Shown in pieces: positions 1 to 64,000 of a stretch of 64,000 nt of DNA. The notes below the pieces were generated by a model, which worked only from the letters and a program-made list of their open reading frames with translations, had not been told where the DNA came from and made no database searches. The stretch spans positions 1 to 64,000 of the forward strand of contig PARB01000075.1 in the NCBI GenBank assembly GCA_002709505.1, read 5' to 3'. Every line of letters starts with the position of its first letter. Within the stretch, counting starts at the first letter, position 1. This DNA is from Paracoccaceae bacterium. GTDB taxonomy: Bacteria; Pseudomonadota; Alphaproteobacteria; Rhizobiales; Stappiaceae. Made by a program: the position numbers and the translations under genes.

Positions 1-386
1 GCTCGTCCTTCAACTTCAAGGGCGCGACCCAGCAGGCCAAGGTCGGCGACCTTTCCGGCGGTCAGCGCAACCGCGTGCATCTGGCCAAGGTGCTGAAGAA
101 GGGCGCCAACGTCCTGCTGCTCGACGAACCGACCAACGACCTCGACACCGAGACGCTGGCGGCGCTGGAAGACGCGCTTGAGGATTTCGCCGGCTGCGCC
201 GTCGTGATCAGCCACGATCGCATGTTCATGGACCGTCTGGCGACGCATATGCTGGCCTTTGAGGGCAACAGCCACGTGGAGTGGTTCGAAGGCAACTTCG
301 AGGACTACGAGAAGGACAAGATCCGTCGTCTCGGCGCCGATGCGGCCAACCCCCGGCGCATCAAGTACAAGCCGCTGACGCGCTGA
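1..386 (+). CDS. ettA: Energy-dependent translational throttle protein EttA (ABC-F ATPase), C-terminal part; 5' end outside window
   Basis: Frame 3 reads [52 protein letters not shown]...[15 protein letters not shown]...: ABC signature, Walker B and ABC-F C-terminus ending [12 protein letters not shown]. Confidence 0.93.
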
Positions 387-416
387 TCCTTCCCGGGGAC
401 GACCTGAAGACTACCG

Positions 417-442
417 ACGGCGGGCCTGACCGGGCCCGCCGT
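417..442 (+). terminator. Rho-independent terminator after ettA
   Basis: Stem ACGGCGGGCC / GGCCCGCCGT (10 bp) followed by TTTCTGTTTTC. Confidence 0.8.
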
Positions 443-555
443 TTCTGTTTTCGCCCTCGGCAACCGGGTTTTCATTCCAGGCGCTTTGGTCTTTAAAGGG
501 CCGCAGGAGAACTTGTGGCGGCGGAGACCGCCGGCAAAGGCGAGGACGGCGCGCG

Positions 556-1173
556 ATGACTGCGGATCTGTTTGGACGGGAGACGGCCGACGACCTCGAG
601 ATCATGCCGGCGCGCAAGGTGACGGGGCTGGTGTCCAAGGTCTATGCGACCCCCGATGCCGATGATTTCCAGACCCGCTGGACGGCCGCGCTCAAACTCG
701 GCTTCGAGGGGATCGCCGGCGACCGCCATGCCGGCTTCACCCGCAAGTCGGGCGGCCGCGAACCCTGGTACGCGCGCGGCACGGAAATGTGCAACGAGCG
801 CCAGATCTCCATCGTCTCGCTGGAAGAGCTGGCGGCGATCGCCAAGGCCATGGACATCGCCCGCATCGACGCCGGCTGGATCGGCGCCAATGTGCTGACG
901 GAAGGGCTGCCGCGACTGACGCTGCTTCCGCCGCGCACGCGGATGGTCTTCGCCGGCGGGGTGGTGCTGCGTGTCGACGGCGACAACAGCCCTTGCCGGA
1001 TCGCCGGCGGCGCCATTGCCGCGCATTACCCGGAGCGGGAGGGGCTGGACCTCATGTTCGCCCGTCTTGCCAGGCGTCAGCGCGGCCTTGTCGCCTATGT
1101 CGAGCGTCCCGGCGTGATCCGGCCGGGCGAAGAGGTCGTCGCCCATGTGCCCGAGCATTGGCTTTACCGCTGA
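556..1173 (+). CDS. MOSC domain-containing protein
   Basis: 205 aa ORF; MOSC-like features GFEGIAGDRHAGFTRKSGGREPWY...NERQISIVSLEELA...GANVLTEG...DNSPCRIAGG. Confidence 0.85.
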   Translation: MTADLFGRETADDLEIMPARKVTGLVSKVYATPDADDFQTRWTAALKLGFEGIAGDRHAGFTRKSGGREPWYARGTEMCNERQISIVSLEELAAIAKAMDIARIDAGWIGANVLTEGLPRLTLLPPRTRMVFAGGVVLRVDGDNSPCRIAGGAIAAHYPEREGLDLMFARLARRQRGLVAYVERPGVIRPGEEVVAHVPEHWLYR

Positions 1174-1177
1174 GCCG

Positions 1178-1501
1178 TCAGACGCCGTCGTCCGCGTCGC
1201 CGGTGACGCGGCGGGCCGATCCCCAGTGCTCCAGAACGGCGTTCATGTCGTCGATGACGAAAAAGCGCGCCGCGTCCCGCTCGTAGCCGTCCGCCAGCAG
1301 CGCGTCATAGTCGGTGTGTTCATGCCGCACGCGCGCGGCGAGCGCCTGCCACAGGGCGATTGACGGCGGCAGATGGCGCAAGTGGCCGGCGAGCGCGGCC
1401 TCGATCACCGGCTCTGAATCGGAAAAAGGGATGCGCGGCGCCATCAGCCTGAGCTGTTTGCGCATGTCCTTTTGCCGTTTGGTACCGCCGCCGCGCTGCA
1501 T
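1178..1501 (-). CDS. DUF2293 domain-containing protein
   Basis: 107 aa ORF; RIPFSDSEPVIEAALAGHLRHLPPSIALWQALAARVRHEHTDYDALLADGYERDAARFFV. Confidence 0.75.
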   Translation of the reverse strand: MQRGGGTKRQKDMRKQLRLMAPRIPFSDSEPVIEAALAGHLRHLPPSIALWQALAARVRHEHTDYDALLADGYERDAARFFVIDDMNAVLEHWGSARRVTGDADDGV

Positions 1502-1510
1502 GCTTTGCCC

Positions 1511-2140
1511 TCACACCAGCCGTGCCATCAGCGTCGCGAATTCCGCGCGGCTGGCAACGCCGAGCTTGGCGTAGATCGTCTTGCGATGGGTCCGGAGCGT
1601 GTTTGCGCTGATGTTCAGCCCGTCTGCGATCTCGGCCTCGGTCCTGGGCGAGGCGAGCGAGGCGGCAACGGCGGTTTCCCGCTCGGTGAGAGAGAACACC
1701 ATCCTGAGCCGGGGTTCCAATGCGGCCGGAACCGTGTCGAGAAGCGTCAGGATCAGGACGGCGCCGGTTTGCCTGCCCGGCGTCGCGCGGGCGCCGGCCG
1801 GCGACAGGGTGACGGGGTGGAGTTCGGCGAACAGCGGGCGCGGGCTGTTGGCCAGCGTCAGATCGAGGGGCCGTTTCGCGCTGCCCGTCGGATCGAATAC
1901 CGCGGCCAGCGCCCCGGAAAAGCCGCGCTGGGCAAGCGGATTGACAAATTCCAGCCGGTCGCCGCTGCGCTCGCAGGGCGTGAACAGCCTCTCTGTTTGC
2001 CGGAGGTGCAGGGCGAAATCGTTCTGTGCGGTGACCTTGGCCAGCCGGTCCAGCACGAAGGCGGCCCGCGCCTGGGTGTCGAGCACCCGAAACAGAACGG
2101 CCATGCCGTTGGTGGTGGAAACGTCGGCGCCTTCGAACAT
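1511..2140 (-). CDS. LuxR-type HTH transcriptional regulator (short)
   Basis: C-terminal LuxR HTH: FSLTERETAVAASLASPRTEAEIADGLNISANTLRTHRKTIYAKLGVASRAEFATLM. Confidence 0.85.
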   Translation of the reverse strand: MFEGADVSTTNGMAVLFRVLDTQARAAFVLDRLAKVTAQNDFALHLRQTERLFTPCERSGDRLEFVNPLAQRGFSGALAAVFDPTGSAKRPLDLTLANSPRPLFAELHPVTLSPAGARATPGRQTGAVLILTLLDTVPAALEPRLRMVFSLTERETAVAASLASPRTEAEIADGLNISANTLRTHRKTIYAKLGVASRAEFATLMARLV

Positions 2141-2164
2141 GGCCGCGATTGCGACGTGCCTGGA

Positions 2165-3118
2165 CTACAATGTCAAGATGTTGTCGTCGGCAATCCCCGG
2201 CTGGCGCGGGGCGGGCGCGGGCTGATCGAGGGCGGCGAGGATGCAATCGCCGAGCGCGTCGAAATCGCGTTTGCGCGGCGAAGAGCGGCGCCACGCGAGG
2301 CCGACGCTGCGTTGCGGCTGCGGGTCGGTGAAACGCAGGAGACTGACCCGGTCGTCGCGGACCTCGACCGAGGCGCAAAGCTCCGGCAGCAGCGTCACGC
2401 CGTAGCCTGCCGCCACCATCTGCATCACGGTGGACAGGCTCGTCGCGCCGAAGGTCGAGCGCCCCTCCGGACGCACGCCCTCGCAATAGTTCAGCGCCTG
2501 GTCGCGCAGGCAGTGGCCTTCCTCGAGCAGGAGCAGCGTCGATCCGTCGATGCTGGACGGCGCGATGCGCGTGCGCTCGTCGAGATCGGGACGGTTGCGC
2601 ACCGCAAGCAGGAAGCGGTCGTCGAACAGGGCGCGGCTCTCGATGTCGGTTCCCTCCAGCGGCAGCGCCGCGAGGATCACGTCGAGATTGCCCTGGCCGA
2701 GCTCGCTCAACAGGCCCTGCGTCAGCGTTTCGCGCACCTGCAGGTCGACATTCGGATAGGCCTCGGTCAGCGCCGGCAGCACACGCGGCAGCAGATAGGG
2801 CGCGATCGAGGGGATTATGCCGAGCCGCAGCGACCCGGTGAGCACCTCGCCGGCGTGGCGTCCATAGTCGAGCAGGTCGCGGGTTTCCGAAAGGATGCGC
2901 GCGGCCCGTCGGGCGATCTCGCGGCCCTGTTCCGTCAGGCGCACCGCATTGGGCTGGCGCTCGACCAGCGCGATGCCGAGCGTTGCCTCAAGCTCGCGGA
3001 TCTGCATCGAAAGTGCCGGCTGCGACACCGATACCGCATCCGCGGCGCGGCCGAAGTGCAGATGATGGGCGAGGGCGTCGAAATAGCGGAGCTGTCTGAG
3101 GGTGAGCATGCCTGACAA
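2165..3118 (-). CDS. oxyR: LysR-family hydrogen peroxide-inducible genes activator (OxyR-like)
   Basis: N-terminal LysR HTH (LTLRQLRYFDALAHHLHFGRAADAVSVSQPALSMQIRELE) and OxyR-type Cys motif EEGHCLRDQALNYC. Confidence 0.85.
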   Translation of the reverse strand: MSGMLTLRQLRYFDALAHHLHFGRAADAVSVSQPALSMQIRELEATLGIALVERQPNAVRLTEQGREIARRAARILSETRDLLDYGRHAGEVLTGSLRLGIIPSIAPYLLPRVLPALTEAYPNVDLQVRETLTQGLLSELGQGNLDVILAALPLEGTDIESRALFDDRFLLAVRNRPDLDERTRIAPSSIDGSTLLLLEEGHCLRDQALNYCEGVRPEGRSTFGATSLSTVMQMVAAGYGVTLLPELCASVEVRDDRVSLLRFTDPQPQRSVGLAWRRSSPRKRDFDALGDCILAALDQPAPAPRQPGIADDNILTL

Positions 3119-3261
3119 GTATTCTTATCGGGAGTGTAAATCAATGTGGCTGTATCTTATACGCTGGACAGGATCGGCCACCGGCCCGGCGGCGGGGGCT
3201 TTCAATTCCCCTTAACCCGCTTCTGGAATGGTGGAGCGATCGCGATGGGGAGACGGACATC

Positions 3262-4329
3262 ATGACAGCGGCCGCCCGCCGTCCCGGACTGGATGTGTTG
3301 CGGGTCCTGGCCGTCGCGGCCGTGGCCTGGTTCCACTTCGGCTTTCGCATGCAGGTCACCGGCGAGGCGGGCCCGCTGATGGCCGGCGATCCGGGCGGGC
3401 TGGCGCGCTACGGGTATCTCGGCGTGTCGGTCTTTTTCGCCATTTCCGGTTATGTGATCTCGATTTCGACCGAAGGCCGCGATGCCTATGGCTTTGCGGT
3501 CGCCCGGATCGCGCGGCTGTGGCCGACCTATGTCGTGTGCATGAGCCTGACGGCTGCGGTCATGCTGGCGGTGCCCGAGCTCGGCCTTCCCGTCGGCCTG
3601 ACGCAATATCTCGCCAACCTGACCATGCTCGCCCCGTTCCTCGGCCAGCCCTTCATGGACGGGGCCTATTGGTCGATCGTCGCGGAAATCATCTTCTACA
3701 GCTGGGTCGGACTGCTGATGGTCGCCCGGGTCTGGCGCAACTGGCAGGTCTGGGTCGCCGCCGTCTGGCTGGTGATCGCGGCGCTCGATCTCGCTGTCGT
3801 GGAGAGCGACCTGCTGCGCCGCCTGCTCCTGACGGAGTTCGCCGGCTTCTTCGCCTTCGGCATGATGCTGCGCGCGCTGGAGCGCGGGGAGACGGCCGCC
3901 GGGGTCGTGCTCGTCGCCGCCTTCGTGCAGGCGCTTGCCGGCGCGGCCGCCGGTGCAGCCAAACTGCCGGAGGCCTATGCGGGGGCGGTCTTCTCGATCC
4001 CGGTTGTCCTAGCTTGCGTTTCTGCCGGCTTGCTGGTGCTTGCCCTGCTCGTGCGGCTGCCGGCCGGCGCCGTGCCGCTTGGTCCGGTGTCCCTTGCCGG
4101 ACGCGCGACCTACCCCTTCTACCTGCTGCATCAGCACATCGGCTATGCCGTCTATTTCCTGCTGGTGCCGGCCATCGGTCTTGCCGGCACGACGCTGGCG
4201 CTGATCGGCGGCCTGACCGCGGTCGCGCTGCTGATCTCGGGCGTCTTGGAAACGCCGGCGGCGCGCGCGATCCGGGCGCTCGGCGCCGGGGTGCGGGCTT
4301 TTGCCCTTGCCCGGATCAGGGCCGCCTAG
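3262..4329 (+). CDS. Acyltransferase family 3 membrane protein
   Basis: 355 aa multi-TM; N-terminus RPGLDVLRVLAVAAVAWFHFGFRM...GYLGVSVFFAISGYVIS typical of acyltransferase 3. Confidence 0.88.
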   Translation: MTAAARRPGLDVLRVLAVAAVAWFHFGFRMQVTGEAGPLMAGDPGGLARYGYLGVSVFFAISGYVISISTEGRDAYGFAVARIARLWPTYVVCMSLTAAVMLAVPELGLPVGLTQYLANLTMLAPFLGQPFMDGAYWSIVAEIIFYSWVGLLMVARVWRNWQVWVAAVWLVIAALDLAVVESDLLRRLLLTEFAGFFAFGMMLRALERGETAAGVVLVAAFVQALAGAAAGAAKLPEAYAGAVFSIPVVLACVSAGLLVLALLVRLPAGAVPLGPVSLAGRATYPFYLLHQHIGYAVYFLLVPAIGLAGTTLALIGGLTAVALLISGVLETPAARAIRALGAGVRAFALARIRAA

Positions 4330-4838
4330 GACGCCTCCTCCTCGCGCCAGCCGACGCGCGCCTGCGGCACGCTGTCGGTGCCCGGGAAATAGGGCTTGAT
4401 GTCGACAAGCGGTGTGCCGTCGACACAGTCGAGGCCGCGCACGTCGAAGCCGTCGGCTCGCATCGCGACCAGCTCCACCACGGACAGGGCCACCGGGTTC
4501 GGCCGGATCGGAGAGCGCAGGGCGAAACAGCCGTGCGGGCGGGCGGCGAAGGACGGCGCCTGCACGATCAGGTCGCGGCGGGCCTGATGCATCCAGTAGA
4601 GCAGGTAGAGATGGCTGCAGGTCTCCACCGAGGCCAGTCCCTCGCGAAACGCCGGCCGGAGGTGAACCCGGCAAAGGGCATCGCTGCCGCGACCGTTGCG
4701 GGGGCAATCCTGCGTCGTTTTCCAGGGCGTTTCGATGTGGCCGATGAAAATGATACCGGCATTTTGAGGCATTTGTGCTGGGTCGATCGCCAGTTTCTGC
4801 TCTCCGGGCCTTGGCGATTTTGCCGAGGGGTGGGTCAT
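4326..4838 (-). CDS. trmO: tRNA (N6-threonylcarbamoyladenosine(37)-N6)-methyltransferase TrmO-like
   Basis: GIIFIGHIETPWKT...HLYLLYWMHQARRDL...GCFALRSPIRPNPVALSVVELV motifs of the TsaA/TrmO family; convergent stop overlaps the acyltransferase stop (CTAG). Confidence 0.88.
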   Translation of the reverse strand: MTHPSAKSPRPGEQKLAIDPAQMPQNAGIIFIGHIETPWKTTQDCPRNGRGSDALCRVHLRPAFREGLASVETCSHLYLLYWMHQARRDLIVQAPSFAARPHGCFALRSPIRPNPVALSVVELVAMRADGFDVRGLDCVDGTPLVDIKPYFPGTDSVPQARVGWREEEAS

Positions 4839-5069
4839 TCAAGCCTCCTGATGGCGCGCGCGATGCGCGGTGTCGCGCGCAGAGTTTCCCCGAAACCGCC
4901 GGCCTGTCACCCGGTGCGGGCGGAATGCTTCGAATTTTAGCCGAAATCGTCGAAAATTCTGCTCTTGTTCGATTTAAACAAGCTTAAGTCTTGAGGGGCG
5001 TGGATTCATTTTTGTTCATCCGGCGCGTGGTAATTCTCGAATCATGAAGTCTTTGACCACAGCAAGGCG

Positions 5070-6152
5070 ATGTTGATCATGGCGAATACGGAGCTTGTAA
5101 ACTTCGAGGCCTTGGCGCTGGAGGACGATATGTCCCGGCGCAACGATCTGGCGCGGAACGTCGCGACGCTCTTTTCGTTCACCTCGGAGACCTGTTCGGA
5201 CGAACAGATCGAAACCTACGACCATGTGCTGGTGCGCCTGGCGGACATGGTGGAGGCGCAGGCGCGTGCCTTCATCGCCGACCGGCTGGCGAAACTGCGC
5301 CGCGCCCCGGAAAACACGGTGCGCCGGCTGGCCCAGGACGAGATTGTGGTTGCCCGTCCGCTGCTGGAACGCTCCACGGTGCTGCGCGATGTCGACCTCA
5401 TCGAAATTGCCCGCGACTGCGGCGACGATCACCGCATGGCGATCGCGACCCGCGAGATCCTGTCGGAACTGGTGACGGATGTGCTGGTCGAGGAGGGCGG
5501 CGATCCGGTGAAGCGCGCGGTCGCGGAGAACGCCGGCGCCAGCCTGTCGTCCTTTGGCGTGTCGCGCCTGCTGGATGCGGCTTCGATCGACGAGGACCTG
5601 CAGCTGGCCCTTGCCGAGCGCGGCGATCTTCAGGAGGCGGAGATCTCTCGCCTGGCGGAACTCGCCGGCGAACGCGTGCGCATTCGTCTGTTCGAGGCGG
5701 CCGGGTCAGGCTCCGAGGCGCTTCCGGCGGCGGCGAAGGCTGCGGCACAGCGGTTGTCGAACGAATTCTGGCTGCAGCGCTACGACTTCGAAACTGCCAT
5801 GGGGCGGGTTCTGGCGGTGGCGCGGGGTCCGGGGCTCGACGAGCAGACGCTGCTGCGGTTTGCCGAGGACGACCGTTTCGCGGAAGTGGTGGCGACCTTC
5901 GCCATGCTGGGCGACATCGGACTGGAAGAGGCCAAGCACTGGATGGTGCGTCTCGACACCGACCCCTTCCTGATCGTGGCCAAGGCCTGCGGGCTGAAAG
6001 CCTCGACCGTCGACACGTTGCTCACCATCGGGCCGTGGCGGTACCGCCTGCCGGCGGCAGAGCGTGCCAGGGTGGTCGAGCGCTACGCGAGCATCATTCC
6101 GCAGTCGGCGCGGCAGCTGCTCAACCAGTGGCAGGGCCGTCTGGCGAGCTGA
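5070..6152 (+). CDS. DUF2336 domain-containing protein
   Basis: 360 aa helical repeat-like protein; NDLARNVATLFSF...RLAKLRRAPENTVRRLAQDEIVVARPLLERSTVLRDVDLIEIAR matches the DUF2336 pattern. Confidence 0.78.
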   Translation: MLIMANTELVNFEALALEDDMSRRNDLARNVATLFSFTSETCSDEQIETYDHVLVRLADMVEAQARAFIADRLAKLRRAPENTVRRLAQDEIVVARPLLERSTVLRDVDLIEIARDCGDDHRMAIATREILSELVTDVLVEEGGDPVKRAVAENAGASLSSFGVSRLLDAASIDEDLQLALAERGDLQEAEISRLAELAGERVRIRLFEAAGSGSEALPAAAKAAAQRLSNEFWLQRYDFETAMGRVLAVARGPGLDEQTLLRFAEDDRFAEVVATFAMLGDIGLEEAKHWMVRLDTDPFLIVAKACGLKASTVDTLLTIGPWRYRLPAAERARVVERYASIIPQSARQLLNQWQGRLAS

Positions 6153-6320
6153 CGGGCGAGGGCGCAGGCCGCCCTCGGCCGGGCCCGGCGCAGGCGTGCC
6201 GGCGTTTCAAGGCAATCTCTTCGGCGGCCGCGTTCCCGCTTGGCTTTCATGGGCGCCGGCGTCTATTGTCCGCTGATCATAACCCGTTGTTTTGACGGGT
6301 TTACAGGCGGGGTTTTTCAA

Positions 6321-8630
6321 ATGGCACGCGACTGTGGATCGGGATGTCCGTCCGGGCGCGCGGTGACGCGTCTTTTCGTGCTTGCGTTTCTGGCGCTCGC
6401 ATCTTTTTCCGGTTTCACCCAGAAAGGTCATGCCCAGACCGCCGCGCCGGCGGCTGCTCCATCGGCGGCGGCGCAGGCGAGCGCGCCGGCTGCGTCGGCG
6501 GACGGGCTGTTCATGGGCGGCGATCACCGGGTTCTGGTCTTCAAGGTGCGCGATGCGCTCGGGCAGGCGCTGCAGTCGCTCGATGTTCTGCCGCAGCTGA
6601 CAACGCGCGCGCTGCTGGAACGTTCCCCAGACGGCACGCTGGACTGGGTCTGGAAGACCGCCGTCGTGCTGGTGCTGGCCATTCTGGCGGGAACGGCGGT
6701 CCTGCGCCTTGTCGAGCGCTGGGGCCGGTTGCGTTTCCTGCGCTTCTACGACGCCGCCTTGCCCGAACGGGCCGACAGGATCGCCTATCTCCTGTCGCGG
6801 GCCGCGATCATGGCGATCGCTCTTGCCGGCTTCGCGGCGGTCTCGGTGGTGATCGCGCTCGCCTTCGTTTCCGGGCATCCGCCGTCGCGCGTCACCGCGC
6901 TGGTCGGCCTGGAAGCGGTTGCCACCTTCCTGCTGCTGCGTATCGTCTTGCTCAATGTGCTGGCGCCCGGCGTTTCCGCCCAACGGATGCTGCGTCTTGA
7001 GGATCGCGATGCACACGGCCTGTACCGGTCGCTGATCGGGCTCGCGGCGCTTTCGCACGCGCTGTTTGCCCTGTGCGGCTGGATGGCGGCGATGGGGCTT
7101 GACCCGAATGCCCACAAGCTCGCGCTGATTTTCTCCACCGGCGTCGCCTGCCTGCTTCTCTCGGCTGTGGTGGTGTTCTACCGGAAGGCGCTGACCGGCT
7201 TGTTCGCCGCTCCGCAGCAGGGCGGGGCGGTTCTCGGAGCCAGGCACCGCGTGGCCACGCTGGTCTGGCTTCCGCTGACGCTGCTGTATTTTGCCGGCGC
7301 CTTCCTGGTCTCCACCGTGCGGGTGCTGCTCGATCTGCCGGCGGCGCTCGGCCTCGTCGGCGCGCCGATCATGGCGCTGCTGATCTGGGCCACGGGCTAT
7401 GGCGTGCTGGTGCTGGTGATCGACAAGTGGCTGCTGCCCCGACTCGACAGCGACAGCGCCCAGGCGCGGGCCGCGGAGGATCTTTCACGCGTCACCGAGA
7501 CGCTGGGCGAGGGCGCGGACGAGGACGCAAGCCTTGCCCAGGCGCGCGCCGAGGCAATGGATGCGGAGGGCGCGCGCTCGCCCTACCGCCGGCTTCTTGA
7601 ACATGGCGCGGCGATTATCTCGCTGGTGGCGGCGGCGGCATTTCTGCTGAGGACCTGGGGCATTCCGCTCGGTGACGACAGCTTCTTTCTCGCCAACCTG
7701 TTCGAGATCGGGCTGATCGTGTTTCTTGGCTACATGGCCTATGAGGCCGTTGCCATCGCCATTGATCGCCAGATCATGCGGGAAGGCGGCGGCGCGGACA
7801 AGAAGGACGACGACCACGAGGTTGGCGGCGCCGGCGAAAGCCGGCTGGCGACACTTCTGCCGATCTTTCGCAATTTCCTGCTGATTACGATTGTGGTGAT
7901 CGCCGGCATGGTCGCGCTGTCGCATCTGGGCGTGAATATCGCGCCGCTGTTCGCAGGTGCCGGTGTCGTCGGCCTCGCCGTCGGCTTCGGGTCGCAGACG
8001 CTGATCCGGGACATCTTCTCCGGCGCCTTCTTCCTGGTGGACGATGCGTTCCGCAAGGGCGAATACATCGACATCGGCAGCGTAAAGGGCACGGTGGAAA
8101 AGATCTCGATCCGCTCCATGCAGCTGCGCCATCACAACGGCCCGCTGAACACGGTGCCCTTCGGCGAGATCCGCTTCGTGAAGAACTTCTCGCGCGACTG
8201 GGCGGTGATGAAGCTTGCCTTCCGCGTCACCTATGACACCGACGTGGAAAAGATGCGCAAGCTGATCAAGAAGTTCGGCCAGGAGCTGCTCGAGCATCCC
8301 GAATACGGGCCGAAGTTCCTGCAGCCGGTGAAGTCGCAGGGCGTCACGGCGCTGGAGGATTCGGCGATGATCGTGCGCGTCAAGTTCATGACGCGGCCGG
8401 GCGACCAGTTCGAATTGCGCAAGGTGGTCTACGCCGGCATCCGCGACCTGTGCGAACGCGAGGGCATTCACTTCGCCCACCGCGAGGTCACGGTGCGCGT
8501 GTCGCAGGATCCCAACGACCCGCGCGAGTTCTCCGAGGCGGAGAAGAAGGCCATCGGCGGAGCGGTGCTCCCCACCCTGGAAGAGGGCAAGGCCGCAGGC
8601 ACCTCGGCGGCGGCCGACGACGGGCGCTGA
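6321..8630 (+). CDS. MscS-family mechanosensitive ion channel
   Basis: ATG at 6321 gives MARDCGSG... with signal-like region; C-terminal GVNIAPLFAGAGVVGLAVGFGSQTLIRDIFSGAFFLVDDAFRKGEYIDIG is the MscS core. Confidence 0.92.
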   Translation: MARDCGSGCPSGRAVTRLFVLAFLALASFSGFTQKGHAQTAAPAAAPSAAAQASAPAASADGLFMGGDHRVLVFKVRDALGQALQSLDVLPQLTTRALLERSPDGTLDWVWKTAVVLVLAILAGTAVLRLVERWGRLRFLRFYDAALPERADRIAYLLSRAAIMAIALAGFAAVSVVIALAFVSGHPPSRVTALVGLEAVATFLLLRIVLLNVLAPGVSAQRMLRLEDRDAHGLYRSLIGLAALSHALFALCGWMAAMGLDPNAHKLALIFSTGVACLLLSAVVVFYRKALTGLFAAPQQGGAVLGARHRVATLVWLPLTLLYFAGAFLVSTVRVLLDLPAALGLVGAPIMALLIWATGYGVLVLVIDKWLLPRLDSDSAQARAAEDLSRVTETLGEGADEDASLAQARAEAMDAEGARSPYRRLLEHGAAIISLVAAAAFLLRTWGIPLGDDSFFLANLFEIGLIVFLGYMAYEAVAIAIDRQIMREGGGADKKDDDHEVGGAGESRLATLLPIFRNFLLITIVVIAGMVALSHLGVNIAPLFAGAGVVGLAVGFGSQTLIRDIFSGAFFLVDDAFRKGEYIDIGSVKGTVEKISIRSMQLRHHNGPLNTVPFGEIRFVKNFSRDWAVMKLAFRVTYDTDVEKMRKLIKKFGQELLEHPEYGPKFLQPVKSQGVTALEDSAMIVRVKFMTRPGDQFELRKVVYAGIRDLCEREGIHFAHREVTVRVSQDPNDPREFSEAEKKAIGGAVLPTLEEGKAAGTSAAADDGR

Positions 8631-8712
8631 GACGCGCGCGAGCCGCCTGCCAGCCGTCCGAATCAGGGCGTGCAAAGGAGCGCGGCCGCAGCGCGCAACC
8701 GCATCCGACATG

Positions 8713-8740
8713 ACGGGGCGCCGGTCCTCCGGCGCCCCGT
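8713..8740 (+). terminator. Terminator hairpin after mechanosensitive channel gene
   Basis: Perfect 12-bp stem ACGGGGCGCCGG-TCCT-CCGGCGCCCCGT. Confidence 0.75.
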
Positions 8741-8802
8741 TCTCCGTTCCCGGAGGGGCGGCCCGGCGCAAGGGGCCGACATGCAAGGCTTGAACGGCAG
8801 GC

Positions 8803-8830
8803 GATATAGGTATAAAGATATGTTTATATC
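8803..8830. promoter_or_regulatory. AT-rich dyad (candidate SahR-type operator) upstream of the ArsR-methyltransferase/metF/metH genes
   Basis: TATAAAGATATGTTTATA (8811-8828, 16 of 18 positions palindromic) inside outer GATATA...TATATC arms (8803-8808 / 8825-8830), 20-50 bp before the ATG at 8850. Confidence 0.6.
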
Positions 8831-8849
8831 TTAGTCGCGAGGGTTCGGC

Positions 8850-9875
8850 ATGTCCGACAACACACAGTTCAGCCTCGATCAGCTCAGTCTCGAGAGCCTG
8901 CTTGCCGGTCTGCGAAATGCCGGCGAGGCGACGCGTCTCAGGCTGCTGGCGCTTCTGGCGGATGGCGAACTGACGGTCAAGGATGCCACCGTCATTCTGG
9001 GCCAGAGCCAGCCGCGGATCTCGCGTCACCTGAAGCTTCTGACCGAGGCGGGGCTGGTGCAGCGTTTTCCGGAAGGGGCTTGGGTGTTCTATCGCCTTGG
9101 CGACGGGGCGATGGGCGATCTGGTGCGCCTGCTGCTGTCGCGGCTCGATCCGCAGGATGCGGTGCTGGCCGGGGACCGGGTGCGGCTTGCCGCAACCCGT
9201 CGCGCCAAGGCGGAAGCCGCGGCCGCCTTCTTTGCCTCCAAGGCCAAGACCTGGGACCAGGAGCGTTCGCTGCATGTGCCCGAGGCCGCCGTGGAAGAGG
9301 CAATCCGCGCGGCCATCGGCGACAAGCCCTTCGGCGCGATGCTGGACCTCGGCACCGGCACCGGCAGCCTGCTGTCTCTATTGCGCGATCAGTACTCCCA
9401 GGCGCTCGGCATCGATGCGAGCCATGACATGCTGACCGTCGCCCGCGCCAATCTGGCGCGCCAGGGCGTGAAAAGCGCACAGGTGCGTCAGGGCGACATT
9501 CACGCGCTCAATGTGCCCACCGACAGTTTCGACCTGATCTCGATCCACCAGGTGCTGCATTATCTCGACGACCCCGGTCGTGCCATCGAGGAGGCGGCGC
9601 GCGCGCTGCGTCCCGGCGGACGGTTGCTGATCGTCGATTTCGCGCCGCACAGTCTCGAGTTCCTGCGCGACACCCACGCCCACCGGCGTCTCGGTTTCGC
9701 GCATGATCAAATGAACCGATGGCTCGCCGATGCCGGCCTCGATGTCGTTCTCACCCGCGATCTGGCGCCCGATGCCGGGGATGCCGATCGCCTTACCGTC
9801 ACCATCTGGCTGGCCCGCGATCCGCGCATTGTGTCGGATCTGCCGGAGCTCAACATGACCCAGGAGGTCGCCTGA
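8850..9875 (+). CDS. ArsR/SmtB-type HTH fused to SAM-dependent methyltransferase domain (SahR-like regulator)
   Basis: N-terminal ArsR HTH (LLAGLRNAGEATRLRLLALLADGELTVKDATVILGQSQPRISRHLKLLTEAGLV) plus class I MTase (MLDLGTGTGSLLSLL...GIDASHDML...HYLDDPGRAIEEAARALRPGGRLLIVDF); adjacent to metF/metH. Confidence 0.9.
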   Translation: MSDNTQFSLDQLSLESLLAGLRNAGEATRLRLLALLADGELTVKDATVILGQSQPRISRHLKLLTEAGLVQRFPEGAWVFYRLGDGAMGDLVRLLLSRLDPQDAVLAGDRVRLAATRRAKAEAAAAFFASKAKTWDQERSLHVPEAAVEEAIRAAIGDKPFGAMLDLGTGTGSLLSLLRDQYSQALGIDASHDMLTVARANLARQGVKSAQVRQGDIHALNVPTDSFDLISIHQVLHYLDDPGRAIEEAARALRPGGRLLIVDFAPHSLEFLRDTHAHRRLGFAHDQMNRWLADAGLDVVLTRDLAPDAGDADRLTVTIWLARDPRIVSDLPELNMTQEVA

Positions 9876-9876
9876 C

Positions 9877-10791
9877 ATGCCGTCCACTGACAAGTTCCGC
9901 CGCTTCGAGCTTGGCTCCGGCGCCGATGTTTCCGTGTCCTTCGAATTCTTTCCGCCCAAGACGGAAAAGATGGAAGCCTCGCTGTGGCGGGCCGTGGAGC
10001 GGCTGCAGCCGCTGTCGCCGAATTTCGTGTCGGTGACCTATGGCGCGGGCGGCTCGACGCGCGAGCGCACCCACCGCACGGTGGAGCGCATCCTGCGCGA
10101 GACGGATCTTTCGCCGGCCGCGCATCTGACCTGCGTCGGCTCCTCGCGCGAGGAGGTCGATGCGATCGTGCGCGATTATCAGGCGCTCGGCGTCAAGCAC
10201 ATCGTCGCGCTGCGCGGCGATCCGATGGAGGGCATCGGCGCGATCTACAAGCCGCAGCCCGACGGCTATGCCTATTCCTGCGACCTGGTCGAGGGCATCC
10301 GCCGCATCGGCGATTTCGAGGTTTCGGTCTCCGCCTATCCCGAGCGCCATCCCGAAAGCCCGGACTGGGCGACCGAGATCGACAACCTGAAGCGCAAGGT
10401 GGATGCCGGCGCGACGCGGGCGATCACCCAGTATTTCTTCGACAACGACCTGTTCGAGACCTTCATGGAAAAGGTCCGCGCCGCCGGGATTGATATTCCG
10501 ATCGTTCCGGGCATCCTGCCGATCGTCAACTTCGAGACGACGATGGTGTTTTCCGCAAAATGCGGCACCTCGATCCCGGACTGGCTGGTGCGCCGCTTCG
10601 CGGGCCTCGACCAGGATGTGGAGACGCGCAAGCTGGTCGCCTCGGCGGTGGCCTGCGAGCAGGTGCTCGACCTCGTCGACCGGGGCGTGAGCGACTTCCA
10701 TTTCTACACGATGAACCGCGCCGAACTGACCTATGCGATCTGTCACACGCTGGGCCTGCGCCCGGCGCCGGAAGAAAAGCAGGCGGCCTGA
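9877..10791 (+). CDS. metF: 5,10-methylenetetrahydrofolate reductase
   Basis: [15 protein letters not shown]...[23 protein letters not shown]...[16 protein letters not shown]...HIVALRGDP. Confidence 0.95.
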
Positions 10792-10799
10792 GAGCAGAT

Positions 10800-13700
10800 A
10801 TGACCAATTCAAAGAACGCAGCGGCGATCCTCAATGCCGCCGCCCGCGAGCGCATTCTCGTTCTCGATGGCGGCATGGGGACGATGATCCAGGACCTGAA
10901 GCTGGACGAGGCCGGCTTTCGCGGCGAGCGCTTCAAGGACTGGAAAAGCGACCTGCAGGGCAACAACGACCTGTTGAACCTGACGCAGGGCGAGGCGATC
11001 CGCGACATCCACGTGGCCTATCTCGAGGCCGGCGCGGACATCGTCGAGACCAACACATTCTCCTCCACCACCATCGCCCAGGCCGACTATGGCATGGAGG
11101 AGCTCGCCTATGAGCTCAACCTGGAAGGCGCACGCGTGGCGCGGGCCGCCTGCGACATCGTCACGGAGCGCGAGCCGCATCGCCCGCGCTTCGTCGCCGG
11201 CGCGCTCGGGCCGACCAACCGCACGCTGTCGATCTCGCCGGACGTGAACAATCCGGGCTTCCGGGCCGTATCCTTCGACGAGATGAAGACGGCCTATGCG
11301 CAGGCCGCGCGCGGCCTCATCGAGGGCGGCGCCGACCTGCTTCTGGTCGAGACCATCTTCGACACGCTGAACGCCAAGGCCGCGCTTTTCGCGATCGACG
11401 AGGTGTTCGAGGAGATCGGACGCAAGCTGCCGGTGATGATCTCCGGCACGATCACCGATCTCTCCGGCCGCACGCTGTCGGGCCAGACGCCGGAAGCCTT
11501 CTGGAACTCGCTGCGCCATTCGAGCCCGTTCTCCTTCGGGTTGAACTGCGCGCTGGGCGCCAAGGAAATGCGCGCCCATGTCGCCGAGCTGTCGCGCATT
11601 TGCGACACGCTGGTCAGCGCCTATCCGAACGCGGGCCTGCCCAACGAATTCGGCGAATACGACGAAAGCCCCGAGGCGATGGCCGAGCTGGTCGGCGAGT
11701 TCGCCAAGAGCGGGCTGGTCAATATCGTCGGCGGCTGCTGCGGCACGACGCCGGAGCACATTCGCGCCATCGCCGAGGCGGTGGCCCCGCATGCGCCGCG
11801 CGTCGTGGTCGAGCCGCCCCGGCGCATGCGCCTGTCGGGTCTGGAGCCCTTCGTGATCACGCCGGAGACGAATTTCGTCAACGTCGGCGAGCGCACCAAT
11901 GTCACCGGCTCCGCCCGCTTCCGCAAGCTGATCAAGACCGGCGACTATGACACCGCGCTGGAGGTTGCCCGCAGCCAGGTGGAAAACGGCGCGCAGATCA
12001 TCGACGTGAACATGGACGAGGGGCTGCTCGATTCCAAGGACGCGATGGTCACCTTCCTCAACCTGGTGGCGGCGGAGCCGGACATCGCCCGGGTTCCGGT
12101 GATGATCGACAGTTCCAAGTGGGAGGTGATCGAGGCCGGGCTGAAATGCGTCCAGGGCAAGGCCGTGGTCAACTCCATCTCCATGAAGGAGGGCGTCGAC
12201 GCCTTCATCGCCCAGGCGAAGCTCGTGCGCCGCTACGGCGCGGCGGTGGTCGTGATGGCCTTCGACGAGGACGGCCAGGCCGATACCCAGGCGCGCAAGA
12301 TCGAGATCTGCAAGCGCTCCTACGAGATCCTCGTCAACGAGGTCGGCTTTCCGCCGGAAGACATCATCTTCGATCCCAATGTCTTTGCGGTCGCGACCGG
12401 CATTCCCGAGCACGACAACTACGGCGTCGATTTCATCGAGGCGACGCGGTTCATCCGCGAGAACCTGCCGCATGCGCATGTGTCGGGCGGCGTGTCGAAC
12501 CTGTCGTTCTCCTTCCGCGGCAACGAGCCGGTGCGCGAGGCGATGCACTCCGTGTTCCTCTATCACGCCATTCAGGCGGGCATGGACATGGGCATCGTCA
12601 ACGCCGGACAGCTTGCGGTCTATGACGACCTCGATCCCGAGTTGCGCGACCTGTCCGAGGACATCGTCCTCAATCGCCGCTCGGATGCGACCGACCGGCT
12701 GCTGGACGCGGCCGAGCGCTTCAAGGGCAAGGGCGGCAAGCAACGGGTGCAGGACCTCGCCTGGCGCGAGTGGCCGGTGGAAAAGCGCCTCGAGCATGCG
12801 CTGATCAACGGCATCACCGACTATATCGACACCGATGTGGAGGAAGCGCGCGCGCGCGCCGAACGGCCGCTGCATGTGATCGAGGGACCGCTGATGGACG
12901 GCATGAATGTCGTCGGCGATCTCTTCGGCGCGGGCAAGATGTTCCTGCCGCAGGTGGTGAAATCCGCGCGCGTGATGAAGCAGGCGGTCGCCTATCTGAT
13001 GCCCTACATGGAAGCGGAGAAGCGCGAGCAGGGCATCGAGAACATGCCGAGCGCCGGCAAGATCCTGATGGCCACCGTCAAGGGCGACGTCCATGACATC
13101 GGCAAGAACATCGTCGGCGTCGTGCTCCAGTGCAACAATTTCGAAGTGGTCGATCTCGGCGTCATGGTGCCGGCCGCGAAGATCCTGGAGACGGCGAAGA
13201 AGGAGAAGGTCGACATCATCGGGCTCTCCGGCCTGATCACGCCGTCGCTCGACGAGATGTGCAACGTGGCGGCGGAAATGGAGCGCGAGGGCTTCGACGT
13301 GCCGCTCCTGATCGGCGGCGCGACCACCAGCCTGATCCACACGGCGGTGAAGATCCACCCGAACTACAAGCGCTCCCAGGCGGTCTATGTCACCGACGCC
13401 AGCCGGGCGGTCGGCGTCGTCTCCAAGCTCTTGAGCGAGGAACATCGCGACAGCTACATCGAGGGCGTGCGCGCGGATTACGTCAAGGCGGCGGAAACCC
13501 ATGCGCGCTCGCGCTCGGGCGGCAAGCGCACGTCGATCGCCCAGGCGCGGAGCAACAGCTTCAAGCCATCCTTCGACGCCTATGCCCCGGTTGCTCCGTC
13601 CTTCCTGGGGACGAAGATCATCGACGACGTGTCGCTTGAGGATCTCGCCAGCGCCATCGACTGGACGCCGTTCTTCTCCACCTGGGAGATCAAGGGCACC

Positions 13701-14531
13701 TATCCGGCGGTCCTGACCGACAACCGCTACGGTCCGGCGGCATCGGCCCTGTTCGACGACGCAAGGCGCATGCTCGACGAGATCGTGCGCGACCGCCTGC
13801 TGACCCCCAGGGGCGTGGTCGGCTTCTGGCCGGCGGCGCGCCGCGGCGACGACATCGTGCTCTATGAGGACGAGAACCGCGCCCGCGAGCGCACCGTGCT
13901 GCACACGCTGCGCCAGCAGATGCAGCGCGGGCAGGGCGGGCGTGCCAACCTGGCGCTGGCGGATTTCGTTGCCGGAGAGGACAGCGGCATCGCCGACTAT
14001 CTCGGCGGCTTCGCGGTCACCGCCGGCCATGGCGAGGACGAGCTTGTTTCGCGCCACGTCGAGGCCGGCGACGACTACAACAAGATCCTGGCCCAGGCGC
14101 TCAGCGACCGGCTGGCGGAAGCCTTTGCCGAGCGGCTGCACGAACGGGTGCGCAAGACGCTGTGGGGCTATGCGCCGAAGGAGGATCTGTCGGTCGAGGA
14201 TCTGATCGCCGAGCGCTACCAGGGCATTCGCCCGGCGCCCGGATATCCCGCGCAGCCCGACCACACGGAAAAGGCCACGCTGTTCGACCTGATGGACGCG
14301 CCGAATACCGCCGGCATCAAGCTCACCGAGAGCTATGCCATGTGGCCGGGGTCGTCGGTGTCGGGGCTCTATTTCGCCCATCCCGACAGCCATTACTTCG
14401 GCGTCGGCCGCATCGAGCGCGATCAGGTCGAGGATTACGCCGTGCGCAAGGGCTGGGACCTAGCGACGGCGGAGCGCTGGCTCGCGCCGATCCTCAATTA
14501 CGATCCGGTACAGCGGGAGGCGGCGGAGTAG
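10800..14531 (+). CDS. metH: Cobalamin-dependent methionine synthase
   Basis: [13 protein letters not shown] (Hcy domain), [21 protein letters not shown] (pterin), [32 protein letters not shown] (B12 DVHDIGKN motif), C-terminal activation domain [31 protein letters not shown] at 10800 within the longer listed ORF. Confidence 0.97.
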
Positions 14532-14568
14532 TCACCGCCCGACCCTCAGAACCTGTCCGGCCCCCTTC

Positions 14569-14603
14569 ATCGGCCCGCGCGGATCATGTCCGCGCGGGCC
14601 GAT
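14569..14603 (+). terminator. Terminator-like hairpin after metH
   Basis: Perfect 15-bp stem ATCGGCCCGCGCGGA-TCATG-TCCGCGCGGGCCGAT; no U-tract. Confidence 0.6.
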
Positions 14604-14727
14604 TGCGTCGCCTCTGTGCCGCTGAATAGATCGTTTACAAAAACAGCCCTAATCACCGCTCGCGTGGCGGCATATCTTCGGAATCAGAAAACGGTGCCGT
14701 CTGGCACCATGAATTCCGGAGATTGAT

Positions 14728-15342
14728 ATGAGCAAATCCCTGACTGTCCTGAAGGTCGATTCGTCGGCCCGCCGCGAAGGCTCCGTCACCCGCCGCCTGG
14801 CGGATCGCGCGATTGCCGAACTGGGTGAGGGCGGCACCGAGGTCACCACGATCATTCGCGACGTCGCCGCCGGTCTGCCGGTCGTCGACGAGGCCTGGGT
14901 GGCGGCGAATTTCACCGACCCGGCCGAGCGTACGGCGGAACAGAAGGCGCGGCTTGCGCTGTCCGACACGCTGGTTGCTGAGGTCAAGGCGGCCGACGTG
15001 CTTCTCATCGGCGTGCCGATCTACAATTTCGGCATTCCCGCAGCCCTCAAGGCGTGGGTGGATCTGATCGCGCGGGCCCGCGAGACCTTCCGCTACACGG
15101 AGAACGGACCGGAAGGCCTGCTGACGGACAAGCGGGCAATCCTGGTGCTGGCCTCCGGCGGCACCACCGTCGGTTCGGAGATCGATTTCGCCACCGGATA
15201 CCTGAAACACATCATGTCGTTCATCGGCATCACCGATGTGACCGTGATTGCCGCCGATCGGCTGATGTTCGATGCGGAGGAAAGCCTCGCAGGGGCCGAG
15301 CGCGGAGTCAGCGACGCGGCAATCCGTCTGCGGGCCGCCTGA
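14728..15342 (+). CDS. azoR: FMN-dependent NADH:azoreductase-like flavodoxin-fold protein
   Basis: SSARREGSVTRRLADRAIAEL...VDEAWVAANFTDPAERTAEQKARLALSDTLVAEVKAADVLLIGVPIYNFGIPAALKAWVDLIARARETFRYTENGPEGLL. Confidence 0.9.
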   Translation: MSKSLTVLKVDSSARREGSVTRRLADRAIAELGEGGTEVTTIIRDVAAGLPVVDEAWVAANFTDPAERTAEQKARLALSDTLVAEVKAADVLLIGVPIYNFGIPAALKAWVDLIARARETFRYTENGPEGLLTDKRAILVLASGGTTVGSEIDFATGYLKHIMSFIGITDVTVIAADRLMFDAEESLAGAERGVSDAAIRLRAA

Positions 15343-15492
15343 CACTGCCGGTTCATTTTGCCGGTCCATGCCGGGTGGGCAGGGTGGCGCCAGGCGTCAT
15401 CATGCCCGCCCAAGGCGTGGCACCGGGCGCGAGCGCCGCACGCGAAAGTTGTTGGCCGGGCGCCTTGTGGGGCAAGGCGCCCTGCGAAATAC

Positions 15493-15515
15493 ACCGCGCA
15501 CGAAAGGTGCGCGGT
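15493..15515 (+). terminator. Terminator hairpin between azoR-like gene and the small minus-strand ORF
   Basis: ACCGCGCAC-GAAAG-GTGCGCGGT then TCTCTCTTTG; a second perfect 10-bp hairpin (GGGCGCCTTG-TGGGG-CAAGGCGCCC) lies just upstream at 15458-15482. Confidence 0.65.
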
Positions 15516-15542
15516 CTCTCTTTGCTGAAGGGTCTGGATGCT

Positions 15543-15626
15543 TTAGATCAATCCGACCACGATCGCTGCCACGAAGACAAAGGCAGCGAAAACGGCGATT
15601 ACATTGAGATTGCGGACAAGTGTCAT
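15543..15626 (-). CDS. 27-aa single-TM small protein (candidate)
   Basis: MTLVRNLNVIAVFAAFVFVAAIVVGLI; near-ideal Shine-Dalgarno GGGAGG a few nt upstream of ATG on the minus strand; isolated by terminators. Confidence 0.55.
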   Translation of the reverse strand: MTLVRNLNVIAVFAAFVFVAAIVVGLI

Positions 15627-15962
15627 GGTTTGGCCTCCCGCACTCTTTCTATGTGTTAATGGTATGTTACCCGGCCCGGCGCGCAAAGCGAAAAAGATGC
15701 TGCGCTGCAATGCGACCGGGACAAATTTTTCCAACGTCGCGTTTGATACAACCCAACGTATTGATTTCATGTCGTTCGCGATGCGACAGCGCGTCGCGGT
15801 GGCGGGCGTATTCGGGCGCGGTCGCAGGGTTTCCTGTTGCGGGCCCAAAATTACGTAGCGTCGTGTCGCGAATATTGAGCATAGGTTGTATTTGCGCCGA
15901 TTAACGAGAATGAAACCCCCGCATTCTAGTTTTTTCCGGAAAAGGTCGTGAAGGAAAACGCA

Positions 15963-17039
15963 ATGAATGCGACGCAACTTGCCGAGTTGGCGCGCAATGG
16001 TTCGGCAGAAAGCACGGGCGAACTTGTCTCGGCGCTTACCGATCTGTTCTGCCGGGCGCCTGACGATGAGCGCGAGCGTGTCAGCCTTGTGTTCGGCGAT
16101 ATTGTCCTGCGCGTGCTGGATCGGCTTGAGTGTGCCGCGCGGTCCGCCTTGTCGCAGCGCATCGCCGATGACGACGGAGCGCCGAAGGACCTGCTGAAGG
16201 CGCTGGCGGCGGATGAGGATCTCGACGTCGCCGCCCCGGTGCTCGAGCAGTGTCGCAACCTGTCCGACCAGGATTTCGCGGAGGTGGCGGAGACGGTTCC
16301 CGCCAGCCACCTTCTGGTTCTGTCGCAGCGCAAGGTGATCAAGCCCGTGCTGTCGCGGGTTCTGGCGCAGCGCGGCGAACCCCAGGTGCTGCATGCGCTG
16401 ACCCGCAACCATTCCGCCATTATCGGCGTCGATTCCTTCGATCTTCTGGTGGCGCGGGCGCGCAAGGATGTCGAGCTTCAGGAAGCGCTCAGCGAACGGC
16501 CCGACATTCCCGAAAGCTCAGCCGAGCGGCTGGTGCCCTTCCTGTCGCGCGAGATGGCGCAGCGGATCAAGGATCTCAACGTCAACGAGGTGCTGGTCAA
16601 GGCGATCGCCGAACGCGCCGCGCGCGAGGTCGAGATCCAGCTGCGCGAGTTCAACGGCGCCAAGTCGAAAACCGAACAGCTGATCGATGCCGCCGTTGCC
16701 GGCTCCGTTCCCGTCGACACGGCGGTGGGCGCCTTTGCGGACAAGGACCGCGCCTTCGAGCTGGGGCAATTGCTGGCGCGCACGGTGGGCTGGCCCGACA
16801 ATGTCGTCGTCCCGCTCGTCTTTCGCGAGGACGACATGCCGATCCTCTTCCTCTGCCGTCTCGGCGGGGTCTCGAACGAGGCTTACATGAAGATCGTGCG
16901 TATGCGCGCCAAGCGGATGCGGCTGTCCTCCTCCGCCTCGAGCGATGCGATGCGCAAATACGCACAGCTGAGCGAGGAAGCGGCCCGCAGCGCCTTCAAG
17001 GCGATGGCGCAGAAACTGAAGCTTCCCGCCAAGATCTGA
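15963..17039 (+). CDS. DUF2336 domain-containing protein (second copy)
   Basis: MNATQLAELARNGSAESTGELVSALTDLFCRAPDDERERVSLVFGDIVLRVLDRLE...; same size and architecture class as the 5070-6152 protein; alternative in-frame start at 15948. Confidence 0.78.
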   Translation: MNATQLAELARNGSAESTGELVSALTDLFCRAPDDERERVSLVFGDIVLRVLDRLECAARSALSQRIADDDGAPKDLLKALAADEDLDVAAPVLEQCRNLSDQDFAEVAETVPASHLLVLSQRKVIKPVLSRVLAQRGEPQVLHALTRNHSAIIGVDSFDLLVARARKDVELQEALSERPDIPESSAERLVPFLSREMAQRIKDLNVNEVLVKAIAERAAREVEIQLREFNGAKSKTEQLIDAAVAGSVPVDTAVGAFADKDRAFELGQLLARTVGWPDNVVVPLVFREDDMPILFLCRLGGVSNEAYMKIVRMRAKRMRLSSSASSDAMRKYAQLSEEAARSAFKAMAQKLKLPAKI

Positions 17040-17079
17040 CACAAGAGCTATCCGCCACGTGCGGGCCGCCGGTGACCTG

Positions 17080-18354
17080 TCATTCGGCCGCCACCCCGGA
17101 CGCCGCTGTCGCAAGACAGCCCTCAAGCCAGTGGGCGGCCTTCAGCGTCTTGCGGTCGTCGCCATAGGCTCCGATGGTCTGGACCCCGAGCGGAAGCCCC
17201 GCCGCGCTCCGCAGGCCGGGCACATTCGCCGCCGGCGCGCCCATCAATGTCCACACGCGGTTGAACACCGACGAGCCGGTCGAGGCGAGGCCGATGGGCG
17301 CCATGCCGGGTGCCGATGGTGTGACCAGCACATCCACCTTCGACTGGATATCGGCAAACGCACGGCGCGCCTGGTCCGCGGTGCGTTGCGCGTCGTCATA
17401 GGCGCCTGACGAGATGGCAGCGCCTTCCTCCAGCGTTTCGCGCAGGACCGGGCTCAGCTTTTCCGGCGCGAGGTCGACCTCGGCGGCCAAAGCGCGCGTT
17501 GCCTCATAGTCCTGGATCGTCTTGTGCGCGGCAAAGGCTTCGCGAAAGACCGGCGGCAGCGAGATCGATGTGACCGCCGCGCCGGCGCGTTCGGCCGTGA
17601 TGCGGACGCGCTCGAGCGCGATCGTCATTTCCTCGTCCGCCTGTGCCCAGGGCTGCGGTTCGATGAAACCGAGCCTCGGCGGGGTGGGAACCTCGCCATC
17701 CACCCGCCAGTCGCGGTCGGCCAATGCCCCGGCGCCGAAAGCGACATCGGCAATGCTCTTGGCGAAGACGCCGACCGTATCCAGCGACCAGGAGAAGATC
17801 TTCACGCCGACCGCGGGAAGGCGTCCGAAGCTCGGCTTGAAGCCGGCGATGCCGCAAAAGGCCGCCGGCCGGACAACCGAGCCGCCGGTCTGCGTGCCGA
17901 GCGCCAGGGGAAAGAAGCCGGCCGCGACGCCGGCTGCCGACCCCGAAGAGGATCCTCCCGGCGTGTGTTCGAGATCGTGGGGATTGCGGGTCGGACCGGG
18001 GCTGAAGAAGGCGAATTCCGTCGTCACCGTCTTGCCGAGAACGGCGGCGCCGGCGCGCCGCGCCAGCGCGACCACGGCCGCATCCACGGCCGGGCGGTAG
18101 CCGTCATGGATCGGCGAGCCGTAGGCGGTGGCCCGGTCGCCGGTCTCGATGTTGTCCTTCACGCCCATCGGCATGCCGGCGAGCGGCCCGTAGGCACTGC
18201 GGGCGGCGGCGCGGGCGGCCTCCACGTCGACGGACACGAAGGCGCGGATTTCCGGTTCCCGCGAGGCAATCGTCGCTGCGATTTCGTCATAAAGCGCGTC
18301 GATCGACAGAGTGCCTGCATCCAGTCTGCGCGCGATGTCGAGGGCTGACAGCAT
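17080..18354 (-). CDS. Amidase signature family protein
   Basis: GPLAGMPMGVKDNIETGDRATAYGS...EHTPGGSSSGSAAGVAAGFFPLALGTQTGGSVVRPAAFCGIAGFKPSFGRLP: amidase Gly/Ser-rich signature. Confidence 0.93.
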   Translation of the reverse strand: MLSALDIARRLDAGTLSIDALYDEIAATIASREPEIRAFVSVDVEAARAAARSAYGPLAGMPMGVKDNIETGDRATAYGSPIHDGYRPAVDAAVVALARRAGAAVLGKTVTTEFAFFSPGPTRNPHDLEHTPGGSSSGSAAGVAAGFFPLALGTQTGGSVVRPAAFCGIAGFKPSFGRLPAVGVKIFSWSLDTVGVFAKSIADVAFGAGALADRDWRVDGEVPTPPRLGFIEPQPWAQADEEMTIALERVRITAERAGAAVTSISLPPVFREAFAAHKTIQDYEATRALAAEVDLAPEKLSPVLRETLEEGAAISSGAYDDAQRTADQARRAFADIQSKVDVLVTPSAPGMAPIGLASTGSSVFNRVWTLMGAPAANVPGLRSAAGLPLGVQTIGAYGDDRKTLKAAHWLEGCLATAASGVAAE

Positions 18355-18420
18355 CGATTCCTCCCGGTTCAGGAATCAGATCTTGCCGACAATCGAAGGA
18401 ACTTCAAGCGTTTGCGGCGT

Positions 18421-19521
18421 CTAGCCGTTGCGTTTTTTGTCCGGGTGCAGGGTCTTGCCGAGAATATGGCTGTCGCGGCCGATCACATGGGAACTGGTCC
18501 CGACAATGAGGTTGTCGGGCGCGCGCACCACCGCATGGTCCTTGTTCGGATAGGGCAGGTTCACCAGAAAGTGGCGCATGCAATTCAGCCGGGCCCGCTT
18601 CTTGTCGTCGGACTTGACCACGGTCCAGGGCGCATCGGCGGTGTCGGTGTAGAAGAACATCGCCTCCTTGGCCTCCGTGTAGTCGTCCCACAGGTCCATG
18701 GACGCGCGGTCGATGGGCGAGAGCTTCCACTGCTTCAGCGGGTCGGTCTCGCGGGCCTTGAAGCGCCGGCGCTGTTCCTCGCGCGAGACGGAGAACCAGT
18801 ATTTGAACAGGCGGATGCCGGATTGCGCGAGCATCTGCTCGAACTGCGGGCACTGGCGCATGAAGTCGAGATAGTCGTTGGGACTGCAGAAGTTCATCAC
18901 CCGCTCGACGCCTGCGCGGTTGTACCAGGAGCGGTCGAAGAAGACGATCTCGCCTCCGGAGGGCAGCCACTGGATATAGCGCTGGAAATACCATTGCGAC
19001 CGCTCGCGGTCGGAGGGTTTGGTCAGGGCGACCACCCGTGCGGCGCGCGGGTTCATATGCTCCATGAAGCGCTTGATGGTGCCGCCCTTGCCGGCCGCGT
19101 CGCGACCTTCGAAGAGGAGGACGACCTTCTGGCCGGTTTCCTCCACCCAGTGCTGGGCCTTGAGGAGCTCGACCTGAAGCGCGGCCTTCTGGCTCTCGTA
19201 TGTCTTGCGGCGCATCTTGTCCGCGTAAGGGTAGGCGCCGGTCTCGAAGATGTCGCGCACCGCCTGGGGGTCGTGGCGCATCTCGGCAAGCGTGTGCCGG
19301 CGCGCAGCGCCGCTGGCGACGGCCGACCGCCGGCGGGCTTCGGTGTCCGGCGCGCCATCGGGGATGCTTTCGGGCGCGGCCGGACCGGACGCATGGGGCG
19401 CTTCGGAGGCCTCGGCGGGGGCAGGGCCTGCTCCGATGACGGTACCGATGCCGTCGTCTGCGCCGGTGTCGGTGGCAGCGGGATCGATGGGAGAGGCTGT
19501 GTCGGTCTTTTTCGCCGGCAT
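18421..19521 (-). CDS. ppk2: Polyphosphate kinase 2 (PPK2)
   Basis: LLFEGRDAAGKGGTIKRFMEHMNPRAARVVALTKPSDRERSQWYFQRYIQWLPSGGEIVFFDRSWYNRAGVERVMNFC. Confidence 0.95.
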   Translation of the reverse strand: MPAKKTDTASPIDPAATDTGADDGIGTVIGAGPAPAEASEAPHASGPAAPESIPDGAPDTEARRRSAVASGAARRHTLAEMRHDPQAVRDIFETGAYPYADKMRRKTYESQKAALQVELLKAQHWVEETGQKVVLLFEGRDAAGKGGTIKRFMEHMNPRAARVVALTKPSDRERSQWYFQRYIQWLPSGGEIVFFDRSWYNRAGVERVMNFCSPNDYLDFMRQCPQFEQMLAQSGIRLFKYWFSVSREEQRRRFKARETDPLKQWKLSPIDRASMDLWDDYTEAKEAMFFYTDTADAPWTVVKSDDKKRARLNCMRHFLVNLPYPNKDHAVVRAPDNLIVGTSSHVIGRDSHILGKTLHPDKKRNG

Positions 19522-19647
19522 TGTGCGGTCCGCCTGGGGTTCTGTCCGGCGTTCGGCCGGGCGTCAATGACGGGAAAATCTCCTATCACGCAACGCCGGG
19601 CGTGTCGTTGACACCGGTCAAACCCCCTGGGCCACGTCGCAATGCAG

Positions 19648-19679
19648 CTTCGCCGGCAGGATGGTTCCTGCCGGCGAAG
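19648..19679 (-). terminator. Hairpin downstream of the BA14K-like gene
   Basis: Perfect 14-bp stem CTTCGCCGGCAGGA-TGGT-TCCTGCCGGCGAAG; no strong U-tract. Confidence 0.5.
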
Positions 19680-19715
19680 GTCACGGTCGGTCTGTCGGAC
19701 GGCTACGGCCGGCGA

Positions 19716-20237
19716 TCAGCGGCACAGCTTCTGTTCGCCCGAATAGGTCGTGAAACGTCCGGTGTTCGGGTTGAAGCTGCGGTACTTGGTGGAGCAATAG
19801 CGATACCATTCGCGGGTCCAGGGCTCCGGGCGGTCGTAGCCGACCACGACGGGCGGGGCAGGGCGGTAGCCGCCGTTGTCATAGACCGGGGCGGGGTAGG
19901 CCGGGCCGTAACCGCGCGGGTGACGGGGCTCGTAGATCGGCTCCGGGTCGATATACTGGGGGCCGCTCAAGGCCGATCCGATCATGGCGCCGGCGGCAAG
20001 GCCGATCACGCCGATGGCCAGAGCCGCGCCGATGTCGTCGTTCTTGTTGCGGTGGCGGTTCTGATGGCGATTGCCGCGATTGGGGCGAAAGGCCTGATGC
20101 TGCCCGCCATGGTCGCGCCAGTGGCGTTTTCCGCCGCCGGCCTCCGCCACGGAGAAGGAGGGCAGCAGCATCGCACCGGCGAGCGTTGCGACGAGCAGTC
20201 GGGAAGACAGGCTCTTGAGAGTTGCGGTTGCGGTCAT
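19716..20237 (-). CDS. BA14K-like family protein
   Basis: Signal peptide, Gly-zipper-like segment (IGAALAIGVIGLAAGAMIGSAL), C-terminal WTREWYRYCSTKYRSFNPNTGRFTTYSGEQKLCR typical of BA14K. Confidence 0.88.
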   Translation of the reverse strand: MTATATLKSLSSRLLVATLAGAMLLPSFSVAEAGGGKRHWRDHGGQHQAFRPNRGNRHQNRHRNKNDDIGAALAIGVIGLAAGAMIGSALSGPQYIDPEPIYEPRHPRGYGPAYPAPVYDNGGYRPAPPVVVGYDRPEPWTREWYRYCSTKYRSFNPNTGRFTTYSGEQKLCR

Positions 20238-20349
20238 GCGGGCGGCTCCTTGCGTGGATCGCGGTTAAGACGATGACACGAAGATGCCACCCGGCAGTTG
20301 AACCGGTCCTGAGACGGCCGTTCATCCGCCGTTCAGGAAAGTCGAGGGC

Positions 20350-20907
20350 TCAGCGGCAGAAGCGATAGCGGCCCGAATAGGCGAGATAGTAGCCGGTGTT
20401 CGGGTTGAAGCTGCGGTACTTGCGCGAGCAGTAGGCATACCATTCCGGCGTCCAGGCGGCCGGCCGGTAGCGATATCGGGGGGCTGGCGCATAGTAGCGC
20501 TGCGGCGTCAGTGCCTGCTGGGCGATCAGCCCGGTGGCGAGACCGATGATGCCGGCGGCGGCCGCGCCGTTTCCGCCATAGCCGAAATAGACCCCGCTTC
20601 CGTAGTTCGGATAAGGCCGATACGGCCGATAGGGGCGATACGGACGGTAGGCGCGATAAGGCCGATAGGCCCGATAGGGGCGATAGGCGTAGCGGGGGGC
20701 GTGCCTGTAGATGCGCTGGCTGCGATAACGCGGCGCCTCATAGCCGTCGTAATAGGGCGCGCGGACGGTGTCCGGCTGGGCAGACGCCGGCTGTGGCGCC
20801 AGTGGCAACGACAGGGCGAGGGCGAGAGCGCCGGCGAGCCCGAGGCGCAGGCTGTGCGGGGGCGTGCCGGTGCCGGCGAAACGCAAGAAACGCTGGACCA
20901 GGGACAT
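20350..20907 (-). CDS. BA14K-like family protein with RPY repeats
   Basis: C-terminal WTPEWYAYCSRKYRSFNPNTGYYLAYSGRYRFCR; ATG at 20907 (MSLVQRFLRFAG...) followed by signal peptide; central (RPYRAY)n tract. Confidence 0.87.
   Translation of the reverse strand: MSLVQRFLRFAGTGTPPHSLRLGLAGALALALSLPLAPQPASAQPDTVRAPYYDGYEAPRYRSQRIYRHAPRYAYRPYRAYRPYRAYRPYRPYRPYRPYPNYGSGVYFGYGGNGAAAAGIIGLATGLIAQQALTPQRYYAPAPRYRYRPAAWTPEWYAYCSRKYRSFNPNTGYYLAYSGRYRFCR
20609..20690. repeat. Imperfect 9-bp tandem repeat encoding Arg-Pro/Ala-Tyr triplets
   Basis: CGATAAGGC/CGATACGGC/CGATAGGGG-type units; translates on minus strand to RPYRAYRPYRAYRPYRAYRPYRPYRPYRPYP. Confidence 0.85.
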
Positions 20908-21105
20908 GGCGGGTCTCCTTTCACGAACGGATCGGCCGGCCCGTGACAGTCCCGCCGATCCTGCCATTTCTATCATGGACGGCCTTCAATGTGGCGAGAG
21001 CGTGGCCCGGCGCGCGGGCGCGCGCGGCTCGCCGTCTCGTCATCGGGATTTGCATTGCCGCCCCGGCGCGGGCAAAACAGGAGCGATCCGTGCGCGTCCG
21101 GCGCC

Positions 21106-21900
21106 ATGGACCCGATTTCCGGAGAGCCTGCCATCGCCGAGCGCCCGCAAAAGACCGACCCTATCCGGCCCACGGACGACGAGGCGATCGCGCTTGCGCG
21201 CAAGCTCGTGCGGCTGGCGCGCTTCGGGGCGCTTGGCGTTCTTGATCCGGGGTCCGGCGCGCCCTTCGTCTCGCGCGTTGCGCTGGCGACCGAAATGGAC
21301 GGGTCGCCGGTGATGCTGATCTCCGCGCTGTCGACCCACACGAAGGCGCTTCTTGCGGATCCGCGCTGTTCGCTGCTTGTCGGCGAGCCCGGCAAGGGCG
21401 ATCCGCTCGCCCATCCGCGCCTGACGCTTGTCGGCACGGCGCATCGCTTTGCCACCGGCGACGCGGCGCTTTCCCATGCGCGCCGCCGCTACCTGATGCG
21501 CCATCCCAAGGCGAAGCTTTATGCGGATTTCGCCGACTTCGCCTTTTTCCGCTTCGAGGTCGCGCGGGCCAGCCTGAACGGCGGCTTCGGCAAGGCCTAT
21601 GAGTTGCTGCCCTCCGATTTCCTGCTGGAGCGCGCGTCGCTCGACGGGTTCCTGGACATGGAGGACGGCGCCATCGCGCATCTGCATGCCGATCATCCCG
21701 ATGCGGTGCGGCTTTACGCCGAGACGTTGGCGCGGGCGGGCAAGGGAGCGTGGCAGCTTTCCTCGCTCGACCCGCAGGGGCTCGATTTCGTCGATGGCGA
21801 CCGGGTGGCCCGGCTCGCCTTCGATCCGCCGCTCGCCGGGCCGCAGGACCTGCGCCCGCGCCTCGTCGCCCTTGCGAAACAGGCGAGAGACAGCGAATGA
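21106..21900 (+). CDS. HugZ-like / pyridoxamine 5'-phosphate oxidase-fold (heme utilization-type) protein with C-terminal DUF2470-like domain
   Basis: ALARKLVRLARFGALGVLDPGSGAPFVSRVALATEMDGSPVMLISALSTHTKALLADPRCSLLVGEPGKGDPLAHPRLTLVG...YLMRHPKAKLYADFADFAFFRFEVARASLNGGFGKAYEL. Confidence 0.85.
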   Translation: MDPISGEPAIAERPQKTDPIRPTDDEAIALARKLVRLARFGALGVLDPGSGAPFVSRVALATEMDGSPVMLISALSTHTKALLADPRCSLLVGEPGKGDPLAHPRLTLVGTAHRFATGDAALSHARRRYLMRHPKAKLYADFADFAFFRFEVARASLNGGFGKAYELLPSDFLLERASLDGFLDMEDGAIAHLHADHPDAVRLYAETLARAGKGAWQLSSLDPQGLDFVDGDRVARLAFDPPLAGPQDLRPRLVALAKQARDSE

Positions 21901-22886
21901 TGGCCGCACGAGCGACTGCCACCCATGACGCGATCTTGAGGGAGAACCGACGCGTGAAATCCCGTTTCCTTCGTTTGCCGGGCATGCGGGGCAACCGGCC
22001 AGGCGTGCTGCTGGCAGCCCTTGCGCTTGCCCTGTGCGCGGCCGTGTCCACCCCGGCTCAGGCGCAATACCGGCTGGCGCCTTTCAAGGACCGCCTGTTC
22101 GACTATCCCGGGATGCTCGCCGGCAAGCCGCAGGACGCCTTCGTCATCGTCGACTACGACAAGCGCCGCGACATCCACCGCCGCGACAAGGTGTGGGAGC
22201 GGCAGGTGCACGGCGAATATGTCTCGATGAAGCCGCGCAGCACCCAGGAAGACCTGACGCTCACAGCCAATGGCCGGACCATCACCTACATGCGGGTGGG
22301 AACGCCCCGCGGGGCCAAGTCGATCGTGATTTACATTCACGGTCAGGGCGGTAACAGATTTCAGGGAATGAATGACGTCAGTTTCGGCGGAAATTTCAAC
22401 CGCATCAAGAACCTGATGGTCCGCAATTCCGGCGTCTACATCACGCTCGACGTCAAGAACTTCAAGGGCGAGGGTGAGGCGGACGTCAAGGCGCTGATGC
22501 AGCACTACACCCGACAGGCGCCGGGCGCGCGCGTCTATGTCGCCTGCGGGTCGATGGGCGGGGCCTTGTGCTGGCGTCTGGCCAAGGACAACGCGGCATC
22601 CGCACTGATGGGCGGGATCCTGCTGATGGGGTCGACGTGGGACGAGGGCTTCCTGTCGAGTTCGACCTTCCGCAACGCCCGGCTGCCGATCTATTTCGGG
22701 CATGGCAGCTGGGACGAGGTCTACGACTGGAAGAAGCAGGCCGGGTTCTTCGAGCGGCTCAAGGCGCGCAATCCGCGCTATCCCGCCCGCTTCGCCCTGT
22801 TCGAGACCGGCACGCACGGAACGCCGATCCGCATGACGGACTGGCGGCTGGTCCTCAACTGGATGTTCGCCGCCACCGGCCGGTGA
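21897..22886 (+). CDS. Secreted alpha/beta hydrolase-fold protein
   Basis: Signal peptide (LLAALALALCAAVSTPAQAQ); IVIYIHGQGGNRFQGMND...VYVACGSMGGALCWRLA nucleophile elbow; overlaps upstream gene by ATGA. Confidence 0.75.
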   Translation: MMAARATATHDAILRENRRVKSRFLRLPGMRGNRPGVLLAALALALCAAVSTPAQAQYRLAPFKDRLFDYPGMLAGKPQDAFVIVDYDKRRDIHRRDKVWERQVHGEYVSMKPRSTQEDLTLTANGRTITYMRVGTPRGAKSIVIYIHGQGGNRFQGMNDVSFGGNFNRIKNLMVRNSGVYITLDVKNFKGEGEADVKALMQHYTRQAPGARVYVACGSMGGALCWRLAKDNAASALMGGILLMGSTWDEGFLSSSTFRNARLPIYFGHGSWDEVYDWKKQAGFFERLKARNPRYPARFALFETGTHGTPIRMTDWRLVLNWMFAATGR

Positions 22887-23653
22887 CGGCCGTGGCGGAT
22901 GTTCTCGCTGTCTTTACACCGGGCCAGCTGGTCGCTGTTTTCGCGACGCTCGGGTTCGCAGCGCTGGTCAAGGGCGTCACCGGCCTCGGCTTTTCCACCA
23001 CCTGCCTGCCGTTTCTCGTTCTCGCGGTCGGACTGGAGAAGGCCATGGCGCTGGTGCTCCTGCCGTCGCTGGCCAGCAATCTCATCGTCATGCGTGCCGC
23101 CGGCCATTTCCGCGAGACGGTCGTCCGGTTCCGACCGATGCTTGCGGCGACGGTCCCGGGTCTTCTTCTCGGGCTCTGGGTGCTGGGGAAGGTCGACACG
23201 GACAGCCTGGTGGCGGTCCTGGGCGCGGTTCTTGTCGCCTACTGCCTGCACGGACTTTCAGGGGCGCGGTTCACGCTTTCGGCTCAAGCCGAGCGCCGGC
23301 TGCAGCCTGCGAGCGGTTTCTGCACCGGGCTTGTGAACGGCATGACGGGTTCGCAGATCCTGCCGGTCCTGCCGTTTCTCCTGTCGCTGAACCTGACGCC
23401 GGACCGCTTCGTGCAGGCGATGAATGTCTCTTTCACCCTGTCGAGCCTGATCATGGCGCTCGGCCTGTCGCGTCTCGGTTATCTGACGTTTGAAAGCGCT
23501 ATGGTCTCGGCGGCCGGTATTCTTGTGGTTTTCGCCGGAACCCGGTTCGGGACGCGCGTCCGCAGCTTCCTTTCACCCGAGACCTTTCGCAAGATCGTGC
23601 TTGGTCTGCTGCTCCTGCTGGGAGCGGGACTGATCGCGCAACAAGTGGTCTGA
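22883..23653 (+). CDS. TauE/SafE family sulfite/anion exporter permease
   Basis: GTG at 22883 overlapping upstream stop; FATLGFAALVKGVTGLGFSTTCLPFLVLAVGLEKAMALVLLPSLASNL...NGMTGSQILPVLPFLLSLNLTPDRFVQAMNVSF. Confidence 0.88.
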   Translation: MTAVADVLAVFTPGQLVAVFATLGFAALVKGVTGLGFSTTCLPFLVLAVGLEKAMALVLLPSLASNLIVMRAAGHFRETVVRFRPMLAATVPGLLLGLWVLGKVDTDSLVAVLGAVLVAYCLHGLSGARFTLSAQAERRLQPASGFCTGLVNGMTGSQILPVLPFLLSLNLTPDRFVQAMNVSFTLSSLIMALGLSRLGYLTFESAMVSAAGILVVFAGTRFGTRVRSFLSPETFRKIVLGLLLLLGAGLIAQQVV

Positions 23654-23703
23654 AGCAGCCGGCGGACCGCCGGCGGAGAGCGATCGACCGGCTGCGTGAG
23701 TAA

Positions 23704-25581
23704 TCACGCCGCGCGAATGTTGGCGAGGAAGGTGTCCAGCTCCCGCTGAAGCAGGCTCGATTGCTCCGAGAGGTTCTCGACCGTCGACAGTACCTGCCGG
23801 GCGCCGGCGCTGGAATCGACCGCTCCGGCGCTGACGGAGTTGATCGAGGAGGTGATCTCGCCGCTGCCTTCCGCCACCTCGCTCACGTTGCGGGCGATCT
23901 CGGCGGTCACGGCCGTCTGCTCCTCGACGGCCGAGGCGATCGAGGAGATCTGGTCGTTGATCAGTCCGATGGCCTCGACCACCGCCGCAATCGCCTGTGC
24001 GGTGTCCGCCGCGCCCGACTGCATGTCCTTGACCTGGGTGCTGATGTCTTCGGTTGCCTGACCGGTCTGTCCGGCGAGCAGCTTCACCTCGCCGGCGACG
24101 ACCGCAAAGCCCTTGCCGGCTTCCCCGGCGCGGGCCGCCTCGATGGTGGCGTTCAGCGCCAGCAGGTTGGTCTGGGCGGAAATGTCGTTGATCAGCTTGA
24201 CGACATCGTCGATCCGGGTTGCCGCCTGCGCCAGTCCGTCGACCGTTTCGCTCGAGCGCCTGGCGTTGCGCGTCGTTTCCCCGGTCGCGCCGAGGGCGGC
24301 GCTGACCTGGCGGCTGATTTCGCTGATGGAGGCGGAGAGCTCTTCCGCCGCGCTTGCCACGGTCTGGACACCGGTCGAGGATTGTTCCGCGGCAGCGGCA
24401 ACCGTATTGGCGTTGTCGGAGGTCTTGCGGGCGTTTTCCGCCATCTGGATCGCGGTCGCCTCCAGCTCGCTGACGGCGGAGGCAATGCCGTCGGAGACCC
24501 GTTTCACCGTGGCCTCGAGATTGTCGGCGAGGCGCATCGTGGCTTCGCGTTTCTCCAGTTCGATCCGCTCTTCCTCTTCCTTGGCCTGGGCCTGGAGGCG
24601 CTGGATCTCGATGGTTTTCTCGCGGAATTCGGCGAAGGCTGTCGCAAGTTCGCCGATCTCTCCGCCGCCGCGCGTATCGAGCTGGACGCTCGTGTCGTTC
24701 TGCGCCAGCCGGTTGAGCGCGTTGACCACCGCCCTGAGCGGACGGCTGATCCCCAGGGTCGCAAGCGCCAGCGCAAAGGCAACGCCTGCGACAATGGCGG
24801 CGAGCGAAATGACCGCCATCAGGATCAGACCGTTGCTTTCATGCTCCTTGGCGCTCGCGGAGGATGCTGCCAGGAACGCGTTGAGCTGTTCCGTGAGGCT
24901 TTCCAGTTCGCCATTGAGCCGGTGCTGCTCGCCTTCCAGCTCCGCGGCGAGTGCGGTCGCCTTGTCGATCTCGCCTTTTTCGATATGCCCGACCATCGTG
25001 TGGATGTGCTGGTCATAGAGGGCGTGTTCGCGCTCGATCTTCTTCAACTGATCGAGCACGTCCTGATATTTGGCGCGCTGCGCTTCGGAATGGGCGATCG
25101 CGATGCCGCCTTCCGCAATCTTTTCCGCGGTCACGATTTCCTGCTGGACCTTCTCAGCCAGGGCAAACAGGCTCGTCGTCAGGTCGTCGAGAGTGCCGGT
25201 TTCTCCCGTGGCGCCGACTTTCCCAACGCGCAGAAGGCGCTCGACCAGAAGGGCCTGCTCAAGCTGATGGAGGCTGACCTTCGAGACATTGGTGGTGAGC
25301 GGGACGGTTTCCGTAGCGATTTCGTCGAGCTCGGTGCCGATCTGCTGCATCTGCATCAGGCCGACGCCGGCGATGACCAGCATCATCGTGCTCAAAAATC
25401 CGACGAGGGCGAGAATCTTGGCGGAAACGCTTGCCAGTCTGTTCGATCCAGTCCGAGTGACACGCATGGCGGTATCCTGATGCGTTGAATGTGGCGGCTC
25501 TTTTTCCGGAAGAACCATCGCAAATGGTATATGGCGAAAGCCTTCAATTTCCTTACCTCGTTTAAGGAAACAGCGCCTCAT
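23704..25581 (-). CDS. Methyl-accepting chemotaxis protein
   Basis: Two TMs with periplasmic helical domain, HAMP, and MCP signalling hairpin ([43 protein letters not shown]); a downstream start near 25467 is also plausible. Confidence 0.93.
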
Positions 25582-25746
25582 AGGTGATTTTAACTAGGTT
25601 GATACAAGCAGGCCTGTTGTCTCCCGAAGTATGTAAAAAGTATATGTTCGTAGTTGAAGCAATGCGGCCCGGGGCGCGTGCCTGCGGCGCGGTGGGCAAG
25701 GCTGCCCCGGCCGGGCGTGTCGACGGTGCTTGTTTTCAAAGGAAAG

Positions 25747-25772
25747 CCGGCCCCCGCAGGTGCGGAGGCCGG
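25747..25772 (-). terminator. Terminator of the hyuAB transcript
   Basis: CCGGCCCCCGCAGGTGCGGAGGCCGG dyad; on the minus strand followed by a CTTTCCTTTG tract. Confidence 0.65.
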
Positions 25773-25825
25773 TCCGGTCAAGGCTTCGGTTCGTGGCGGG
25801 GAGGGCGCGCGGCCGCGCGCCCCGG

Positions 25826-29428
<3,603 letters not shown>

Positions 29429-29519
29429 GATGCGTCTCTCCCAGTTTGTCCTTGCCCGTCACGACTGTGCGGCGCGAGCACGCGCACCCAGCGTATCGGA
29501 AGATGTCTCGCGCTCATTC

Positions 29520-29543
29520 CAATAATTTATCGATAAAATGTCA
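29520..29543 (-). promoter_or_regulatory. Shared 24-bp promoter/operator-like element, copy 1
   Basis: CAATAATTTATCGATAAAATGTCA (+ strand), containing perfect palindrome TTTATCGATAAA; 21/24 identical to 34030-34053; about 90-115 bp upstream of the hyuAB start. Confidence 0.65.
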
Positions 29544-29590
29544 ATGAAAAACAGTTGCCGGATTTCGGCGGTCGCTCCATGCCCTATGCA

Positions 29591-29624
29591 AAACGCCCCG
29601 CTCGACGGGCGAGGCGGGGCGTTT
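29591..29624 (-). terminator. Terminator after TRAP large permease gene
   Basis: AAACGCCCCGCTCG-ACGGG-CGAGGCGGGGCGTTT long stem with one bulge. Confidence 0.75.
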
Positions 29625-29655
29625 CGCAGAGGTTACTCGTGGCGGCTTGCCCCGG

Positions 29656-30963
29656 TCACGGGCGGTTTCGCATGTTGTCCGGCAGCCAGGTGGCGAGTTC
29701 CGGAACGGCGATGAGCACGAAGACCATGGCCACCATGATCGCGAACATCGGCAGGGCGGCCTTCGATATGTAGCCCATCTCGTGCCGGGTGATGCCCTGG
29801 AGCACGAAGAGGTTGAAGCCGATCGGCGGCGTGATCTGCGCCATTTCCACGACGATCACCACGAAGATGCCGAACCAGATCATGTCGATGCCGGCCGCGC
29901 GCACCATCGGTTCCACCACGGCCATGGTCAGCACGACGGCGGAGATGCCGTCAAGGAAACAGCCGATGACGATGTAGAACACCAGAAGCGCCATCAGCAG
30001 TTCGAACCGCGACAGCTGCATCGAGGCGATATATTCCGCGATGGCCCTCGGCAGGCCGGTGAAGCCCATCGACAGCGTCAGGAAGGCGGCACCGGCGAGG
30101 ATCAGGGCGATCATCGCGGAGGTGCGGGTCGCGCCCATCAGGCTGTCGAGGAAGGTCGACCAGGTGAGCGAGCCCTGCCAGGCGGCAAGCACCAGCGCTC
30201 CGATCACGCCGATGGCGGCGGCTTCTGTCGCCGTGGCGAAGCCTGCGTACATCGAGCCGATCACCGCGAGGATCAGCATCATCACCGGGATCAGGAAGCG
30301 GGCGTTGCGGATCTTTTCGACGAAGCTCATCGGCGGTTCGGGATCCGGCTTGTAGGTCTTCGACAGCTTCGCGTAGATCGCCACATAGCCCATGAACATC
30401 GCGGCCAGCACCAGCCCCGGCAGGACGCCGGCCATGAACAGCTTGGTGATGGATTCGTTGATGGTCACGCCATAGACGATGAGGATCAGCGAGGGCGGGA
30501 TCATCAGCCCAAGCGTTGCCGCGCCCGCCAGCGTGCCGATCACCATGTGTTCGGGGTAGTTGCGCCGCCTGAGTTCGGGGATCGACATTTTTCCCACGGT
30601 CGTCAGCGTCGCGGCCGAGGAGCCGGAGACGGCGGCGAACACCGTGCAGCCGACGATGTTGGTGTGGACGAGCCCGCCGGGAAGCCGCGCCATGAAGGGC
30701 GAGAGACCGCGGAACATGTCCTCCGACAGGCGCGTTCGGTAGAGGATCTCGCCCATCCAGATGAAAAGCGGCAGGGCGGTCAGTGTCCAGGACGAGGACG
30801 AGGCCCAGATCACCGTGATCATCGCGTCGCCGGCAGGCCGCGAGGTGAAGAGCTCGACGCCGACGAAGGCGACGCCGATCAGGGCGAGGCCGACCCAGAC
30901 ACCGGTGCCGAGCAGCAGGAACAGGACGAAGAGGAAGAGGATGACGGGGGCAAGCGATTCCAT
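29656..30963 (-). CDS. TRAP transporter large permease (DctM-like)
   Basis: MESLAPVILFLFVLFLLLGTGVWVGLALIGVAFVGVELF...LPLFIWMGEILYRTRLSEDMFRGLSPFMARLPGGLVHTNIVGCTVFAAVSGSSAATLTTVGKMSIPEL; ATG at 30963 inside a longer listed ORF. Confidence 0.95.
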   Translation of the reverse strand: MESLAPVILFLFVLFLLLGTGVWVGLALIGVAFVGVELFTSRPAGDAMITVIWASSSSWTLTALPLFIWMGEILYRTRLSEDMFRGLSPFMARLPGGLVHTNIVGCTVFAAVSGSSAATLTTVGKMSIPELRRRNYPEHMVIGTLAGAATLGLMIPPSLILIVYGVTINESITKLFMAGVLPGLVLAAMFMGYVAIYAKLSKTYKPDPEPPMSFVEKIRNARFLIPVMMLILAVIGSMYAGFATATEAAAIGVIGALVLAAWQGSLTWSTFLDSLMGATRTSAMIALILAGAAFLTLSMGFTGLPRAIAEYIASMQLSRFELLMALLVFYIVIGCFLDGISAVVLTMAVVEPMVRAAGIDMIWFGIFVVIVVEMAQITPPIGFNLFVLQGITRHEMGYISKAALPMFAIMVAMVFVLIAVPELATWLPDNMRNRP

Positions 30964-30968
30964 CGGCG

Positions 30969-31502
30969 TCACTCCCCGTGGCTCTGTTCGGCGGTGTCGG
31001 ACTTGATGCCGGCATCGCCGCGAAAAAGGACGCGAAGGAAGTGGTCCGTCATCGCAATGGCAAGCAGGATGGCGCCGGCGCTCATCGCCAATTGCGGGAT
31101 CCAGAGCGGCGTGGCGTCCTGGCCCTGGCTGACGTCCTTGAACTTCCACGACCAGTAGGTCGCCTTGACCGCATAGCGGGCGAGGAACCAGGTGAGCACC
31201 GTGCCGATGGCGAAACACCAGATCTCAAGCCATCGCCGCTTCGGCCCGAGGGCGTTCAGCAGGATGCTGACACGGATGTGCGAGCCGTGGTTGAGCGCAT
31301 GGGCGAAGGCGAAAAAGGAGGCCGCCGCCATGGCGTAGCCGGCGTAGCTGGTCGCGCCGGGAAAGGTCAGCCCGGTCCAGCGCGCGACCATCTGGCCCAC
31401 GATGATTGCGAGAATTGTGACGAGGCTGAGGGCGGCCAAGGCGCCGCCGGCTAGATACAGGCCGTCCAGGAACCGGCGCAATCCGCGTCCGAGAGCTGTC
31501 AT
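30969..31502 (-). CDS. TRAP transporter small permease (DctQ-like)
   Basis: Four predicted TMs; FLDGLYLAGGALAALSLVTILAIIVGQMVARWTGLTFPGATSYAGYAMAAASFFAFAHALNHGSHIRVSILLN. Confidence 0.93.
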   Translation of the reverse strand: MTALGRGLRRFLDGLYLAGGALAALSLVTILAIIVGQMVARWTGLTFPGATSYAGYAMAAASFFAFAHALNHGSHIRVSILLNALGPKRRWLEIWCFAIGTVLTWFLARYAVKATYWSWKFKDVSQGQDATPLWIPQLAMSAGAILLAIAMTDHFLRVLFRGDAGIKSDTAEQSHGE

Positions 31503-31610
31503 GGGTCCGTCCGATGGTTGGATGGCAGGCCGGCGTTCGGGCCGCTGCCGGGCGCAAGGGACGGCGGCCGCGAAGACGCGCTTCGCGACCGCCGGAGCAT
31601 CTTGCCCTCG

Positions 31611-32597
31611 TTACATCGCCTTGTAGGCGTCGACGATGGCCTTGCCCTTGTCGCCGGCCGACTCCAGCCATTCGGCCGTCATCGTCTCGCCGATCTTGGC
31701 GAGATCCGCCTTGAGCTGGTCGCTCGGATCGGCAACGGTCATGCCGTTGGAGGCGAGGCCTTCCAGCGTGAAGGTGGTGTAGGCCTTGGCCTTCTCCAGA
31801 CCTTCCGTCTCGGCGGTTGCAGCGCAGCCGCGGATCACGTCCTTGCTGGCGTCGGACAGGCCGTCCCAGGCATCCTTGTTGACCATCACGGCGTTGCGCG
31901 GCAGCCAGGCGTCGACCGCATAGAAATGCGAGACGTTTTCCCAAAGCTTGCGGTCGTAGCCGGTCGCACCCGAGGACACCATGGATTCCGCCACGCCGGT
32001 GGCGAAGGCCTGCGAGACTTCCGCCGCCTCGATCTGCACCGGGAGCATGCCCGTCAGTTCGGCAAGCTTGGCGGTTGCCGCATTGTAGGCGCGGAACTTC
32101 AGGCCTTCCATGTCGGCAACCGACTCGACCGGCTTGTTGAAATACATGCCTTGGGGAGGCCACGGCACGGTGTAGAGCATCACCAGGTTCTGCTCTTCCA
32201 GCGCGGAGCCGACTGCCTCTTCGGCCGCCGACCACAGCTTGACGGAATCGTCGAAGGAGGTGGCGAGGAAGGGAATGCTGTCGATGCCGAACAGCGGGTC
32301 CTCATTGGCATGGGCGGAGAGCAGGCGCTCGCCGATCTGCACCTGGCCGGTCTGGATCGCGCGCTTGATGTCGGCGCCGCCGAACAGCGAACCGCCCGGA
32401 TGGGTGACGATCTCGATGTCGCCGCCAGTGCCCTCGGTGACGCAGGCGGCGAAGACCGCGGCGTTCTCGGAGTGGAAGTTGGAGGCCGAATAGGCCAGCG
32501 GCATGTCCCATTTTTCCGCGGCCGCCGGCGCGGCGAAGGCAACCGCGACAAGGGCGGTCGAGGCGAGTGCCGTGGTGGTCTTGATGAGTGTCGTCAT
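31611..32597 (-). CDS. TRAP transporter substrate-binding protein (DctP-like)
   Basis: Signal peptide; AEKWDMPLAYSASNFHSENAAVFAACVTEGTGGDIEIVTHPGGSLFGGADIKRAIQTGQVQIGERLLSAHANEDPLFGIDSIPFLA. Confidence 0.95.
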   Translation of the reverse strand: MTTLIKTTTALASTALVAVAFAAPAAAEKWDMPLAYSASNFHSENAAVFAACVTEGTGGDIEIVTHPGGSLFGGADIKRAIQTGQVQIGERLLSAHANEDPLFGIDSIPFLATSFDDSVKLWSAAEEAVGSALEEQNLVMLYTVPWPPQGMYFNKPVESVADMEGLKFRAYNAATAKLAELTGMLPVQIEAAEVSQAFATGVAESMVSSGATGYDRKLWENVSHFYAVDAWLPRNAVMVNKDAWDGLSDASKDVIRGCAATAETEGLEKAKAYTTFTLEGLASNGMTVADPSDQLKADLAKIGETMTAEWLESAGDKGKAIVDAYKAM

Positions 32598-32720
32598 TCT
32601 CTGTTTCTCCTCCAGGTTTGCGCAGCGGCCAATCGGCGCGGTGCGCGAAATCTGTCTCCGGGTATCCGGCTTTCCGCCGGATCTTATGATGTCGCGGCCC
32701 GCGCCGCGCGTGGATTCACT

Positions 32721-33974
32721 CTAGACGGCGAACCGCCCGGGCGAATAGGGGGCCATGTCGATGTTTGGCGTGCGGCCTGCGACGAGATCGGCGACGATCC
32801 TCGCCGTTCGCGGTCCGCCGGTGAGTCCGACATGGTGGTGTCCGAAGGCCATCAGCACGTCGCCGTGACGCGGCGAGGGACCGATGACGGGAATGGAATC
32901 GGCCGGCGCCGGACGGTGGCCCATCCAGCGGGTGACGGTTTCCCAGCGCAGCGTCGGCATTGCACGCCGTGCCTGGGTTTCCAGCACCTTGAAGGGCGCG
33001 GCGCTCGGTCCGGCGTTCAGCCCGCCGAACTCGACGATGCCGGCAAGCCGGATGCGTCCCTCCAGCGGTGTTGCGACGAATTTTCCGGCCGTCATCATCA
33101 ACGGCGCGCAAGGATAGGCGCTCGGCGCCTCGAGCTCCAGGTGATAGCCGCGCTCGCTTTCCATCGGCACGTCGATGCCGAGCTGGCGGCCGAGATCCTT
33201 CGACCAGACGCCGGCGGCGAGCACGGCGCGGTCGCAGTCGATCGCGCCGGTATCGCTCTCAAGGGCCGTCAGACGACCGTTTTCGAAACGGAACCCGCGC
33301 ACGTCGGCGCGCAGGATGCGCCCGCCCAGGCTCTCGAAATGGGCCGCGAGATCCTTGACGTAGCGACCCGGGTCGGCGATCACGCCGTGGTGCGGCAGGC
33401 GGACGGCAAAGCGGTTTTCCGGGCCGATCAGCGGCTCGTAGTCGTGAAGCTCGGTGTCTTCCAGCAGGTCCCAGCGAAAGCCTGCCGCGCGGCGCAGCGA
33501 CCAGGCGAAGCGATCGGCCTCGAAGGCCGCCCGGTCGCGGTAGACATAGAGATAGTCGCTTTCGCGCAGCCAGCGTTCCGCGCCGGTGCCCCTGGCAAGC
33601 GCCTGATGCTGTTCAAGGCTGTCGCCGATCACCGGCAGGAGGGCGGCCGCGATGCGGCGGGTCTCGGCTTCCGTGCAATGGGACAGATATTTCGCCAGCC
33701 AGGGCAGGAGCCTCGGCAGATAGGACCAGCGCAGGAAGAGCGGGCTTTGCCGGTCGAGCAGCATGCGCGGCGCCTTGGCCGGCAGTCCCGGCACCGTCAC
33801 GGGCACCACGGCACAGGATGCAAGCACCCCGCCGTTGCCGTGAGAGGTCGCCTCGCCGGGGGCGATGCGGTCGACCAGAGTCACGTCGTTGCCGTCGCGC
33901 GCCAGCCAGATCGCGGTCGCGACGCCGACGATCCCGGCTCCGATGACGGCCACAGTCATGCGCTCGTCGCTCAC
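32721..33974 (-). CDS. FAD-dependent D-amino acid dehydrogenase-like oxidoreductase (DadA/DAO family)
   Basis: MTVAVIGAGIVGVATAIWLARDGNDVTLVDRIAPGEATSHGNGGVLA (Rossmann GxGxxG); C-terminal WMGHRPAPADSIPVIGPSPRHGDVLMAFGHHHVGLTGGPRTARIVADLV; start 33974 (GTG), 33959 (ATG) or 33992. Confidence 0.9.
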   Translation of the reverse strand: MSDERMTVAVIGAGIVGVATAIWLARDGNDVTLVDRIAPGEATSHGNGGVLASCAVVPVTVPGLPAKAPRMLLDRQSPLFLRWSYLPRLLPWLAKYLSHCTEAETRRIAAALLPVIGDSLEQHQALARGTGAERWLRESDYLYVYRDRAAFEADRFAWSLRRAAGFRWDLLEDTELHDYEPLIGPENRFAVRLPHHGVIADPGRYVKDLAAHFESLGGRILRADVRGFRFENGRLTALESDTGAIDCDRAVLAAGVWSKDLGRQLGIDVPMESERGYHLELEAPSAYPCAPLMMTAGKFVATPLEGRIRLAGIVEFGGLNAGPSAAPFKVLETQARRAMPTLRWETVTRWMGHRPAPADSIPVIGPSPRHGDVLMAFGHHHVGLTGGPRTARIVADLVAGRTPNIDMAPYSPGRFAV

Positions 33975-34029
33975 GCAGTTTCCCCCTTGCACACTCCCGA
34001 AAGAGTGTCCTTTCTGACAGGGCGGCTGT

Positions 34030-34053
34030 CAATAATTTGTCGATAACTTGTCA
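34030..34053. promoter_or_regulatory. Shared 24-bp promoter/operator-like element, copy 2
   Basis: CAATAATTTGTCGATAACTTGTCA; 21/24 identical to 29520-29543; in the divergent region between the FAD oxidoreductase and the racemase gene. Confidence 0.65.
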
Positions 34054-34224
34054 GTATATTTCAGGGGTTGTGGGGCCGTTTTCCTGCAATCCGGCGCCGG
34101 TTCGCATTCCCCGGCCGGACGGTGCGGTGCTTGACCGCGCGCGTCTTGCGCCGTCTTCTCAGACAATCTTGCCTAAAGCCGCAAGGGCGAGCCGTCTCTC
34201 CCGCTGCCGCCACCGGAGTTTGAC

Positions 34225-34947
34225 ATGACCGCAAGCGTTCAAGAGCCCCCGCGCGCCGCCGTCGGCGTCCTGATGCTCGACACCCGCTTTCCCCGTATTC
34301 CCGGCGACATAGGAAATCCGCTAAGCTTCGACTTTCCCGTGCGCTACGCCGTCGTGCCGCAAGCCTCGCCGGTGCGGGTGGTGGAGGACCGGGCGGAGGG
34401 GCTGTTTGAGGCCTTCGTGACCGCCGGGCGGATGCTGGTGGATGAGGGGGTGAGCGGCATCACCACGTCCTGCGGACTGCTGTCGCTGTTTCAGGACGAG
34501 CTGAAGGCGGCGCTCGGCGTGCCGGTTGCCGCGTCTTCGCTGATGCAGGTGCCCTTCGTCGACCGGCTGCTGCCGCCGGGCCGGCGGTGCGGCATTCTCA
34601 CCATTTCCGCGCCGGCGCTGACGCACGCGCATCTCGATGCCGCGGGGTGCGCGCGCGACACGCCGGTTGGCGGGACGGAAGGCGGGCGGGTCTTCACCCG
34701 CGCCATTCTCGACAATGCGGCCCATTTCGACGTTGCGGCGGCGCGCGCCGACAACATACAGGCCGCCCGGGACCTGGTCGGCCGGCACCCGGAGGTCGGC
34801 GCAATCGTGCTGGAATGCACCAACATGGCCCCCTATGCGGCCGATGTCGCGGCGGCCACGGGGCTGCCGGTCTATTCCATTGTCAGTTTCGTCAATTGGT
34901 TCCAGGCCGGACTGGCGCCCGGACGGTTTCCCGCCCCGGCGACCTGA
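34225..34947 (+). CDS. Aspartate/glutamate (hydantoin)-racemase family protein
   Basis: AVGVLMLDTRFPRIPGDIGNPLSFDFPVRYAVVP...ITTSCGLLSLFQDEL...VGAIVLECTNMAPYAADVAAATGLPVYSIVSFVNW. Confidence 0.88.
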   Translation: MTASVQEPPRAAVGVLMLDTRFPRIPGDIGNPLSFDFPVRYAVVPQASPVRVVEDRAEGLFEAFVTAGRMLVDEGVSGITTSCGLLSLFQDELKAALGVPVAASSLMQVPFVDRLLPPGRRCGILTISAPALTHAHLDAAGCARDTPVGGTEGGRVFTRAILDNAAHFDVAAARADNIQAARDLVGRHPEVGAIVLECTNMAPYAADVAAATGLPVYSIVSFVNWFQAGLAPGRFPAPAT

Positions 34948-35013
34948 TCGCCGGTTGCCCTTGCAGCGCCTCCTGCCGTAGCCTGACGGCCCGTTGCTAT
35001 CGAGGCAGAAAGC

Positions 35014-35559
35014 TTGATGTCAGATCCGCTCCCACCCGCCGAGGGCCCGCGTGGCACCGTTGGACCGGTGGTGTCCGCCGCCCATCTTGCGTCCGGTGCG
35101 ATGCCTGCGCTTTCCGAGGTCGAATTCGCGATGACCATGATGGTCAACGCCTATCACCGCTGGATGGTGCGCTGCATGGCGGCCGCCGGCGCGCCCGGCA
35201 TGAGCCCGCTCGACACGCTGGTGCTGCATTCGGTCAATCACCGCGGACGACCGAAATCGCTGGCCGACATCTGCCTCGTGCTCAACATCGAGGACACGCA
35301 CACGGTCACCTACGCGCTGAAGAAGCTGCAGAAGGCGGGGCTGGTCGAAACGGGCCGCAGGGGCAAGGAAAAGACCGTGGCGATCACCGCTTCGGGAGAG
35401 GCGACCTGCATGGAGTACCGCCGCCTGCGCGAGGCGCTGCTGGTCGGGCCGGTCAAGGATCTCGGCATGGACGAAACGGAACTGTCGCGGCTTGCGGCAA
35501 TGTTGCGCTCGGTGTCGGGCCACTACGATCAGGCCGCACGCGCGGCCGCTGCGATGTAG
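35014..35559 (+). CDS. MarR-like winged-helix DNA-binding regulator
   Basis: MSPLDTLVLHSVNHRGRPKSLADICLVLNIEDTHTVTYALKKLQKAGLVETGRRGKEKTVAITASGE; ATG alternative start at 35017. Confidence 0.87.
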   Translation: MMSDPLPPAEGPRGTVGPVVSAAHLASGAMPALSEVEFAMTMMVNAYHRWMVRCMAAAGAPGMSPLDTLVLHSVNHRGRPKSLADICLVLNIEDTHTVTYALKKLQKAGLVETGRRGKEKTVAITASGEATCMEYRRLREALLVGPVKDLGMDETELSRLAAMLRSVSGHYDQAARAAAAM

Positions 35560-35609
35560 GCAGCCGGACACGCCGACGACGGGGCCGGCCGCGTCGGGAT
35601 CGATACGGA

Positions 35610-37772
35610 TCAGGCGACCTGCGTTCTGGCGAGTTCCGTCTCCTGGGCGGCGACTTCGGTCTTGTCGTCTTCTGCGTTTGCGTCTGCGTCCGCCTCTGTC
35701 TCGGCGTCAGGTTCTGCGTCGAGATCGAGCACCGGGATCCGCGCCTGGGCGGTGGCCGGATCGTTTTCCGTCAGATCCATCGGCCGGCCGAACAGGAAGC
35801 CCTGCACCTTGTCGCAGCCGGCGGCGCGTAGCAGCGTCACCTGGGTTTCGTTCTCCACGCCCTCGGCGGTGATGGTGACCCCCAGCGAGCGGCCGAGCCC
35901 GACGATGGAGGCCACGACGGCATCGGTCGTGCGGTTCTTGCCAAGCGTCGCGACGAAGGAGCGGTCGATCTTGATCGTGTCGAAGGGAAAGCGCGACAGA
36001 TAGCTCAGGCTGGAATAGCCGGTGCCGAAATCGTCCATGGCAACCGAAACGCCCATTTCGCGCACATGGGTCAGTGTCTTCACGACCGCATCGGTGTCGG
36101 AAATCAGCAGGCTTTCGGTGATCTCGATTTCCAGGCGACCGGGAGCGAGGCCGCTGGTCTTGAGCGCATGCGCGACCCGCTCTTCCGTCTTGCCGGGCCG
36201 GAACTGGGCCGGCGAGACATTGACCGCGATTGTCAGGCTGCTGTCCGTCCAGGCCGCCGCCTCCAGACAGGCCCGGTTCAGCACCCAGGACCCGATTTCC
36301 TCGATCAGGCCGGCTTCCTCGGCGATCGGGATGAAGATGGTGGGCGAGATGGTCCCCTTGTCGGGATGCTCCCAGCGCAGCAGCGTCTCGTAGCCTGACA
36401 GCCTGAGGTCGGCGAGGGCGAACTGCGGCTGGTAGAGCAGGCGGAACTCGTCCTGCTCCAGCGCCTTGCGCAGGTCGGCCTCCAGTTCCTTGCGCTGTTG
36501 CGCCTCCGCATCCATGTCCTGCGAATACCACTTGAAGGTCGAGCGCCCGGAGTGTTTCGCACGGTAAAGGGCGAGGTCGGCGCAATGGAGCAGACGCGAG
36601 GCCCGCCAGGTCGCCTCGCGCGCCTGCGCCACGCCGATCGACAGGGAGATCTGCAGGTCCTTGCCGCTGATCCGCGTCGGGGTGCGGGTCGCCTCGATCA
36701 TCGTCGCGGCGAGACGCGTCAGCGCCTTGCGGTCGGTGTCGATCGCGATCAGGACCGCGAACTCGTCGCCCGACAGTCGCGCCACGGTGTGATTGCCGAA
36801 GACGGACCGCAGCCGGTCCGCGATCACCTGGAGAAACAGGTCGCCCACGGCATGGCCATGCGTGTCGTTGATCTGCTTGAACTTGTCGACGTCGATCAGC
36901 ATCACGGCGATATTGGTCGCCTTGGCGTGGGCCAGGCGCAGTGCCTCGTTGAGCTTGGTCGCAAAGACGGTGCGGTTGGGCAGGCCGGTCAGCGCATCGT
37001 GATGGGCCAGGAACTGGATCGTCTGGCTGTCCTTCAGCCGGTCGCGGAAGCGCACCCAGACGAAGAAGCCGGCAAGCAGCATCGCGGTGGCGCAAAGCGC
37101 GATCATGATCGCCAGGCCGAACCGCAGGAAGTCCGTGAGGAACAGCCCGGTCGTCTTCTGGTCGTTGAACACCACCAGGACGCCGGCGACACGGGACCCG
37201 TTGAGGATCGGCAGCGCGATCGTGCTTGGTCCCCGCGCCCCGCCGGTGAAGGTTTCAGGCACCTTGATTGCCGGTTTGCGGGTGCGGCGTGCTTCCTCCA
37301 GCAGTTCGCGCGTTCCGGGCATGGTCAGCAGGGCGTCGGCGTCGCTCGGCGCGGTCTTTGTCTCGCTCTTAAGGGGTGCATCCTGATCGCCGTCTTTGGA
37401 AAACCAGACAACGGCCAGTGTGTGGACGTCGTCATGCGTTTCGAGGTGCCGGATGAAACCATCGACCAGGAATTTCAGCTTGGCCGATGAAACAAGGGGA
37501 CTATCCTCGACCGCCCCGGGCATTTTCCAGGTGTCGATGGAGGAGCGCAGGCCGGAGCCTGTTGCGGAGGATGCGGTCAGACTGCTGCCGGCGGTGCTGA
37601 CATACTCCTTCAGTTCGCGCTCGAACCGATTGGCGTCATCCATCGCATCGCGGCTGTAGAGTGAATGGGAGAACCAGAGATTCGCGCTGTGGATCGCGCC
37701 TGCAAAGGCGACCACAATCAAAAATCCGCCGGCGGCGCCCGCCAGTTTCTTGAATTTACGCAAACCGTTCAC
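35610..37772 (-). CDS. Membrane-anchored GGDEF-EAL protein (diguanylate cyclase/phosphodiesterase)
   Basis: LTGLPNRTVF...LSGDEFAVL (GGDEF variant SGDEF), EAL domain GYETLLRWEHPDKGTISPTIFIPIAEEAGLIEEIGSWVL...AMDDFGTGYSSLSYLSRFPFDTIKIDRSFV...TAEGVE; N-terminal TM plus sensor domain. Confidence 0.93.
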   Translation of the reverse strand: MNGLRKFKKLAGAAGGFLIVVAFAGAIHSANLWFSHSLYSRDAMDDANRFERELKEYVSTAGSSLTASSATGSGLRSSIDTWKMPGAVEDSPLVSSAKLKFLVDGFIRHLETHDDVHTLAVVWFSKDGDQDAPLKSETKTAPSDADALLTMPGTRELLEEARRTRKPAIKVPETFTGGARGPSTIALPILNGSRVAGVLVVFNDQKTTGLFLTDFLRFGLAIMIALCATAMLLAGFFVWVRFRDRLKDSQTIQFLAHHDALTGLPNRTVFATKLNEALRLAHAKATNIAVMLIDVDKFKQINDTHGHAVGDLFLQVIADRLRSVFGNHTVARLSGDEFAVLIAIDTDRKALTRLAATMIEATRTPTRISGKDLQISLSIGVAQAREATWRASRLLHCADLALYRAKHSGRSTFKWYSQDMDAEAQQRKELEADLRKALEQDEFRLLYQPQFALADLRLSGYETLLRWEHPDKGTISPTIFIPIAEEAGLIEEIGSWVLNRACLEAAAWTDSSLTIAVNVSPAQFRPGKTEERVAHALKTSGLAPGRLEIEITESLLISDTDAVVKTLTHVREMGVSVAMDDFGTGYSSLSYLSRFPFDTIKIDRSFVATLGKNRTTDAVVASIVGLGRSLGVTITAEGVENETQVTLLRAAGCDKVQGFLFGRPMDLTENDPATAQARIPVLDLDAEPDAETEADADANAEDDKTEVAAQETELARTQVA

Positions 37773-37925
37773 CGTGTCTTCCCCGCTTGGAAGCCCGTCT
37801 GGGACCTAAGGCATTATGACAAGGGGAAGTTTCCAGACACTGAATCGGGCCGGCTGCGGGCTTTGACGCGGCGCATGTGAGTTTCGGCCTGCCGAATGGG
37901 CGGGCAACGCAAAAAGGAGACTGCG

Positions 37926-39341
37926 ATGACCAATGGATCGATGCGCAGGGAGACGGACTCCATGGGAGCCGTGGAGGTTCCCGCAGAGCGCTACTGGGGC
38001 GCGCAGACGGAACGGGCCCGCCACAATTTCGCGATCGGGCGCGAGGGGTTTCCCATCGAGATCGTTCATGCGCTGGCCCGTATCAAGGCCGCCGCCGCGC
38101 GGGCGAACGAAAGGCTTGGAACGCTGGACGACGAGCGGGCGCGGCTGATCGTCGATGCGGCCGAGGAGATCGTCGCCGCGCGCCACGACGGCGAGTTTCC
38201 CTTGAGCGTGTGGATGACCGGCTCCGGCACCCAGGCCAACATGAACGTCAACGAGGTGATCGCCAACCGGGCGATCGAGATGACCGGCGGCACGCTCGGA
38301 TCCAAGGATCCCGTCCATCCGAACGATCACGTCAATCGCTCGCAATCCTCCAACGATGTTGTTCCGACCGCGCTCAACATTGCGGCGGCGGTCATGATCG
38401 AGACGCGGGTGATCCCGGCGGTGGGTCTCCTGCGCGATGCGCTGCGCGCCAAGGCGGAGGCCTGGTCGGGTCTGGTCAAGATCGGCCGCACCCATATGCA
38501 GGATGCGGTGCCGATGACACTCGGGCAGGAATTCGCCGGCTATGCCGGCATGCTCGACGACAATCTCGGGCGGCTCGCCTTCGCCCGCGACGGGCTGATG
38601 CCGCTTGCCATCGGCGGAACGGCGGTCGGCACCGGCCTGAACGCGCCGGACGGCTTCGACAAACTCGTGGCGGACGACCTTGCCCGCCAGACCGGCCTGC
38701 CGTTTCGGCCCGCGACCAACAAATTCGCGGTCATGGGCGCCCATGACGCCATGGTGATGGCGTCGGGCGTGCTGCGTACGCTGGCCGTCTCGCTGCACAA
38801 GATCGCCAATGACATCCGCCTCCTGTCCTGCGGTCCGCGCGCCGGTTTCGCCGAACTGCTGCTGCCGGAAAACGAGCCCGGCTCCTCGATCATGCCGGGC
38901 AAGGTCAATCCGACCCAGTGCGAGGCGCTGGCGATGCTGACGCTGGAGGTCTGCGGGCTGGATGCGGCAACGGGCATGGCCGGGGCCGGCGGCCTGCTGG
39001 AGATGAACGTCTACAAGCCGCTGATCGGCTACAATGTCGTGACCGGTTGCCGGCTGCTCGCCGACGGCATGGAGCATTTCACCCGCCACGCCATCGAGGG
39101 AACGCAGGCCAACGAGGCACGGCTGGCGGACACCGTGTCGCGCTCCTTGATGCTGGTCACGGCGCTGACGCCGGAGATCGGCTACGACAAGGCGGCGGAG
39201 ATCGCCCATCACGCGCATCACGAGGGCACGACGCTGCGCGAGGCGGCGCTGGCGCTCGGTCATGTCGACGCGGCGACCTTCGACCGGATCGTCGACGCGG
39301 GTGCGATGACGGGGGCGATGCCCGCGCCGGGCCCGTCCTGA
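37926..39341 (+). CDS. fumC: Class II fumarate hydratase
   Basis: [32 protein letters not shown]...[20 protein letters not shown]...[19 protein letters not shown]...[16 protein letters not shown]. Confidence 0.95.
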
Positions 39342-39546
39342 ACTACCGGGCCGGCGGGTCTCAACCGTCGGGCGAAGCTGTGCTATCAGGCGGGATGAAG
39401 GTCTTTCGTGAGTCGGGGCAATCATCATGACGGGATGTGACATCGTGGCCGGCCACATGCCGGTGGATGCGGCGCGCACCGTGGCCGGGCGAGCCGCCTG
39501 CCAGTGTGCCCGCGCCGCCGGTTCGAGCGAATAGGGGCGGGCCGCC

Positions 39547-40245
39547 GTGAGCATCTGGTCCCGCATCAGCGCGATCGCCGCCCAGATCGGCGCCGGCGGC
39601 ATCCATGTGGTCGACCGCATCGTGCAGTTCATCGTCACGGCGGGGGACGGGCGCGAGGACCGCTCGGTCGCCTTCACCGTGGCAATGATCGCGCTGTCCG
39701 CCAAGATGGCCAAGGCGGATGGTGTCGTCACCGGCGAGGAGGAAATCGCCTTTCTCGACGTCTTCGACATCCCCGACGGCGAGGAGCGCAACGTGGCGCG
39801 GCTGTTCAATCTCGCCAAGCAGGATGTCGCCGGGTTCGAGACCTATGCGGAGCGGCTGGCGGCGCTGTTTCCCGAAGACTCCGACATCCGCATCGACATT
39901 CTCGACGTGCTGTTTCACATCGCCAAGGCGGACGGCGTGGTGCATGAGCACGAGGTCGCCTATCTCAGGCGGGTCGCGGAGATTTTCGGGCTGGACGCAC
40001 GGGCCTTCGACCAGATCCTTGCCCGGCACACGCGCGACGGCGCCGACCCTTACGTCATGCTCGGCATCGCACCGGACGCCTCGGATGCGGAGATCAAGCG
40101 CCATTACCGCAAGCTCGTCACCGAGACCCATCCCGACCGGCTGGTGGCGCGCGGCGTGCCGGAGGAATTCGTGCGCATCGCCAGCGACCGCCTGGCAGCG
40201 CTGAACGGCGCCTATGCCAAGATCGCCGCCGAACGCGGACTGTGA
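39547..40245 (+). CDS. TerB-like/DnaJ-domain protein (DjlA-like)
   Basis: TerB-type N-terminus (MIALSAKMAKADGVVTGEEEIAFLDVF...LDVLFHIAKADGVVHEHEVAYLRRVAEIFGLD) and C-terminal J domain (DPYVMLGIAPDASDAEIKRHYRKLVTETHPDRLVARGVPEEF). Confidence 0.9.
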   Translation: MSIWSRISAIAAQIGAGGIHVVDRIVQFIVTAGDGREDRSVAFTVAMIALSAKMAKADGVVTGEEEIAFLDVFDIPDGEERNVARLFNLAKQDVAGFETYAERLAALFPEDSDIRIDILDVLFHIAKADGVVHEHEVAYLRRVAEIFGLDARAFDQILARHTRDGADPYVMLGIAPDASDAEIKRHYRKLVTETHPDRLVARGVPEEFVRIASDRLAALNGAYAKIAAERGL

Positions 40246-40321
40246 GACTGCACGATACGCTGGACAGCGCGCGGCAGCGGCGCTATCGCCGCCCCATCGC
40301 TTCACCCCGAACGGAACCCGC

Positions 40322-41083
40322 ATGAGCCAGAAGACGGACACCAGCCTGCCGGCGCGGCTGCGCCCCTCGCCGAACCACAACGAACGCCCCGAGGGCTGCC
40401 GGATCGACACGCTGATCCTGCATTACACCGGCATGACCAGTGCCGAGGCGGCGATCCGGCGGCTGTGCGACCCGCGCGCCGAGGTGTCGGCGCATTATCT
40501 GGTCGAGGAGGACGGCGCGCTGCACCAGCTGGTGCCGGAAGCGCGCCGCGCCTGGCATGCGGGCGTTTCCTTCTGGCAGGGCGCGCGCGACATCAACGAT
40601 CGTTCCATCGGCATCGAGATCGTCAATCCCGGTCATGAATTCGGCTATCGGGCGTTTCCGGGCGCGCAGATCGAGGTGGTCGCCCGGCTGTGCCTCGACA
40701 TCTGCCAGCGCCACGGGATCCCGGCCGAGCGGGTGCTGGCGCATTCCGATGTCGCACCGGCGCGCAAGGAGGATCCGGGCGAGCTGTTTCCCTGGGATGC
40801 GCTCGCACGGGCCGGCGTCGGCCAGTGGCTGGAGCCCGAGCCGATTTCCGGCGGCCGCTTCTTCCAGGAGGGCGACAGCGGCCAGCCGGTGGAGGCGTTG
40901 CAGTCGATGCTGGCGCTCTTCGGCTATGAGGTCGAAATCGACGGCGTCTATGACACGCAAACGCGGCTGGCGGTGACCGCGTTCCAGCGTCATTTCCGCC
41001 CCGACCGGGTGGATGGCGTCGCGGACATGTCGACGATCACGACCCTTCACCGATTGTTACAGAACCGACCCGCGCCAGGGTGA
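40322..41083 (+). CDS. N-acetylmuramoyl-L-alanine amidase (AmpD-like) with peptidoglycan-binding domain
   Basis: DTLILHYTGMTSAEAAIRRLCDPRAEVSAHYLVEEDGALHQLVPEARRAWHAGVSFWQGARDINDRSIGIEIVNPG...AHSDVAPARKEDPG plus PG_binding_1-type C-terminus. Confidence 0.93.
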   Translation: MSQKTDTSLPARLRPSPNHNERPEGCRIDTLILHYTGMTSAEAAIRRLCDPRAEVSAHYLVEEDGALHQLVPEARRAWHAGVSFWQGARDINDRSIGIEIVNPGHEFGYRAFPGAQIEVVARLCLDICQRHGIPAERVLAHSDVAPARKEDPGELFPWDALARAGVGQWLEPEPISGGRFFQEGDSGQPVEALQSMLALFGYEVEIDGVYDTQTRLAVTAFQRHFRPDRVDGVADMSTITTLHRLLQNRPAPG

Positions 41084-41296
41084 CCGGCAGCCGGGTCAAA
41101 GAGGGGACAAGTCGCCGCCGCGTTGTCGTGCAATTCGCGCCAAACTCTGGCCATAGTGTCCAGAATCAGCAAAATTTTGCGCAATTTCGTCAATTTCTAC
41201 GTAACATTTCGTGATTTTTCGCGCCGGATTTTGGTCTTACCCCAGCGTCATACCCCCGCCCTCACAACAACGACGAACAGTCTTGAAGGTCGGTAC

Positions 41297-41794
41297 ATGA
41301 CGATTGCGAAACGCACGAAACTCATCGCCGCGCTGGCATTGGCGCTGGCAGCTGGCGCCTGCCAATCCACAGCGGTTTCCACCACGACGGTCAATCCGGC
41401 GCTCCTGGAAGCCGGCGCGAAGGCGCAGAAATACGATGCGATGATCCGTGCCGAGGCACGAAAACACGGAATTCCGGCAGACCTCGCCCATGCGATTGTC
41501 CGGGTCGAAAGCAACTACAATCCCAAGGCGCGCGGCCGGGCCGGCGAAATCGGGCTGATGCAGATCAAGCCGCAGACGGCCCGCGGCGAAGGCTTTCGCG
41601 GCGGTGCGAGCGCCCTCTTCGATCCCAAGACCAACATCAAATACGGCATGAGCTATCTGGCAGGCGCCCACAAGCGGGCCGGCGGCGATCTGTGCGGCAC
41701 GATCCTGCGCTACAACGCCGGCCACTACGCCAAGCGCATGAACCCGGTCAGCCGCCGCTATTGCTCCAAGGTGAAGCGCCTGCTCGACAGCTGA
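41297..41794 (+). CDS. Lytic transglycosylase (SLT domain) lipoprotein-like
   Basis: Lipobox-like LAAGACQ; IPADLAHAIVRVESNYNPKARGRAGEIGLMQIKPQTARGEGF...NIKYGMSYLAGAHKRAGGDLCGTILRYNAGHYAKRM. Confidence 0.9.
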   Translation: MTIAKRTKLIAALALALAAGACQSTAVSTTTVNPALLEAGAKAQKYDAMIRAEARKHGIPADLAHAIVRVESNYNPKARGRAGEIGLMQIKPQTARGEGFRGGASALFDPKTNIKYGMSYLAGAHKRAGGDLCGTILRYNAGHYAKRMNPVSRRYCSKVKRLLDS

Positions 41795-41799
41795 ATGGT

Positions 41800-42438
41800 T
41801 CAGCTGCCGGGCGGATCCGTCGGGACGAGCGGTGCCAGGGCGCGCGCCTCCTCCCGCGATGCCCCGGCAAGCCCGCGGGCGGTGCCGGCCCTGTCGCCGG
41901 CCGACTTCGCCTGGTTGAGCTTCCAGACCCCGTCGAGCGCCTCCACGTGGAGCTCAATGCCGACGATCCCGCGCAGCATGACCTCGATGTAGTCTGCCGG
42001 CGCCTCGGCCATGGTCCAGGGGGCCGGCTGATCGGCCTCGTTCTGGTCGGTCAGGGCGTCGAGCATGGCGCGGAGCGCCGCCGGATCGTCGATGGTGGTG
42101 AGCCGGCCGCGCGCCTCCACCGCGATATAGGCCCAGGTGGGAACCGCCTTGCCGGTCGTTCGCTTGGTCTCGTACCAGCCGGGCGAGACATAGGCATGCG
42201 GTCCCTGAAACAGCGCAAGCGCCGGGATTCCCGCGCTGATCGCCCGCCAGTGCGGGTTGGCGCGGGCGACGTGACCGCGCAGCCGCAGAGCGCCATCGGC
42301 CGTCTCGTCGACCACCAGCGGCACCTGGGTGCAGGCGAGACCGCCTTCGCCGGTGAACACGGCCGCAAGCCGGATCTCGCGCATCGCCTCGATCAGCACG
42401 GCGCGGTTCGAGACACGGCTCGCCTCGATCGCATACAT
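41800..42438 (-). CDS. FMN-binding PaiB-like protein
   Basis: LVVDETADGALRLRGHVARANPHWRAI...ALALFQGPHAYVSPGWYETKRTTGKAVPTWAYIAVEARGRL typical of PaiB/FMN-binding family. Confidence 0.88.
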   Translation of the reverse strand: MYAIEASRVSNRAVLIEAMREIRLAAVFTGEGGLACTQVPLVVDETADGALRLRGHVARANPHWRAISAGIPALALFQGPHAYVSPGWYETKRTTGKAVPTWAYIAVEARGRLTTIDDPAALRAMLDALTDQNEADQPAPWTMAEAPADYIEVMLRGIVGIELHVEALDGVWKLNQAKSAGDRAGTARGLAGASREEARALAPLVPTDPPGS

Positions 42439-43142
42439 CAGGTCTTGTCTCCCCTGGGCGCCGAGGCCTCGCCGCGCGCCTCCAGGAAGGCGTCGAGCGA
42501 CGCGGGCCTTGGTACGGTTGCGTCGAGCGCCGGATCGGGGTGCACCGCCACGGCCCGTTTGGCAATATCGATCACGCCCGCCCAGATTGGCAACGCGTAG
42601 TCCTCCGCGTCGTCGACCGGCGGCCCCTCCCGCCGCTTCATGGTGATGTGCTCCACATCGACGGCGATTACCCCGGTGGCGCGCTCTTCCTTGTCGTTCA
42701 TCGGGCGGACCTCGTCCCAGCGCCCCGGCAGAAGGTGATCGGTCAAAGCAATGAGCGCTTGATGCTTTTCCTCTGCGTCCGAAACCTGCCGTGCGGTGCC
42801 ATGGACCATGACGCAGCGATAGTTCATGGAATGGTGAAAGGCCGAACGCGCCAGGACCAGCCCGTCGAGCAGGGTCGCCGTGAGGCAGACCGGAACGCTT
42901 GCGCCCAGCCGCTTGACGATGCGCGTCGCCTTGGCGCCATGGAGATAGATCGTCTCGCCGATCCGCGCGTGGATCATCGGGATCACCATCGGTCGCCCGT
43001 CGTCGGTGAACCCGACATGGGAGAGAGCCACCCGGTCCAGCACGGCCCAGGCGTCGGCCTCCTGCGTCACGGCACGCTTGCGTGCCCGGATGCGGGCGTG
43101 CGGCGGAAGCCGGTCTGAGGATGCGGTCGGTGTCTCGGTCAT
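42438..43142 (-). CDS. Pyridoxamine 5'-phosphate oxidase-fold family protein
   Basis: VALSHVGFTDDGRPMVIPMIHARIGETIYLHGAKATRIVKRLGASVPVCLTATLLDGLVLARSAFHHSMNYRCVMVHGTARQV; shares the junction base with the downstream paiB-like gene. Confidence 0.9.
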   Translation of the reverse strand: MTETPTASSDRLPPHARIRARKRAVTQEADAWAVLDRVALSHVGFTDDGRPMVIPMIHARIGETIYLHGAKATRIVKRLGASVPVCLTATLLDGLVLARSAFHHSMNYRCVMVHGTARQVSDAEEKHQALIALTDHLLPGRWDEVRPMNDKEERATGVIAVDVEHITMKRREGPPVDDAEDYALPIWAGVIDIAKRAVAVHPDPALDATVPRPASLDAFLEARGEASAPRGDKT

Positions 43143-43198
43143 GATGCCTGTCCTGTTCGCGTGACGTGAGGCTTTGCCCCGGCGGGCGAAATGTGCCA

Positions 43199-43249
43199 TG
43201 AAACTGGCTCCTGAAAAGTGCCGCTTTTCAAATTTTGAAAGTACCAGTT
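43199..43249. promoter_or_regulatory. Divergent MocR/PNPOx promoter with repeated TGAAA elements
   Basis: TGAAACTGGC (43199), TGAAAAGTGCC (43212), TGAAAGTACC (43236); inverted repeat TGAAAAG-TGCCG-CTTTTCA (43212-43230); AACTGG...CCAGTT arms at 43202-43207 and 43244-43249. Confidence 0.55.
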
Positions 43250-44704
43250 ATGGAAACCGCGGGTCTTTCCCTGTCGCGCGACAGCGCCGTTCCCCTGTCG
43301 GAGCAGATCTACCGGGGCTTGCGTGCGGCAATCGGCGACGGGCGATTGCCGGCGGGCGGAAAGCTGCCGTCCAGCCGCAGGCTCGCCGCAGCGCTCGACG
43401 TGTCCCGCAACACAGTGACGGCGGCCTATGAGCTGCTTGTCGCGGAAGGGGTCATCACGGTGCGTTCGGGCACAGCGCCGCGGATCGCCGAGACGCTTCC
43501 GCAACCGCCGGCAGCGGTGCCGGAGGTGCCGCAGCCGGCGAGACCCGCGCTCTCGCAACGCGGGCAACGCGCGGCCGCCAATCCCTGGGCGGCGACCCGC
43601 AGGATCGCCGGTGGCCGGCTTGAACCCGGCACGCCGGCGCTCGACTGCTTTCCGCGCGATGCCTGGGGCCGCTGTCTGCGCCGCGCCGCGCGCACGATCC
43701 CTTCTGCCGGCCTCTTCTATGATCAACCCTCGGGTCTCATCGTCCTGAAAGAGGTGCTGGCGCGCTATCTTGCGGCGGAACGCGGCGTGCGGGCGCGGGC
43801 CGACACCATCCTGATCACGCCGTCGACCCAGGCCAGCCTGTCGCTGCTGGCCACCTGTCTCGCCGATCCGGGAGACACCGTGTGGCTGGAGGACCCCGGC
43901 TATCTCGGCGCCAGGGCGGCCTTCGATACGGCCGGCTTGCGCATCGCGGCGATGCCGGTCGACGATCACGGCGCGGATGTGTCGGCGATGGCCGCAGGGG
44001 CGATGCCGCCGCGCCTGATCTATGTGACGCCGTCGCATCAGTATCCGATGGGCGCGCGCATGCCCTTGCCGCGCCGGCTCGCGCTGCTGGAAACCGCAAG
44101 GCGCGCGGGCGCGGTCGTGCTTGAGGACGACTATGACAGCGAGTTCCTGTTCGAAGGCCGCCCTGTCGCCGCCCTGCAGGGTCTCGCCGAAGGGGCGGAG
44201 GCGATCTATCTCGGCACCTTCGCCAAGAGCATGATCCCGGGTCTGCGGCTTGCCTACATGGTGGTGCCGCAACCTCTGGCGGCTCCCTTGAGCGCAGCGC
44301 AGCGCGCCGCCGGCCTCTATGCCGGGGCGATCCCGCAGGCGGCGCTTGCCGATTTCATCGATGGCGGCCACTACCGCGCCCATCTCAAACGGATCAGGGC
44401 GCTCTACCAGACACGGGGACGCTATCTGGCAGGGACCTTGCGCGCCGCGCTGGGCAACCGGGTTCAGGTGGCGGATCCGGTCGGCGGCGTGCAACTGGCG
44501 GCCCGCTTCGCGCAATCGGTCGACGACCGCAGGCTTGCCGATGCGGTGAACGCGGATGGTTTCGGTGTCGCCGCCCTGTCCGCCTATGCGCTTGACGCGG
44601 ACGCGCGCGGCCTTGTGATCGGCTTTGCATCGGCGACGCAAGCCGATGCCGCCGCCTGCGTCGCGGCGGTGGCGGCGGCGCTTGACGCGCAACGGTCCGG
44701 TTGA
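43250..44704 (+). CDS. MocR/PdxR-type GntR regulator with aminotransferase domain
   Basis: GntR wHTH (PLSEQIYRGLRAAIGDGRLPAGGKLPSSRRLAAALDVSRNTVTAAYELLVAEGVI) fused to PLP fold I aminotransferase (VVLEDDYDSEF...YLGTFAKSMIPGLRLAYMVVP). Confidence 0.94.
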   Translation: METAGLSLSRDSAVPLSEQIYRGLRAAIGDGRLPAGGKLPSSRRLAAALDVSRNTVTAAYELLVAEGVITVRSGTAPRIAETLPQPPAAVPEVPQPARPALSQRGQRAAANPWAATRRIAGGRLEPGTPALDCFPRDAWGRCLRRAARTIPSAGLFYDQPSGLIVLKEVLARYLAAERGVRARADTILITPSTQASLSLLATCLADPGDTVWLEDPGYLGARAAFDTAGLRIAAMPVDDHGADVSAMAAGAMPPRLIYVTPSHQYPMGARMPLPRRLALLETARRAGAVVLEDDYDSEFLFEGRPVAALQGLAEGAEAIYLGTFAKSMIPGLRLAYMVVPQPLAAPLSAAQRAAGLYAGAIPQAALADFIDGGHYRAHLKRIRALYQTRGRYLAGTLRAALGNRVQVADPVGGVQLAARFAQSVDDRRLADAVNADGFGVAALSAYALDADARGLVIGFASATQADAAACVAAVAAALDAQRSG

Positions 44705-44763
44705 AAATCACTGCCCGGCGAAAGGGTTGCTTGACCGGGGCGCGGGCGGCGCCTAGGTGTCGC

Positions 44764-45160
44764 GGGTCAGTCGGCTGGACGGCCGCTCCCGCAAGCACGG
44801 AAACGTCGCGGGGGAGGAAAGTCCGGGCTCCACGGAAAAACGGTGCCGGGTAACGCCCGGCGGGGGCGACCCCAGGGAAAGTGCCACAGAAAGCAAACCG
44901 CCGGGGCCGAGGCTCCGGTAAGGGTGAAAGGGTGGGGTAAGAGCCCACCGCGCGACCGGTAACGGAAGCGGCACGGTAAACCCCACCGGGAGCAAAACCG
45001 AATAGGGGCGACGCGGAACCGCAAGGTTCCGGCCCGTTTCCAGGCCAGTCGCCCGGGTAGGTTGCGTGAGGCGTTCGGCAACGAACGTCCCAGATGAATG
45101 GTCGTCGCGTGCGGCGCTTGCGCCGTGCCATACAGAACCCGGCTTAGAGGCCGACTGACA
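44764..45160 (+). ncRNA. rnpB: RNase P RNA component, bacterial class A
   Basis: Conserved GAGGAAAGTCCGGGCTCCACGGAAAAACGGTGCCGGGTAACGCCCGG..., AGGGAAAGTGCCACAGAAA, AAGGGTGAAAGGGTGGGGTAAGAGCCCACCGC, GGCAAACCCCACCGGGAGCAA-like P8/P9 region, and 3' ACAGAACCCGGCTTAGAGGCCGACTGACA. Confidence 0.96.
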
Positions 45161-45470
45161 CTTTCCCCTTTTTGCGAATGGTCCGGCGCGCGCGTCCCGC
45201 GGCGCCGTCCCATGCCGTCCCGGGCCAGACCATCCCATGCCGGTCCATGCCTGATGGAAGGCTTCGGCGTGTCGGCGGCGCGGGGACGGCAAGGATCTGT
45301 TTACCATGAGGCGCGAAGCTGTGGAGCGATGTGCGCTGCAGCATCGGCAATTCGCGTCCGGAATCGCGGATTTGTGCGCCGCAAGCGGCATTTTGTTTTT
45401 CGCAACTCATTCTTAAGCTTAACCGTGGATAACTGTTTCGTGGCGCGTGACACGCCTTGGGGGAGGGGGT

Positions 45471-45530
45471 CAAACCATCGGATTCCATTGACGCCCATGA
45501 GGTCCCATGCTATCCCAAATTATCCCGTTT
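45471..45530 (-). promoter_or_regulatory. MraZ-box-like array (six units, exact 10-bp phasing)
   Basis: On minus strand: CGGGATAATTTGGGATAGCATGGGACCTCATGGGCGTCAATGGAATCCGATGG; CCA/CCG of successive units begin at 45475, 45485, 45495, 45505, 45515 and 45525. Confidence 0.7.
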
Positions 45531-45684
45531 CGACGTGAAGCGACGGGTCTAAGGCAAACAACGGATCGGGGAAGTGTCCCGACCGCAGCGGGTTGCGCTG
45601 CGGTGTACGGCATCCGTTTGTCCGGTGAGTGGGGGTTTGGCTGGAGCCGGGCAGTAGCTGTCCGGCCGTGGGGCGAGAGATCGA

Positions 45685-46146
45685 ATGGCCGGCTTCGTGT
45701 CGCATTACACAAATCGGCTCGACGCCAAGGGGCGCGTTTCCGTTCCCGCGCCTTTTCGTCAGGCGCTTGTGCGCGACGGTTTCGAAGGTCTCTACTGCTT
45801 TCCCTCTCCGCACCACCCGGCCATCGATGCCGGTGGCAATCAGCTTGTTGCCCAGATCGAGAAGCGTCTGCTTGGCGTCGCCACGCTGACGGAGGATCAC
45901 GATGCCCTGTCGACGGCCTTCTACGGGGCCAGCGAAACCCTGAAGATCGACGGCGATGGCCGGGTGATGCTCAGCGAGGAGCAGCGTCACTATGCCTGTC
46001 TCGACAATCAGGTCACCTTCGTCGGCCAGGGCTACAAGTTCCAGATCTGGGAGCCGGAGCGCTTCAAGGCGCATCGTGCGGATGCGATGAAGCGCGCCAT
46101 GGACGTGCTGGCACAGCAGTCGGCAAAAGCAGCGGGTGCGGCATGA
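45685..46146 (+). CDS. mraZ: Transcriptional regulator/division protein MraZ
   Basis: MAGFVSHYTNRLDAKGRVSVPAPFRQAL...FYGASETLKIDGDGRVMLSEEQRHYACL; duplicated AbrB-like motifs; first gene of dcw cluster. Confidence 0.95.
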   Translation: MAGFVSHYTNRLDAKGRVSVPAPFRQALVRDGFEGLYCFPSPHHPAIDAGGNQLVAQIEKRLLGVATLTEDHDALSTAFYGASETLKIDGDGRVMLSEEQRHYACLDNQVTFVGQGYKFQIWEPERFKAHRADAMKRAMDVLAQQSAKAAGAA

Positions 46147-47183
46147 TGGCGGCGGCACCCCGATCCGACGGTTCGCAAGACGTATCGAAGCGACCGCATG
46201 TGCCGGTGCTTCTGGCGGAGGTGCTCGAGGCGCTGGCCGCGAAACCCGGCGACGCGATCGTCGACGGCACCTTCGGCGCCGGCGGCTATTCCCGCGCCAT
46301 CCTGGAGACCGGGGCGCGGGTGATCGCCATCGACCGCGATCCCGACGCGATCGCCGGCGGCGCGCCGCTTGTCGCGCAGTCCGCCGGTCGTCTCGATCTG
46401 GTCGAGGGGCGGTTTTCCGATCTCGACGCCCATGTGCGCGACCTCGGCCTGTCGAGCGTCCAGGGCGTGGTGCTCGATCTCGGCGTTTCCTCGATGCAGC
46501 TCGATCAGGCGGAGCGCGGCTTTTCGTTCCGCCATGACGGGCCGCTCGACATGCGCATGGAGCAAAAGGGCCTGTCCGCCGCTGATGTCGCAAACCTCAT
46601 GCCGCAGCGGGACCTGACGCGGGTGATCGGCATTCTGGGCGAGGAGAAGCGGGCCTCCTCCGTGTCCCGGGCGATCTGCGACCGCCGGGCCGAGGCCCCG
46701 TTCACGCGCACCTCGGATCTGGCGGCGGTGGTCGAGAAGGTGGTCGGACGCTCGTTCAAGGGCAAGCAGATCCATCCGGCGACGCGCACCTTCCAGGCGC
46801 TGCGCATGTATGTGAACCGCGAACTGGAGCAGATCGTCGACGCGCTGGCCGCGGCCGAGCGGATCCTGGCGCCGGGCGGACGCCTCGTGGTGGTGACCTT
46901 CCACAGTCTGGAAGACCGCATCGTCAAGCGCTTCCTGGCCGATCGCACCCGCACCCGTGCGGGCGGGTCGCGCCATCTGCCGGAGACCGACGTGCCGCCG
47001 CCGACCTTCGAGCTCGCCTTCAAGGGCGCGCGGGAGGCGGGCGAGGACGAGGTCCGGGACAATCCGCGCGCGCGCTCGGCACGTCTGCGCGCGGCCCTGC
47101 GCACTGATGCGCCGGCACGAACCGACATGCCGGACAATCTCGGCGTTCCGCGCCTGGCCACCCTCGAGCAGGCGGAAGGATAG
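46143..47183 (+). CDS. rsmH: 16S rRNA (cytosine(1402)-N(4))-methyltransferase
   Basis: [36 protein letters not shown]...DLGVSSMQLDQAERGFSFRHDGPLDMRM...TFQALRMYVNRELEQI; ATG overlaps mraZ stop. Confidence 0.96.
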   Translation: MMAAAPRSDGSQDVSKRPHVPVLLAEVLEALAAKPGDAIVDGTFGAGGYSRAILETGARVIAIDRDPDAIAGGAPLVAQSAGRLDLVEGRFSDLDAHVRDLGLSSVQGVVLDLGVSSMQLDQAERGFSFRHDGPLDMRMEQKGLSAADVANLMPQRDLTRVIGILGEEKRASSVSRAICDRRAEAPFTRTSDLAAVVEKVVGRSFKGKQIHPATRTFQALRMYVNRELEQIVDALAAAERILAPGGRLVVVTFHSLEDRIVKRFLADRTRTRAGGSRHLPETDVPPPTFELAFKGAREAGEDEVRDNPRARSARLRAALRTDAPARTDMPDNLGVPRLATLEQAEG

Positions 47184-47187
47184 AGCG

Positions 47188-47544
47188 ATGACACGCTATC
47201 TGAATATCTTCCTGGTGATCGGGGTCCTGGCGGCCGCCGCCACCGTCTACGACATGAAGCACGATGCGGAGCGGGCGGCGGAGCGTGTCGCCAACCTGCA
47301 GCAGCGCATCGACGAGGAACGCGAGCAGCTCAAGCTGCTGCGCGCCGAATGGAGCCTGTTGAACGATCCCGGCCGCCTGCAGCGGCTGGTCGAGCGCTAC
47401 AACGACCACCTCAACCTCCAGCCGCTCGAGGTCGAGCAGATCACCCGTATCGAGGATGTGCCGATCAAGCCGATGAAGCTCGAGCCGATCGGCGGCGACA
47501 ACGCCCTTGGCGGCTATGCCGGCACGCAGCCGGTCGTGAGATAG
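47188..47544 (+). CDS. ftsL: Cell division protein FtsL
   Basis: Single N-terminal TM and coiled coil (AERAAERVANLQQRIDEEREQLKLLRAEWSLLNDPGRLQRLVERY); position between rsmH and ftsI. Confidence 0.9.
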   Translation: MTRYLNIFLVIGVLAAAATVYDMKHDAERAAERVANLQQRIDEEREQLKLLRAEWSLLNDPGRLQRLVERYNDHLNLQPLEVEQITRIEDVPIKPMKLEPIGGDNALGGYAGTQPVVR

Positions 47545-47551
47545 GGGAGCC

Positions 47552-49270
47552 GTGATGTCGAAGAGCGATCAGCCCGTCTCCTTTCTCCAGCGCCGTACGG
47601 TGGGGGAGCGTCATGTTCCGCGCGGTCCCTCGACGCGGGCGGTGCGTTCGCGCGTCTATATGGCGATGGCGATGTTTGGCCTCGTCTATCTGGCCATCGG
47701 CGGCCGGCTGGTCATGCTCGGCTTCAGCGAGGAAGCGGAGACCGCCTCCTATATCTCCGCGCAGGACAGCGTCGCCGCCTCGCGGCCCGATCTCCTCGAC
47801 CGCAACGGCCAGATCCTGGCGACCGACATCAAGACCGCCTCGCTCTATGCCGAGCCGCGCAAGATCATCGACGTCGACGAAGCGCTGGAAGGCATCGCCA
47901 GCGTTTTGCCGGAACTCGGCACGGATGCGGTGCGCCGCCGGCTGGCCAGCAATGCGGGTTTCATCTGGCTGAAGCGCGAGCTCACGCCGCGCCAGCGCAC
48001 GAAGCTGCATGACCTCGGCATTCCGGGCATCGGCTTTTTGGAAGAAAACAGCCGTTTCTATCCCGGCGGTCCGACCGCAAGCCACATCGTTGGCTCGGTG
48101 AATGTCGACAACAAGGGCATCTCCGGCATGGAGCTTGCCGTCGACAAGGCCTGGCTCGGGGAACTCCAGGACCTGGGGTTCGCCAGCGACCGCCGGCCGA
48201 TGGAGGGCGTCAGCCTGTCCGTCGACCTGCGCGTCCAGCATGTGGTGCGCGACGAGCTGGCGAAGGCGCTGGACCGCTACAAGGCGATCGCCGGCGTCGG
48301 CATCGTGCTCGATGTCCGGACCGGCGAGGTGATCGGCATGTCGTCGCTGCCCGACTTCGATCCCAACGACCGGGCGCAGGCGCTGGAAAAGAACCGGCTC
48401 AACCGCGCCACCGGCGGCGTGTTCGAGATGGGGTCGGTGTTCAAGGCCTTCACCGTCGCCATGGCGCTCGACAGCGGCAAGGTGACGATGGACGACAGTT
48501 TCGACGCCACCCGCCCCTTGCGCGTCGGCCGGCGCACGATCAACGACTTCCACGGCAAGCGGCGTATTCTCTCGGTCGCGGAGACCTTCATCTATTCGTC
48601 CAACATCGGTACGGCGAAGATGATGCTGGCGGCCGGGGTCGACACCCAGAAGGCCTTCATGGAGCGCATCGGCCTGACCACGCGCACCGAGACGGACCTT
48701 CCGGAGGTGGCGACGCCGCTGCTTCCGCCGAAGTGGAACGAGCTTGCCGCGATGACGATCTCCTTCGGTCACGGCATTTCCGTCACGCCGATGCAGACGG
48801 CGGTGGCGACTGCCGCGCTCGTCAACGGCGGCCGTCTCATTCCCCCGACGTTCACGCCGCGCAGCGAAGCTGAGGCGAACGAGCTTGCCCAGCAGGTGAT
48901 CGATCCCAGGACCAGCGAGATCATGCGCTACCTGTTCCGGCTCAACGTGCTGAGCGGATCGGGGCGCCGGGCCGAGGTTCCGGGCTATGTGGTCGGCGGC
49001 AAGACCGGCACGGCGGAGAAGATCGAGAACGGCCGCTATGTGTCCGACAAGCGCCGCAACTCCTTCCTCTCGGCCTTCCCGATGGACGATCCGCGCTACG
49101 TCGTGCTGGTGGTGCTCGACGAGCCCAAACCCGAACGCGAGGGCATCGGCGCCACCGCCGGCCTGAACACCGCGCCCACCACATCCGCCATCATTCGCAG
49201 AATTGCCCCCACGCTGGGTGTTTTGCCCAAATTCGGAGATAAGACGGAGACCGTTTCAATCGCCTACTGA
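47552..49270 (+). CDS. ftsI: Peptidoglycan D,D-transpeptidase FtsI (PBP3)
   Basis: SRPDLLDRNGQILATDI, EMGSVFKAFT (SxxK), YSSNIGT (SxN), VGGKTGTAEK (KTGT); GTG 47552 or ATG 47555 start. Confidence 0.96.
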   Translation: MMSKSDQPVSFLQRRTVGERHVPRGPSTRAVRSRVYMAMAMFGLVYLAIGGRLVMLGFSEEAETASYISAQDSVAASRPDLLDRNGQILATDIKTASLYAEPRKIIDVDEALEGIASVLPELGTDAVRRRLASNAGFIWLKRELTPRQRTKLHDLGIPGIGFLEENSRFYPGGPTASHIVGSVNVDNKGISGMELAVDKAWLGELQDLGFASDRRPMEGVSLSVDLRVQHVVRDELAKALDRYKAIAGVGIVLDVRTGEVIGMSSLPDFDPNDRAQALEKNRLNRATGGVFEMGSVFKAFTVAMALDSGKVTMDDSFDATRPLRVGRRTINDFHGKRRILSVAETFIYSSNIGTAKMMLAAGVDTQKAFMERIGLTTRTETDLPEVATPLLPPKWNELAAMTISFGHGISVTPMQTAVATAALVNGGRLIPPTFTPRSEAEANELAQQVIDPRTSEIMRYLFRLNVLSGSGRRAEVPGYVVGGKTGTAEKIENGRYVSDKRRNSFLSAFPMDDPRYVVLVVLDEPKPEREGIGATAGLNTAPTTSAIIRRIAPTLGVLPKFGDKTETVSIAY

Positions 49271-49352
49271 CCGGAGCCGGCGCGAACCGGGGTCGCACCA
49301 AAGGTTCGCATCCGCTCCCAACGACGACGCACACCAGATATTGGCGCACAAC

Positions 49353-52300
49353 ATGCTGCTCAAGGACCTTGCCGGCGAACAGGTGCTCGCCGCACCCGAG
49401 TTCGAAACCGAAATCGCCGGATTGTCCGCCGACAGCCGAACGGTCTCGGACGGATTTCTTTTCGCAGCCCTCAAGGGCGCGACCAGCGACGGGACCCGCT
49501 TCATCGAGGATGCGCGCGCCGCCGGCGCAAGTGCGGTCCTCGTCGGCCAGGACGTTTCCGCGCAGACGCTGGAAAGCCTCGGCGACGGATTTCCTGTCAT
49601 CGTCAGCGACGACCCGCGCCGCACGCTGGCGCTGATGGCGGCGCGCTTCCATGCCGACCAGCCTGAAACCGTTGTCGCTGTCACCGGAACAAGCGGCAAG
49701 ACGTCGGTTGCCGTCTTTGCGCGGCAGATCTTTGCTGCCGCTGGCCACAAGGCGGCCAGTCTCGGCACGATCGGAACGGTGACGAGCGCCGGCGCGAATT
49801 ACGGCGGTCTGACGACGCCCGATCCTGTCTCGCTTCACCAGACGCTGGCGCGGCTTGCCCATGACGGCATCACCCATGCCGCGCTGGAGGCCTCCAGCCA
49901 CGGGCTCGACCAGCGCCGGCTCGACGGCGTGCGCCTCGCGGCTGCCGGCTTCACCAATCTCGGCCGGGACCATCTCGACTATCACGCAGACGTCGAGGAC
50001 TATCTCGCCGCCAAGCTGCGCCTCTTCGACACGCTCCTTCCGGAAGGCAAGCCCGTCGTTCTGGAGCCGGACGCGCCCTATGCCGACCGGGTGATGGCGG
50101 TTGCGCGCGACCGCGGCCTTCCACTTTTCACCGTCGGAGACGGCGGCAAAGATCTCGCCCTCAAGGACATTCGCCACGACGGGTTCATGCAGGTGCTCAG
50201 TCTCGAGACCGAGGACGGGCCGCGCGAGATCCGTCTGCCGCTCGCCGGCAGATTCCAGGTCTCCAATGCACTGATCGCGGCGGGTCTGGCGATTGCCGGC
50301 GGCGTGAAGACCGACGCGGCGCTCGAGGCGCTGGAAAGCCTTGAAGGCGCGCCCGGACGGCTTGAGCTCGTCGGCGAGAGCGACGACGGGGCGCTCGTCT
50401 TCGTCGACTACGCACATAAGCCGGATGCGCTCGACACCGCTCTTGCGGCGCTTCGCCCCTTCACCAAGGGGCGGCTGATCGTCGTCTTCGGCGCGGGCGG
50501 CGACCGGGATGCCGGCAAGCGCCCGCTGATGGGCGCGGCCGCCGCGCGTCAGGCGGACGTGGTGATCGTCACCGACGACAACCCGCGCAGCGAGGATCCG
50601 GCCGCGATCCGCGGCGCGATCCTTGAGGCGGCCCCCGGCGCGCTGGAAATCGGCGACCGACGCGATGCGATCGAGGCGGCTGTCGGCATGTTGCAGGAAG
50701 GCGATGTGCTGTGCATCGCCGGCAAAGGCCATGAGCCGGGGCAGATCGTCGGCGACGAGGTGCTGCCCTTTTCCGACCATCAGGTCGCGCGCACAGCCCT
50801 TGCCGCCATTGCCGAGAGCGACCTGTTCGCCGCCTCCGAAGACGATGCCGGAGGGTTCGAACTGGATCTTGCAACCCTTCTGGAGGACGAGGCGCCGGCC
50901 GCGGACCAAGCCGCTTCGGCAGGGGATACGCCGGAGGCGGACGAGGCGGGGGAAGACACACCGGACGCGGATGGCGTGTCGCTGGACGACCAACTGGCTG
51001 CTGCCCTTCTCGATGAGCTGGGCGGCGATGCCGGCCGGAGCGATGCCGAAGCGGCCGAGGACGGTGCGAACACCGACGACGATATTCTTGCGGACGTCAG
51101 CGAAGGGGCGGAACAGGTCGACGCAGCGGCAAATCTCGATCCCGATGCTGGCGAAGGCGAAGACGACGCGTTGTTTGCCGATGGCGACGACGCGGTCGTG
51201 GCCGACGCGCTGACGACGGACGGCGAAGACGACATCGACACTACCATCGAAGACGCCGGCGAACCGGATCAGGCGGAAGCCGAGGCTAAGGCCGAGGCGG
51301 ATGAAACCGATGTCTCCGCGACCCTTGCCGATGAGACCGAGGACGGGGAAGCGGACGCGGACGAAGCGGACCTTCGCGAGGGGGACATTGACGCTCCTGC
51401 CAAGCCGGCCGACGCCGACGCGGATGATGCCTCCGGGGAAAATGCCGAGGAAGAGCCCGACGCGTCGCGTGATTTCGCGGATGCGGTGCTCCCCGCGGCT
51501 GCTGCCGCGGCCGCGGCTGCCGTTGCCAAGGGGAGCGAGCCGCAGACGTTCGAACCTCTTCCCGAGCCCGACGACAGTCGTCCGCTTTGGACGCTGGACG
51601 AGATGGTCGCGGCGACCGGCGGCAGGGTCGAGGGCGTGGAAGCCGGCGCGGCGATTTCCGGCCTCTCCATCGACAGCCGCACGATCCAGCCGGGCGAGGC
51701 GTTCGTTGCCATTGCCGGCGAGCGGTTCGACGGTCACGATTTTGCCGGCGCCGCCCTTGAGGCCGGTGCGGCTCTTGCCCTCGTGTCCGAGGCCCGGCGT
51801 GCCGACCTGCCCAAGGACGGGCGCTATCTGATCGTCGCGGACGCGCTTGAGGGCTTGCGCGATCTGGCGCGGGCATCGCGGGCGCGCAGCCGGGCGCGGA
51901 TCGTCGCCGTCACCGGCTCGGTCGGCAAGACCAGCACCAAGGACATGCTGAAACTGGCGCTGGATGCCTCCGGCAAGACCCATGCGCCCGTCGCCTCCTT
52001 CAACAATCACTGGGGCGTGCCGCTGACGCTGGCGCGCATGCCGGCGGATGCCGCTTTCGGCGTCTTCGAGATCGGCATGAACCATGCCGGCGAGATCACG
52101 CCGCTGGTCCAGATGGTGCGCCCGCATGTCGCCGTCATCACCACGGTCGCGGCGGTTCATCTGGAGTTCTTCGGCTCCGTGGAGCGGATCGCCCAGGCCA
52201 AGGGCGAGATCTTTCTCGGGCTGGAGCCGGGCGGGCTTGCGCTTCTCAACCGCGACAACGACCAGTTCGATCTCCTGACCTATCTGGCAAAGACCGCCGG

Positions 52301-53003
52301 CGTGCGCCGTATCGCCACTTTCGGGCGCGAGGGGCCGGCCGATGCCCAGGCGGAACGCGTGTCCGCGCAGGTCGCATGCAGCTCGATTTCCGGCCATATC
52401 TTCGACCAGCCGATCACCTACAAGGTCGGTGCGCCGGGTCAGCATCTGGTCACCAACAGTCTCGCGGTGCTCGCGGCCGTTGCGGAGCTTGGCGGCGATC
52501 TGGCGCTTGCCGGTCTGGCGCTTGCGAATTTCCGCGCGCCCAAGGGCCGCGGCGCGCAGATCGCCCTGCGATTGCCGGAAGGCTCGGCCACGGTGATCGA
52601 CGAAAGCTACAATGCCAATCCCGCCTCCGTGCGCGCGGCGCTTTCCCTCCTGAAGGAAACACCGATCTCGCGGCCAGGGCGGCGCATTGCCGTGCTGGGC
52701 GACATGCTCGAGCTCGGCGAGGCGGAAGGCCGGCTGCATGCGGATCTCATCGGACCGGTCACGGAAAGCGAGGCGGACCTCGTCTATTGCGTCGGCGAAC
52801 GCATGCACGAGCTCTGGGACCTCTTGCCGAAGCACCTGCGCGGCGCCTATTCCGAAGAGGCGGCGAGCCTGAGGCCGCTGCTTCTGGAAGACGTGCGCCC
52901 CGGCGACGTCATCATGATCAAGGGATCTCTCGGCACCCGGATGGGGCCGCTGGTCGAGGCGCTGAAGCGCGAATTTCCCGTCGAGGACGACGGAGCCGAA
53001 TAG
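49353..53003 (+). CDS. murE-murF: Fused MurE-MurF: UDP-MurNAc-tripeptide synthetase / UDP-MurNAc-tripeptide--D-Ala-D-Ala ligase with long acidic linker
   Basis: One continuous ORF. MurE motifs [42 protein letters not shown] (meso-DAP motif), [15 protein letters not shown]-rich linker about 50827-51577; MurF motifs [75 protein letters not shown]. Confidence 0.95.
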
Positions 53004-53011
53004 GACGCCCG

Positions 53012-54097
53012 ATGCTGTATTTTCTCGTCGAATTCGCCGACCAGTTCTCCGCGCTGAACGTGTTCCGCTACATCACGTTCCGCACCGGCGGCGCGATCAT
53101 GACGGCGCTGCTGTTCATCTTCCTGTTCGGACCGATGATCATCAACTCGCTGCGCACCCGCCAGGGGCATGGCCAGCCGATCCGCGCCGACGGGCCGCAG
53201 AGCCATCTGCTGACCAAGAAGGGCACGCCGACGATGGGCGGCCTGATGATCCTGTCGGGCATGATCGTGGCGACCCTGCTCTGGGCCAATCTGCTCAATC
53301 CCTATACCTGGATCGTGCTGGGCGTGACCGTCGGCTTCGGCCTCATCGGCTTCTACGACGACTTCCTGAAGGTCGCCAAGGCCTCGCACAAGGGGTTCAG
53401 CGGGCGCATGCGCCTCGGTCTGGAATTCCTGATCGCCGGCACTGCCGCCTGGTGCGTCACCTTTCTGGAAGGCGATGTCTACGGCACCTCCATCGGGTTC
53501 CCGTTCTTCAAGGACCTGGCGATCAATCTCGGGATCTTCTTCATTCCGTTTGCGGCCTTCGTCGTCGTCGGTGCGGGCAACGCGGTCAATCTGACCGACG
53601 GGCTGGACGGGTTGGCCATTGTGCCCGTGATGATCGCCTCCGCCTCCTTCGGCCTGATCGCCTATCTCACCGGCAACGCGGTGTTCTCCGACTACCTGCA
53701 GATCCATCACGTGGCGGGCGCGGGCGAACTGGCGGTGCTGTGCGGCGCGGTGATCGGGGCGGGGCTCGGCTTCCTGTGGTTCAACGCGCCGCCGGCGGCA
53801 ATCTTCATGGGCGACACCGGGTCGCTTGCGCTCGGCGGCATGCTGGGCGCCATCGCGGTCGCAACCAAGCACGAGATCGTGCTGGCAATCATCGGCGGTC
53901 TCTTCGTGCTGGAGGCCGTGTCGGTGATCGTGCAGGTCGCCTCCTTCAAGCTGACGGGCAAGCGCGTCTTCAAAATGGCGCCGATCCACCATCATTTCGA
54001 GCATCTCGGCTGGACCGAAAGCCAGGTCGTGATCCGCTTCTGGATCATCGCCGTCGTGCTGGCGCTGGTCGGGCTGGCCACGCTGAAGCTGAGGTGA
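53012..54097 (+). CDS. mraY: Phospho-N-acetylmuramoyl-pentapeptide-transferase
   Basis: [64 protein letters not shown]. Confidence 0.97.
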
Positions 54098-54101
54098 GGA
54101 C

Positions 54102-55511
54102 ATGATCTCCGCAACCTCCTTCGCGGATCGCGATGTCGCCCTGTTCGGGCTCGGCGCCTCTGGCCTGTCGGCGGCGCATGCGCTCAAGTCCGGCGGCGCG
54201 CGCGTGCACGCCTTCGACGACATGCCCGAACGCCGCCAGACGGCGATTTCGTCCGGCATCCCGGTTGTCGACCTGAAATCGGCGAACTGGTCGGTGTTCG
54301 ACGCGCTGGTGCTTGCGCCGGGGGTGCCGCTCACCCATCCGACGCCGCACTGGAGCGTCAATCTTGCCCGCCAGCAGGGCATTCCGGTGATCGGCGACAT
54401 CGAGCTGTTCTGCCGGGAGCGCCAGACGCATGCGCCCGACGCGCCCTTCGTGGCGATCACCGGCACCAACGGCAAGTCGACCACCACGGCCCTGATCAGC
54501 CATTGCCTGGCCCATGCGGGGCATGACGTGGCGATGGGCGGCAACATCGGCGTTCCGATCCTCGACCTGATGCCGCCGGCGCGCGGCCGGGTTCATGTGA
54601 TCGAATGCTCCTCCTACCAGATCGATCTGGCGCCGAGCCTCGACCCGTCCATCGGGATCTTGCTGAACATCACCCCGGACCATCTCGACCGTCACGGCTC
54701 GCTTGAGCACTATGCCGAGGTCAAGGAACGGCTGATAGCCAAGAGCAGGCTTGCGGTCGTCGGGATCGACGACGGCCTGAGCGCTGCAATCGCGGACCGG
54801 GCGGAACAGGCGGGCGTCGAAACCTTGCGGCTGTGCGTGCGTCATCCGGTGACGAACGGGGTCTATGCCGAGGGCAGCAAGCTCTATGTTGCCGAGGACG
54901 GGGCGCAGCGCGAACTCTACGATCTGGCGCCGGTGACCTCGCTGCGCGGCGCGCATAATGCGCAGAACGCGGCCGCCGCCGTTGCCGTCTGCCGGGCGCT
55001 CGGGCTCACCGACAAGGCGATCCATGCCGGGCTCGCCAGTTTCCCGGGCCTTGCGCATCGCATGCAGGTGGTGGCGCGCGACGGGCAGGTGCTCTTCGTC
55101 AACGACAGCAAGGCGACCAACGCCGATGCCGCCGAGCGGGCGCTCACCAGCTTCGAACGCATCCACTGGATCGCCGGCGGCCGCGCCAAGGCCGGCGGCA
55201 TCGCATCGCTTGCGCCGCATTTCCCCCGAATCGCAAAAACGTATCTGATCGGCGAGGCGGCGGAGGATTTTGCCGGCGTGCTCGAAGGCCATGTTCCCTA
55301 CGAGCGCTCGGGAACGCTGCAGGCGGCGGTCGAGGCTGCGGCGCGGGATGCAGCTGCGGATGCACGCGCGCATGGCGGAGAAGCGGTGGTGCTGCTGTCG
55401 CCGGCCTGTTCGTCCTTCGACCAGTTCCCGGATTTCGAGGTCCGCGGGCGCGCCTTCGTCGAGGCCGTGCGCCGCATTCTGCCGCAGGCGAACGAACAGG
55501 AGACCGTGTGA
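54102..55511 (+). CDS. murD: UDP-N-acetylmuramoylalanine--D-glutamate ligase
   Basis: [83 protein letters not shown]. Confidence 0.96.
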
Positions 55512-56668
55512 TGGTGAGCCGTGCCGACAGAAGTCCGTTCGCCGAATGGCTGTGGACCGTCGATCGTTACCTGTTCGCCGGTTTCGTGATCCTGATGATC
55601 GGGGGCATCGTGCTGTCCTTCGCCGCAAGCCCGGCGGTGGCGGAACGGCTCGGCATCGACAGCTATCACTTCATCAAGCGGCAGGCGGTGTTCCTGGTGC
55701 CGGCGCTCGCCCTGATGCTGGGGGTCTCGGCGCTCAGCCCGCGCATGGTGCGGCGGGTGGCGCTGGTGGTCTTCGTGGCGTCGCTAGCGCTGATGGTGGC
55801 GACGCTCTTCATCGGCATGGAGGCCAAGGGCGCACGGCGCTGGGTGATGATCCTCGGCTTTTCAATCCAGCCGTCGGAGTTCCTCAAGCCGGCGCTGATC
55901 GTGCTGGTTGCCTTCCTGCTGTCGGAAGGCGGCCGTCGCCCCGAGGTGCCGGGGTCGCTGTTTGCCATCCTGCTGTTCGTCATGTCGGCGGCGCTTCTGG
56001 TCGCGCAGCCGGACTTCGGCCAGACAATGCTCCTGATGCTGGTGTTCGCGGCGCTGTTCTTTCTCAACGGCCTGCCGTGGGTGGCGATCGTTCCCATCGG
56101 GGCGCTGGGGGCCGGCGGCATTCTGGCGGCCTATATGACGCTGCCGCACGTGCAAAGCCGCGTCGACCGGTTCCTCGATCCAAGCTCCGGCGATACCTTC
56201 AACGTCGACCGCGCCATCGAGGCTTTCGTCTCGGGCAGCTGGTTCGGACGCGGTCCGGGCGAGGGAACGATCAAGCGGGTGCTGCCGGAAAGCCATACCG
56301 ATTTCATCTTCGCGGTGGCGGCGGAGGAGTTCGGGATTCTGGTCTGCCTGATCCTGGTGCTGGTCTTCACCTTCGTCGTGCTGCGCGGGCTTGGTCACGC
56401 CGCCCGCGACACCGATCCCTTCGGCCGGCTGGCGACGGCGGGACTGATGGTTCTTTTCGGCATCCAGTCTTGCATCAACATGGCGGTGAACCTGAACCTG
56501 ATGCCCGCCAAGGGCATGACGCTTCCCTTCATTTCCTACGGCGGCTCCTCGCTGCTGGCGACGGCGCTGTCCATGGGCTTCGTGCTGGCGCTGACGAGGC
56601 GGCGCCCGCAGGCATCGCGCACCGACAGTGTGGTCGTCTCCCGGCTGTCGCCGGCAAAACTGACCTGA
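55508..56668 (+). CDS. ftsW: Lipid II polymerase FtsW (SEDS family)
   Basis: Multi-[68 protein letters not shown]. Confidence 0.96.
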
Positions 56669-56676
56669 GAGCGGGC

Positions 56677-57822
56677 ATGGCATCGACCTTTCTTCTCACC
56701 GCTGGGGGAACCGGCGGCCATCTGTTCCCGGCCCAGGCGCTTGCCGCCGAACTGATCCGGCGCGGCCATGTGGTGGAGCTTGCGACAGACCAGCGCGTCG
56801 GTGCCTATGGCGCGGATTTTCCGGCCCGCAAGGTGCATGTGATCTCGTCTGCAACGCTTGCCGGACGCAATCCGGTCGCGCTGGCGCGCACCGCCTGGCG
56901 GCTGGCGCGTGGCACGCTGCAGGCGCGCGGCGTGATCCGGCGACTGAAGCCCGATGCGGTGATCGGCTTCGGCGGCTATCCGACGTTTCCGCCGATGTTC
57001 GCGGCGTTTCTCGCCGGCGTTCCGAGCGTGCTGCACGAGGCCAATGCGGTGATGGGGCGCGCCAACCGCATGTTGGCCGGCCGGGTCAGCGCCATCGCCA
57101 CCAGCTTTCCGCTCGTCGGCGAGGCGGCCGGCGCCCATCCGCAAAAGACACGCCAGACCGGCAACCCGGTGCGCGACGCGGTGATCGCCGCATCCGAAAC
57201 CCCCTATGCCGTGCCGCAGGCCGACGGGCCGTTCTCGCTTCTGGTCTTCGGCGGATCGCAAGGCGCGCGGTTCTTCTCCGATTGCCTGCCTCCGGCACTG
57301 GAGTGCCTGCCGGCGGAAACGCGGGCACGGATCCGCCTCGTGCAGCAGTGCCGGCCCGAGGACATGGACCGCGTGCGGGCCGCCTTCGAACGAATTGGAA
57401 TCGCTGCCGAAATCGCGCCGTTTTTCTCCGATATGGCTGAGAGAATCGCGGCGTCGCATCTGGTGGTCTGCCGCTCCGGCGCCTCAAGCGTCAGCGAGCT
57501 TTCGGTGATCGGCCGACCGTCCGTCCTGGTGCCGCTGCCGCATGCGCTCGACAACGACCAGGGGCGCAACGCCGACATTCTTGCCCGCGCGGGCGGCGCC
57601 TGGCCGGTCGCGCAATCCGAACTCGATCCGGCACGCCTTGCCGCCTTGCTCGACGAGCTGATGGCGGCACCGGAGCGCCTCGCCGAGGCGGCGGACTGCG
57701 CCAAGCGCGCCGGCCGTCCCGATGCGGTGCGCCGTCTTGCCGATCTCGCCGAACACATTGCCTCCGGTGCGCCGCTTGGCGCGCTGGACGCGCAGGAAAC
57801 ACCATCAGGAGACGCATCATGA
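56677..57822 (+). CDS. murG: UDP-GlcNAc--lipid I GlcNAc transferase
   Basis: [104 protein letters not shown]. Confidence 0.96.
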
Positions 57823-59249
57823 AGATGCCCCAGGATATCGGTCCGGTTCACTTCATCGGCATCGGCGGCATCGGCATGAGCGGCATCGCCGAAGTGCTGC
57901 ACACGCTCGGCTACACCGTTCAGGGATCCGATCTGTCGGAAAGCGCCAACGTCAAGCGGCTGCGCGAGAAGGGCATCGCGGTGAAGGTCGGCCATGCCGC
58001 GGAGAACCTCGGCCAGGCCCGCGTCGTCGTGGTGTCCTCCGCGATCCGGCGCGACAATCCCGAACTGACGGCGGCGCGCAACAAGCTGCTGCCGGTCGTG
58101 CGGCGCGCGGAGATGCTCGCCGAGCTGATGCGCTTCAAGCAGGCGATCGCCATCGGCGGCACCCATGGCAAGACGACGACGACCTCGATCATCGCGGCAC
58201 TTCTGGATGCCGGCGGGCTCGACCCGACGGTGATCAACGGCGGCATCATCAACGCCTATGGCACCAACGCGCGCATGGGCAAGGGCGACTGGATGGTGGT
58301 GGAGGCCGACGAGTCCGACGGCACCTTCGTCAAGCTGCCGGCGGACGTCGCGGTGGTGACCAACATCGATCCCGAGCATCTCGATCACTATGGCGATTTC
58401 GACGGCGTGCGCTCCGCCTTCCACCAGTTCGTGGAGAATGTGCCCTTCTACGGCTTCGCCGTGATGTGTCTCGACCATCCGGAGGTCCAGGCGATGGTCG
58501 GCCGCATCGAGGACCGGCAGGTCATCACCTATGGCCAGAACCGTCAGGCCGACGTGCGCTTCTTCGATCTCGCGACCCATGGCGTGAATTCCATCTTCTC
58601 CGTGGAGATGCGCGACCGGCTGAGCGGCACCAGCGAGGTGATCGAAAGCCTGACGCTGCCGATGCCGGGGCTTCACAACGTGTCCAACGCGGTCGCTGCC
58701 GTCGCTGTCGCCTGGAAGCTCGGCATCGAGCCGGCCCGCATCCGCCAGGGGCTGGCGAGCTTCGGCGGCGTGAAGCGGCGCTTCACCCACACCGGCAATG
58801 CCGGCGGCATCGATGTCTTCGACGACTACGCCCATCACCCCGTGGAGATCCGCGCCGTGCTGTCGGCGGCGCGCGCCGTTGCCTCCGGCGAGGTCATCGC
58901 CGTGGTGCAGCCGCATCGCTATTCGCGGCTGGAAAGCCTGCTCGACGAATTCTCCAGCTGCTTCAACGACGCCGACCATGTGATCTGTGCGCCTGTCTAT
59001 GCCGCCGGCGAGCAGCCGCGCGAGGGGATCGATCACATCGCGCTTGCCAACGGCATCCGCGCCAGCGGTCACCGCAACGTGCATGCGATCGACGGTGAGA
59101 GCGACCTTGCCGGATGCATCGCCGGGATCGCCTCGCCGGGCGACTATGTCGTGTGTCTTGGTGCCGGCAGCATCTCGCAATGGGCGCAGGTTCTTCCCGA
59201 GGCGCTCGCACGGGCGCTCGACGAAGCGGCGACCGGTGGGGCCTCATGA
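57819..59249 (+). CDS. murC: UDP-N-acetylmuramate--L-alanine ligase
   Basis: [86 protein letters not shown] overlap with murG. Confidence 0.96.
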
Positions 59250-60232
59250 GCGAAGCCGGCCTCATAGAGCGGCACGGACTGGAGCGCATCGGCCTGCGCG
59301 GCAAGCTGACGGCAGATGTCCCGCTGTCGAGCGTGACGTGGTTTCGCGTCGGCGGACCGGCGGAGCTTCTGTTCCAGCCGGCCGACACGGACGATCTCGC
59401 GCTGTTCCTGCGCCATCTGCCGGCGGAGGTTCCGGTTCTGCCCATCGGGCTGGGCTCGAACCTTTTGGTGCGTGACGGCGGCATCGACGGCGTCGTCATT
59501 CGCCTGGGCGCGCGCGGCTTCGGCCATATCGAGACGCTCGACGACGGCAGCCTGATCGCCGGCGCCGCGGTGCCCGACCGGCGGCTGGCAGAGGCGGCGG
59601 CGTCCGCGGGGCAGGGCGGTTTTGCGTTTCTCTCCGGGATCCCGGGCGGCATCGGCGGCGCGCTGCGCATGAACGCGGGCGCGCACGGAAGCGAGACGCG
59701 CGAGATCATGCAGGAGCTCACGGCAGTGACGCGTGCCGGCGAGATCGTCACGCTGTCCAACGCGGAGATGGCCTATCGCTACCGCCACAGCGGGCAGCCC
59801 GGCGACATGATCTTCACCCAAGGCCGGTTTCGCGGCGTGCCGCGCGACGAGGCGGAGATCCGCCGCGAGATGGCCGAGGTCGCCGCGCATCGCGAGGCGG
59901 CGCAGCCGATCCGCGAGAAGACCGGCGGATCGACCTTCAAGAACCCGCCGGGTCATTCGGCCTGGAAGCTTGTCGACGAGGCCGGCTGCCGGGGCCTGCA
60001 GATCGGCGGGGCGCGCATGTCGGACATGCATTGCAATTTCATGATCAACACGGGCGAGGCCACCGCGCACGACCTGGAGACGCTGGGCGAGACGGTGCGG
60101 GCGCGTGTCCTGGAAAAGACGGGCGTCGCGCTCGAATGGGAAATCAAGCGCCTCGGGCGTTTTGGCGAAGGGACAGCGGCGATCGCGCCTTTCCTCGGTG
60201 CGAAACAGGAAGGGGCTGCCGTCGATGGCTGA
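59246..60232 (+). CDS. murB: UDP-N-acetylenolpyruvoylglucosamine reductase
   Basis: [79 protein letters not shown] overlap with murC. Confidence 0.96.
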
Positions 60233-61154
60233 GAAGAAACATGTCGCCGTGTTGATGGGCGGCTGGTCGTCGGAACGCCCGGTCAGCCTCAAGTCGGGCG
60301 AGGGCTGCGCCGGGGCGCTGGAGCGCGCCGGCTACCGGGTGACGCGGGTCGACGTCGGCCGCGACATCGCCGAGGTGCTGACGAAGCTGAAGCCGGATGT
60401 CGCCTTCAACGCGCTGCACGGTCCCTTCGGCGAGGACGGCTGCATCCAGGGACTGCTGGAGATCCTCGGCATTCCCTATACGCACTCCGGTGTCGCCGCC
60501 TCCGCGCTTGCCATGGACAAGGAAAAGGCCAAGGCGGTGATGAAGGCCGCCGGCATCCCCGTCGCCGCCCACAAGGTTCTCCACAGGCTGGAAGCGGCCA
60601 AGGCGCATGCGTTGCCGCCGCCCTATGTGGCGAAGCCTGTGGCGGAGGGATCCTCCTTCGGCGTGCTCATTGTCAAGGAGGGGGCTGAGCATCCGCCGCA
60701 GGAGCTTTTCCGCGACGACTGGCCCTATGGCGACACCGTGATGGTGGAGCGTTACATCCCCGGTCGCGAGCTGACATGCGCCGTTGTCGGCAACGTCGCT
60801 CTTGGCGTTACGGAAGTGATGCCGAAGGGTCACGGCTTCTATGATTATGAGGCGAAATACGCGCCTGGCGGATCACAACACGTCCTGCCGGCGGAAATTT
60901 CACCATTTGTTTACCAAGAAGTACAGAAACTCAGTCTCAGGGCGCATCAGGCGCTCGGTTGCAAGGGCGTTACACGGGCGGATTTTCGCTTCGACGAGCA
61001 GCCGACAGGCGGTGGCGAACTGATCTGTCTGGAAGTGAACACGCAGCCCGGAATGACTGAAACCTCGCTTGTGCCGGAGATCGCGGCCCATGCGGGACAC
61101 CCCTTCGAAGACCTGACCAGCTGGATGGTGGAGAACGCAAGTTGCGGACGTTAA
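60225..61154 (+). CDS. ddl: D-alanine--D-alanine ligase
   Basis: [84 protein letters not shown]. Confidence 0.96.
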
Positions 61155-62056
61155 AGGCAAAATGGGCACGGAACGGTGACCTGCCGATCGAGGTGGCGCT
61201 CGCGCCGCGCGGTCGCGGCGTCGCGCGTTTGCACCGTCGCCCGCTGTGGCGCGCCGCCGGCGTGCTGCAGGATTTGCCGCGCTGGACGGGCACGGCCGGC
61301 GCCGTTGCCTTCCTTGGCTTAACGATTGCTTACGGGGTTGCGCTTGGCGGTTACGGTCGAATGGTCAGCGAATCACTCACCTCGGCAGCCGGTTTCCAGA
61401 TCGCGGCGGTGAAACTGTCGGGGCAGAAGGAAACCACCGAGTTCGAAATTCTCGAGGCGCTGGAAATCCAGCAGGGAACCTCGCTTGCCCTCTTCGACGC
61501 CTCGGCGGCGCGCGAGCGGCTGTCGCATATTCCCTGGGTCGACGCGGTCTCGGTCCAGAAGCTCTATCCCGGCACGCTCCAGGTGCGCATCGACGAGCGC
61601 GAGGCCTATGCGCTGTGGCAGCGCGGCGATCTGCTGTCGGTGATCGATTCCAAGGGCAAGGTGATCAGCGACGACGTCGACGGGCGCTACGCCAATCTGT
61701 TGATGCTGATCGGCCATGGCGCGCAGTATCGCGGCGGCGAGGTTCTCGACGCGCTCGATGCGGTGCCGGAGCTTCGGGTGCGGGTGCGCGCGGCGCGGCT
61801 GGTGTCCGACCGCCGCTGGGACCTGCTGCTTGAAAACGGGATCACCCTGCGCCTTCCGGAAAAGGACGTGGCCCGCGCGCTTGCCGATGTGGTGACGATG
61901 GATGCGGAGAACGGGCTTCTGGCCCGCGACATCGCGATGATCGACCTGCGTCTCCAGGACCGCGTGGTGGTGCGGCTGACCGACGAGGCGGCCTTGCGCC
62001 GCAAGGCGGGCACGCCCGATGCCGGCGCGCGCCGCCGTTCGGGGGCCGACACATGA
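61142..62056 (+). CDS. ftsQ: Cell division protein FtsQ
   Basis: Single TM, POTRA-like [76 protein letters not shown] start inside ddl 3' end. Confidence 0.93.
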
Positions 62057-63375
62057 CGAAGCGCAGCGCTCCCATCTATCTTCCGCGCATGCGCCCGCTC
62101 CCGTCCCGGCGGGCGGTGGTCGTTTCCGTGCTCGACATCGGCTCGACCAAGGTGTGCTGCCTGATCGCCAAGCTGACGCCGCGCGGCGACGATGGCGTGC
62201 TGCCCGGCCGCACCCATTCCATCGAGGTGCTGGGCTATGGCTACCAGCGTTCGCGCGGGCTGAAGAGCGGCGTCGTCGTTGACATGGATGCGGCCGAACA
62301 GGCCATCCGGCTTTCCGTCGATGCGGCGGAGCGCATGGCCGGGCTGACGGTGGAATCGCTGATCACTAATGTGACCTGCGGCCGGCTCGGCTCGGAAATC
62401 ATCACGGCAAGCGTCGGTCTCGCCGGCGATGCGGTGTGCGAGGCGGACATCCAGCGGGTGCTCTCGGCCGGAAGCGCCCATACGGTCGCCGACGACCGGG
62501 CGGTGATGCATGCGCTGCCGATCTCCTACACGCTCGACGGCAATCGCGGCATGCGCGATCCGCGCGGCATGATGGGCCGCCGGCTTGGCGTCGACATGCA
62601 GGTGGCGACCGCCGAGATCGCGCCGGTGCGCAATCTGGAGCTTTGCATCAACCGCGGTCACCTGGCCGTGGAGACCATGGTCGCGACACCCTATGCGAGC
62701 GGCTTGTCGACGCTGGTGGAAGACGAGACGGAACTGGGCGTTGCCTGCGTCGACATGGGCGGCGGCACGACGACGCTTTCGGTCTTCGTCGAGGGTCAGA
62801 TGGTGCATCTCGACGCGATCGCCGTCGGCGGTCACCACGTGACGATGGATATCGCGCGGGCGCTGTCGACGCGTCTTGCGGATGCGGAAAGGATCAAGAC
62901 GCTGCAGGGATCGGCGCTGCCGAGCCATTCCGACGAGCGGGACTTCATCTCGGTGCCGCCGGTGGATGCCGACAGCGACCTTCCGATCCAGGTGCCGCGG
63001 TCCACGCTGGTGCGGGTGATCGTACCGCGCGTGGAAGAAATTCTGGAACTGGTGCGCGACCGTCTCACGGCCTCCGGCTTCGCCGGACGCGTGGGCAAGC
63101 GCATCGTGCTGACGGGCGGCGCCAGCCAGCTCACGGGCCTCAGCGATGTGGCCCGCCGGGTGCTGGGCCGTCAGGTGCGGCTCGGCCGGCCGCTCGGGAT
63201 CGCCGGGCTGCCGGAAGCCGCAAAGGGGCCGGCGTTCGCGGCGGCCGTCGGGTTGCTGATCTATCCCCAGGTGGCGCAGGTCGAACAGTTCGAACCGCGC
63301 AACCTGCGGGGTCGCTGGAACCTCGGTTCCGGCGCGCTGGCGCGGGTCGGCAACTGGATACGCGAGAGTTTCTGA
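62053..63375 (+). CDS. ftsA: Cell division protein FtsA
   Basis: VVSVLDIGSTKVCCLIAKL, GVVVDMDAAEQAIRLSVDAAERMAGL, VACVDMGGGTTTLSVFVEGQMVHLDAIAVGGHHVTMDIARAL, IVLTGGASQLTGL. Confidence 0.96.
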   Translation: MTKRSAPIYLPRMRPLPSRRAVVVSVLDIGSTKVCCLIAKLTPRGDDGVLPGRTHSIEVLGYGYQRSRGLKSGVVVDMDAAEQAIRLSVDAAERMAGLTVESLITNVTCGRLGSEIITASVGLAGDAVCEADIQRVLSAGSAHTVADDRAVMHALPISYTLDGNRGMRDPRGMMGRRLGVDMQVATAEIAPVRNLELCINRGHLAVETMVATPYASGLSTLVEDETELGVACVDMGGGTTTLSVFVEGQMVHLDAIAVGGHHVTMDIARALSTRLADAERIKTLQGSALPSHSDERDFISVPPVDADSDLPIQVPRSTLVRVIVPRVEEILELVRDRLTASGFAGRVGKRIVLTGGASQLTGLSDVARRVLGRQVRLGRPLGIAGLPEAAKGPAFAAAVGLLIYPQVAQVEQFEPRNLRGRWNLGSGALARVGNWIRESF

Positions 63376-63391
63376 GGCGGGAAACCGCCTC
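63374..63391 (+). promoter_or_regulatory. GNRA-capped hairpin at the ftsA stop codon
   Basis: GAGGCGG-GAAA-CCGCCTC, perfect 7-bp stem beginning within the ftsA TGA. Confidence 0.5.
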
Positions 63392-63397
63392 GGGGAT

Positions 63398-63415
63398 GCA
63401 CCGGTGCACCGGTGC
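63398..63415. promoter_or_regulatory. 18-bp perfect palindrome in ftsA-ftsZ intergenic region
   Basis: GCACCGGTGCACCGGTGC equals its own reverse complement (tandem CACCGGTG). Confidence 0.6.
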
Positions 63416-63479
63416 GATTTGAGGGAAACGAGGAATGAAGCGGATGTCCAGAAGGGCATCCAGGGGTCGCGAGGAAGCC

Positions 63480-64000
63480 ATGACCATCAATCTGCAAATG
63501 CCTGACCTTCAGGAACTGAAGCCAAGAATTACGGTGTTCGGCGTCGGCGGAGCCGGCGGCAATGCCGTCAACAACATGATCCAGGCCGGCCTGCAGGGCT
63601 GCGACTTCGTCGTCGCAAACACCGACGCGCAGGCGCTTGCCAGCAACCATTCCGACCGGGTTGTCCAGATGGGCGTCGCCGTGACGGAAGGGCTGGGCGC
63701 CGGATCGCAGCCGGACGTCGGCGCGGCCGCCGCCGAAGAGGTGATCGACGAGATCAACGACCATCTGTCCGGATCGCACATGGTGTTCATCACCGCCGGC
63801 ATGGGTGGCGGCACCGGTACGGGCGCGGCTCCCGTCATCGCCCGTGCGGCGCGCGAGATGGGAATACTCACCGTCGGCGTCGTCACCAAGCCGTTCCAGT
63901 TCGAGGGCGTGCGCCGCATGCGCATTGCCGAAGCCGGCATCATCGAGCTGCAGAAGGCGGTCGACACGCTGATCGTCATTCCGAACCAGAACCTGTTCCG
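63480..64000 (+). CDS. ftsZ: Cell division protein FtsZ, N-terminal part (3' end outside window)
   Basis: [75 protein letters not shown]...[33 protein letters not shown]. Confidence 0.97.

Follow-up and report, generated by a model that had tools for sequence, protein, structure and literature searches.

Fused Mur ligases are a main genetic argument for the cytoplasmic peptidoglycan enzymes working as a complex, and the MurE-MurF fusion as such is known and frequent. A survey of Mur chimeras by Shirakawa et al. 2023 (PNAS) reportedly includes MurE-MurF forms with and without linkers, which lowers the novelty of the architecture described below. The MurE-MurF protein of Bordetella pertussis is 945 residues long, of which the linker takes up about 20; it carries its two active sites about 35 A apart, draws no apparent catalytic advantage from the fusion and binds MurG (PMC6420597). 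The same paper names Pseudovibrio among the carriers of the fusion, and the text consulted holds no description of the Pseudovibrio linker (PMC6420597). The directly joined MurE-MurF chain in PDB entry 8f5d, where the MurE and MurF matches lie 5 residues apart, appears to belong to this Bordetella-type class. Desulfobulbus and Desulfobacula are bacterial genera. They are listed as archaea carrying the fusion in the Bordetella paper (PMC6420597). Here we describe a MurE-MurF fusion whose new part appears to be a long acidic tether of widely variable length and preserved charge, special to Stappia, Pseudovibrio and one related genus.

In the window (the whole stretch of 64,000 nucleotides analysed), murE and murF form a single open frame (49353-53003, + strand) that starts with ATG, ends with TAG and encodes 1216 residues (Table 1). 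The window covers the central dcw cluster, comprising ftsI, murE-murF, mraY, murD, ftsW, murG, murC, murB, ddl, ftsQ, ftsA and the start of ftsZ, with the gene names assigned from the sequences. The original prediction had described one open reading frame with full MurE and MurF motifs next to separate murC and murD genes; each motif that it named was present, and both of the other ligases indeed have genes of their own. When the genome was searched with the MurEF query, no second murE or murF was found, the sole further match being a weak one to murC (58350-58907). The architecture is that of a MurE-MurF chimera, with both modules in one unbroken frame and no separate genomic copies.

Table 1. 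Coordinates of the fused gene's modules and of neighbouring genes in the window.
Feature	Position	Strand	Evidence
MurE module, residues 1-488	49353..50816	+	NF001124, TIGR01085, invariant motif residues, high pLDDT
Acidic disordered linker, residues 489-738	50817..51566	+	composition, no Pfam match, low pLDDT, dN/dS
MurF module, residues 739-1216, and stop	51567..53003	+	NF010693, TIGR01143, high pLDDT
ftsI (penicillin-binding protein), directly upstream, dcw cluster	47552..49270	+	ORF and sequence
mraY, directly downstream, ATG 9 bp past the murEF stop	53013..54097	+	ORF and sequence
murD, own gene	54102..55511	+	ORF
murC, own gene	57819..59249	+	ORF

Both modules exceeded the curated HMM cut-offs of their families, MurE with 740 against 476 bits (NF001124) and 525 against 257 bits (TIGR01085), MurF with 746 against 544 bits (NF010693) and 489 against 289 bits (TIGR01143). 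The whole protein scored 846 bits, below the cut-off of 1023 bits, with the equivalog model for bifunctional MurE/MurF (NF008896). Judged from its sequence, murEF is predicted to work like the bifunctional MurE/MurF, yet by that model it lies outside NF008896 membership. Across 26 homologues the MurE P-loop (G115-K116-T117), the DNPR residues (D409, N410, P411, R412) and the carbamate lysine K221 were invariant, as were the MurF P-loop (G858-K859-T860), the lysine of AKGEIF (K950) and ESYNANP (E1084-P1090). The carbamate-lysine region of MurE reads AAKLRLF and the diaminopimelate motif DNPR. The MurE module is the predicted UDP-MurNAc-L-Ala-D-Glu:meso-diaminopimelate ligase and the MurF module the predicted UDP-MurNAc-tripeptide:D-Ala-D-Ala ligase.

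Between the modules lies a linker of 250 residues that contains 52 Asp, 33 Glu and 63 Ala, thus 85 acidic against 6 basic residues (Lys/Arg) with a net charge of -79, and zero Trp, Tyr, His, Met and Cys. The acidic low-complexity segment, expected from about 50827 to 51577, was located at 50817-51566 with an Ala run near its C-terminal end. Its identity with a known domain was rejected, as no Pfam family matched even at E = 1, and no sequence resembling it was found elsewhere in the genome. The AlphaFold2 model of residues 1-1200, built with 26 aligned homologues, showed high pLDDT for the MurE and MurF modules, pLDDT below 50 for all of residues 491-732 and about 30 across the linker; the whole-chain pTM of 0.46 is what one expects when a disordered chain connects two bodies that move independently. 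The model and the missing Pfam match both agree with the earlier suggestion that the segment is disordered.

The fusion was present in all genomes of the window's genus Stappia (14/14), of the sister genus g3 (3/3) and of Pseudovibrio (g6, 16/16). The junction was uncut in 31 of these 33 genomes, whereas G004 (Stappia) and G030 (Pseudovibrio) end inside the linker at contig ends. The 31 uncut linkers measured 13-688 residues with a median of 250, and 30 of them exceeded 100 residues. These long linkers span 113-688 residues (271 in Stappia stellulata DSM 5886, L003), and all 30 carry a net charge per residue between -0.18 and -0.39. In linker length and in domain identities L003 agrees with genome G012, which places the genus as Stappia. 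The linker is not a one-off, since its composition is conserved throughout the 33 species, drawn from three genera. A frameshift or assembly error was likewise rejected, as all of these species share the architecture: the fusion occurs in all other genomes of the genus, and the 95%-identical relative G006 has a linker of 249 residues at the same position. A single species, G031 (L140), nested among long-linker relatives, has the fusion with a 13-residue linker, which is either a natural deletion or an ancestral short form. In the remaining genera covered within the family (g2, g4 Pannonibacter, g5 and g7 Roseibium) murE and murF are separate genes, MurE stopping 1-15 residues past the matched domain and MurF beginning with its own Met.

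Outside the family, at least 14 genomes from four other families of the order (f11, f18, f41 and f42; L170-L193) carry verified MurE-MurF fusions in which the matched domains lie only about 5-24 residues apart and the junction has no acidic bias, and these short-junction fusions apparently arose repeatedly and independently. A direct MurE-MurF fusion was also present in a Rhizobiaceae metagenome-assembled locus (L030). Apart from one candidate of the class sample (G642, open frame 1029), the matches listed for the class and phylum samples included no other long-linker fusion. In other families, G309, G247, G096 and G179 have open frames of 1099-1637 codons at MurF, which were rejected as chance open frames upstream of MurE or MurF and are not long linkers. 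Two MurF-like domains had other partners: in L195 (G417) a long N-terminal region other than MurE is attached to the domain, and in L194 (G359) the domain is flanked by an N-terminal region that gave no match to MurE and by a C-terminal one that by eye resembles CapA. So far as seen, the long acidic linker is a trait of Stappiaceae, namely of Stappia, Pseudovibrio and g3.

Perfect or near-perfect arrays of 6-bp repeats occur in several of the linkers, where they translate as (EA)n, (EP)n or (DA)n. For instance, G010 has 19 and G008 12 copies, G013 has 21 copies against 9.5 in its sister G003, G028 and G037 have 13 against 4.5 in G026 and G035, and G029 has two arrays of 14 and 94 copies; the window's own linker has no strong 6-bp array at present. 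Read in the alternative frames, the array DNA would give Arg-Ser, Lys-Pro or Pro-Ser pairs. As the slippage unit is 6 bp the frame is never broken, and the length of the linker probably changes in part through such in-frame repeats. The larger array of G029, a genome of the Pseudovibrio group, is a perfect 562-bp run of CCGAAG within murEF (L168:4139-4700) and translates as (EA)n over about 187 residues. For a bacterial gene expected to be essential, a pure repeat of this length is unusual, and given its purity the array may be an assembly effect.

Such arrays, together with the large variation in length, could speak for a mostly neutral by-product, in which the murE stop was lost and slippage and relaxed selection inflated a junction that needs only to be soluble and unfolded. 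The repeated gene fusion elsewhere in the order fits this account, and so does the linker dN/dS, which was 0.10-0.43 against 0.03-0.10 in the enzyme modules (12 pairwise comparisons) and 0.30-0.43 for the window linker against three close relatives. These values are nonetheless well below 1, and they imply translation of the linker under a constraint, if a loose one. Furthermore, in seven close pairs we counted 54 acid-to-acid changes where 15-23 were expected, 31 acid-to-other changes instead of 66-67 and 4 acid-to-basic changes instead of 7-13. This test covered 215 single-base amino-acid differences, with the expectation taken from the codons without selection at transition/transversion weights of 1-3, and its pairs overlap in species, so that the counts are not fully independent. 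Exchange between Asp and Glu is generally mild and tolerated in most proteins. The low dN/dS and an acidity preserved more than expected indicate that the charge is under selection; the substitution test itself points to a constraint on charge and is not evidence of what the charge is for. With acidity kept in 30/30 linkers above 100 residues, while the other verified fusions of the order are short and lack acidic bias, we regard a neutral origin of the tether as quite unlikely.

The original prediction also proposed a scaffold or localisation role for the tether. On such a view the linker may be a specific element for docking or localisation, with short motifs embedded in the acidic chain through which it would bind a basic member of the Mur/divisome complex, e.g. 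MurG. Patches that could serve this purpose exist within subclades: SDLF..A.ED opens the linker of most Stappia, and the main Pseudovibrio group (L113-L119, L136, L142) has, immediately ahead of MurF, a strongly conserved stretch, SAIDKPEWTIVPHINLLDPEIKSEYERQMIELP, that is about 35-40 residues long. The binding of MurG by the Bordetella protein (PMC6420597) is also consistent with docking. On the other hand, a search for ungapped motifs common to 14 representative linkers gave none clearly beyond shuffled controls, the score at width 16 equalling that of the best shuffle and being carried by the Stappia linker start, and a motif common to all linkers was rejected. Enrichment of hydrophobic clusters was likewise rejected as a general property, since clustering was not above shuffles in most linkers. 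The missing cross-clade motif and the natural 13-residue version in G031 argue against an essential sequence-specific docking site, and we consider docking as the purpose of the linker unlikely.

Long disordered segments are easy targets for proteases, and murEF might act as a polyprotein whose linker is cut by a cytoplasmic protease, or MurF might also be made from an internal start, either way giving separate enzymes. In the main Pseudovibrio group a conserved ATG lies 4-5 codons before MurF, with the conserved block, and could be a candidate site of internal MurF initiation. In Stappia, by contrast, no conserved plausible internal MurF start was found. In the window the nearest GTG ahead of MurF is 27 codons away, and G006 lacks it. 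Around the linker end the one start codon conserved in the genus is an ATG that falls 12 codons into MurF and has no ribosome-binding sequence that can be recognised. The last 40 linker codons of G006 and of G031 hold no start candidate at all. Release of separate enzymes seems improbable, more so than either of the preceding alternatives.

We favour as the probable explanation a bifunctional enzyme whose two independent catalytic units sit on a long flexible acidic tether, with selection acting on charge and disorder and not on exact sequence or length. The tether would secure 1:1 production of MurE and MurF and prevent the two consecutive enzymes from moving further apart than about 10-20 nm, and mutual charge repulsion would keep it extended, soluble and non-sticky. 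Each unit would still be mobile and able to dock to other Mur proteins, and the length of the tether would drift, partly through slippage of the in-frame 6-bp repeats. By a polymer estimate, which is not a measurement, the ends of a 250-residue chain lie about 9-20 nm apart, and the effective concentration of the two modules with respect to each other is very roughly 0.1-0.8 mM; with 688 residues it is still about 0.01-0.2 mM. On this estimate the modules would be kept together at 1:1 despite the wide change in length. Two observations stand against the tethered bifunctional enzyme: the 13-residue linker of G031, a species that manages with the fusion but no long tether, and the life of Roseibium and Pannonibacter without fusion or tether.

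Channelling of UDP-MurNAc-tripeptide between the active sites, suggested in the original prediction, found no support. UDP-MurNAc-tripeptide and ATP are anionic, which makes electrostatic channelling along the tether unlikely: the intermediate would be repelled by a linker of charge -79, and lengths of 113-688 residues (13 once) provide no fixed geometry. Moreover, even the short-linker fusion of Bordetella, with its sites about 35 A apart, shows no apparent catalytic advantage (PMC6420597).

In the MurE+MurF tree, the unfused Roseibium/Pannonibacter group separates Stappia and g3 from Pseudovibrio, and a single clade of all fusions was rejected (AU p = 0.003). The tree of the neighbouring FtsI+MraY also placed Stappia+g3 and Pseudovibrio apart, with a single group not rejected (p = 0.37). 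The genes may have been fused twice, or fused once and split again in the Roseibium/Pannonibacter line; the two histories are equally parsimonious. It is conceivable, though we put this forward tentatively and think it doubtful, that Stappia (with g3) and Pseudovibrio fused the genes independently and each built a long acidic tether. Its charge would then be a device that selection arrived at convergently in cytoplasmic peptidoglycan synthesis, and its length would be adjustable by frame-safe 6-bp slippage. The locus also exemplifies an expectedly essential gene that changes length through repeats which never break the frame, while selection keeps its charge. With linkers of 13-688 residues and unfused sister genera, the clade is a natural series in which one can ask whether the fusion offers fixed docking, mere proximity or neither.

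Compared with known systems, the window protein resembles Bordetella pertussis MurE-MurF in being a single chain with MurE followed by MurF at the same place of the dcw cluster, and both activities are expected. The junction of the Bordetella protein, rightly described in the original prediction as much shorter, has about 20 residues (PMC6420597), in contrast to 250 acidic residues here. The fusions in f11, f18, f41 and f42 share the in-frame joining at the same gene boundary and differ in their short, non-acidic junctions. Pseudovibrio, which also belongs to Stappiaceae, has fused genes with acidic linkers over the full range of lengths, although the linker sequences have no clear similarity between the genera. 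Alphaproteobacterial FtsZ has acidic disordered linkers as well. The murEF tether would work alike: in both cases a protein of the cell wall or of division carries a linker that is long, charged and disordered and varies in length. The protein, the position and the partners are different, and homology is not claimed.
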